A stretch of DNA of 32,644 bases, from NCBI GenBank assembly GCA_028719245.1, contig JAQUKG010000008.1, positions 1 through 32,644 on the forward strand, in the 5' to 3' direction. The notes below the pieces were generated by a model. It was not told the origin of the DNA and searched no databases. It saw nothing but the letters and a program-made list of their open reading frames with translations. Numbering within the stretch: position 1 is the first letter of the stretch; every line of letters begins with the position of its first letter. This document shows, piece by piece, positions 1 through 32,644 of the stretch. The DNA comes from Candidatus Altimarinota bacterium. Its GTDB lineage: Bacteria; Patescibacteriota; Gracilibacteria; BD1-5; UBA6164. Both the position numbers and the translations under genes were made by a program.

Positions 1-1006
1 TAATATTTTCAAAGACTATTTCTCCAGACTTTATTTTAAACTCTTTTTCTCAATCTATTATTTTATTTGAAGTATTTATGAAATTTTCTAATGCTTCGTA
101 TTTTGAAATTTGGTTTCTATATTCACTTATATTATTCATAAATATTTCAATCGGCCACCGCATCCACCAAACATAAGTTGTAATAAGTATCAAATCTCAC
201 ATAGTCATTTGTGATTTTACAACAAATATTCAAAAAATTCAATAACATAATATTTCGGTAATTTGATATACTATATGTAAAAATCTATATAACATATCAT
301 TTTTTGCATATATAGTTTGCCTTATATTTGGTAATTTACTGTATAATTTTGATAAAATATTTATTTCTTGATCTTGTTTATTTGATATATTTATTAGATT
401 AGATTCCATAATCATTTTGTTTGTTTGTCTTGAAATATTCTCTGATAATTTTTGTTCTTCATCTGTTAAAATTTTTATATTTGCTGATAATTTTTTGTTT
501 ATAAAAGTTATTATTAATGATAAAAATACAAAAAATCAAAATAAAGGTTTATACATACTAAACATTACTAAGCCTATTAAAATAGCTCTTACAAAAAATA
601 TAATAATTAAATTAGAAAAAGAATTAAAAAGTGTAGTTTGTGCTTCAATTCATCTACTTATTTTTGTAATAGTTTTTCAAGTTCATTCATTATTTCTAAA
701 TTCAAAATCAAGACTAAAAAATTTCTTATAATAATAAATCGCTTTTTTTATTTCAAAATTTGCAATTATTCATTTTCTAGAGTAATCGCTATAAAATCAC
801 AATAATATTCAAAATGTTCATACGATAATTCATAAATATATATAAAAATAAAAATCTTTTCATAAATCTCATTTTTGTATAAAATCTACATATATTTTAC
901 ATAAATAAGGAATATATAACATCATAATTTGTTGTAAAATTCAAATAATCAAAAGTAAATAAATTCACTTTTGATTAAAGATATCCTTTAAAAGTTTTTT
1001 TAGCAT
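1..1006 (-). CDS. ABC exporter, transmembrane domain part (3' end beyond window)
   Basis: The minus-strand frame starts at ATG 1006-1004, just after an in-frame TAA at 1018-1016, and runs off the window after 335 codons. Read with TGA as Gly it begins MLKKLLKDIFNQKGIYLLL and has several hydrophobic membrane segments separated by charged loops, as in the six-helix domain of type I ABC exporters (MsbA/LmrA-like). After the last membrane segment comes IFMNNISEYRNQISKYEALE and then IKSGEIVFENI, which matches the linker and first strand of the nucleotide-binding domain. Walker motifs would lie beyond base 1. The substrate cannot be told. The gene diverges from the ribosomal operon. It holds the only in-frame CGG codon I noticed in the window (160-158). 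Confidence 0.8.
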
Positions 1007-1052
1007 AATTTTAAATTACAAAAATAATTTTATCCAAAGAAATTATGAATTA

Positions 1053-1080
1053 AGTATAAATAAAGATTGATTATTACCAA
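1053..1080 (-). promoter_or_regulatory. Putative sigma70-like promoter of the ABC exporter
   Basis: On the minus strand TTGGTA (1080-1075) is followed after 16 bases by TATACT (1058-1053), about 45 bases ahead of the ATG at 1006. The spacer matches other candidate promoters in this window. Confidence 0.4.
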
Positions 1081-1159
1081 ATAAAAAATGTAAACAATAA
1101 ATAAATTAAATTTAATAATTATCTATTTAAAGCCAATAAATCAAAAAAGTTATTTTTTT

Positions 1160-1187
1160 TTGACAAATAATTCTTTTTTTATAAAAT
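1160..1187 (+). promoter_or_regulatory. Promoter of the S10-spc ribosomal operon
   Basis: A perfect TTGACA (1160-1165), a 16-base spacer and TAAAAT (1182-1187) form the best promoter match in the window. Transcription would start near 1194, leaving a leader of about 118 bases before rplC. Confidence 0.6.
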
Positions 1188-1193
1188 ACTCGG

Positions 1194-1311
1194 GCTATTT
1201 ATTTGTCTTATATTTAAGACTAAATGATAAGTTTTTGAAGAGGTTAAGTTAAACGGTATTTGTCGAATACTAGTTTAACCTCTAACTTTTATATTATTAA
1301 TTTATTTTAAC
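1194..1311 (+). promoter_or_regulatory. Structured 5' leader of the ribosomal operon
   Basis: Hairpin 1 is GTCTTA-TATT-TAAGAC (1205-1220). Hairpin 2 pairs AGAGGTTAA (1239-1247) with TTAACCTCT (1275-1283). A competing hairpin pairs GTTAAAC (1248-1254) with GTTTAAC (1273-1279) and contains an inner GTATT/AATAC stem. The last two use the same 3' strand, so they exclude each other. In E. coli this operon is autoregulated by L4 through its leader. A similar role here is inference, and no primary-sequence similarity is claimed. Confidence 0.4.
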
Positions 1312-1917
1312 ATGGCTTGATTATTGGCTACAAAGCTTGAAATGACAAGAATAGTTAAATGAAATGATTTTGTACCTATTACTTTACTTAAAATATCTAC
1401 TTTAAAAGTAGTTGCCATTAAAACTATGGAGGCTAATTGATATAATGCAATGGTTGTTTGAGTTTTAAAAGATGGGAAAGAAGGTATTTTATTAGAAGGA
1501 AAAAAATCATTAAATTTTTCTGATTTTTCTAAAATAAAAGAATTTTCATTAAATGATAATGAAGTTTCAAAATTTAATGTTTGAGATATTATAACATTAG
1601 ATATACTAGATTGAGTTGAGAAAGTAGAAATCACTTGATACTCAAAATGAAAATGATTTGCATGAGCAATGAAAAGACATAATTTTCATGGTTGAATGGC
1701 AACTCATGGTTCAAAATTCCATAGAGCATTATGATCTATAGGTAATAGAAAACCAAGAAGAACACACAAAGGTAAAAAAATGCACTGACATATGTGAGAT
1801 ATAAAAATTACTTTAAAGAAGATTCCTGTTGAAATCTTAAATAAAGATTTATCTGTTCTTTGATTAAAAGGGCCAGTTCCAGGAGCAAGAAATTCTTTAA
1901 TCTCTATAAAATTTTAA
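1312..1917 (+). CDS. rplC: 50S ribosomal protein L3
   Basis: L3 is a primary 23S rRNA-binding protein that nucleates large-subunit assembly and reaches the peptidyl transferase centre. The 201-residue product begins MAGLLATKLEMTRI, the usual L3 opening, and its third codon is already TGA (Gly). The conserved central loop is clear: KGFAGAMKRHNFHGG, then SKFHRALGSIG and GKKMHGHMGD. Length matches the family (about 205-210). It is the first gene of the operon in this window, because no rpsJ precedes it. No Shine-Dalgarno site is visible; the ATG follows TTTATTTTAAC. Confidence 0.97.
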
Positions 1918-1935
1918 ACTTTAATTTATTATTAA

Positions 1936-2556
1936 ATGGAAACAAAATTATTAAATCAAGAGTGAAAAGAAATTTGAACTATTGAATTAAATGACTGAGT
2001 ATTTGGTATTGATGTAAACGAAGGTTTAATACATAGAGCTTTGGTTTATCAACAATCTAATGCTAGACAAGTTGTAGCACATACAAAAACTAGAGCAGAA
2101 GTTAGATGATCTACAAGAAAAATATTTAAACAAAAATGAACATGACAAGCGAGAGCTTGAGGAAATAGATCTCCTATAAGAATCTGAGGTTGAGTTGCTT
2201 TCTGACCAAGAAACACTGTTAATTTTGTTAAAGCTATGAATAAAAAAGAGAGAAGATTAGCTTTATGTTCAATATTATCTTCTAAAGTTAAATCTAATAA
2301 TGTATTAGTTTTAGATACTTTAAGTTTTTCGGAGATTAAAACTAAAAATATGGTTAATGTTTTAAATGCAATTCCATACACAAAAAATGTATTACTTGCT
2401 TTAGCTTCAAGAAATGAAGTTATTGAAAAGTCAGCAAGAAATTTACCAAAGATTAAAACTTTAACAACTGACTATTTAAATATACACGATTTATTAAAAT
2501 ATACTACATTAGTATTATTAAAAGATTGAGTAGAAAAATTAAACACTATAAGATAA
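1936..2556 (+). CDS. rplD: 50S ribosomal protein L4
   Basis: L4 binds 23S rRNA, and its extended loop lines the peptide exit tunnel; in many bacteria it also represses its own operon. The 206-residue protein has the expected VNEGLIHRALVYQQSNARQ helix near residue 35, followed by the basic tunnel loop with TRAEVRGSTRKIF and the glycine-rich GTGQARAGGNRSPIRIGGG stretch, where most glycines are TGA. The C-terminal half has the nucleotide-binding-like fold typical of L4. Gap to rplC is 18 bases. An overlapping minus-strand frame at 2049-2381 is a shadow of this gene. Confidence 0.97.
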
Positions 2557-2590
2557 AATTTATCTAAATAATAAAATTAATTATTATACT

Positions 2591-2887
2591 ATGAGATTAT
2601 TTGATATAATTAAAAAACCAATCGTTACTGAAAAAACTTCAGCTCAAGAATTGAAAAATTGAACTTATGTTTTAGAGGTTTATGCCGATGCAACTAAAAT
2701 AGATATTAAAAAAGCTATTTTGGATATATACTGAACTTTAGTTTCTTCTGTTAGGGTTATAAATACAAGAGAAAAATTTAAGCAAGGTAAAAAAGGAATT
2801 GTAATGAGAAAAAGATCTTCTAGAAAAGCTTATGTTACTCTAAAAGATACAAAAACTAAAATAGATTTTTCTATTATTAAATTTTAA
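2591..2887 (+). CDS. rplW: 50S ribosomal protein L23
   Basis: L23 sits at the exit of the peptide tunnel and forms the docking site for trigger factor and signal recognition particle. The 98-residue product has the family hallmarks: an N-terminal IIKKPIVTEKTSAQEL, then YVLEVYADATKIDIKKAI, and a basic C-terminal loop (EKFKQGKKGIVMRKRSSRKA) followed by a final strand ending in DFSIIKF. Length is typical (about 95). It lies between rplD and rplB with a 34-base upstream gap, as in the standard S10 operon. Confidence 0.96.
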
Positions 2888-2927
2888 TTTTTGTCCATAA
2901 GGATATATTAACATTAATTTTTTTAAA

Positions 2928-3773
2928 ATGGGAATTAAGAAATTTAAACCAACAACACCTTGAAGAAGAGCTATGACTGGTAATACTTTTGAAGAGATTA
3001 CTACTACTACTCCATATAAAGCTCTTACTGTGTCATTAAAAAGACATGCTGGTAGAAATAATACTTGAACAATTACTATAAGACATCAAGGTTGAGGTAA
3101 TGCAAAAAGGTATAGATTAGTGGATTTTTATTTCCACGATAAAAAATCTATTCCAGCAAAAGTTGAAACAATTGAATATGATCCATATAGAACAGCTTGG
3201 ATTTCTCTAGTTTGTTATAAAGATTGAGAAAGAAGATATATTTTGGCTCATAAGGATATGAAAGTTTGAGATAAAATAATTACTGATGAGAAAACTCAAC
3301 TTCAATCTGGTAATAGATTACAAGTTTGAAATATTCCAGTTTGACTTTCAATATATAATGTTGAATTAATAGTTGGTCAATGAGCTTCATCAGTTAGAGC
3401 TGCTTGAAGTAAGGCTGTTATAGTTTCTCAGGAATGAGAATATACACAAGTTAAAATGCCTTCATGAGAAATAAGATTAGTTAATAGAAAGTGTTATGCA
3501 ACATTAGGTCAAGTTTCAAATCCAGATAATAATCAAATTGTTATTGGTAAGGCATGAAGAACAAGACATATGTGAGTAAGACCAACAGTATTAGGTAAAT
3601 CTATGAATCCTGTTGATCATCCACACTGAGGTTGAGAATGACATGCTCCAATTGGTATGAAAGCTCCTAAAACTCCATGGTGAAAAGTTGCTCTTGGTTA
3701 TAAAACTAGAAGCAAGAAAAAATTTACTAATAGGTGGATTTTAAGAACAAAAAAAGGTAAATTAATGGTTTAA
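2928..3773 (+). CDS. rplB: 50S ribosomal protein L2
   Basis: L2 is a highly conserved 23S rRNA-binding protein needed for subunit association and peptidyl transferase activity. The 281-residue product opens [14 protein letters not shown] and contains RHQGGGNAKRYR and the signature [18 protein letters not shown] near residues 224-241. Three of the glycines in that signature are TGA codons, direct evidence for UGA as glycine. Here GHAPIG replaces the more usual GRxPIG. It ends in basic [10 protein letters not shown]. Length fits the family (about 275). Confidence 0.98.
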
Positions 3774-3809
3774 TTAATTTATAATTTAAATCTTTAAATA
3801 AAAACTACT

Positions 3810-4073
3810 ATGGCAAGAAGTTTAAAAAAATGACCTTATATAGATGAAAGATTACTAAAAAAGGTTGAAAAATTAAATTCTGATGGTAAAAAAACAGTTA
3901 TTAAGACTTGGTCTAGAGCTTGTACAGTTATTCCAGAATTTGTTTGACATACTTTTTGAGTTCATAATTGAAAAGCTCATACTCCAGTTTTCGTTACAGA
4001 AGATATGGTATGACACAAATTATGAGAATTCTCTTTTACTAGAACATTTAGAGGTCATTCTTGAAATAAATAA
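3810..4073 (+). CDS. rpsS: 30S ribosomal protein S19
   Basis: S19 binds the head of the small subunit with S13 near the A site. The 87-residue product begins [19 protein letters not shown] and carries [21 protein letters not shown] followed by [20 protein letters not shown], the canonical S19 core. The C-terminus is short, ending in RGHSGNK. TGA glycines occupy the invariant KKGP and VGHK positions. It sits between rplB and rplV as in other bacteria. Confidence 0.97.
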
Positions 4074-4130
4074 TAATTAGAATTTAGTTTAAAACTATTT
4101 TCTAAAATACTTATTACTTAATAATATTTT

Positions 4131-4457
4131 ATGAAAGCTTATTGAAAAAATATAAGAATTTCTCCTAAAAAACTAAGAGTTGTAGCAGAAGTTGTTAAAG
4201 ATAGAAATGCTACTTGGGCTTTAAATTTTTTAAAGTTCGCTCCTAAAAAATGAGCAGATATTCTTTATAAAGTATTACATTCTGCGGTTAGTAATGCAGT
4301 AAATAATAACTCTCAAAATGCAAATGATTTATATATTGACCAATTAGTTGTAACTAAATGATTAGTATATAAAAGATGACAACCTATATCAAGATGAAGA
4401 ATGCATCCAATTCTTAAAAGAACATCTAATATAAGATTAGAGTTACAAGTAAAATAA
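4131..4457 (+). CDS. rplV: 50S ribosomal protein L22
   Basis: L22 is an early assembly protein whose long beta hairpin lines the nascent peptide tunnel, where macrolides bind nearby. The 108-residue product shows NIRISPKKLRVVAEVVKDRN at the N-terminus, SAVSNAVNNNSQN in the middle helix, and a hairpin with YKRGQPISRGRMHPILKRTS near the C-terminus. Length and order are typical. The 57-base upstream gap is AT-rich, with no Shine-Dalgarno site. Confidence 0.97.
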
Positions 4458-4481
4458 TTTAAATTTTAATTTTTTTAGTCT

Positions 4482-5117
4482 ATGTGACATAAAGTTAGTC
4501 CACAAGCATTTAGAATTCCTTATATTAAAAATTGGTCAGCAACTTGGTTTGCTGATAAAAAAGAGTATGCAACACAATTATTAGTTGATAATAAAATTAG
4601 AGCAACTTTAAAAACAAATTTTAAGGATATTCCTACTTGAGATATTATTATTTCAAGAAACGATAAAGAAGTTTTAGTTACTGTTTATACTGCTAAATCA
4701 GCATTAATTCTAGGAAAAGATTGAGAGAATGTTACTTCTTTAGAAGTAAATCTATCTAAACAGACTAGTGCAAAAGTTAAATTATCAGTTAAAGAAGTAA
4801 AAAATCCTGATTTGAATGCTAAAATTGTTTGATTTATGATTACAAATCAAATTGAGAAAAGAATGCCTTATAAAAGAGCAATTAAACAAGCAATTTCAAA
4901 AGCTATTGAAAAATGAGCTAAATGAATAAAAGTTAAAGTTTGATGAAGACTTAATTGAGCTGAAATTGCTAGAAAAGAAACATTTAAAGAATGAAATATT
5001 CCAACTCAAACTGTTAGAGCAGACATTGATTATACTACTGCAAGAGCAGAAACAGTTTATGGAACAATCTGAATTAAAGTTTGGATATATAAATGAGATA
5101 TATTTAAAAGAAAATAA
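4482..5117 (+). CDS. rpsC: 30S ribosomal protein S3
   Basis: S3 lies at the mRNA entry tunnel of the small subunit and contributes to helicase activity on mRNA. The 211-residue product starts MGHKVSPQAFRIPYIKNWSA, and codon 2 is TGA (Gly), matching the conserved MGQK/MGHK opening. The KH domain includes LILGKDGENV. The C-terminal domain has KRMPYKRAIKQAIS, KGIKVKVGGRLNGAEIAR and the DIDYTTARAETVYGTIGIKV motif. Length is slightly shorter than in E. coli because the C-terminal tail is missing, as is common. Confidence 0.97.
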
Positions 5118-5122
5118 TAAAT

Positions 5123-5149
5123 TTGACTTTTAAAAAATTTTTATATACT
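5123..5149 (+). promoter_or_regulatory. Possible internal promoter before rplP
   Basis: TTGACT (5123-5128), a 15-base spacer and TATACT (5144-5149) lie in the rpsC-rplP gap, 14 bases before the rplP ATG. If used, the transcript would have almost no leader. This is inferred from consensus only. Confidence 0.3.
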
Positions 5150-5163
5150 TAATCAAAGTTTTT

Positions 5164-5568
5164 ATGTTACAACCTAAGAAAGCTAGATATAGAAAAACTC
5201 ATAGATGAAGATTAAAATGACTTGCTGTCAGATGATCAACTATCAGTTTTTGAGATTACGGTTTAAAAGCTGTTACAAGATGATTTATTACTTCTAGGCA
5301 GATTGAAGCTGCAAGAAGAGCTATGGTTCGTCAAGTAAAAAGATGAGGTAAAATTTGGATTAGAATTTTTCCAGATAAACCTTTTACAACTAAACCTTTG
5401 GAAGTTCCAATGGGTTGAGGTAAATGATCTTTGGAAATGTTTAGAGCTCCTGTAAAACCTGGAAGAGTGTTATTTGAAGTAACATGAGTTAGTCCAGAAG
5501 ATGCAAGGGAAGCTTTTAGACTTGCTTCATATAAATTACCTGTTAGAACTAAAATATTAGTTGATTAA
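5164..5568 (+). CDS. rplP: 50S ribosomal protein L16
   Basis: L16 organises the A-site tRNA arm region of the large subunit. The 134-residue product begins MLQPKKARYRKTHRGRLKG and has FITSRQIEAARRAMVRQVKR and PVKPGRVLFEVTGV, all family signatures. The loop that usually reads VRMGxGKG reads VPMGGGKG here, so the arginine that is hydroxylated in E. coli (Arg81) is replaced by proline at residue 82. Length is typical (about 137). Confidence 0.97.
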
Positions 5569-5577
5569 TAAATTAAA

Positions 5578-5793
5578 ATGAAAGAAATAAAAGATTTATG
5601 ATTAAAATCTCTTAAGGATTTACAAAAATTAGATTTAAATAGCTTAAGAAAAGAATTAGTTTGATCTAAAAAAAAGTTATTTGAATTAACTATGAAACTT
5701 GAATTAAATGAATTAAAGCAAACTCATTTAGTTAAACCTTTGAGAAGATATATAGCAGCTATAAATACTATAGTTATGCAAAAGGCAATTTAA
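5578..5793 (+). CDS. rpmC: 50S ribosomal protein L29
   Basis: L29 is a small two-helix protein next to L23 at the tunnel exit. The 71-residue product has the typical layout: a first helix with LKSLKDLQKLDLNSLRKELV, a second with KLFELTMKLELNELKQTHLV, and the RRYIAAINTI ending (family: R-R-x-I-A-R-I-x-T). It is 9 bases downstream of rplP and 20 bases ahead of rpsQ. Some lineages lack L29 or have it fused; here it is complete. Confidence 0.93.
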
Positions 5794-5813
5794 TACTCTT
5801 TAAAATTTAAAAT

Positions 5814-6035
5814 ATGAGATTAAAAAAAGGTGTAGTGTCAAGTAGTAAAATGGATAAAACAATAGTTGTTTCCACAGATGTTTACAAAAGTCACTCTAAA
5901 TATAAAAAAAGATTTAAAGTAACTAAGAAATTCTATGCTCATGATGAAGAAAATAAATTTAATGAGTGAGATGTAGTTACTATTAAAGAAACTAGACCTC
6001 TATCTAAATTAAAAAGATGGGAAGTAGTTGTATAA
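5814..6035 (+). CDS. rpsQ: 30S ribosomal protein S17
   Basis: S17 is an early-binding OB-fold protein of the 30S body. The 73-residue product starts MRLKKGVVSSSKMDKTIVVS, which matches the conserved G-x-V-x-S-x-K-M-x-K-T opening. It continues with HSKYKKRFKVTKKFYAHDEE and DVVTIKETRPLSKLKRW, the S17 signature. It is somewhat shorter than the usual 80-87 residues because both ends are trimmed. Order between rpmC and rplN is canonical. Confidence 0.96.
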
Positions 6036-6061
6036 TAATTTAGTATTTAAAAAAATAAAAT

Positions 6062-6430
6062 ATGATACAAACTGAATCAAGATTGGTTGTTGCTGATAAT
6101 TCTTGAGCTAAAGAAGTTTTATGTATTAAAGTTTTAGGATGATCTCATAGAAGATATGCTACAGTTTGAGATACAATAGTAGTTGCAGTTAAAAAGGCTG
6201 ATCCTAATGGTTGAGTAAAAAAGAAAAAAGTAGTTAAAGCAATTATTGTAAGAACTGCTAAAGAAATATCTAGACCAGACGGAAGCTTTATAAGATTTGA
6301 TGATAATGCTTGTGTAATAATAGATGATAAATGAGAACCTAAGGCAACTCGTATATTTGGTCCAGTTGCAAGAGAATTAAAACTAAAGTGATTTCAAAAA
6401 ATTGTTAGTTTAGCTCCTGAAGTTTTATAA
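6062..6430 (+). CDS. rplN: 50S ribosomal protein L14
   Basis: L14 lies at the subunit interface and contacts 16S rRNA. The 122-residue product is exactly the common family length. It opens [20 protein letters not shown], continues with [19 protein letters not shown], then [20 protein letters not shown] and [13 protein letters not shown], all diagnostic. The TGA glycines at NSGAKE and VLGGS coincide with invariant Gly. Confidence 0.98.
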
Positions 6431-6448
6431 TCGTAATAATTAATTTTT

Positions 6449-6793
6449 ATGAAAATTAGAAAAGATGATAATGTTTTAGTTATATCTGGAAAAGATAAAG
6501 GTAAAACTTGAAAAGTTTTAAAGGTTTTAGCTAGAACAAATAAAGTTCTTATAGAAGGAATAAATGTAGTTACAAGAAATTATAAAAAAAATTGAACAAC
6601 TCCTGGTCAATCTGTTAAAAAAGAAAATCCACTAGATGTTTCAAATGTAATGCTTGTATGTCCATTTACTTCTAAACCAACTAGAGTATGATTTGTTTTT
6701 ATAGAAGATAAATCATGAAGTAAAAAATTTAGATTTTCAAAAGCTTGATTAAAAGCTAAATGATGAGAAGCTAAAGATTATATAATAAAATAA
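6449..6793 (+). CDS. rplX: 50S ribosomal protein L24
   Basis: L24 is an assembly-initiator protein that binds the 5' end of 23S rRNA. The 114-residue product begins with the KOW motif: MKIRKDDNVLVISGKDKGKT, GKVLKVL and KVLIEGINVVTRNYK. It then has the family's second part, beginning near LDVSNVMLVCP and ending in a basic tail. Its length is slightly above the usual 100-105 because of the C-terminal extension AGLKAKGGEAKDYIIK. Confidence 0.95.
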
Positions 6794-6814
6794 TATTTTA
6801 TAAAATATATTAAA

Positions 6815-7354
6815 ATGTATATTAAAGAGAAATATATTAATGAGATTGCTCCGAATTTAAAAGCTAAACTAGGACTTTCAAATGTAATGCAAACACCAAA
6901 AGTTGAAAAGGTTGTTTTAAATATGTGAATATGAACTTATATCAGAACTTGAGGTAAAGATTATAGTTCATTAAAACAAGACTTAGCTTTAATATCTGGT
7001 CAACAACCAGTTGTTAGATTAGCTAAAAAAGCAGTTTCTAATTTTAAACTAAGAGCTTGAATGCCTGTATGACTATCTGTTACTCTTAGAGGAGATAGTA
7101 TGTATGCATTTTTAGAAAAACTTGTAAGTATAGTTTTACCTAGAGTTAAAGACTTTAGATGAATTAGTAAAAAAAGTTTTGATTCTGAATGAAATTATAA
7201 TTTCTGAATAAAAGAACATACTATATTTCCTGAGGTTCCTCAATTAGATGTAGTAAAACCACATTGAATACAGATAACTATAAAAGTTAATTCAGGGAAT
7301 AAAGAATCGTCTAAATTACTTTTAGAAGAAATGGGATTTCCTTTTTCTAAATAA
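6815..7354 (+). CDS. rplE: 50S ribosomal protein L5
   Basis: L5 binds 5S rRNA and forms a bridge to the small-subunit head. The 179-residue product has the standard L5 length and motifs: [68 protein letters not shown], and [12 protein letters not shown] with QITIKVNS. The last residues GFPFSK correspond to the usual GMPF. It is 21 bases after rplX. Confidence 0.98.
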
Positions 7355-7371
7355 TTTTTAATTTTTTAATT

Positions 7372-7375
7372 GGAG
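7372..7375 (+). promoter_or_regulatory. Shine-Dalgarno-like GGAG before rpsN
   Basis: GGAG lies five bases before the rpsN ATG (7380). It stands out because almost every other gene in the window lacks a purine-rich site and has only A/T-rich sequence there. Confidence 0.5.
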
Positions 7376-7379
7376 TATA

Positions 7380-7604
7380 ATGGTAAGAAAGTCAAAAGTT
7401 GCTAAAGCTATGAAATTAAAAACTAAGTTTTTAAGAAGCTTAGCAGATTGAAGAAAACCAAAATTTGCTACGAAAGTTTTTAATATTTGTAGTGTTTGTG
7501 GTAGAACAAGATGATATATTGGTAAATTTGATATTTGCAGAATTTGTATAAGAGAAAAAGCTAATGCTTGAGAATTACCTGGGATGAGAAAATCAAGTTG
7601 GTAG
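7380..7604 (+). CDS. rpsN: 30S ribosomal protein S14 (zinc-binding type)
   Basis: S14 is needed for 30S head assembly. The 74-residue product has a four-cysteine zinc ribbon at C37, C40, C53 and C56 (CSVC ... CRIC). This marks the short C+ form rather than the roughly 100-residue zinc-free form of E. coli. The ending ELPGMRKSSW matches the conserved S14 C-terminus (LPGxxKASW). About 13 residues are added before the usual short-form start. It is the only gene here with a clear GGAG ribosome-binding site. Confidence 0.96.
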
Positions 7605-7640
7605 TAAAAATTTAAATTTAGTTTATTAAGTTTTATAATT

Positions 7641-8036
7641 ATGATAATAGATCCAATCGGAGATTTATTGACAAGACTAAGAAATGCTTATCTAGCTAGA
7701 ATTTTAGAAGTCAAATCACCTTATTCTAAATTAAAATCAGATTTATTAAAAATTCTTAAAAAGAATAAATATATTGTTGATTTTGAAATAGTTGAAGATG
7801 ATAATAATAAAAAATCTTTGCTTATAAAGTTAAATAATGTTAGAGAAACATTATATGTTCCTACATTTAAAAGAATTTCTAAACCTGGTCAAAGAATATA
7901 TGTCTGAACTAAAGATATAAAAAAATCAAGAAATTGAAAATGAATATATATCCTTTCTACTCCAAAATGAGTAATTACTTGATACGAAGCAAGGACTCTT
8001 AATGTAGGTGGGGAACTTATTTGTGAAATATTTTAA
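7641..8036 (+). CDS. rpsH: 30S ribosomal protein S8
   Basis: S8 is a primary 16S rRNA-binding protein in the platform; in E. coli it represses the spc operon. The 131-residue product opens MIIDPIGDLLTRLRNAYLAR and has the expected SPYSKLKSDLLKILKKNKYI. Near the C-terminus, RISKPGQRIYV leads to GKGIYILSTPKGVITGYEA and GGELICEIF. The standard code would stop it at residue 88; reading TGA as Gly restores the full length typical of S8 (130-132). Confidence 0.98.
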
Positions 8037-8067
8037 TAAATTGATTTTATATACTAATAAATAAATT

Positions 8068-8613
8068 ATGTCTAGAATTGGTAAAATGCCAGTAGTATTA
8101 GCAGATAAAGTTGAAGCTAAAATTCTTGATAATGTAATTGAAGTTAAATGAAGTTTATGAACTTTAAGAACTGAGATTCATGAATTAGTTTCTGTTTCTA
8201 TTGAAAATAATAATGTTATTGTTATTCCAAAAGATTTAGAAAATCCATTATCAAAAGCTTTATGGTGAACTACTAGAGCAAATATAAATAATATGGTGCA
8301 GTGAGTTTCTAAATGATACACTAAATCATTAGAAATAAGTTGAGTTTGATATAAAATGGAAATTGCTTGAAATAAATTAGTTTTAAGTATTTGATTTTCT
8401 CATAAAGTTGATGTTTTACTTCCTAGTGATGTAACCATGAAAGCTGATGAAAAATTAAAAAATACTATACATTTCTCATCAATTAATAAACAATTATTAT
8501 GAGAGTTTGTTGCTAAAATAAGAAGCTTAAAAAAACCTGAACCTTATAAGTGAAAATGAATTAAGTATGTATGAGAAAATATAAGAAGAAAAGCTGGTAA
8601 ATCAGGTAAATAG
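8068..8613 (+). CDS. rplF: 50S ribosomal protein L6
   Basis: L6 binds near the sarcin-ricin loop close to the factor-binding site. The 181-residue product begins MSRIGKMPVVLADKVEAKI and carries two L6 repeats. The first includes VEVKGSLG-like strands and KALWGTTRANINNMVQGVSK; the second ends with the signature KKPEPYKGKGIKYVGENIRR. Length fits the family (about 177-180). The next gap (8614-8666) contains a weak AT-only hairpin but no gene. Confidence 0.97.
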
Positions 8614-8666
8614 TAAAAAAAGGTAAATATTTTTACTTTAAATTATAATTGTTAATTATTTGTGTT

Positions 8667-9008
8667 ATGTTAGCAAAATTTGCAAAAAGATTACAAAGAA
8701 AACAAAGAATTAGAGCAAAGATATCTTGAACTAGTTCTAAACCTCGTTTAAGTGTATATAGAAGTAATTCTAATATCTATGCACAATTAATAGATGATAT
8801 TTCTTGAAAAACTTTATGTTCTTCTTCTGATTTAAAAATTGAAAATTGAAATAAAACAGATAAAGCTACAAAAGTTGGTGAAGAATTAGCTACAAAAGCT
8901 AAATCTTTAAATATTACTGAGATAGTATTTGATAGAGGTTGATTTGCTTATCATGGTAGAGTGAAAGCTTTAGCTGATGCAGCTAGATCAATTTGACTTA
9001 AATTTTAA
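8667..9008 (+). CDS. rplR: 50S ribosomal protein L18
   Basis: L18 binds 5S rRNA together with L5. The 113-residue product has the basic N-terminal helix RLQRKQRIRAKISGTSSKPR and the LSVYRSNSNIYAQLIDD strand. The C-terminal part is VFDRGGFAYHGRVKALADAA followed by RSIGLKF, all characteristic of L18. Length is close to the usual 117-120. The start at 8667 gives the usual short leader before the basic helix. Confidence 0.96.
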
Positions 9009-9025
9009 TATTTAAATTTTTATTT

Positions 9026-9511
9026 ATGAGTAAGGAAAAATCTGAAAAGAATTTCAAAAAATGATGAAATACCTTCAAACAAGAAAAAGAATTTAAAGAG
9101 GAATTACTTGCTATTGATAGAGTAACTAGAGTTACTTCTTGAGGTAGACAACTTAGATTTAGAGCTGTAATGGTTTTAGGTGATTGAAAATGAAAAGTTG
9201 GTTTATGAACTTGAAAATCTTGGGAAGTTGTTGATGCTATTGCTAAAGCAGTTGCTGATGCAAAAAAGAATATGGTTAAAGTAAAAATTGAAAATGGTTC
9301 TGTTCCATATGATGTTGAAGTAAAATATAAATCTGCTAAGATTATGGTTCATCCAGCTTCTGATTGAACTTGACTTATTGTTGGTTGAGCTATGAGAAAA
9401 GTTTTATCTGTTGCTTGATATAAAGATGTTTTAGGTAAAAGATATGGTTCTACAAATTTAATAAATAATGCTAGAGCTACTATTAAAGCTTTAACTTCTT
9501 TTAAAAATTAA
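9026..9511 (+). CDS. rpsE: 30S ribosomal protein S5
   Basis: S5 helps decoding accuracy and lines the mRNA entrance. The 161-residue product has a charged N-terminal extension, then VTRVTSGGRQLRFRAVMVLG and DGKGKVGLGTGKSWEV, the double-stranded RNA-binding-like core. The C-terminal domain has SDGTGLIVGGAMRKVLSVAG and GSTNLINNARATIKAL. Several invariant glycines are TGA. rpmD (L30), which normally follows, is absent; rplO comes next after 57 bases, as known for candidate-phyla bacteria. Confidence 0.97.
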
Positions 9512-9568
9512 TTCAAAATGTTATTTGTTTTTAACTTATAACTGTTTATAACTTTAATTTTAATAATT

Positions 9569-10024
9569 ATGTTATCTTTAAATAATTTAAAATCATCTAG
9601 TTGATCTAGACTTAAATCTAAAAGACTTTGAAGATGAGTTGGTTCATGAAAATGATCACATTGTGGTAGATGATTAAACTGACAAAATTGTAGAGCTGGT
9701 TGAGGAATGTGACCTTGGTTTGAATGAGGACAAACTCCACTTTTTAGAAGAATGCCAAAATTAAAATGATTTTCAAATGTAAATTTCACAATTAAATATT
9801 CTGTTGTTAATGTTTCTGATTTAGAAATGTTAGCTCAAAAAGGTATAACTGAAATAACAAAAGAAGTTTTGCTTGAAAATTTACTTGTAAGAAATAAAAA
9901 TTTTAAAGTAAAAGTCTTAGGAGATTGAGAAATTACTTCTAAAATATCTTTAAAAGTTAATAAAATTACACCTTCAGCTCAAGATAAAATTATTGCATCT
10001 GGTGGAAGTGTTGAATTAATCTAA
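9569..10024 (+). CDS. rplO: 50S ribosomal protein L15
   Basis: L15 is a late assembly protein of the large subunit. The 151-residue product begins MLSLNNLKSSSGSRLKSKRL and includes GRGVGSGKGSHCGRGLNGQN, CRAGGGMGPWFEGGQTPLFR and RMPKLKGF, the glycine-rich N-terminal half that threads through rRNA. Many of these glycines are TGA. The C-terminal globular part ends with SGGSVELI. It is the last gene before a terminator. secY, its usual partner downstream, is not present. Confidence 0.97.
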
Positions 10025-10038
10025 GTGTATAAAATATT

Positions 10039-10069
10039 AAATCTTGAATAATAAATTTAAGATTTTTTT
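10039..10069 (+). terminator. Intrinsic terminator after rplO
   Basis: AAATCTTGAA (10039-10048) pairs with TTTAAGATTT (10056-10065) with one G-U pair and a 7-base loop. A run of T follows to 10069. It closes the ribosomal operon where secY would normally follow. Confidence 0.75.
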
Positions 10070-10162
10070 GTTAAATTAATGTATACATTTTTTGAATTTG
10101 ATTTTTAACATTTTTTATATAAAATATTGATACTTTCATTTTTATTTTTTAATTTTTTATAA

Positions 10163-11689
10163 ATGAAAACATTAAATAAAAAAGGTTTTACACTTGTTGA
10201 ATTAGTAGTCGTTATAACTATAATAGCAATATTATCAACAATAGCATTTGTATGATATCAACAATATTTCTGAAATTCAAGAGACTCAAATAGAGTTCAA
10301 ACTATGCAAAATATAGAAACATGATTACAATTAGCATATTCAAAGACAAGAAAATATCCAATACCAGAAGAGAATATAAGTATAAGTGTAAGTGGAACAA
10401 TAACATGATATCAATGATATTTTTGAGATAATGGTTCAAAAACAATTTTAATGAATACAACACCACTAGATCCATTAGATAATGTTAGGTATACATATTC
10501 AACAAATGCAAAATATAAAAAATACCAATTATTAACATTTCTTGAATGAGATAGTCAAACAGCATATAATCCAATAATAAACCAAACATATGCTCTAGAT
10601 TATACAGATAGAATACCACAAGAATATTGAAGTTCTTTATGAATATTATTGGATACAAATAATAATCCAGTTCAAAGCTTAGGTTCAAGTATAGATTTAC
10701 TTTTATGACAAGCTGGAACTCAATACAAAGCAGTTATATCAAATTCAACAACAATAACATGAAGTTGAGTAAATTTGTGATGAGCTATTTTGACATTATC
10801 ACAAAGTTCAAGTTTTGCAGCACCAATTACTTGTCCAACTTGATTTATACCAGTTCCATGAAATGAAACATTTATGCAACCTGGATTTTGTGTAATGAAA
10901 TATGAAGCCTGATCTCCAACACAATCTGATGCAACTTGGGCATGATTACCATATGCATCTTTAACTTCTCTACCACAATCAATATGATGAAATTATCCTA
11001 TTATTACTTTAACACAAGCACAAGCAATAACTGCATGTCAAAGCATATGAGTTTGATACCATTTGATAACAAATAATGAATGGATGACAATAGCAAGAAA
11101 TATAGAATCACAAAAAGATAATTGGAGTGGTTGAGCTGTATGAAGCTGATGAGTTTATAGATGAATAACAAATGAAACTACTTCTGCAACTAGTCTTTGA
11201 TGTCCTACATCATCTAGTACTTTTAAGGTTAGTACCAAATATGCAGCTTGAACTTCATCAATGGATACTACATTGTGGTGAGCAAGTAAGTGAAGTGATT
11301 GTGATAGCAAAAGGCAATTAAAATTATCAAATTGAGAAGTAATATGGGATTTATCTGGAAATGTTCAAGAACATGTAAATAAATTTAATGTTATAGATTG
11401 AACTAATTATAATTCATGACAAACAGTTATAGCTTGAAGTAGTGCTTGAACAGCTTGGGATGGGGATTGAATATATACTACATCAGATATGCTAAAATAT
11501 GGTTCTATATCTTCATTATGAATTGCAAATGGTATGTGAAATGTAAATTATGCAAACTGAGTTGCTTCTAATATATTTATTCGTTGAGGTAATGCTCTTT
11601 CTACTACTAATGCTTGAATTTATACAATTGACTTAATTTGAAACTCTACTACTAGTGCGAATACAACTGGATTTCGTTGTGCTAAATAA
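10163..11689 (+). CDS. Type IV pilin-like protein with C-terminal FGE/C-type-lectin-like domain
   Basis: The 508-residue product starts MKTLNKKGFTLVELVVVITI, a classic prepilin signal (cleavage after the Gly of KKG, then F-T-L-x-E and a hydrophobic helix). The pilin/pseudopilin head follows, with GYQGYFGDNGSKT and PLDPLDNVRYTYS. From about residue 230 the C-terminal half resembles the formylglycine-generating-enzyme (SUMF1) fold: GFCVMKYEAG, HLITNNEWMTIARNIES, NGEVIWDLSGNVQEHV and RGGNALS ... TTGFRCAK at the very end. Nothing shows enzymatic activity; a ligand-binding tip on a pilus-like fibre is the likelier role. A close relative of the N-terminal part begins at 31973. The gene has its own terminator, so it is monocistronic. 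Confidence 0.85.
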
Positions 11690-11709
11690 TTTTCATTTTT
11701 GAATTTTTT

Positions 11710-11747
11710 AATTAGAGATATAATTTTGAATTATATCTCTAATTTTT
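11710..11747 (+). terminator. Intrinsic terminator after the pilin-like gene
   Basis: A 16-base perfect stem pairs 11710-11725 with 11729-11744 around the loop TTG, followed by T to 11747. It is one of the two longest perfect stems noticed in the window. Confidence 0.85.
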
Positions 11748-11769
11748 AGATTAATTTCCTTTAATAAAT

Positions 11770-12774
11770 ATGCAAATAGATTTTTATACAACTATTATTG
11801 ATAATTACTGAGATGCTGGTTTTTCTTTTAACCTTGCTATTTCGCTATCTTATTATTATCCAAAATTAAAAATTAGATTTTTTTGTGATAATGAAAAGAT
11901 CTTTTTGAGTTTAAAATGAAATAAAGTATTTCAAAATGTTAAATATTTTGATTTAAAAGATGTTTCTAAATATAAATCTTCAAAATTGATTTTCAATTTT
12001 TTTGATAAAAAAATTGATTTTGAGTTTTTACATAAATTTAATTATGATATAAAACTTATAAATTTCTCATATTTTTTACTTCACTCTTGAGTTGGAAATC
12101 TTCATAATACAAAATATAATTCAAAAGATATTGAAGTGATTCACTACATTCCTTCATTACTTCAAAAATGATGATGAATAATAATAAATCCTTATTTAGA
12201 AGATTTTAAAAATAAAATAAATATTAAAAATACAATAAAATTAAAACAAGAGTTATTGCCAAATTTAGATAAAAATTTATACGACAAAAAATGGATTTCA
12301 ATTTTTTGTTATAAAGAAACTTTTGAAAATATAAAAGATATTATTTTAAATGATAAAGATAATCTTTATTTTGTTTTTGATAATAATTTATCTTGAGAAA
12401 ATATTATCAATATGTGATTTTTAAATATTTTAGATTATTATAAATTTCAAAATTTATGTGATAAAAATATTGTCAGATGAGAAAACAGTTTAATTAATAG
12501 TATTTTATCTTGAAAACCATTTTTATGGGATATTTACAAAGAAAATAACTCAGCTCACAAAGAAAAGATTGAAGATTTTTCAAAATATATTTTATCTAAT
12601 TTTTGAGATAATTTTTTAGATTACCTGAATATTTTTAAAGAATTTAATATTTGAAATACTAAAAAATGATTTATAGATTTTTTGAATTATGAAAATGATT
12701 TTGAAATAATCAAAAAAGATATTTTCTTAAAAAATAATTTAATAAATAATTTAGAAAAATATCTTAATCAATAA
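11770..12774 (+). CDS. earP: EarP-like EF-P arginine rhamnosyltransferase
   Basis: EarP transfers rhamnose from dTDP-rhamnose to a conserved arginine of elongation factor P, easing ribosome stalling at proline runs. The 334-residue product has two family hallmarks. IIDNYGDAGFSFNLA near the N-terminus carries the two aspartates (D11, D15) that align with the catalytic pair of characterised EarP. NIVRGENSLINSILSGKPFL (residues 234-253) continues into WDIYKENNSAHKEKIEDF and includes E238, equivalent to the essential Glu of the RGEDS motif. IHYIPSLLQK in mid-protein also fits. Length is a little below the usual 370-390. The gene stands between a terminator and the convergent queA. EF-P and rhamnose-synthesis genes are not in the window, so the substrate is inferred. 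Confidence 0.8.
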
Positions 12775-12832
12775 CAACTTTATTATAGATTTTTCCCAGT
12801 TAAGAGTTAAAATTTATTTTAATTTGTTATTA

Positions 12833-13888
12833 TTATTTTATCCACATTGCATCTCAAAATGAAAAAAAACTAAATTCATTTTTTATAGCATATTCATAAG
12901 CATTTTTTATATTTTCTATTCAAGCTAAAGCTGATACTAGCATCAAAAGTGTAGAGTAAGGAAGATGAAAATTTGTAATTAAACTATTAATAAATTTCCA
13001 TTTATATCAAGGATAAATAAATATTGAAGTTTTTTTGCTTCAATAACTTAATATTCAATTTTCATTACAAAAACTTTCTAAAACTCTAATAGATGTTGTT
13101 CAAACAGCAATAATATTTTTTCAAGATTTCTTATAATTATTAAGCCTTTCAGCAACTTCTTTTTTTAATTCAATAAATTCTGAGTGCATTTGATGATTTG
13201 TTATATCTTCACTTTCTACTGGTTTAAAAGTTCAAACTCAAATATGAAGCAAAACTTCTTCAATAATTACTCCGGAACTTTTTAATCTTTCAATTAATTC
13301 TTTTGTAAAATGAAGTCAAGCTGTTGGAGAAGCTACACTTCAATTTTCTTTTGCAAAAATTGTTTGGTATCTTTGTTTATTTTCTAGTTTTCATTTTATA
13401 TAAGGAGGAAGTGGTAATTCTCAGATCTTTTCAATAATTTCAAAAAACTCAATTCAAGATTTATCAAATTTTATGTATCTTCACATTTCTCAGATTTTTT
13501 CAATAAATCAATTTAATATTAAATTTTTATTTTCATCAAAAAATCTAATATTTCTTCAGATTTTTAGGTTCTTTCAAGGATAACCCAAACATTCCCAAGT
13601 ATCACAAGATATTTGAGAATGTAAAAATATTTCAACATTCTTTATTTGTTTTTTTCATTTTGGAAAAATATCTAATTCTCAAAAAAGTCTAGCATTTATA
13701 GTTTTTGTTTTGTTAATAATTAAAATATCATTTTTTCATAAATAATTTTCTATTTTAGAAAAAATAGTTTGAGAAATATTTCAATTTTTCTTTTCTAAAA
13801 TTAATAATTTTGAATTATCTCTAGGTTCAATAGGAGCCTGAGCAATTAAATTTTGTGGTAAATCGTAGTAAAATTCATTTAGTTTCAT
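12833..13888 (-). CDS. queA: tRNA S-adenosylmethionine ribosyltransferase-isomerase QueA
   Basis: QueA adds the ribosyl part of S-adenosylmethionine to preQ1 at the tRNA wobble position, giving epoxyqueuosine. The 351-residue product starts MKLNEFYYDLPQNLIAQAPI, then EPRDNSKLLIL and NDILIINKTKTINARLFGEL. The core has LPLPPYIKGK, SVASPTAGLHFTKELIE, VLLHIGVGTFKPV, HSEFIEL, GTTSIRVLES and the final TNFHLPYSTLLMLVSALAG. All are standard QueA motifs and the length is typical (about 340-355). It runs toward earP, and the two stop codons are about 58 bases apart. It is the only queuosine gene here. Confidence 0.96.
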
Positions 13889-14006
13889 TTAAAATTCTTA
13901 TAAATAATATTATTTAGTATAATTATTTTATTTTTAATACAAAAAAATTTCTTTTTTTTTAAAAATATGTTAAGATGAAGAAGAATTTATAATTTAATAA
14001 AAATAT

Positions 14007-14510
14007 ATGGATTTTAAAAGTATAAAAGAGAATGCTGTAAAAAATGCTATAAAATTTAAAAATAAAGCTATAGATTTTAAAAATAAAGCTATAGATCTAT
14101 CTGTAGAAAAAGTAAGTAAATCAAGCTTGGTTATTAAAAATCAAACTGAATTAGATGATTTAATTTTGAAATCTGAAAATAAAATCAATAAAAATCAAGA
14201 ATGAGAAGAAAAAACTTTTATAAAGAGAGTTTTTGTAATATTTGGGGATTCTAAACAAAACTTTTTTAAAGAATTTTTAGTATCTTTTCCAATACTTTTA
14301 GCAAAAGTATTTTCTCAAAATGTATCATTTAAAGTAGTTGATATTTCTAATATTCAAATAGATTACTCAAAATTTAATTTAAAAGAGTTTCCAGCAATGA
14401 TAATTTTTGAAAATAAAGAAATTTATAAAATTATATATTGAGAAGAAAATTTAAAAAAAGTTGTAAAAAGTTTAACTTTAGATATAAATAAAACTGTAGA
14501 TGAGCTTTAA
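14007..14510 (+). CDS. Thioredoxin-fold-like protein without CxxC
   Basis: The gene is not confidently assigned. The 167-residue product has an N-terminal amphipathic, lysine-rich region with a short tandem repeat (FKNKAID twice, residues 17-30), a charged linker, and a C-terminal domain of about 95 residues. That domain reads VFVIFGDSKQNFFKEFLVSF, then FKVVDISN and FPAMIIFENKEIYKIIYGEE. The pattern of strand, helix, strand, a proline before a strand (FPAMIIF) and a final helix looks like a thioredoxin fold, but no CxxC is present, so redox chemistry is unlikely. The next gene, 30 bases downstream, encodes a small membrane protein. A TATAAT at 13988-13993 lies only 13 bases before the ATG. 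Confidence 0.65.
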
Positions 14511-14540
14511 AAATGTAAATTTATTTTTTAATATTTATTT

Positions 14541-14765
14541 ATGGATTTATCAATTTTAGATGTTTTATATTTAGTTTTGATTTTATTTACTACTGTTATT
14601 TGATCATTATTATCCGTAGTTTTATATAAATTATTATGAATTTTAAATGCATTAACAGAAATAATTGAAATATATAATAATATAAAAAGAATATTCTTAT
14701 TATATTCACATTTACCAGAAATATTTATTTGATATATAAAAAATTTCATTTTTTGAAAAAAATAA
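14541..14765 (+). CDS. Small membrane protein, unknown
   Basis: The 74-residue product MDLSILDVLYLVLILFTTVI begins with a long hydrophobic segment (about residues 5-35) carrying two TGA glycines. A short amphipathic helix with EIIEIYNNIKR follows, then a hydrophobic, positively charged end, FIGYIKNFIFGKK. It resembles small single-pass membrane proteins with a cytosolic helix. It may share a transcript with the thioredoxin-like gene 30 bases upstream. No family was recognised. Confidence 0.6.
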
Positions 14766-15021
14766 TTATAGGTTTTAATTTATAATTTTTTTTTTTTTGT
14801 AAATTTAAATTAGCTTTTTGTAAATTTATTTATATAATCTGCTTGTTAATAATTTTAGAATAGTTTTTCCGAAAATCATACTTTACAAAAAGTATTAAAT
14901 ATAGCTTAAAAACTCAATAACTTACCTAAAATATTAACTGGTAAATAATTGATTAGTAAATGCTTTACTTAATGCTTTTTATTTTATTTACACTTTAATT
15001 TTTATTTTATAATTTTTTATA
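14766..15021. other. AT-rich intergenic region upstream of the DEAD-box gene
   Basis: No gene is supported. There is a T run near 14790 and a small hairpin, ATACTTT (14878-14884) with AAAGTAT (14889-14895). A second, AGTAAA-TGC-TTTACT, lies near 14955-14969. A candidate promoter is at 14987-15013. Confidence 0.5.
14987..15013 (+). promoter_or_regulatory. Possible promoter very close to the DEAD-box start
   Basis: TTTACA (14987-14992), 15 bases and TATAAT (15008-15013) end only 8 bases before ATG 15022. The predicted transcript would be leaderless or nearly so. Confidence 0.4.
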
Positions 15022-16836
15022 ATGACTGAATTAACTTTTGAATCTTTATGATTATCAACTGAAATACTTAAATCTATTTCAGCAAAATGATATATAACTC
15101 CATCTCCAATTCAAGCTGGAGTTATACCTTTAGCTTTAAATACTGATAAAGATATTATTGGACAAGCCCAAACTGGTAGTTGAAAAACTGCTGCTTTTGG
15201 TTTACCTATTTTAGATAGAATTGACAAAAAATCTTCTAAATTACAAGCAATAATTTTAACTCCAACCAGAGAATTAGCTATTCAAATAGCTGAAGAATTA
15301 AAATCTTTTTCTACAAATACAAATGTAAATATAGTTTTACTTTATGGATGACAACCTATTAGATCTGAAATGTCAGCTTTAAGAACTTGACCACAAATAG
15401 TTGTTTGAACTCCTGGTAGAGTAACTGACCACTTACAAAAAGAAAGACTTATTTTAGATGATATAAAATACTTCGTTTTAGATGAAGCTGATGAAATGTT
15501 AAATGTTTGATTTAGAGAAGAAATTGAAGTAATTTTAAAGTTTTCTCCTAAAGAAAAAAAGGTGTTTTTATTTTCAGCAACAATGCCTCCATTTATTTTA
15601 AGTATAGTAAAAAACTATATGAAAGACTATGAAACTATTGCTATTAGAAAAGAAGATTTAACAAACGAAAAAATTCAGCAAGTTTATTATGAGGCTCCAA
15701 GATGACATAAATTTGATGTTTTATGTAGAATACTTGATATTACTCCTGATTTTTATGGAATAATATTTTGTAGAACAAAAGCTGAAACTGATGAAGTCGC
15801 TTCAAAACTTTCTCAAAAATGATATTTAGCTGAAGCAATTCATTGAGATATTGAACAAGCAATGAGAGAAAAAGTTCTAAATAGATTTAAAAAAAGATCT
15901 GTTTCAATTCTTGTTGCAACTGATGTTGCTGCTAGGTGAATTGATGTAAACGATTTAACTCATGTTGTTAATTTTGAATTACCTGATAATCCAGAAAGTT
16001 ATACTCATAGAATATGAAGAACAGGAAGGGCTTGAAAATCTTGAGTTGCTATAAGTTTAGTTTCAAGTTCTGATTCTAGAAAAATATTTTTCATAGAAAG
16101 AACTAATAAAATCAAAATTAAAAAAGAAAATTTACCAAACTGAAGCGAAGTTATAAATCATAAAAAAGCTTGATTAATTCAAGATATTAAAACAATTATG
16201 AATTTAGAAGAAAATGATTATTTAGAACTAGCTTGAGAAATACTTTGAGAGAAAGATCCAAAAGTTTTAATTTCAGCATTACTTAAAAAGTTTTATAAAG
16301 ATGAATTTAAAGCTGAAAGTTATAAAGATTTTTCTGTAAGAGAAAGAAGTTTTGATAGAGAAGAAAGACCAGAAAGAGCTTATGTCTCTAGAGATGATTG
16401 AATGATGAGATTATTTGTTGCGAAATGAAAAATGGATTGATTTGATAATCCAGGAAACTTATTATCTTTTATTGCAAAAGAAACTTGACTTTGAGATCTT
16501 TGAGCTGGAAAAGTTGATATTTTAACAAACTTCTCTTATGTTGATCTACCTGAAAATGTTGCACAAATAGTTTTAAACCAATTTAAAGAAAGAAATCCAG
16601 TAAAACCTTTAGTAGTAAGAGCAAAAGAAAAAACTTTATGATGAGGTTGAGAAAGAAGAAGTTATTCTTGAGGTTCTTCAAATTATAGATGATGAAGTTA
16701 TTGAGGTTATAGATGATGAACTTCAGGTTGAGGATGATATAAAACTTGATGAAGGAATGATGATAGAAGATGAAATTCTTGAGGTTATAGATGATGAAGT
16801 TCAAGTTGAGGATGATATAAAAAACCAAGATATTAA
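15022..16836 (+). CDS. DEAD-box RNA helicase with DbpA-type RNA-binding domain and RGG tail
   Basis: This ATP-dependent RNA helicase is of the DeaD/CsdA type, which acts in ribosome assembly, RNA decay and cold adaptation. The 604-residue product has a Q motif (GYITPSPIQ), motif I AQTGSGKT (49-56), PTRELA, TPGR, DEAD (154-157), SAT, IFCRTK, ATDVAARGID and HRIGRTGRAG. Residues about 460-530 form a DbpA-like RNA-binding domain (RLFVAKGKMDG ... [16 protein letters not shown]). From about 540 the tail is glycine- and arginine-rich (NYRGGSYGGYRGG), a common RNA-binding extension; about 19 of its 26 glycines are TGA codons. deaD/csdA is the closest assignment, but paralogues make the exact symbol uncertain. 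A promoter match ends 8 bases before the ATG. Confidence 0.92.
16702..16822 (+). repeat. Direct repeat in the RGG tail of the DEAD-box gene
   Basis: A 43-base unit at 16702-16744 recurs with few changes at 16780-16822, exactly 26 codons later. Both encode GGYRGG followed by a serine/threonine- and glycine-rich stretch ending in GGGYK. The tail seems to have grown by in-frame duplication. Confidence 0.7.
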
Positions 16837-16860
16837 TTTTATTTTTTAATTTAATTTTTT

Positions 16861-17874
16861 ATGAGTAAAAAAAGAGTAGTTGCTACTATTTGACCTGCTT
16901 CTGAATGAGAAGAGGTATTAAAGCAAATTTTACCATATGTGGCTATAGCTCGTATGAATATGTCTCATGGAACATATGTAGAACATGAATCTAAAATAAA
17001 AAAAGTTCGTGAGATATCACCAGATACAAAAATTTTAATAGATCTTCAATGACCAAAAATTAGACTTGGAAAATTTCCTCAATGACCAGTTAATTATAGA
17101 AAATGAGAATGTACACATTTAATTTATGATTTAGGAAATATAAATAATTGTGATAAAGAACATTTATATGTTTCTATTCCTCATTTAATAACTGAAATAA
17201 ATATTTGAGATATTTTACTTTTTAATGATGGATACATTTCAGCAAAAGTTTTAGAAAAAAGAGAATGAAATCGTTTATATATTGAAATGTTAAATAATTG
17301 AATTTTATCTTCAAATAAATGAATAAATACTTCAACTGCTTCATTATCTATTGATCCATTAACTGAGAAAGATTTAGCAGATTTAGAATTTTGAGTAAAT
17401 CAAAATCCAGATTATGTAGCACTTTCTTTTGTTCGTAGTTGAGAAGATGTAAAAAAATTAAGAGATCTTTTAGATAATTATAATTGTCCAGCTAAAATAA
17501 TTGTAAAGATAGAAAGACACGAGGCTATACAAAATTTGGATGAAATAATTAAATTAGCTGATGTTGCAATGATTGCTAGATGAGATTTATGAGTTGAAGT
17601 TGATATACTTGAATTACCAAGATTACAAAAATTAATTATAGATGTTTCAAAAAAATATGGAAAAGAATGTATTTGGGCAACTCAAGTTTTAGAATCAATG
17701 ATGTCAGTTCCTCGTCCAACTAGAGCTGAAATGACAGATCTTTATTCAGCTATTGATTTATGAGCTGATTATACAATGCTTTCAGCTGAATCAGCAACTT
17801 GAGACTATCCGTTTGAATCTGTTAAACTTATGGCAGATATGTGGTGAAAATATGGAAGTTTTTGAAATAAATAA
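16861..17874 (+). CDS. pyk: Pyruvate kinase, short form without the C-terminal domain
   Basis: Pyruvate kinase converts phosphoenolpyruvate and ADP to pyruvate and ATP. The 337-residue product begins MSKKRVVATIGPASEGEEVL and has ARMNMSHGTYVEH, DLQGPKIRLGKF and a B domain (about residues 70-165). It continues with VALSFVRSGEDV, AKIIVKIERHEAIQNLDEII (catalytic Lys), MIARGDLGVEV, ATQVLESMMSVPRPTRAEM and LSAESATGDYP. It ends there, lacking the roughly 120-residue C-terminal regulatory domain of standard 470-residue enzymes. The active-site residues are intact, so catalysis without the usual effector site is expected. It uses CGT arginine codons noticeably more than its neighbours. It follows the helicase gene by 24 bases and may share its transcript. 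Confidence 0.95.
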
Positions 17875-17886
17875 ATAGAAAATAAT

Positions 17887-17914
17887 TTGAAAATAAAGGG
17901 GTTATTCATATAAT
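17887..17914 (+). promoter_or_regulatory. Promoter of the proS transcript
   Basis: TTGAAA (17887-17892), a 16-base spacer and TATAAT (17909-17914) predict a start near 17921, giving a leader of about 125 bases before proS that includes a short open reading frame. Confidence 0.5.
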
Positions 17915-17923
17915 CCCTTTATT
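17892..17923 (+). terminator. Hairpin after pyk (overlaps the proS promoter)
   Basis: AATAAAGGGGTTAT (17892-17905) pairs with ATAATCCCTTTATT (17910-17923), with one G-U pair and a 4-base loop. There is no long T tract after it, so it may be a weak terminator of pyk or an RNA-stability element. It coincides with the proS promoter. Confidence 0.5.
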
Positions 17924-17940
17924 AATACTAAAAATACTTT

Positions 17941-18015
17941 ATGAAAATAAAAATTAATAATATTTTTTATTCAAATTTATTCCCCTTTGGGGTATCTTTT
18001 ACTGAATTAATTTAA
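17941..18015 (+). CDS. Possible 24-codon leader peptide upstream of proS
   Basis: ATG at 17941 opens 24 codons and a TAA at 18013. The predicted peptide MKIKINNIFYSNLFPFGVSF ends in TELI. Its single proline uses CCC, a rare codon in this AT-rich genome. CCC sits in a small GC-rich hairpin, CCCC-TTT-GGGG (17982-17992), the most GC-rich spot of the leader. Translation is not proven; it could be a chance frame. Its place between the proS promoter and proS suggests attenuation sensitive to prolyl-tRNA supply, but only one proline codon is present. Confidence 0.3.
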   Translation: MKIKINNIFYSNLFPFGVSFTELI

Positions 18016-18045
18016 ATATATTAATTACTACTTAACTATAAAGAT

Positions 18046-19722
18046 ATGTTAAAATTATCAAAATTTCCTTTTAAAACTCAAAAATTCGCACCAAAAGTTT
18101 CTGATAATAAATCAACAAGTATTTTGCTTCAAGCTTGATTTATTAGACAGACTATGGCTTGAGTTTATACTTATACGACTCTTTGACTGAGAGTTTTAGA
18201 AAAAATCAAAAATATTGTTAGAGAAGAAATGAATAATTATTGAGCTTTTGAAACTCTTATGCCTTCACTTTCTCCTCGTGAACTTTGGGATAAAACTGGT
18301 AGATGGGGTGGAATTGATGTTATGTTTCATGTTCCAGCAGCAAATGATAAAGAATATTGATTAAATTCAACTCATGAAGAAATTGTTACACCTTTAATGT
18401 GAGAATTTATTAAATCTTACAAAGATTTGCCTGCTTGTGTTTATCAAATTCAAAACAAATTTAGAAATGAAAAAAGAGCAAAATCTTGACTTTTAAGATG
18501 AAGAGAATTTCTTATGAAAGATGCCTATAGTTTTCATGCTGATAATGAAGAATTTGAAAGATATTATGAATGAATGAAACAAGTTTATTTAAATGTTTTT
18601 GCTAGACTCTGACTTGCTAAAGATACTTTTATAGCAAAAGCTGATTGATGAACTTTTACTGATAAATATTCTCATGAATTTCAAGTTAAACTTCCTATTT
18701 GAGAAGATATAATATTTTTAGATCCTGAAACTTGAGATTGTTTTAATAAAGAAGTTGCTCCAAGTTTTGTTTGAACCCCAAATATTGCTGATAAAGAATT
18801 AAAACAAAAACAAGATATAGAAGCAATTTGAATTATATGAGTTGAAGCTTTGTCAAAAGCTTTGTGAGTTCCAGCAGAAAAATCTACAAAAACTATGATG
18901 TTTGAAGTTGACGGTAGATTTATAGTTGCATCTGTTAGATGAGATTATGAAATAAATACTTTAAAATTACAAAAAATACTTTGAGCAAAGTCTATAAGAT
19001 TAGCTAGTCAAGAATTGGTAAAAGAAAAAACCTGAGCTGAAATTGGTTATGCTTGAATAATTAATTTACCAAAAAATACAGAACTTTATTTAGATGATTC
19101 AATTGATTGATTAACTAATTTTGAAACTGGAACAAATAAGACTTGATATCATTCTATAAATGTAAATTTTGGAAGAGATTTAGAAATTCCAGAGAGATTT
19201 TATGATTTCAAAGAAGCAAAACTGTGAGATAAAAATCCTACAACTTGAAATATTTTTGAAGTATTTAAAGCTAGTGAAGTTTGAAATATATTTCCTTTGG
19301 AAACAAAATTTTCATCTGCTTTTTGATTAAACTTTTTAGATGAAAATAATACTTTAAAAATTCCTTTAATGTGATGTTATGGAATATGAGTTTCAAGAGT
19401 TATGTGAGTTGTTGCTGAATATTTTTTAGATGAGGTTTGAATTGCTTGGCCAAAAAACATTGCTCCAGCAACACATTATATAATAGTTATGTGAGATAAC
19501 CTTTACAAAGCAATTTTATTAGCTCAAGAAATTGAAGAAACATGATGAGAAGTTATAATTGATGATAGAGAAAAAATTGGATTTTGACAAAAAGCAAGTG
19601 ATAGTGATTTATTTTGAATACAAAATAGAATTGTAATTTCGGATAATACTTTAGAACTTTGATGATATGAAATAAGAAAAAGATGAGAAACTGAAAGTAA
19701 AATAATTTCATTTGCTAAATAA
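18046..19722 (+). CDS. proS: Prolyl-tRNA synthetase (bacterial type, ProS)
   Basis: ProRS charges tRNA-Pro with proline. The 558-residue product matches the bacterial class II form. Motif 1 lies in TLGLRVLEKIKNIVREEMNN, motif 2 is FRNEKRAKSGLLRGREFLMK followed by DAYSFH, and motif 3 is GCYGIGVSRVMGVVAE. A YbaK-like editing insertion sits between motifs 2 and 3 (about residues 225-370; VEALSKALGVPAEKSTKTM is its opening). The anticodon-binding domain ends in KRGETESKIISFAK. Length is near the usual 565-575. The start at 18046 gives the standard MLKLSKFPFKTQKFAPK opening. It may be controlled by its leader (17921-18045). Confidence 0.96.
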
Positions 19723-19732
19723 TTGAAATGTT

Positions 19733-20035
19733 ATGAATCAAATAAAAAATAAGTTAGTTATTTTAAATATTGGTGATAGTACAACTTTTTCTGATAAAAA
19801 TGGTAAAATAATAAAAATATCATTAGAATCAATTGATTTTCCAAAAGATAATATTCCAGGAAATAGACCATATTATAACTTAATCTTTACATATTGAGAT
19901 TTTTCAGAAAAATTATTATTTGATTCTTATAATTCTTGAAATTTAATAAATTGTTTTGGGTTTAACTTTCAAATTATGAATAGTTTAGAAAATATTAATG
20001 AATTAAAAATCTTAAATAAAACAGAAAATAAATAA
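19733..20035 (+). CDS. Unknown 100-residue protein
   Basis: The gene is not recognised. The product MNQIKNKLVILNIGDSTTFS has alternating hydrophobic segments suggesting a small all-beta fold (KLVILNIGD, GKIIKISLESI, YYNLIFTYGD, EKLLFDSY), no signal peptide and no cysteine pair. It follows proS by 10 bases, so it is probably co-transcribed, and a terminator follows. Two TGA codons are read through as Gly. The ATG five bases earlier (19728) leads only to a five-codon frame and was not used. Confidence 0.6.
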
Positions 20036-20046
20036 AATGAATCAAA

Positions 20047-20079
20047 AAAAATAAAATCTTTTGCATTTTATTTTTTTTT
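20047..20079 (+). terminator. Intrinsic terminator after the proS transcript
   Basis: AAAAATAAAAT (20047-20057) pairs with ATTTTATTTTT (20065-20075) around CTTTTGC, and T continues to 20079. Confidence 0.65.
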
Positions 20080-20087
20080 AATATAAT
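20060..20087 (+). promoter_or_regulatory. Possible promoter of the infA operon
   Basis: TTTGCA (20060-20065), 16 bases and a perfect TATAAT (20082-20087) lie upstream of infA. The -35 lies inside the preceding terminator hairpin. Confidence 0.4.
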
Positions 20088-20122
20088 TAGCCCGTTATTA
20101 TTTTTAAAGCCTGAAATTTATT

Positions 20123-20353
20123 ATGTCCAATAAGGAAGAAAAAATAGAGGTAGAATGAACTATTGTAAAGGCTCTACCTAATCTGGTATTTGATGTTCAA
20201 TTACCAGAGGAGTTTTGATGAGAAATTATCAAATGATATCTAAGTTGAAAAATGAGAATTAATTTTATTAAGCTTATTGAGTGAGATAAAGTAACTCTTG
20301 AACTTAGCCCTTATGATCTTAGTAAATGAAGAATAATCTTTAGAAAAAAATAA
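20123..20353 (+). CDS. infA: Translation initiation factor IF-1
   Basis: IF-1 occupies the A site during initiation. The 76-residue S1/OB-fold product reads MSNKEEKIEVEGTIVKALPN, then LVFDVQLPEEFGGEIIKGYL and SGKMRINFIKLIEGDKVTLE, followed by LSPYDLSKGRIIFRKK. These are the standard IF-1 features (E-G-x-V-x-E-x-L-P-N, G-K-M-R-x-N-x-I, and the closing S-x-Y-D-L-x-K-G-R-I). The insert EEFGGE in the L12 loop is slightly longer than usual. It precedes rpmJ-rpsM-rpsK-rpsD as in most bacteria, but secY, adk and map are missing ahead of it. Confidence 0.96.
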
Positions 20354-20380
20354 TTTATTATTTATTTTATATATTTTATT

Positions 20381-20494
20381 ATGAAAGTATCAGCTTCTGT
20401 TAAGAAAATTTGCGATAAGTGTAAAGTAATAAAAAGAAAATGAATTGTTAGGGTGATATGTGAAAACCCAAAACATAAACAAAAACAAGGTTAA
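20381..20494 (+). CDS. rpmJ: 50S ribosomal protein L36
   Basis: L36 is the smallest ribosomal protein. The 37-residue product MKVSASVKKICDKCKVIKRK has the zinc ribbon C11-x2-C14-x12-C27-x4-H32 and ends in NPKHKQKQG, as in the zinc-binding form. It is too short to be found by length filters. It sits 27 bases after infA and 26 bases before rpsM, the canonical order. Confidence 0.96.
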
Positions 20495-20520
20495 TTTAAT
20501 TTTATAATTTTAGTTATTTT

Positions 20521-20886
20521 ATGGCAAGAATCGCTTGAGTAAATTTACCAAATGGTAAACATGTAGAAATAGCTTTGACATATATATATGGTATTTGAAG
20601 ACCAGTGTCTAATGTTATTTTAGAGAAAGTTTGAATTGAAAAGACTAGAAAAATTGAAACTCTTAATGAAGATGAATTAGATAAAATAAGAGAAGAAATT
20701 AAAAATATTCTAGTAGAATGAGACTTAAGAAGACTTGTATCTTCTAATATAAAAAGATTACAAGAAATTAATTGTTATAGAGGTCAAAGACATAGAAAAA
20801 GATTACCAGTTAGATGACAAAATACAAAAACAAATTCTAGAACTAGAAAGGGTAAATCTGTTGCTATTGCTAACAAGAAAAAATAA
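20521..20886 (+). CDS. rpsM: 30S ribosomal protein S13
   Basis: S13 sits at the top of the 30S head and contacts the P-site tRNA and L5. The 121-residue product begins [20 protein letters not shown] and has [28 protein letters not shown], and [20 protein letters not shown] followed by SRTRKGK. These are the S13 helix-two-turn-helix and basic tail. Length is typical (118-124). TGA glycines fall on the invariant GVNLP and GIGRP positions. Confidence 0.97.
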
Positions 20887-20915
20887 TATTTTAATATTTT
20901 AATATAAAATAGTTT

Positions 20916-21308
20916 ATGGTTAAAACGACTGTAAAAAAGTCTAAAAAGACTAAAAGAATAGTACAAGTTTGACAAGCACATATAATGGCTTCATTTAATA
21001 ATACAATAGTTTCTATTACTGATGATAAATGAAATGTATTAACTTGGGCTAGTTGATGAACTGCTTGATTTAAATGAGCTAGGGAGGCTACTCCGTATGC
21101 AGCTCAAATGGCTGTTGAACAAGCTTCTTCTAAAGCAAAAACTCTGCATAATTTAGAAACAGTTGATGTTTATGTTAAATGAATTTGAGTTGGTAGAGAA
21201 CAGGCTATTAGATGACTTATATCAGGATGATTAGAATTAAGAGGTATATTTGATATAACTCCAGTTCCTCATAATTGATGTAGAAAGAAAAAAACTAGAA
21301 GTCTTTAG
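20916..21308 (+). CDS. rpsK: 30S ribosomal protein S11
   Basis: S11 lies in the platform near the mRNA exit. The 130-residue product has a basic N-terminus, then QAHIMASFNNTIVSITDDKG, WASGGTAGFKGAREATPYAA, VKGIGVGREQAIRGLISGG and IFDITPVPHNGCRKKKTRSL. These are the full set of S11 motifs, including the HNGCR loop. Length is typical (about 129). It is 29 bases after rpsM. Confidence 0.97.
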
Positions 21309-21349
21309 TGGATTCTAATTTAAAATTTTTATAATTTATAATTTCGTTT

Positions 21350-21976
21350 ATGAGATATACTTGACCAAAGAAAAAATTGTGTAGAAGAGAATGAGTAAAT
21401 CTTTTTGGTACAGAAAAATATGATTTAAGTCAATCAAAAAGATCTCTTCTAAAAAGTAAAAAAACTTCAGAATTCTGAGGGCAGTTGAGAAAAAAACAAA
21501 TGGCAAAAAGAATGTTTTGATTATCAGAAAAACAATTTGCTTCTTATTATTCTAAAGCTGTTAAATCTAAAGCATCTTGAACTACTTGAGATAAAATGCT
21601 TAGAATGTTAGAATTAAGACTTGATAATGTAGTTTATAGGGCAAATTTTGCTAGAACTAGAATGCAATCAAGACAATTTGTTTGACATGCTCATTTTAAA
21701 TTAAATTGAGTTAATGTTGATATTCCATCAATAGCTTTAAAAGTTTGAGATGTAATTGAATTAAGAGATAAATTAAAAGAAAGTCCTTTATATAAATCTT
21801 TGATAGAAGAACTAGAAGAATTTTCAAAACAAAATAAATGAACTGTTAGTAAAACAAAATGGATTGAAGTTGATTCAAAAAATATAAAAATAACAATAAA
21901 AGCAATACCTGAGAGTGAAGATTTTGACCAAATAGTTGATATTCAAAAAATTATAGAATTTTACTCAAAATAGTAA
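21350..21976 (+). CDS. rpsD: 30S ribosomal protein S4
   Basis: S4 is a primary assembly protein of the 30S body and helps ensure decoding accuracy. The 207-residue product begins MRYTGPKKKLCRREGVNLFG and has KSKKTSEFWGQLRKKQMAKR, FGLSEKQFASYY, MLELRLDNVVYRANFARTRM, then QSRQFVGHAHFKLNGVNVDI (the S4 RNA-binding domain). There is a single N-terminal Cys, so no zinc knuckle. Counting 207 codons from the ATG, the stop is the TAG around 21971-21976. Confidence 0.95.
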
Positions 21977-22012
21977 TTAAATTTATATTTGTTATTTCAT
22001 AATTTTACTAAA

Positions 22013-22993
22013 ATGCATATTATACACAATATAATTTGAGTTCCTAAAATTTCTCAACAAGATTTTGATAATAATGTTTCTAGTTTTGTATTAGAACCTT
22101 TACCAAAATGATATTGAGTAACTTTATGAAACTCTCTTAGAAGAGTATTACTTTCTTCTATTCCTGGTACTAGAGTTACTTGAATAAAGATTTCTTGAGT
22201 AAATCATGAATATTCAAATTTGCCTTGAATTAAAGATAATATCTTAGATATTATGTTAAATCTAAAATCTTTGATAATTGATAAAAAAACTACTGAAATT
22301 GAGTGGATGAAATTATCAAAATCAAAGGCTTGAGTTGTAACTGCTGGAGATATTAAAGCTCCACTATGAGTTGAAATTTTAAATAAGGATCTATATATAA
22401 CTGAAATTGATAAAAATTGAATGGCTTTAGATATAGAAATAAGAATAGAAAAATCAGTTTGATATTTAAGTATTGAAGAACTTAAAAAAAGAGAAGATGA
22501 TGTTAATGTTTTATTATTAGATGCAAATTTTTCTCCAGTAATAAATGTTAAATACGAAATCAAAGATACAAGATTTTGAGATATAACAAATTTAGATTCT
22601 TTAGAAATGACAATTTCTACAAATGGTGTGATAACTCCGGTTGATGCTTTGAAATTTTCTTCAAATATGTTATCTTCTTATTATTCAATATTTAATGAAG
22701 AATCTTTACAAATAGAATGAAGTTTTATTTCTAATGTAAAAGATTTACTTTTAAAAGAAAAAGAAGAAATTAAAGAAGAACTTGAAAAAGAAACATATAC
22801 TCCAATAGAGATAATGTGATTATCTCCAAGAACTTTAAATGCTTTAATCAATGGAAATATACTTTCAATTGAACAACTTGTAAAATGTACAGAAACTAAA
22901 CTTTCATCAATAAAATGATTTTGAAAAAAAGCTATGACAGAAATAAGAGAAGCACTTTGAGAAAGAGGTTTAAAACTTCTTTGAGACGATTAA
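22013..22993 (+). CDS. rpoA: DNA-directed RNA polymerase subunit alpha
   Basis: Alpha dimerises to seed RNA polymerase assembly. The 326-residue product has the N-terminal domain with SSFVLEPLPKGYGVTLGNSL followed by RRVLLSSIPGTRVTGIKISG, then TAGDIKAP and VGYLSIEELK. The C-terminal domain (about residues 260-326) has LSPRTLNALINGNILSIEQL, GFGKKAMTEIREALGERGLK and ends LLGDD, so both domains are present. The arginine of SPRTLN corresponds to E. coli R265, used to bind UP elements. Length is typical. It sits between rpsD and rplQ in canonical order. Confidence 0.98.
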
Positions 22994-23044
22994 AAATATT
23001 TTGGATTATCCAGAATTAATTATTAATTATTAATTTTAATTATT

Positions 23045-23407
23045 ATGAGACATAGAGTAAGGAAAAACTTAAAGTTTAACTGAAAAACATTCCAACATAG
23101 GAAAGCTATGGAAAGAAATCTTTTAACTAATCTATTTTTACATAAATCTATAAAAACTACTCCGAAAAAAGCTTCGGCTATAGTTCCATTTGTTGATAAA
23201 ATAATAAATGTAGTTAATACAAAAGATGAAATGAATGCTATTAGATATGTAATGCAATATATATATACTAAAGAATCTTCTTTAGAAATATTTAAAAATA
23301 TAGCCCCAAAATTTAAATGAACAAGAACTTCTTGATTTACAAGAGTTACTCCTATAAAATATAGGGATTGAGATAATGCTAAATTAGTATTACTTGAATT
23401 ACTTTAG
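23045..23407 (+). CDS. rplQ: 50S ribosomal protein L17
   Basis: L17 lies near the tunnel exit. The 120-residue product begins MRHRVRKNLKFNGKTFQHRK, then AMERNLLTNLFLHKSIKTTP and KKASAIVPFVDKIIN, and ends with TSGFTRVTPIKYRDGDNAKL followed by VLLELL. All are standard L17 features (R-N-L-x-T-x-L ... I-x-T-T ... G-G-Y-T-R-x). A purely standard-code reading would call only residues 22-91. Reading TGA as Gly gives the full protein. Confidence 0.97.
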
Positions 23408-23430
23408 TTATTATTTATAAAAAGCATATT

Positions 23431-23862
23431 ATGAAAACATTAATGCCAACACAATTAAAAAATGAGGAAAGAAAATGGTATATAGTTGATGCTGAAGGTC
23501 AAACATTATGAAGACTTGCAACTCAATTAGCTGTTATTCTTAAAGGAAAAAATAAACCATCTTTTTCTCCACATTTAGATAATTGAGATTACATTGTAGT
23601 AATCAATTCTGAAAAGATTTCAGTTACTTGAAATAAATTAGAAGGTAAAATTTATTATAGACATACTGGATTTTTATGAGGTTTAAAAGAAATTACTCTT
23701 TGAAAACTTCTTGAAAAAAAACCAAGTGAAGCTTTAAAAAAAGCAGTTTCTGGAATGTTACCAAAGAATAAATTAAGAAGTGGAATGCTTGAAAGATTAA
23801 AACTTGTTGTTTGACAAGAACATACTTATCAGGCTCAACAACCTGAAAAAATAACTTTATAA
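23431..23862 (+). CDS. rplM: 50S ribosomal protein L13
   Basis: L13 is an early assembly protein of the 50S subunit. The 143-residue product has [20 protein letters not shown], then [60 protein letters not shown] and [20 protein letters not shown]. It ends in [17 protein letters not shown]. These are diagnostic, and the length is the same as in E. coli (142). It is paired with rpsI 13 bases downstream, as in most bacteria. Confidence 0.98.
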
Positions 23863-23875
23863 TTATTATTAAACT

Positions 23876-24268
23876 ATGGCTAATAAATATATTCATGCAA
23901 TTTGAAGAAGAAAAACAGCTTCTGCACAAGTAAGACTATTTGAATGAGCTTGAAATAATACTATAAATTGAAAAGAAATTTCAGTTTATGTAACTAGACA
24001 AGATTTATTTGATATTGCTTTTTTACCTATAAAATTATGTTCTTTAAAGGATAAAGTTTTTTTTGAAGTAAAAATTAGTTGATGATGAATTTCATCACAA
24101 GTTCAAGCTATTAGACATTCTCTTGCTAGAGCTTTATCTTCTAAAGATGAAACTTACAAAAAGATTTTAAAACAAGCTTGATTTTTAACTCGTGATGCTA
24201 GAAAAGTTGAAAGAAAGAAACCAGGTAAAAAGAAAGCAAGAAAATCTGCATCTTGGTCAAAAAGATAG
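23876..24268 (+). CDS. rpsI: 30S ribosomal protein S9
   Basis: S9 reaches the P-site tRNA with its C-terminal tail. The 130-residue product begins MANKYIHAIGRRKTASAQVR, has INGKEISVYV, and VKISGGGISSQVQAIRHSLA followed by RALSSKDETYKKILKQAGFL. It ends in TRDARKVERKKPGKKKARKS and ASWSKR. The last residues SKR match the conserved tail that contacts tRNA. Length is identical to E. coli. It ends the infA-rplM block. Confidence 0.98.
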
Positions 24269-24300
24269 TTTTTTTGAAAGTTTTAGCTTTTATATATTAT

Positions 24301-24328
24301 TTGACAAATATTTATTTTTTAATAAACT
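24301..24328 (+). promoter_or_regulatory. Promoter of the rpsL-rpsG-rpmA operon
   Basis: A perfect TTGACA (24301-24306), a 16-base spacer and TAAACT (24323-24328). The same segment can fold (GACAAA with TTTGTC, and TTTATT with AATAAA), so it may also act as a leader or boundary hairpin. Confidence 0.55.
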
Positions 24329-24359
24329 TTTGTCGTTTTAAATTTTTAAATTATTAAAA

Positions 24360-24782
24360 ATGACTACTATAAACCAATTAGTAAAGAAAAATAGAACTGA
24401 TAAAGTAAAGAAGAGTAAATCTCCTGCTTTACAAGTTACTAAAAATTCCATCAAGGGTAATAAACAAATAACATTACCAAAATGATGTCCACAAAAAAGG
24501 TGAGTTTGTACTAAAGTTACTACAATGACTCCTAAAAAACCAAATTCAGCTTTAAGAAAAGTAGCAAAAGTTAGATTAACTAATTGATATGAGGTTAATG
24601 CTTATATTGGTTGAGAATGACATAATCTTCAAGAACACTCTGTAGTTGCTATTAGAGGTTGAAGAGTTAAAGATTTACCTTGAGTAAGATATCATATTGT
24701 TAGATGATTACTTGATACTGAATGAGTTAAAAACAGAAAACAAGCAAGAAGTCAATATTGAGCTAAAAGGCCTAAAAAATAG
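24360..24782 (+). CDS. rpsL: 30S ribosomal protein S12
   Basis: S12 is at the decoding centre. The 140-residue product starts MTTINQLVKKNRTDKVKKSK and has CPQKRGVCTKVTTMTPKKPN, then SALRKVAKVRLTNGYEVNAY. It continues [40 protein letters not shown] and ends QYGAKRPKK. The TPKKPNSALRK and PGVRYH loops, where streptomycin-resistance changes occur in other species, have the wild-type residues. Length is typical. fusA and tuf, which usually accompany rpsL-rpsG, are not in the window. Confidence 0.98.
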
Positions 24783-24811
24783 TCTTTAATTGATATTTAA
24801 CCTAATTACAT

Positions 24812-24850
24812 AAAGAGTAATCTACTTTTTGTAGGTGAAAATTTTACTTT
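24812..24850 (+). promoter_or_regulatory. Hairpin in the rpsL-rpsG gap
   Basis: ATCTAC (24820-24825) pairs with GTAGGT (24831-24836) around a T5 loop, with one G-U pair. An outer AAAG/TTACTTT pairing with a small bulge extends the stem to 24812-24850. In E. coli the rpsL-rpsG gap carries the S7 autoregulatory site; here the resemblance is only positional. Confidence 0.4.
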
Positions 24851-24864
24851 ATTATTATAAAATT

Positions 24865-25302
<438 letters not shown>

Positions 25303-25335
25303 TAACTTTAAATTTAATTCTTAATTCTAAAAAAT

Positions 25336-25608
25336 ATGGCTCACAAGAAAGCTCAATGAGCGACTTCCAATGGTCGTGATTCTAATGCTAAAAGACTATG
25401 AGTAAAAATTTATGGTGGTCTTGAAGCTAGAACTGGAAATATAATTATAAGACAAAAATGAAATAAATTTTGGCCAAGTGAATGAGTTTCACAAGGTAAA
25501 GATTTTACTTTATTTGCTAATAGAGATTGAGTGGTTTCCTTTAGTGAAAAAAGAAAAGTAAAATTTGATGGAAGAATTTATAGAGATATTTATGTTTCAG
25601 TAAAATAA
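25336..25608 (+). CDS. rpmA: 50S ribosomal protein L27
   Basis: L27's N-terminus reaches the peptidyl transferase centre. The 90-residue product begins directly MAHKKAQGATSNGRDSNAKR, then LGVKIYGG, so there is no Firmicutes-type cleaved leader. It continues NIIIRQKGNKFWPSEGVSQG and KDFTLFANRDGVVSF. It normally sits with rplU and obg. Here it follows rpsG by 33 bases and ends the operon. Confidence 0.97.
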
Positions 25609-25627
25609 TAAAAAAAGTTCATAAATA

Positions 25628-25655
25628 GGAACAATGCAAGTTGTTTCTTTTTTTT
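25628..25655 (+). terminator. Intrinsic terminator after rpmA
   Basis: GGAACAA (25628-25634) pairs with TTGTTTC (25641-25647) with one G-U pair and the loop TGCAAG, followed by eight T (25648-25655). It separates the plus-strand operon from the minus-strand surface-protein gene, whose stop is at 25739. Confidence 0.75.
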
Positions 25656-25738
25656 GAATAAAAAATGAAATAAAAAGATATTTATATTCTTATAAGCTGG
25701 TTTTAAATCAAAATCATTAAATTTTGGCACATCTAAGA

Positions 25739-28700
25739 TTAAATTATTTTTTCTTTTTTTAAAATTATAAAACTTAAAATTAAGAACAAACTAAAAGTAA
25801 AAAAACTAAGTAGAATATTTTTAGTTAAATCCTTGTTTTGTTCTCAATTATCTGCATAAGTTACTGGTAATATATTTATTTTTTCTATTTTTAAAAGTTC
25901 TTTTTTATTTAAATTATTTTGAGAAATATTTTCTTTTTTGATTTTTCATTCAATTTCAACTAAAAAGTAAGATATATCTTCATCTTGTAAATCACTAATT
26001 TTTAAAGAAACTATATATTTTCAAGTTTTAAATTTTATGGAAGCTGGATTTGATTTAATAGAAGAAATTCAATTTCAAAAATCCCAAAAATATCTTTTTA
26101 TATCTCAAGTTGAATTTCTTCAATCAAAATTTATATTACATTCTTCAGCATTTTTACAAATAATTTTATTTCCAGATACTCAAATACTTTTTGCTAATTT
26201 CTGTAATGTGATATTTGATTTTAGTTTTTCTAAAGGTTTTGATTTCTTTGAAATTTTAACTTCTTTAGAAAAATTTATATATTCTAAATAATCATTATCT
26301 ATATCAAAATTAGAAATATTATCAAGTTTTACAGAATGATTTTCATCAACTTTTAGATAACTTTTAACTTCAAATTCTCATAAATCAACTTTATCTAAAT
26401 TTATTTCATAATTTCATTTTTCATCAGAAATTGTTTCAAAATAATTGTTTTCTGAAGCAAAAGTTTTTAAAAATAAAAATGAAGTTTCTTGAATTTTTTT
26501 ATTTAACTCAATTATTATTATTGTATTTGGAAAAGTCTTTCAATAAATCTTTATTCAAGATTTTTGTTTTTTGATTTTCTGAGTGAATGTTTTATTTATT
26601 ATTTCTTTTATTTTTGTTGTATTTAATCCAGTTCAAGTTTTCATATTCTCTAAATTTTGAGTTATTAAATCTTTTACTTTTATTGGATTTTCTTCTATTA
26701 TTTCAATTTTATTATTATTTCTATAAACACTAAATCATTCTGGAATATTAAAATCCCATTTTAAATTATCAATTAAATCTCAATTACAAACCAAATTTAC
26801 TTCATCTGGAGAAGTATTATTTAAATTAATATTAGTATCTAATTTAAAAAATTTAATTGATTTTCAAGAGTTTAAAATTATATCTTTTTGTATTTTAAAA
26901 GGTTTTGATCATCAATTAATTTTGTCATCTAACTCACAATTATTTAAATTTATTTCTCAACTTCAAGTATTTGTTATTTCAATATATTCTGCATAATCAA
27001 CTCAAGTAGGATTTGGTATAACTTTTGAAATTTTTAGAGTGTAATTTTGTAAATTTATAAAATCTTTTTTTTCATTATTTTCTTTTAAATCTTCATTTTC
27101 TATAACCTTTACAAAAAAATCATCTTCTCAAAAAAGTCAATTTTCGTCAATTACTTTTAAAATTATTTTATATTCTCAAATTTTATAAATAATTGATTTT
27201 GGATTTACTCAAGTTCAAGAAGTTCAATTTCAGAAATCCCATAAATAATCTAAATCAAGTCAGTCTAAACTATAACTTTTTTCTCAATTAAAATTCACAC
27301 TACATTCGCTTCAATAACAAGTTAAATAATTATTTGATAAACTTTTATTTTTTCAAACAGTTCATTCCAAAATTATTTTTGAGACTGGTTTATTTCAAAT
27401 TTCTTTTGTATTTTCTTCAATATTTATATTTTCAAAATCTTTTTTTAGGTTTTTAAATTCTATAAAATTCTCTTTATAATTTCATTCATTTCCAGCTTCA
27501 TAAACTCTTAAAGTTGCTTTAAAGTTTCAGAGTGGATATTTTATATATCAAGGATTACATTTTTTGTCGGTTCAAATATCAAAACTTCATCCTGGAAAAA
27601 ACCATAAACAAGCTTCTTTTGAATTTTTTGGTTCGTATGATAAATTTAAATTACAATCATCTTTTTTACAATTATTATTTTCATCAAGTCAGCTTTGAAT
27701 AATAATTTTTGGAGTATCAATATACATGTAATTCACTATAGTTATTCAACCTCCTCATCATCAAATATAAACAGTTTTTATGTTTTCAGGTTCTTTATAT
27801 CAAGAATTAATTATTTTCAAGTTTTTTAGCACAAAATTATTTGGATTTGCTATTTCACTAATTTTATAATTTATCTCATAAGTTCATTCAGGAAAAGTAA
27901 TAGTATTTGGATTACATTTATATTTTTCCTCTATAAATTCTGCAAATCAAAAATTCCATTCACAATTATATTTTGTATTTGGGATTGTTATTAATCAACT
28001 TCAAAAATCTCAATTTAAATTAAAATTTACTTTACAATCAGTTTCGGAAGTTAAACAATTATATTCACTAATTTCTTGATTTTTTTCAGATAAATAAGTT
28101 GGATTTTGAAAAAGTAATTTTATCGTAAAATTTGGTAAAATAACTCAAGTATTTATTAAAGTTCAAGAATTTTCTAAACTTCAACTTTCACTTAAAGTTC
28201 AAGAATTTGATAATTCTCAAGTTCAAGTTTCTATACTTCAGGTCTGAGTATTTTCTAAATTTCCAGTTCAAGTTTCTATACTTCAAGTATTTGTATTTTC
28301 TTCATTTCAAGTATTTATAATATTTTCTTTAAAATAAACATTCTTATAATTATTAAAACTAGTTGTATATAATAATTTAATCTCATTTCATAAATCATCA
28401 TAAATTCAAACTCATGCATTTGTTTTCAATCTTAAATGACTTGAAGTTAAGTTGTTAATTATTAATCAAGTTGAAGAATTATCTTGTTCAACTAAATTTA
28501 TTCACAAAATATTTCCAGATAAATAAAATCAAGAAAATATATTATTTCAAGAAACTCAATCAAGTTTAGAACTTGATAATCATCAAGTATTTGAATATAA
28601 AAACAATTTAGAAAAATTTATATTTCAACTCAAAGTTTTGTTAAATTCTATTTCTAAATTATCTATTTTTCAATTATTATTTAAATCTGAATAATATAAA

Positions 28701-28792
28701 TTATTTTCAGATAAGCTAATATCAGATAAAACAAATAAAAAATGTGATATTACAAAAACAAAAAAAATTAATAAAAAAGTCTTTTTAAACAT
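25739..28792 (-). CDS. Large surface-anchored protein with PKD-like and lamin-tail-like domains
   Basis: The 1017-residue product starts at ATG 28792 with a signal peptide (MFKKTFLLIFFVFVISHFLF). A Ser/Thr/Gly-rich low-complexity stretch follows at about residues 155-215 (NTGNEENTNTGSIETGTGN). Four immunoglobulin/PKD-like units follow, near 260, 400, 520 and 900, each opening with a cysteine pair (for example CYGSECSVNF, CKNAEECNINF) and ending near W-D/N-F (LWDFGNG, FWDFGNG). At about residue 590 a lamin-tail-like domain begins (LKISKVIPNPTGVDYAEYIE, then ITNTGSGEINLNNC). The C-terminus is a membrane anchor (NILLSFFTFSLFLILSFIIL) with basic KKEKII. It probably acts in adhesion or host contact. 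No catalytic motif is seen. Surface proteins of this build are common in candidate-phyla bacteria, but I do not recognise a named family for the whole. Confidence 0.8.
28221..28285. repeat. Short direct repeat inside the surface-protein gene
   Basis: A 20-base unit at 28221-28240 recurs exactly at 28266-28285. Both encode ETG-type Ser/Thr/Gly segments. The ACT-TGA (Thr-Gly) pattern recurs through the linker region 28130-28330. Confidence 0.6.
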
Positions 28793-28858
28793 AATATTAA
28801 AATTAAAAATAATTAACTTTTACATTATATTTACCATATATTAATTTTTTATTAATTT

Positions 28859-29263
28859 TTATGAGATTTTTTTAAAAAGATTGTTTATTTCAAGAATATA
28901 TTCTTTTGATTTCTTTATTAAAGCCCTTTCTTCAAGTAAATCAAAATCATGAGCAAGTTTATTTCTTAACTTATGTAATTCCCAAACTTTATCAATATCA
29001 CTTATTATTTTTGGTTCTTGTTTTAATATTTCTCAAAAAGTTCAAATATATCAATAGGATAACAGTATTTTATGAAAAAGTTTATCGGCATCAATAATCT
29101 TTTCTTTACTTGAAATATTTGTTGAGATTTTTTTTAATATTTTTTGAAATTCTATAACTTGTGACTTTGAAAGTTTTTTTTGCTTTTTTAAAGAAATGAA
29201 AAATCAAAAATATGAAATTATTAAAATTAGTATTATAGAAATTACAATTCAAAAATATATCAT
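28859..29263 (-). CDS. Membrane-anchored small protein with HEPN-like R-x4-H motif
   Basis: The 134-residue product begins MIYFGIVISIILILIISYFG, one N-terminal transmembrane helix followed by a basic stop-transfer KKQKK, leaving a cytosolic domain. That domain is helical and ends with KVWELHKLRNKLAHDFDLLE, in which R100-x4-H105 matches the R-x4-6-H signature of HEPN-type domains. HEPN domains are often RNases or nucleotide-binding helical bundles. No partner nucleotidyltransferase (MNT) gene is adjacent. I recall similar single-TM proteins as common hypothetical proteins in candidate-phyla genomes; function unknown. The stop lies 66 bases upstream of the surface-protein start, so the two may form one transcript. 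Confidence 0.6.
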
Positions 29264-29295
29264 ATTAATTTTATTAAGATATTTAAAGTAAAATT

Positions 29296-29322
29296 ATTAT
29301 ATTTCAAAAATAATAAAGTCAA
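29296..29322 (-). promoter_or_regulatory. Promoter of the minus-strand surface operon
   Basis: On the minus strand TTGACT (29322-29317), 15 bases and TATAAT (29301-29296) precede the ATG at 29263 by about 32 bases. Confidence 0.5.
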
Positions 29323-29338
29323 AAACTTATTTTTTGTA

Positions 29339-29376
29339 AATAATAATAAAATTTATAAAGAAATTTTATTATTATT
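29339..29376. repeat. Strong palindromic hairpin between divergent genes
   Basis: Bases 29339-29354 pair perfectly with 29361-29376 (16 bases, all A/T) around ATAAAG. T-rich sequence lies beyond both arms, so it could terminate in either direction, yet no gene ends here. Confidence 0.6.
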
Positions 29377-29527
29377 ATATTTTTGTTTCATATTTTTGAA
29401 CAACAATTATTTTTTATTAAATTCCTTTAAAAATCATAAAAAATCTAAATTGTTAACAGTTTGTTAAAAACTCATTTTTGTTCTCTTAAAATAAATAATT
29501 AAATTGTCTAGTATTTTTTTATTTGTT

Positions 29528-29569
29528 TTTACAATTTAATATTGACTTTATAATAAAAAAGAGTAAATA
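29528..29569 (+). promoter_or_regulatory. Promoter candidates of rsmH-ftsL
   Basis: Two overlapping options exist: TTTACA (29528-29533), 15 bases, TATAAT (29549-29554); and TTGACT (29542-29547), 16 bases, TAAATA (29564-29569). Both leave a 5' leader of roughly 55-75 bases. Confidence 0.4.
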
Positions 29570-29633
29570 ATGTTTATCAAAAATAGCAAAAACAAAAACA
29601 TAAAAATCACTTATTAACATTTTTTTAACAAAA

Positions 29634-30590
29634 ATGACTCTAAAAGAAGAGAAAAATTTAAAAGATTTGCATAAATCAGTATTATTATTTGAGTTGGTGA
29701 ATTGAATAAAAATATTTAAAGATAAACAAAATATAATAGTTGATTGCACTTTATGAATGGCTTGACATGCAAGAGAAGTTATAAAAAAGTTGAATTCGTG
29801 AGATATATTTGTTTGATTTGATGCTGATAAAAGAAATTTAGATATTGCAAAACCATATTTAGAACAAGATTTTAGAGAAAGTTGAATAAAATTATTATTT
29901 GTAAATGATAATTTTTATAATTTAAGAGAAAGATTAACGGATTTATGAATTGATGAAATTACTTGAATTTATTATGATTTAGGAATATCATCTTTACATA
30001 TTGATGAAGCAGATAGATGATTTAGTTTTAAATTGGACTGACCTTTGGATATGAGGTTTGATAATTCTAAATGAATAACAGCTAGTCAAATAGTAAATTC
30101 TTATAAAGAAGATGAATTAATAAGAATTTTTAGAGAATATGGAGAAGAACAAAGTTCTAAAAAAATAGCTTGAGAAATTATAACTCAAAGAAAAAAAGGT
30201 TTTAGATTTAAGACTACAAAAGATTTAGCAGATTTAATTTGAAAAATCTCAAAATTTCCAAAATCTAAAAACAGAATTTTCCAAGCACTTAGAATAGAGG
30301 TAAATGATGAATTATGAGTTATAGAAAAATCTGTTTTAGATGCTATAAGTTTATTAAAGAAATGATGAAATATTTTTATAATTAGTTTTCACTCGCTTGA
30401 AGATAGAATTGTAAAAAATATTTTTAAAAATGAAAGTAAAGATTGTATATGTAGAGATTTAATTTGTAATTGCAAACATAAAAAATGCTTACAAATTTTA
30501 ACAAAAAAACCAATACTTCCAACTAGTGATGAAATAAAAATAAATCCTAGATCAAGAAGTGCAAAAGCTAGATTGGCTTTAAAAATATAA
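29634..30590 (+). CDS. rsmH: 16S rRNA (cytosine1402-N4)-methyltransferase RsmH
   Basis: RsmH (MraW) methylates N4 of C1402 in 16S rRNA near the P site, using S-adenosylmethionine. The 318-residue product has [14 protein letters not shown], then [20 protein letters not shown] (SAM-binding loop), [12 protein letters not shown] and [20 protein letters not shown]. It continues [61 protein letters not shown] and ends [15 protein letters not shown]. All are family motifs and the length is typical (about 310-315). It heads a shortened cell-division cluster with ftsL. Confidence 0.97.
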
Positions 30591-30608
30591 AATTTATAAC
30601 TATAGAAA

Positions 30609-30977
30609 ATGAATCCAAACTTACTTGTAATAAAAACATGACATTTTAAATTTTTCTCTCAAAGAAAAACAACAAGAGAAAACTTTAAATTATGAGTTAA
30701 TACTACATATATATTGACTTTACTTTTTATATGAATTTTGTGAATTTATTATGTTTGGACTTTGAATATAAATGCTACAAAATGATATAATATAAGAAAT
30801 TTAGAAATACAAAAAAATAATTTAGCAATTGAAAAATGATTACTTGAAGTAAAAATAGCTGAACTTGAGAGTTTATCAAATATATTAAAATGGGATTGAA
30901 TTAATAATATGGAGAATGTGTCAAATGCTGAATTTCTTGTGGTAAAAGATATGAAAGATTATGCATTTAAAAATTAA
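30609..30977 (+). CDS. FtsL-like cell-division protein (single-pass, coiled coil)
   Basis: The 122-residue product has a basic cytosolic N-terminus (TGHFKFFSQRKTTRENFK) and one membrane helix (about residues 33-51, YILTLLFIGILGIYYVW). An outside coiled coil follows (NIRNLEIQKNNLAIEKGLLE and VKIAELESLSNI). This topology, the size, and its place 18 bases after rsmH match FtsL, which bridges FtsB and FtsQ in the divisome. FtsL sequences diverge strongly, so the call rests on topology and gene order. ftsI, which usually follows, is absent. Confidence 0.65.
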
Positions 30978-31012
30978 AAATAAGTCAAAATAAAAATTGA
31001 CTTATTTTTTTT
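30977..31012 (+). terminator. Intrinsic terminator after the ftsL-like gene
   Basis: AAAATAAGTCAA (30977-30988) pairs perfectly with TTGACTTATTTT (30997-31008), and T continues to 31012. The stem begins on the last base of the stop codon. Confidence 0.85.
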
Positions 31013-31051
31013 AATTTATATAAATTTATGGTATTTAAAATAATAAATTTT

Positions 31052-31660
31052 ATGCCAGAAAGTTTAAAAAAATTAATTAACTTAATAAGTTTTTTACCTT
31101 GAATTTGAGAAAAATCAGCAACTAAACTTGCTTTTTTCTTATTAAATTCAAACAAAAATTATCTTGAAAATCTATCAAATTCCTTATTAAATTTAAAAGA
31201 AAGTATTTCAAAATGTGAAATCTGTAATTGCTTAATTGATAAAAATAAAAATATTTGTGAAATTTGTTCTTCAAGTAATAGAAATAAAAATATTATTTGT
31301 GTAGTTGAAGAATATTTAGATATGATTTCAATTGAAAATTCTAAAGTTTTTGACTGAGTTTATCATATATTAGGTTGAGCTATTTCTCCTATGAATTGAA
31401 TCTTTATTTGAGATCTAAATTTTGAAAGTTTATTTAAAAAAGTTTCAAATTCTCAAGAAAATATAGAACTAATAATGGCTACAAATCCAAATATTGAATG
31501 AGAAGCAACAGTTGCATATATTATATGAGAAATAGAAAAAAGATGATTAAAAAAATTTATTAAATTGACAAGATTATCTAGATGATTATCATCAGGTTAT
31601 ATAGAATATGCCGATAATATAACACTTATTAATTCTATAAAAGAAAGAAAGGAAATATAG
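31052..31660 (+). CDS. recR: Recombination mediator RecR
   Basis: RecR works with RecO (and RecF) to load RecA at gaps. The 202-residue product begins MPESLKKLINLISFLPGIGE, with the HhH motif (LPGIGEKSATKLAFFLL), a four-cysteine zinc finger (C55, C58, C69, C72) and a Toprim domain (IICVVEEYLDMISIE). YHILGGAISPMNGI follows, then LIMATNPNIEGEATVAYI and KLTRLSRGLSSGYIEYADNI. The ATG at 31052 matches the family start, 14 residues before LPG. An in-frame ATG at 31028 would add eight residues. It has its own transcript after a terminator. Confidence 0.95.
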
Positions 31661-31705
31661 CAAATAAAGTTTGCTATTAAAAAGAAAAAGCCAAAATAGA
31701 AAAGT

Positions 31706-31747
31706 ATAAGTTTATTATTGAAAATGATTTTTTCAAACTTATTTTTT
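31706..31747 (+). terminator. Terminator-like hairpin after recR
   Basis: ATAAGTTT (31706-31713) pairs with AAACTTAT (31735-31742) across a 21-base loop, followed by T to 31747. A tighter hairpin, ATAGCAAA/TTTGCTAT (31657-31677), overlaps the recR stop but lacks a T tract. Confidence 0.55.
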
Positions 31748-31770
31748 ACATTTTAATTAACTAATATTTT

Positions 31771-31953
31771 ATGTGAGAATTTGCTCCAGCAGGATGAACT
31801 GTAAAAATGACTAGATGACAAGTTAGGAGATATATCAAAGAAATGGAAGAAAAAAGATTAAAAGCTCAGGCTGAATTAGAAAAAGCTAAATTAAAATGAG
31901 AACTTAATAATGATGATGATTTAGAAGAATTAGATCAAAAAATAGATTGGTAA
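31771..31953 (+). CDS. Small charged protein, unknown (60 aa)
   Basis: The 60-residue product has TGA as its second codon, beginning MGEFAPAGGTVKMTRGQVRR. A charged helix follows (YIKEMEEKRLKAQAELEKAK) and then an acidic end (NNDDDLEELDQKIDW). It has no membrane segment or cysteine. It looks like a short helical, probably RNA- or protein-binding peptide. No family was recognised. It lies between the recR terminator and the second pilin gene, 19 bases upstream of the latter. Confidence 0.6.
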
Positions 31954-31972
31954 TTTTTAATTTTTCTAAAAT

Positions 31973-32644
31973 ATGCAACTCTCAAATAAAAATATCATAA
32001 AAATATTCCTCAAATCCCTAAAACCCCAAAAAGCATTTACTTTAGTAGAATTAGTAGTAGTAATAACAATAATAGCAATATTATCTACAATAGCATTCGT
32101 ATGATACCAACAATATTTTTGAAATTCAAGAGATAGTAATAGACTTCAAACAATGTGAAATGTAGAAACATGATTACAATTAATATATTGAAAAACAAGA
32201 AAATATCCAACACCAGAAGATAATATAAGTATAAATGCTAGTTGAACAACTATGATATATCAATGATATTTTTGAGATAATAGCTCAAAAACAATAAATA
32301 TGAATACTATACCTCTAGATCCATTAGATAATATTAGATATACATATTCAACAGATGTAAAATATAAGAAATATCAATTACTTGCATTTATGGAATGAGA
32401 TAGTCAAACAGCATATAATCCAATAATAGATAAAACATATGCAATAGATTATACAGATAGAATACCAAAGATATATTGAAGTAATTTAATGTGAACAATT
32501 GTTGATACAAACAATAATCCAATTCAAAGTATAACATCAACTTGAATAGATTTACTTACAACAAATAGTTGAACTGTTTATAAATTATTATTAAGTAGTG
32601 GAAGCTTAACAGCTTCTTGAAATATTATATATCAATCATTAAAT
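31973..32644 (+). CDS. Second type IV pilin-like protein (partial, runs off window)
   Basis: The 224 visible codons encode a close relative of the pilin at 10163. They share FTLVELVVVITIIAILSTIA, then FVGYQQYFGNSRDSNR, PLDPLDNIRYTYST and GDSQTAYNPII. Here the leader is longer and basic (MQLSNKNIIKIFLKSLKPQ), and the residue before FTLVE is Ala (QKAFTLVE), where prepilins usually have Gly. Divergence increases after about residue 180. Whether a lectin-like domain follows cannot be seen. It may share a transcript with the small gene 19 bases upstream. Confidence 0.85.

Follow-up and report, generated by a model that had tools for sequence, protein, structure and literature searches.

A gene in the genome of a Gracilibacteria member (earP; Table 1) encodes a protein that profile searches and a predicted structure identify as a divergent ortholog of EarP. 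We consider it likely that the enzyme rhamnosylates Arg32 of EF-P with a donor from the cell's own RmlABCD enzymes and thereby activates EF-P. EarP would bind a nucleotide-activated 6-deoxy sugar, here most likely dTDP-beta-L-rhamnose made by RmlABCD, and move the sugar with inversion onto the Arg32 guanidino group, which lies at the tip of the EF-P loop. The modified EF-P, now active, would rescue ribosomes stalled at consecutive prolines. In this scheme, we infer that the enzyme is active, which sugar it transfers, and how the modification acts on translation. The source bacterium, which reads UGA as glycine, is tiny and host-dependent. With a genome of about 1.35 Mb, it is predicted to retain a dedicated EF-P glycosylation system, while most of its phylum is without EarP.

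Table 1. Features of the predicted earP gene, with positions in the analyzed window
Feature	Positions	Strand	Basis
earP, divergent EF-P arginine (rhamno)syltransferase (predicted), GT104/PF10093, 334 aa, 13 TGA codons read as Gly	11770..12774	+	profiles, fold
Catalytic motif D11-N-Y-G-D15 (P. putida D13/D17), Gly encoded by TGA	11800..11814	+	sequence
N21, at the position of R23, one partner of the inter-domain salt bridge in P. putida	11830..11832	+	alignment
F179-C-Y181 (P. putida F191, Y193: base stacking, diphosphate contact)	12304..12312	+	alignment
F217..I220..Y223, nucleotide pocket; I220 in place of invariant Q255 (deoxyribose 3'-OH contact)	12418..12438	+	alignment; role from PMC5615199
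R236-G-E238-N-S240, diphosphate/catalytic motif RGE(D)S; N239 in place of D274; Gly encoded by TGA	12475..12489	+	alignment

Identification of the EarP ortholog

The translated protein matched the Pfam family EarP (PF10093) with an E value of 1.4e-30 and 107 bits (cutoff, 25). The NCBIfam model TIGR03837 was matched with an E value of 5.8e-31, and the 108 bits obtained fell short of its equivalog cutoff of 347; by sequence, the protein is homologous, yet too divergent for an equivalog call. EarP was the sole family matched in Pfam and NCBIfam, and sequence matches in the PDB were to EarP only. An AlphaFold model computed with 21 clade sequences (mean pLDDT, 94.4; pTM, 0.92) predicts a GT-B fold like that of the solved EarP structures. 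In a Foldseek search of the PDB, the top 14 matches were EarP chains from P. aeruginosa, N. meningitidis, and P. putida (query TM score of up to 0.84; best E value, 2e-19). The next fold family, TagF (E = 6e-7), which was followed by other GT-B enzymes, had an E value about 12 orders of magnitude higher than that of the best match. Profile search and structure comparison thus bear out the first-pass annotation, which had called the product EarP-like.

Like the EarPs of Pseudomonas and Neisseria (GT104, PF10093; PDB 5nv8, 6j7m, and 5wxk), the protein combines a predicted GT-B fold with the catalytic acids of the DNxGD and RGE motifs and with aromatic and diphosphate contacts to the donor, and its genome encodes an Arg-tip EF-P without Pro at position -2. 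It differs from them in its low identity of about 15% in the structure alignment, its shorter length, and the long branch between them, which measures 2.07 changes per site.

With TGA read as Gly, the frame is open over 334 codons and ends with a TAA stop, and the strand opposite holds no open frame. The glycines encoded by TGA in the NYGD and RGE motifs (G14 and G237) are shared by all 20 of the other clade members; Gly at G136, G248, and G135 is conserved in 19, 17, and 16 of these 20, respectively. Since TGA falls on conserved glycines, the frame is real rather than a chance opening and is native to a recoded genome, and the UGA-Gly code proposed earlier is upheld; 13 TGA codons are in frame, two of them at invariant glycines. 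The window, i.e., the whole stretch of DNA analyzed, is an entire contig (C8) of 32.6 kb from an assembly of 113 contigs that is rated 90.7% complete. Genes for ribosomal proteins make up much of this contig, which is legible only with TGA as Gly. The mainly proteobacterial record of EarP could suggest contamination or a misbinned proteobacterial gene, but this reading is ruled out by the in-frame TGA codons and by the location of earP among ribosomal-protein genes of the same code; furthermore, the nearest kin of the protein come from genomes of the same genus, with 52 to 55% identity. Synteny between the earP of the window and that of its relatives is not conserved.

Two ORFs of the window, 10163-11689 and 31973-32644, have a nearly identical pilin-like N terminus, FTLVELVVVITIIAILSTIAFVGYQQYFGNSRDSNR. 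The first of them lies directly after rplO, in the place that secY usually occupies in the spc operon; the second extends past the contig end.

Co-occurrence of EarP with one type of EF-P

The sole EF-P detected in the genome (G000:C1:45159-45704) has the loop HRAGRGTT with R32 at its tip, and its gene lies on a contig (C1) separate from that of earP (C8). In the alignment, Arg32 takes the position of Lys in the Lys-type EF-Ps and of Arg in the EF-P of PDB 3oyy and 6j7m, the latter being an EarP complex with an EF-P chain. Position -2 is Ala, which agrees with the counterselection of Pro reported for Arg-type EF-Ps (PMC6544042). An efp with Arg, not Lys, at the modified site had been named as a check on the EarP assignment, and this is what the genome contains. 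The lysine pathways of EF-P (EpmA/B and YmfI type) modify the same loop tip, but their acceptor is Lys with Pro at -2, whereas the acceptor in this EF-P is Arg, with Ala two positions before it.

Searches of 60 genomes of the order, including the source genome, found EarP in 23, and the Pfam model and the clade's own profile returned the same set. The loop RxGRGxT was present in all 22 EarP-positive genomes with an EF-P versus 2 of 33 EarP-negative genomes with an EF-P (Fisher's exact test, p = 2e-13, kinship ignored); in these two (G042 and G056), neither the Pfam model nor the clade's own profile found an EarP. The other EarP-negative genomes have VxGRGGS or VMGRGSS, both with an Arg tip, VAMGKG with a Met tip, KQARGAG, or STNKGRG with a Lys tip. 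A tree of EF-P computed without the loop columns gave two separate lineages, one of types A and D and the other of types B, C, and E. Furthermore, earP and efp are convergent neighbors in 10 relatives, with a gap of 18 to 98 bp in nine and of 619 bp in one, unlike the reference loci outside the Gracilibacteria, where efp follows downstream of earP in the same orientation.

Arg at the EF-P tip was also found in most EarP-less relatives and in many other Patescibacteria, and because EarP-less relatives share it, the Arg tip alone is not diagnostic of EarP action. The test set by the first-pass annotation is passed, as Arg32 is present, but an Arg tip is necessary and not sufficient evidence; what co-occurs with EarP is the EF-P lineage and the loop RxGRGxT in its entirety.

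The protein could also be a GT-B glycosyltransferase of EarP descent with an acceptor other than EF-P, e.g., a surface protein or a pilin. The earP of the window comes after a large pilin-like ORF, and in one relative (G001, L112) the surroundings of earP include a PilT-like ATPase and a secreted fibrinogen-like ORF, both of which were named by visual inspection. We nevertheless regard such an acceptor as highly unlikely, because EarP tracks one EF-P lineage, because earP adjoins efp in the 10 relatives mentioned above, and because two genomes (G043 and G050) whose EF-Ps belong to the EarP lineage, yet in which no EarP was found, have lost the Arg tip.

Further EF-P variants were seen in the order, which mixes EarP-positive and EarP-negative genomes with Arg-, Met-, and Lys-tip EF-Ps and is a natural experiment on the co-change of loop and enzyme. 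The loop of the G043 (L085) and G050 (L055) EF-Ps is remodeled and lengthened, with a Lys tip (KSTNKGRGKG). One genome, G035, holds both EF-P lineages, with VVGRGGS on C26 and RGGRGAT adjoining earP on C27 (L088, L082), and five genomes have two type-A EF-Ps each. Met-tip EF-Ps (KVAMGKG), with a residue that is unexpected at the modified position, occur in EarP-less relatives (L037, L038, L051, L095, L097, and L100).

Catalytic residues and donor pocket

The D-x3-D pair (D11 and D15) and E238 of the RGE motif were all located where the first-pass annotation had placed them. They match the catalytic acids D13, D17, and E273 of P. putida EarP, whose alanine variants are inactive (PMC5615199). 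The TDP-Rha pocket of the P. putida enzyme (F191, Y193, F252, F258, R271, S275, and Y291) is likewise matched throughout, by F179, Y181, F217, Y223, R236, S240, and Y256; Tyr at P. putida position 258 is the commonest residue among the reference EarPs too. Loss of the P. putida counterparts of D11, D15, E238, F179, Y181, R236, S240, or Y256 renders the enzyme inactive or less active (PMC5615199).

Other positions set the Gracilibacteria EarPs apart from those of Pseudomonas and Neisseria. In the P. putida enzyme, Q255 hydrogen-bonds the deoxyribose 3'-OH of TDP, and R23 and D274 form an inter-domain salt bridge (PMC5615199). Q255 and R23 with D/E274 are kept in 32 of 32 other EarPs, from Proteobacteria, Spirochaetes, and one Fusobacterium, versus 0 of 22 Gracilibacteria EarPs. 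The latter have I, L, F, V, or S at the position of Q255, and their R23/D274 pair reads N/N in 11 proteins, another residue with N in five, E/V in four, and E/G in two. R278 is likewise lost. The joint change at the R23 and D274 sites supports the view that they are structurally paired and suggests that the domain clamp has been re-wired. This remodeling of donor-pocket and clamp residues across the whole clade was unexpected.

In the divergent EarPs of two relatives, G051 (L029) and G053 (L019), the catalytic Glu is replaced by Asp (RGDGS). In P. putida EarP, the exchange E273D leaves a drastically impaired enzyme with some activity (PMC5615199).

Supply of the sugar donor

The genes rmlB, rmlA, and rmlC are consecutive on contig C20 of the source genome, behind a gene for a UDP-glucose/GDP-mannose dehydrogenase, and each scored above its equivalog cutoff. 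A partial rmlD (207 aa, model positions 76 to 284) is cut by the end of contig C88. The check for rmlABCD proposed along with the annotation was therefore positive, with rmlD incomplete at a contig edge. Across the order, RmlC occurs in 12 of 23 EarP-positive versus 6 of 37 EarP-negative genomes (p = 0.004). No RmlA to RmlD scored above the cutoff in 10 of the 23 EarP-positive genomes (G002, G003, G006, G008, G024, G026, G038, G045, G049, and G053), whose completeness is 80 to 99%; G002 and G008 are rated 99% complete and yet are without rml genes above the cutoff. This persistence of EarP was unexpected and raises the question of which donor the enzyme draws on in genomes that no longer have the rhamnose pathway. 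Presence and absence of rml genes alternate inside four genera, a pattern that fits repeated loss of sugar islands, binning losses, or both. In the EarP-positive genomes without rml genes, either the donor is host-derived, the assemblies lack the islands, or another sugar nucleotide is used.

EarP might still glycosylate Arg32 with a natural donor that is not, or not only, dTDP-L-rhamnose, e.g., a UDP-hexose made by the reduced cells. Consistent with this are the clade-wide loss of Q255, R23, D/E274, and R278, the ten genomes just listed, and the related epimerase of G002, G006, and G008, which was GalE in each case (one examined per genome). We consider this reading quite unlikely, as EarP and RmlC co-occur beyond expectation, the stacking and diphosphate contacts are fully kept, and pocket residues do not differ between EarPs from genomes with and without rml genes; moreover, the rml islands may have been lost in binning, or the host might supply dTDP-Rha. 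Similarly unlikely is a donor shift of the Gracilibacteria EarPs in which the remodeled pocket and clamp would serve to attach to Arg32 a sugar other than L-rhamnose or one from a host-derived sugar nucleotide; if it were true, the modification would persist in genomes that lost rmlABCD. We keep to the reading that EarP probably glycosylates Arg32 of EF-P and, in this genome, probably does so with rhamnose. The rhamnosylation proposed by the first-pass annotation is consistent with the presence of EarP, an Arg32 EF-P, and rml genes; the rhamnose itself is the part that we infer, and the donor pocket is altered.

At the end of contig C20, rmlC is followed by two short ORFs of 81 and 89 aa (L111:11318-11834) with the look, by eye, of a RelB/RelE-type toxin-antitoxin pair. 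In several relatives, this spot directly behind rmlC is taken by rmlD.

Distribution and phylogeny

EarP was found in none of 379 genomes drawn across the other Patescibacteria, and within the phylum it is limited to two families of one order. A literature search, with most subscription journals outside its scope, located no record of EarP for Gracilibacteria or the candidate phyla radiation, and a small sample of the Gracilibacteria literature held no mention of EF-P or rhamnose. Earlier records are from Beta- and Gammaproteobacteria and from some Fusobacteria, Planctomycetes, and Spirochaetes (PMC5615199). The mainly proteobacterial range given in the first-pass annotation has to be widened to these three phyla.

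In a tree of EarP sequences, those of Gracilibacteria lie together on one side of the long branch (2.07 changes per site; support, 100/100), and the Proteobacteria are grouped separately; the tree is limited by long branches and unequal letter composition and fixes neither the root nor the direction of any ancient transfer. Nesting of the Gracilibacteria EarPs within the proteobacterial ones was looked for and not found. Because the clade is placed outside the proteobacterial EarPs, the suggested gain of earP by transfer from Proteobacteria is unsupported, and a recent transfer from a proteobacterial donor likewise finds no support in the tree. The EarP/EF-P pair may plausibly be foreign, as it is confined to one order. 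The EF-P tree did not prove the type-A EF-P foreign: it separates types A and D together with EarP-type EF-Ps of other phyla from the other Patescibacteria EF-Ps (support, 98/94), but a single clade of all Gracilibacteria EF-Ps was not rejected (AU test, p = 0.19), with an outside sample that consists of EarP-linked EF-Ps only.

The EarPs of Fusobacteria (Cetobacterium) and Spirochaetes (Treponema) are, like the one described here, non-proteobacterial, and they have an adjoining efp with an Arg tip. Unlike the Gracilibacteria proteins, they retain Q255, R23, and D/E274 and group with the Proteobacteria across the long branch.

Follow-up and report, generated by a model that had tools for sequence, protein, structure and literature searches.

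A membrane-anchored HEPN-fold protein of Patescibacteria and its cysteine-paired PKD/LTD neighbour in one genome

The small protein encoded in the window, meaning here the whole 32,644-nucleotide stretch of Candidatus Altimarinota DNA that was analysed, was identified as a HEPN protein by its modelled fold and invariant residues. On balance, we favor the reading that it is a membrane-tethered and translation-linked HEPN ribonuclease, which would be metal-independent and dimeric and would act on tRNA or translated RNA, and that the large PKD protein encoded beside it is separate. Both genes were located on the minus strand as listed below, and their reading frames were open only when UGA was taken as a sense codon.

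28859..29263, minus strand: membrane HEPN gene (134 aa, code 25)
25739..28792, minus strand: gene of an exported-looking PKD/LTD surface protein (1017 aa)
29293..29322, minus strand: weak promoter-like site preceding the HEPN gene (a consensus match in AT-rich DNA)
29192..29260, minus strand: membrane helix at the N-terminus (residues 2-24; helix in the structure model), with K/R-rich KKQKK after it
28862..29167, minus strand: HEPN domain, residues 33-134 (model and fold comparison)
29084..29086, minus strand: Asp60, the upstream acidic residue (D in 121 of 123 homologues)
28949..28975, minus strand: putative active-site signature H97-K-L-R100-N101-K-L-A-H105 (residue invariance)

The assignment of UGA to glycine was supported by the gene for ribosomal protein L27 at 25336-25608, whose product exceeded the cut-off of TIGR00062. 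This gene contained five in-frame UGA codons, at positions presumably occupied by glycine in other L27 proteins. The gene of the large protein contained 72 UGA codons, read as glycine.

The original prediction had described the upstream small protein as HEPN-like, with one membrane helix and an R-x4-H pattern, and the helix at residues 2-24 and the motif R100-N-K-L-A-H105 agreed with this description. The structure model (pLDDT 90.6) was compared with known folds by VIA-align, in which a helical model lacking evident relatives can still reach a top Z of about 14. The top rows showed Z of 8.8-10.9 across 98-106 residues. Among the best 14, 10 were titled HEPN, HepT or Csm6, and we take the other four (1wty, 1jog, 1ylm and 5yep) to be HEPN-type as well. 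The HepT toxins 8xdj_A (Z 10.9, rmsd 2.9, 103 aligned residues) and 8xeh_D (Z 10.7) were among the closest folds, and Csm6 (6tug_H) gave Z 9.1 with rmsd 3.2 over 105 aligned residues. The fold assignment refers to the matches among the rows listed, beyond which further HEPN families are possible. Foldseek E-values for the same model were weak (best 0.12).

Conservation of R and H in homologues had been set beforehand as a test of the HEPN assignment, and H97, R100, N101 and H105 were all invariant in the 123 homologues compared (63 + 60). The protein thus carried the R-x4-6-H motif with a polar residue following R (R100, N101, H105), together with D60 as the conserved upstream acidic residue of the HEPN superfamily. 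The profile search pointed in the same direction with weak matches (E <= 0.1): cas_csm6 was matched by 22 of 63 members (best 6.5e-7), HepT-like by eight and HEPN_Cthe2314 by six. The window protein itself stayed far below the NCBIfam cut-off for Csm6 (25.4 bits vs 150), with a match limited to positions 287-406 of 433, which we take to be the HEPN part of the profile. Csm6 was the best NCBIfam match of the family, and the family profile aligned its own RN-x3-H with that of Csm6 6tug (E 0.072). Csm6 differs in its CARF domain, for which the 134 residues leave no room, and the protein has a single membrane helix instead.

A hydrophobic N-terminal segment was detected in 98 of the 123 members at our own threshold, at which 25 members lacked a clear membrane helix. 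In 90 of the 98, positive charge was heavier on the C-terminal side of the helix, a pattern which would place the HEPN domain in the cytoplasm. As a single-pass inner-membrane protein, it would expose D60, H97, R100-N101 and H105 on the cytoplasmic side. Other HEPN RNases are active as dimers, and the putative metal-independent endoribonuclease may likewise act as a dimer tethered to the membrane, with tRNA or RNA being translated as the predicted cleavage target.

Membrane-associated bacterial HEPN groups with a TM helix and a cytoplasmic HEPN domain have been described by Anantharaman et al. 2013 (PMC3710099), who proposed that RNA is processed on the inner side of the membrane. The present family shares this architecture, and the same idea of RNA processing can be applied to it. 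As far as these groups are described in the portion of PMC3710099 considered here, the family differed from each of them. The WP signature in the helix of the DUF4145-type group occurred within the first 45 residues of none of the 123 members, and the extra helical domain or Zn ribbon of the other two groups would find no room in 134 aa. A gat operon link for the membrane groups was not found in that portion of PMC3710099, and none of the titles and abstract openings located on HEPN with CPR, membrane, HflX or GatCAB described the present family. In the survey of CPR protein families by Meheust 2019 (PMC6744442), neither HEPN nor amidotransferase appeared in the main text, while the supplementary tables may hold the family unnamed.

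Of 285 Patescibacteria genomes, 174 contained the family, 161 of these with one match; 67 of 99 relatives also had it, each with a single match. Among the genomes sampled inside Patescibacteria, it is thus a phylum-wide and mostly single-copy family. Searches of phage records with the window HEPN protein and of plasmid records with one HEPN homologue gave no match. Together with the single match per genome, this is not what would be expected of a mobile gene for defence or for a toxin, and the defence role originally suggested was not supported.

The gene order suggested a connection with translation. Among 60 HEPN loci sampled outside the class of the window's genome, 52 had gatA upstream in the same orientation, at distances of <=1.2 kb in 46 and <=100 bp in 30. 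gatB lay downstream in 43 loci and both genes were present in 42, the commonest position being gatC-gatA-HEPN-gatB. One representative of each gat assignment exceeded the cut-off for TIGR00132, TIGR00133 or TIGR00135. As a control, 18 gatA loci from HEPN-negative genomes contained no HEPN gene. The HEPN and GatA distances were correlated (n=53, 0/999 permutations), with a modest r of 0.27. The HEPN protein would be co-expressed with GatCAB, the tRNA-dependent amidotransferase which repairs Glu-tRNA(Gln)/Asp-tRNA(Asn).

Within the class of the window's genome, the gat link was mostly gone. gatB was close to HEPN in two of 67 loci (L114 and L126, by gat profiles) and in six of 19 further same-class loci with 1.5-kb flanks (L206-L209, L215 and L223), where L207 is from the same genome as L114 and one gatB case is therefore counted in both samples. 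These few loci ruled out a complete exit of the class from the gat operon. Neither gatA nor gatC was detected near HEPN among the 67 + 19 loci. No gat gene was close to HEPN in the window's own family, and gatA of the window's genome was on a different contig. hflX, encoding a ribosome-splitting GTPase, was located upstream of HEPN in 14 of the 67 class loci, <=20 bp away in 10, and adjoined HEPN in several genera of the window's family. We infer that the gene occupied the gat position before its other locations.

A more specific form of the favored reading is possible but tentative: the HEPN protein may be an accessory of GatCAB that cleaves tRNA(Gln)/tRNA(Asn) in misacylated or uncharged form, or the RNA translated with it, at the inner membrane, coupling the host amide/glutamine supply to translation in mostly auxotrophic episymbionts. 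GatCAB does not need the HEPN protein, as 111 of the 285 phylum genomes lacked a HEPN match while gatA was found in 279.

Rather doubtful is a non-catalytic membrane adaptor, whose conserved HEPN surface would serve as a binding site for tRNA or GatCAB and anchor the transamidosome at the membrane. The gat operon position and the membrane helix of the 98 members are consistent with such a role, and the part of PMC3710099 considered here proposes HEPN domains without the motif as non-catalytic nucleic-acid binders. That proposal infers inactivity upon loss of the motif, whereas R, N and H were kept throughout the present family, and the many genomes having GatCAB without HEPN also argued against the adaptor.

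A role of the small protein as a HepT-type toxin within a HEPN-MNT pair, or as an abortive-infection toxin acting alone, is unlikely. The protein resembled HepT in fold and in R-x4-H, but differed in the membrane helix and in its broad single-copy distribution. The Tyr of the H-x-Y motif in HepT is the residue AMPylated by MNT, and Tyr at H+2 occurred in none of the 123 members. The genes flanking HEPN in the window were rsmH and the PKD gene, with no adjoining MNT antitoxin gene. The phage and plasmid searches and the single match in each of the 67 HEPN-bearing relatives were likewise against a toxin.

The large protein contained the following features.

28727..28792, minus strand: N-terminal signal peptide or membrane helix (by eye)
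27803..28120, minus strand: unit 1, four-Cys Ig/PKD-like domain, C246/C253 and C277/C293 (Cys positions and model)
27428..27709, minus strand: unit 2, four-Cys Ig/PKD-like domain, C375/C380 and C395/C412 (Cys positions, model and fold search)
27113..27331, minus strand: unit 3, PKD domain with C492/C497 (Pfam and Cys positions)
26756..27040, minus strand: lamin-tail domain with C619 and C669 (PF00932, 8.3e-11)
25973..26170, minus strand: unit 4, PKD domain with C879/C885 (Cys motif; Pfam reports two PKD stretches, with details only for the better one)
25760..25819, minus strand: hydrophobic segment at the C-terminus (residues 992-1011), with KKEKII after it (by eye)

As predicted, four close Cys pairs (246/253, 375/380, 492/497 and 879/885) each opened one unit; second pairs were present in unit 1 (277/293) and unit 2 (395/412), and the protein had 14 Cys in total. 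Among the 38 listed homologous ORFs, a non-redundant set, 37 contained one or more such pairs, so the pairs were not due to chance. Pfam detected two PKD stretches each with PKD_4 (61.9 bits vs cut-off 27) and PKD (42.3 vs 23.5), the best at 496-555, and LTD at residues 585-679 (42.7 bits vs 34.3), and called nothing in units 1-2. Structure prediction, which gave a HEPN fold for the small protein, modelled units 1-2 as two beta-sandwich domains (pLDDT 81.1, pTM 0.47) without singling out a family: Ig-like, cadherin-like and PKD chains tied, the nearest folds of unit 2 included a collagenase PKD domain, and unit 1 was barely compared. The large protein is probably a separate exported adhesin-like protein stabilised by disulfides. 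Large surface proteins containing PKD domains are known in CPR, such as in Vampirococcus (PMC8080830). The present protein is similarly large with PKD domains, but differs from those proteins, as described there, in its Cys-paired units recurring in Gracilibacteria relatives; neither 'cysteine' nor 'lamin' occurs in the main text of PMC8080830.

The original prediction had joined the two proteins into a possible contact-sensing or defence-related pair. In such a pair, the PKD protein would sense contact outside and activate the membrane HEPN RNase inside. The genes in the window were separated by 66 bp with no terminator-like site found. A PKD/LTD-type protein followed HEPN on the same strand in five of the 67 loci, from five genera; the other four were L065, L075, L077 and L078, the last with an intervening unassigned ORF of 93 aa. 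Adjacency elsewhere was thus confirmed, and the five cases would exceed the expectation from random placement, but no functional pairing followed from them. Three of the five shared hflX-HEPN-PKD and may represent one inherited order. The presence of the two families was independent in the 99 relatives (62 with both vs 61.6 expected, five with HEPN only, 29 with PKD only and three with neither; Fisher P = 0.71). The three further genomes of the genus had their closest PKD homologue about 48 kb from HEPN (G001) or on a different contig (G002 and G003). With neither co-occurrence nor conserved adjacency, with the usual position of the gene elsewhere in the phylum inside the gat operon and with the phage and plasmid searches both negative, a contact-sensing or defence pair is very unlikely. 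The large protein is probably just a local neighbour, and the predicted topology would separate the two, the HEPN domain facing the cytoplasm and the Cys-paired domains the exterior.

The placement of these genes was also compared at 30 rsmH loci, namely L174 of the window and 29 loci in relatives. An L27 or PKD gene was absent from the 1.5-kb flanks of all 29, some of these flanks being cut short by contig ends, and the placement between rpmA and rsmH therefore appears peculiar to the window's genome. An insertion between rpmA and rsmH was considered as an explanation and set aside.

Defence and toxin systems are the settings in which HEPN RNases are best known. The family described here appears instead to be widespread and single-copy in a huge radiation of reduced genomes, often embedded in a translation operon, and its case illustrates that adjacency to a surface protein in one genome can mislead. 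If tRNA is cut, the family would extend HEPN to a new housekeeping role and would provide a testable clue to how tRNA is charged in episymbiotic CPR with host-derived amino acids.

The window corresponds to contig C8 of its genome, G000 (113 contigs, 1.35 Mb), and the named relatives found were mostly Candidatus Gracilibacteria. The organism reads UGA as glycine, and the gene for ribosomal protein L27 contained five in-frame UGA codons. The locus is arranged as follows.

25336-25608, ribosomal protein L27 gene (TIGR00062)
25739-28792, minus strand, PKD/LTD gene encoding 1017 aa, 66 bp after the HEPN gene
28859-29263, minus strand, membrane HEPN gene encoding 134 aa

The gene rsmH (TIGR00006) was divergent from these two minus-strand genes. 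No terminator-like site was detected between the two genes, and a promoter-like match upstream of the HEPN gene means little in such AT-rich DNA. Elsewhere in the window, two paralogous type IV pilin-like genes (10163-11689 and 31973-32644) had an N-methylation motif and very similar N-terminal parts; the former directly followed rplO (named by eye), where secY is expected in the standard spc operon.

The small protein was modelled from 34 sequences, those of the window and of the relatives' homologues, with a mean pLDDT of 90.6, showing a helix at residues 2-24 and a helical domain at 33-134. Foldseek placed HEPN and HepT chains on top with weak E-values (best 0.12). Ten of the first 14 VIA-align rows were titled HEPN, HepT or Csm6, and we take the remaining four to be HEPN-type as well. 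The alignment with 8xdj_A gave a Z of 10.9 (rmsd 2.9, 103 aligned), a score that helical models can reach without clear relatives, so that the sequence signature matters here. Weak family matches at E up to 0.1 were to cas_csm6 (22 of 63 members), HepT-like (8), HEPN_Cthe2314 (6) and Swt1-like (3). Among 123 family sequences (63 from the window's class and 60 from other Patescibacteria), H97, R100, N101 and H105 were invariant, and W94, D60 and K98 were conserved in 122, 121 and 120, respectively. R-N-x3-H was found in all 60 loci outside the class and W-x2-H-[KR]-x-R-N-x3-H in 59. The HEPN RNase site, as described by Anantharaman et al. 2013 (PMC3710099), consists of an R-x4-6-H motif, a polar residue following its R and an acidic residue further upstream, and all three features were conserved in this family. 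The modelled fold and the invariant R and H agreed with the original prediction of a HEPN-like protein. A hydrophobic helix was detected in 98 of the 123 members by our own threshold; its C-terminal flank was the more positive one in 90 of these, a charge pattern by which the HEPN domain should be cytoplasmic.

The large protein contained, as originally noted, four units each opened by a close Cys pair (246/253, 375/380, 492/497 and 879/885). All of its 14 Cys residues could be placed in pairs, including second pairs in unit 1 (277/293) and unit 2 (395/412) and the pair 619/669 within the lamin-tail domain; these pairs are probably disulfides. Pfam detected PKD in two stretches and LTD above the cut-off. 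Units 1-2 were modelled as two beta-sandwich domains (16 sequences, pLDDT 81.1, pTM 0.47), with Ig-like, cadherin-like and PKD chains, as well as tandem adhesin domains, among the nearest solved folds. Unit 2 matched a collagenase PKD domain (Z 7.7, rmsd 2.9, 89 aligned); a Z of ~7-8 may reflect the common sandwich only, and unit 1 was barely probed. Cys pairs of this type, one or more per ORF, were present in 37 of 38 non-redundant homologous ORFs. The hydrophobic start and end (by eye) together with the Cys pairs point to a putatively exported, membrane-anchored, adhesin-like protein. A glycosyltransferase gene was a recurrent neighbor, immediately preceding the PKD/LTD gene in 8 of the 25 loci that were compared (L087, L091, L094, L097 and L134-L137), one representative being Pfam Glycos_transf_2; the surface protein might be glycosylated.

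The two proteins had been proposed to form a contact-sensing or defence-related pair. Among 99 relatives, 67 had HEPN (a single match per genome) and 91 had the PKD protein, whose matches in more distant genomes may involve single domains. Both proteins were present in 62; 5 had HEPN without the PKD protein, 29 the PKD protein without HEPN and 3 had neither, showing no association (Fisher P 0.71). The PKD gene followed HEPN in 5 of 67 loci (the window, L065, L075, L077 and L078), three of them with hflX, encoding a ribosome-splitting GTPase, upstream. In one genus of the window's family (six loci) the PKD gene was instead a few kb upstream, before lepA, and in the three genomes that share the window's genus the closest homologue of the PKD protein was encoded elsewhere. 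A functional pair was therefore not supported, and the neighborhood reflects a gene order retained by some members of one family.

Outside the class of the window, the HEPN gene usually lay among the tRNA-dependent amidotransferase (gat) genes. A profile of 63 sequences matched 174 of 285 genomes, 13 of them twice. From the 153 matching genomes outside the class, 60 loci were chosen by hand, spread over families and leaning to better scores. In 52 of them GatA preceded HEPN on the same strand, at a distance of up to 1.2 kb in 46 and up to 100 bp in 30; GatC likewise preceded it in 44. GatB was downstream in 43, and both GatA and GatB were found in 42. Neither was found in seven by this count; L245 shows both by clustering. 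One representative each of GatA, GatB and GatC scored above the cut-off for NCBIfam equivalogs. As a control, we inspected 19 gat loci from HEPN-negative genomes; HEPN was absent from all 18 with a labelled gatA (the best hit, with E 0.042, was an ORF on the opposite strand), and gatB, where labelled, came directly after gatA or one gene further. HEPN and GatA distances were correlated (n = 53, r 0.27, 0/999 permutations). As GatA was present in 279 of the 285 genomes, many lineages have a GatCAB that functions without HEPN. In one phylum family, f37, three loci (L252, L259 and L264) had HEPN without gat neighbors, flanked by one large and one small secreted-looking protein (by eye), another surface-protein neighborhood. 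L250, L263 and L292 carried, downstream of gatB, an additional HEPN-family ORF of greater length (203-236 aa), possibly a paralogue.

Within the class, the HEPN-gat link is mostly gone. Of 67 loci, examined with flanks of ~7 kb as far as the contigs reach, two had gatB close to HEPN, and so did six of 19 additional loci of the class viewed with 1.5-kb flanks; the two counts share one genome. None of these gatB loci was from the window's family, and gatA was near HEPN in none of the 67 and 19 loci. The gatA of G000 was on contig C61. This HEPN-gatB remnant suggests that HEPN was originally placed among the gat genes, and the loci with gatB alone possibly represent an intermediate stage of its departure from the operon. 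A gene for a PH-like-domain membrane protein, in the same orientation, preceded HEPN in 16 of the 67 loci (adjacent in 15); of three representatives compared with bPH_2, one was above the cut-off, one just below and one without match. This protein occurred in code-11 and code-25 members, the code-25 copies having an additional conserved C-terminal part (by eye). In 14 of the 67 loci hflX (one representative, TIGR03156) preceded HEPN, at a distance of up to 20 bp in 10 and of ~1.1 kb in 4. Other recurring neighbors were lepA, rpsB, tsf and map (representatives above cut-off), an S1-like protein (representative below cut-off) and YbaB.

Class loci by HEPN neighbor
gatB near HEPN, without gatA: L206, L207, L208, L209, L215, L223, L126
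PH-like membrane protein upstream: L114-L116, L119, L120, L122, L123, L126, L064, L073, L081, L087, L091, L097, L100, L101
hflX within 20 bp upstream: L066, L068, L075, L077, L078, L082, L089, L092, L095, L098
hflX upstream, one gene between: L067, L083, L090, L093

The family is characterized by its modelled fold, invariant signature, helix in most members, distribution and gat gene order. Its members are probably RNases that would dimerise, and the proposed target is tRNA or RNA in translation. A mere tether is the less favored alternative to a catalytic role, because the HEPN motif was kept without exception. The recurrence of translation genes as neighbors, inside and outside the gat operon, would fit a link of HEPN to translation. 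Neither this family nor a gat link was described in the literature listings and passages retrieved. Membrane HEPN proteins are already known; this family of them is new, and its genomic setting is unexpected and widely conserved.
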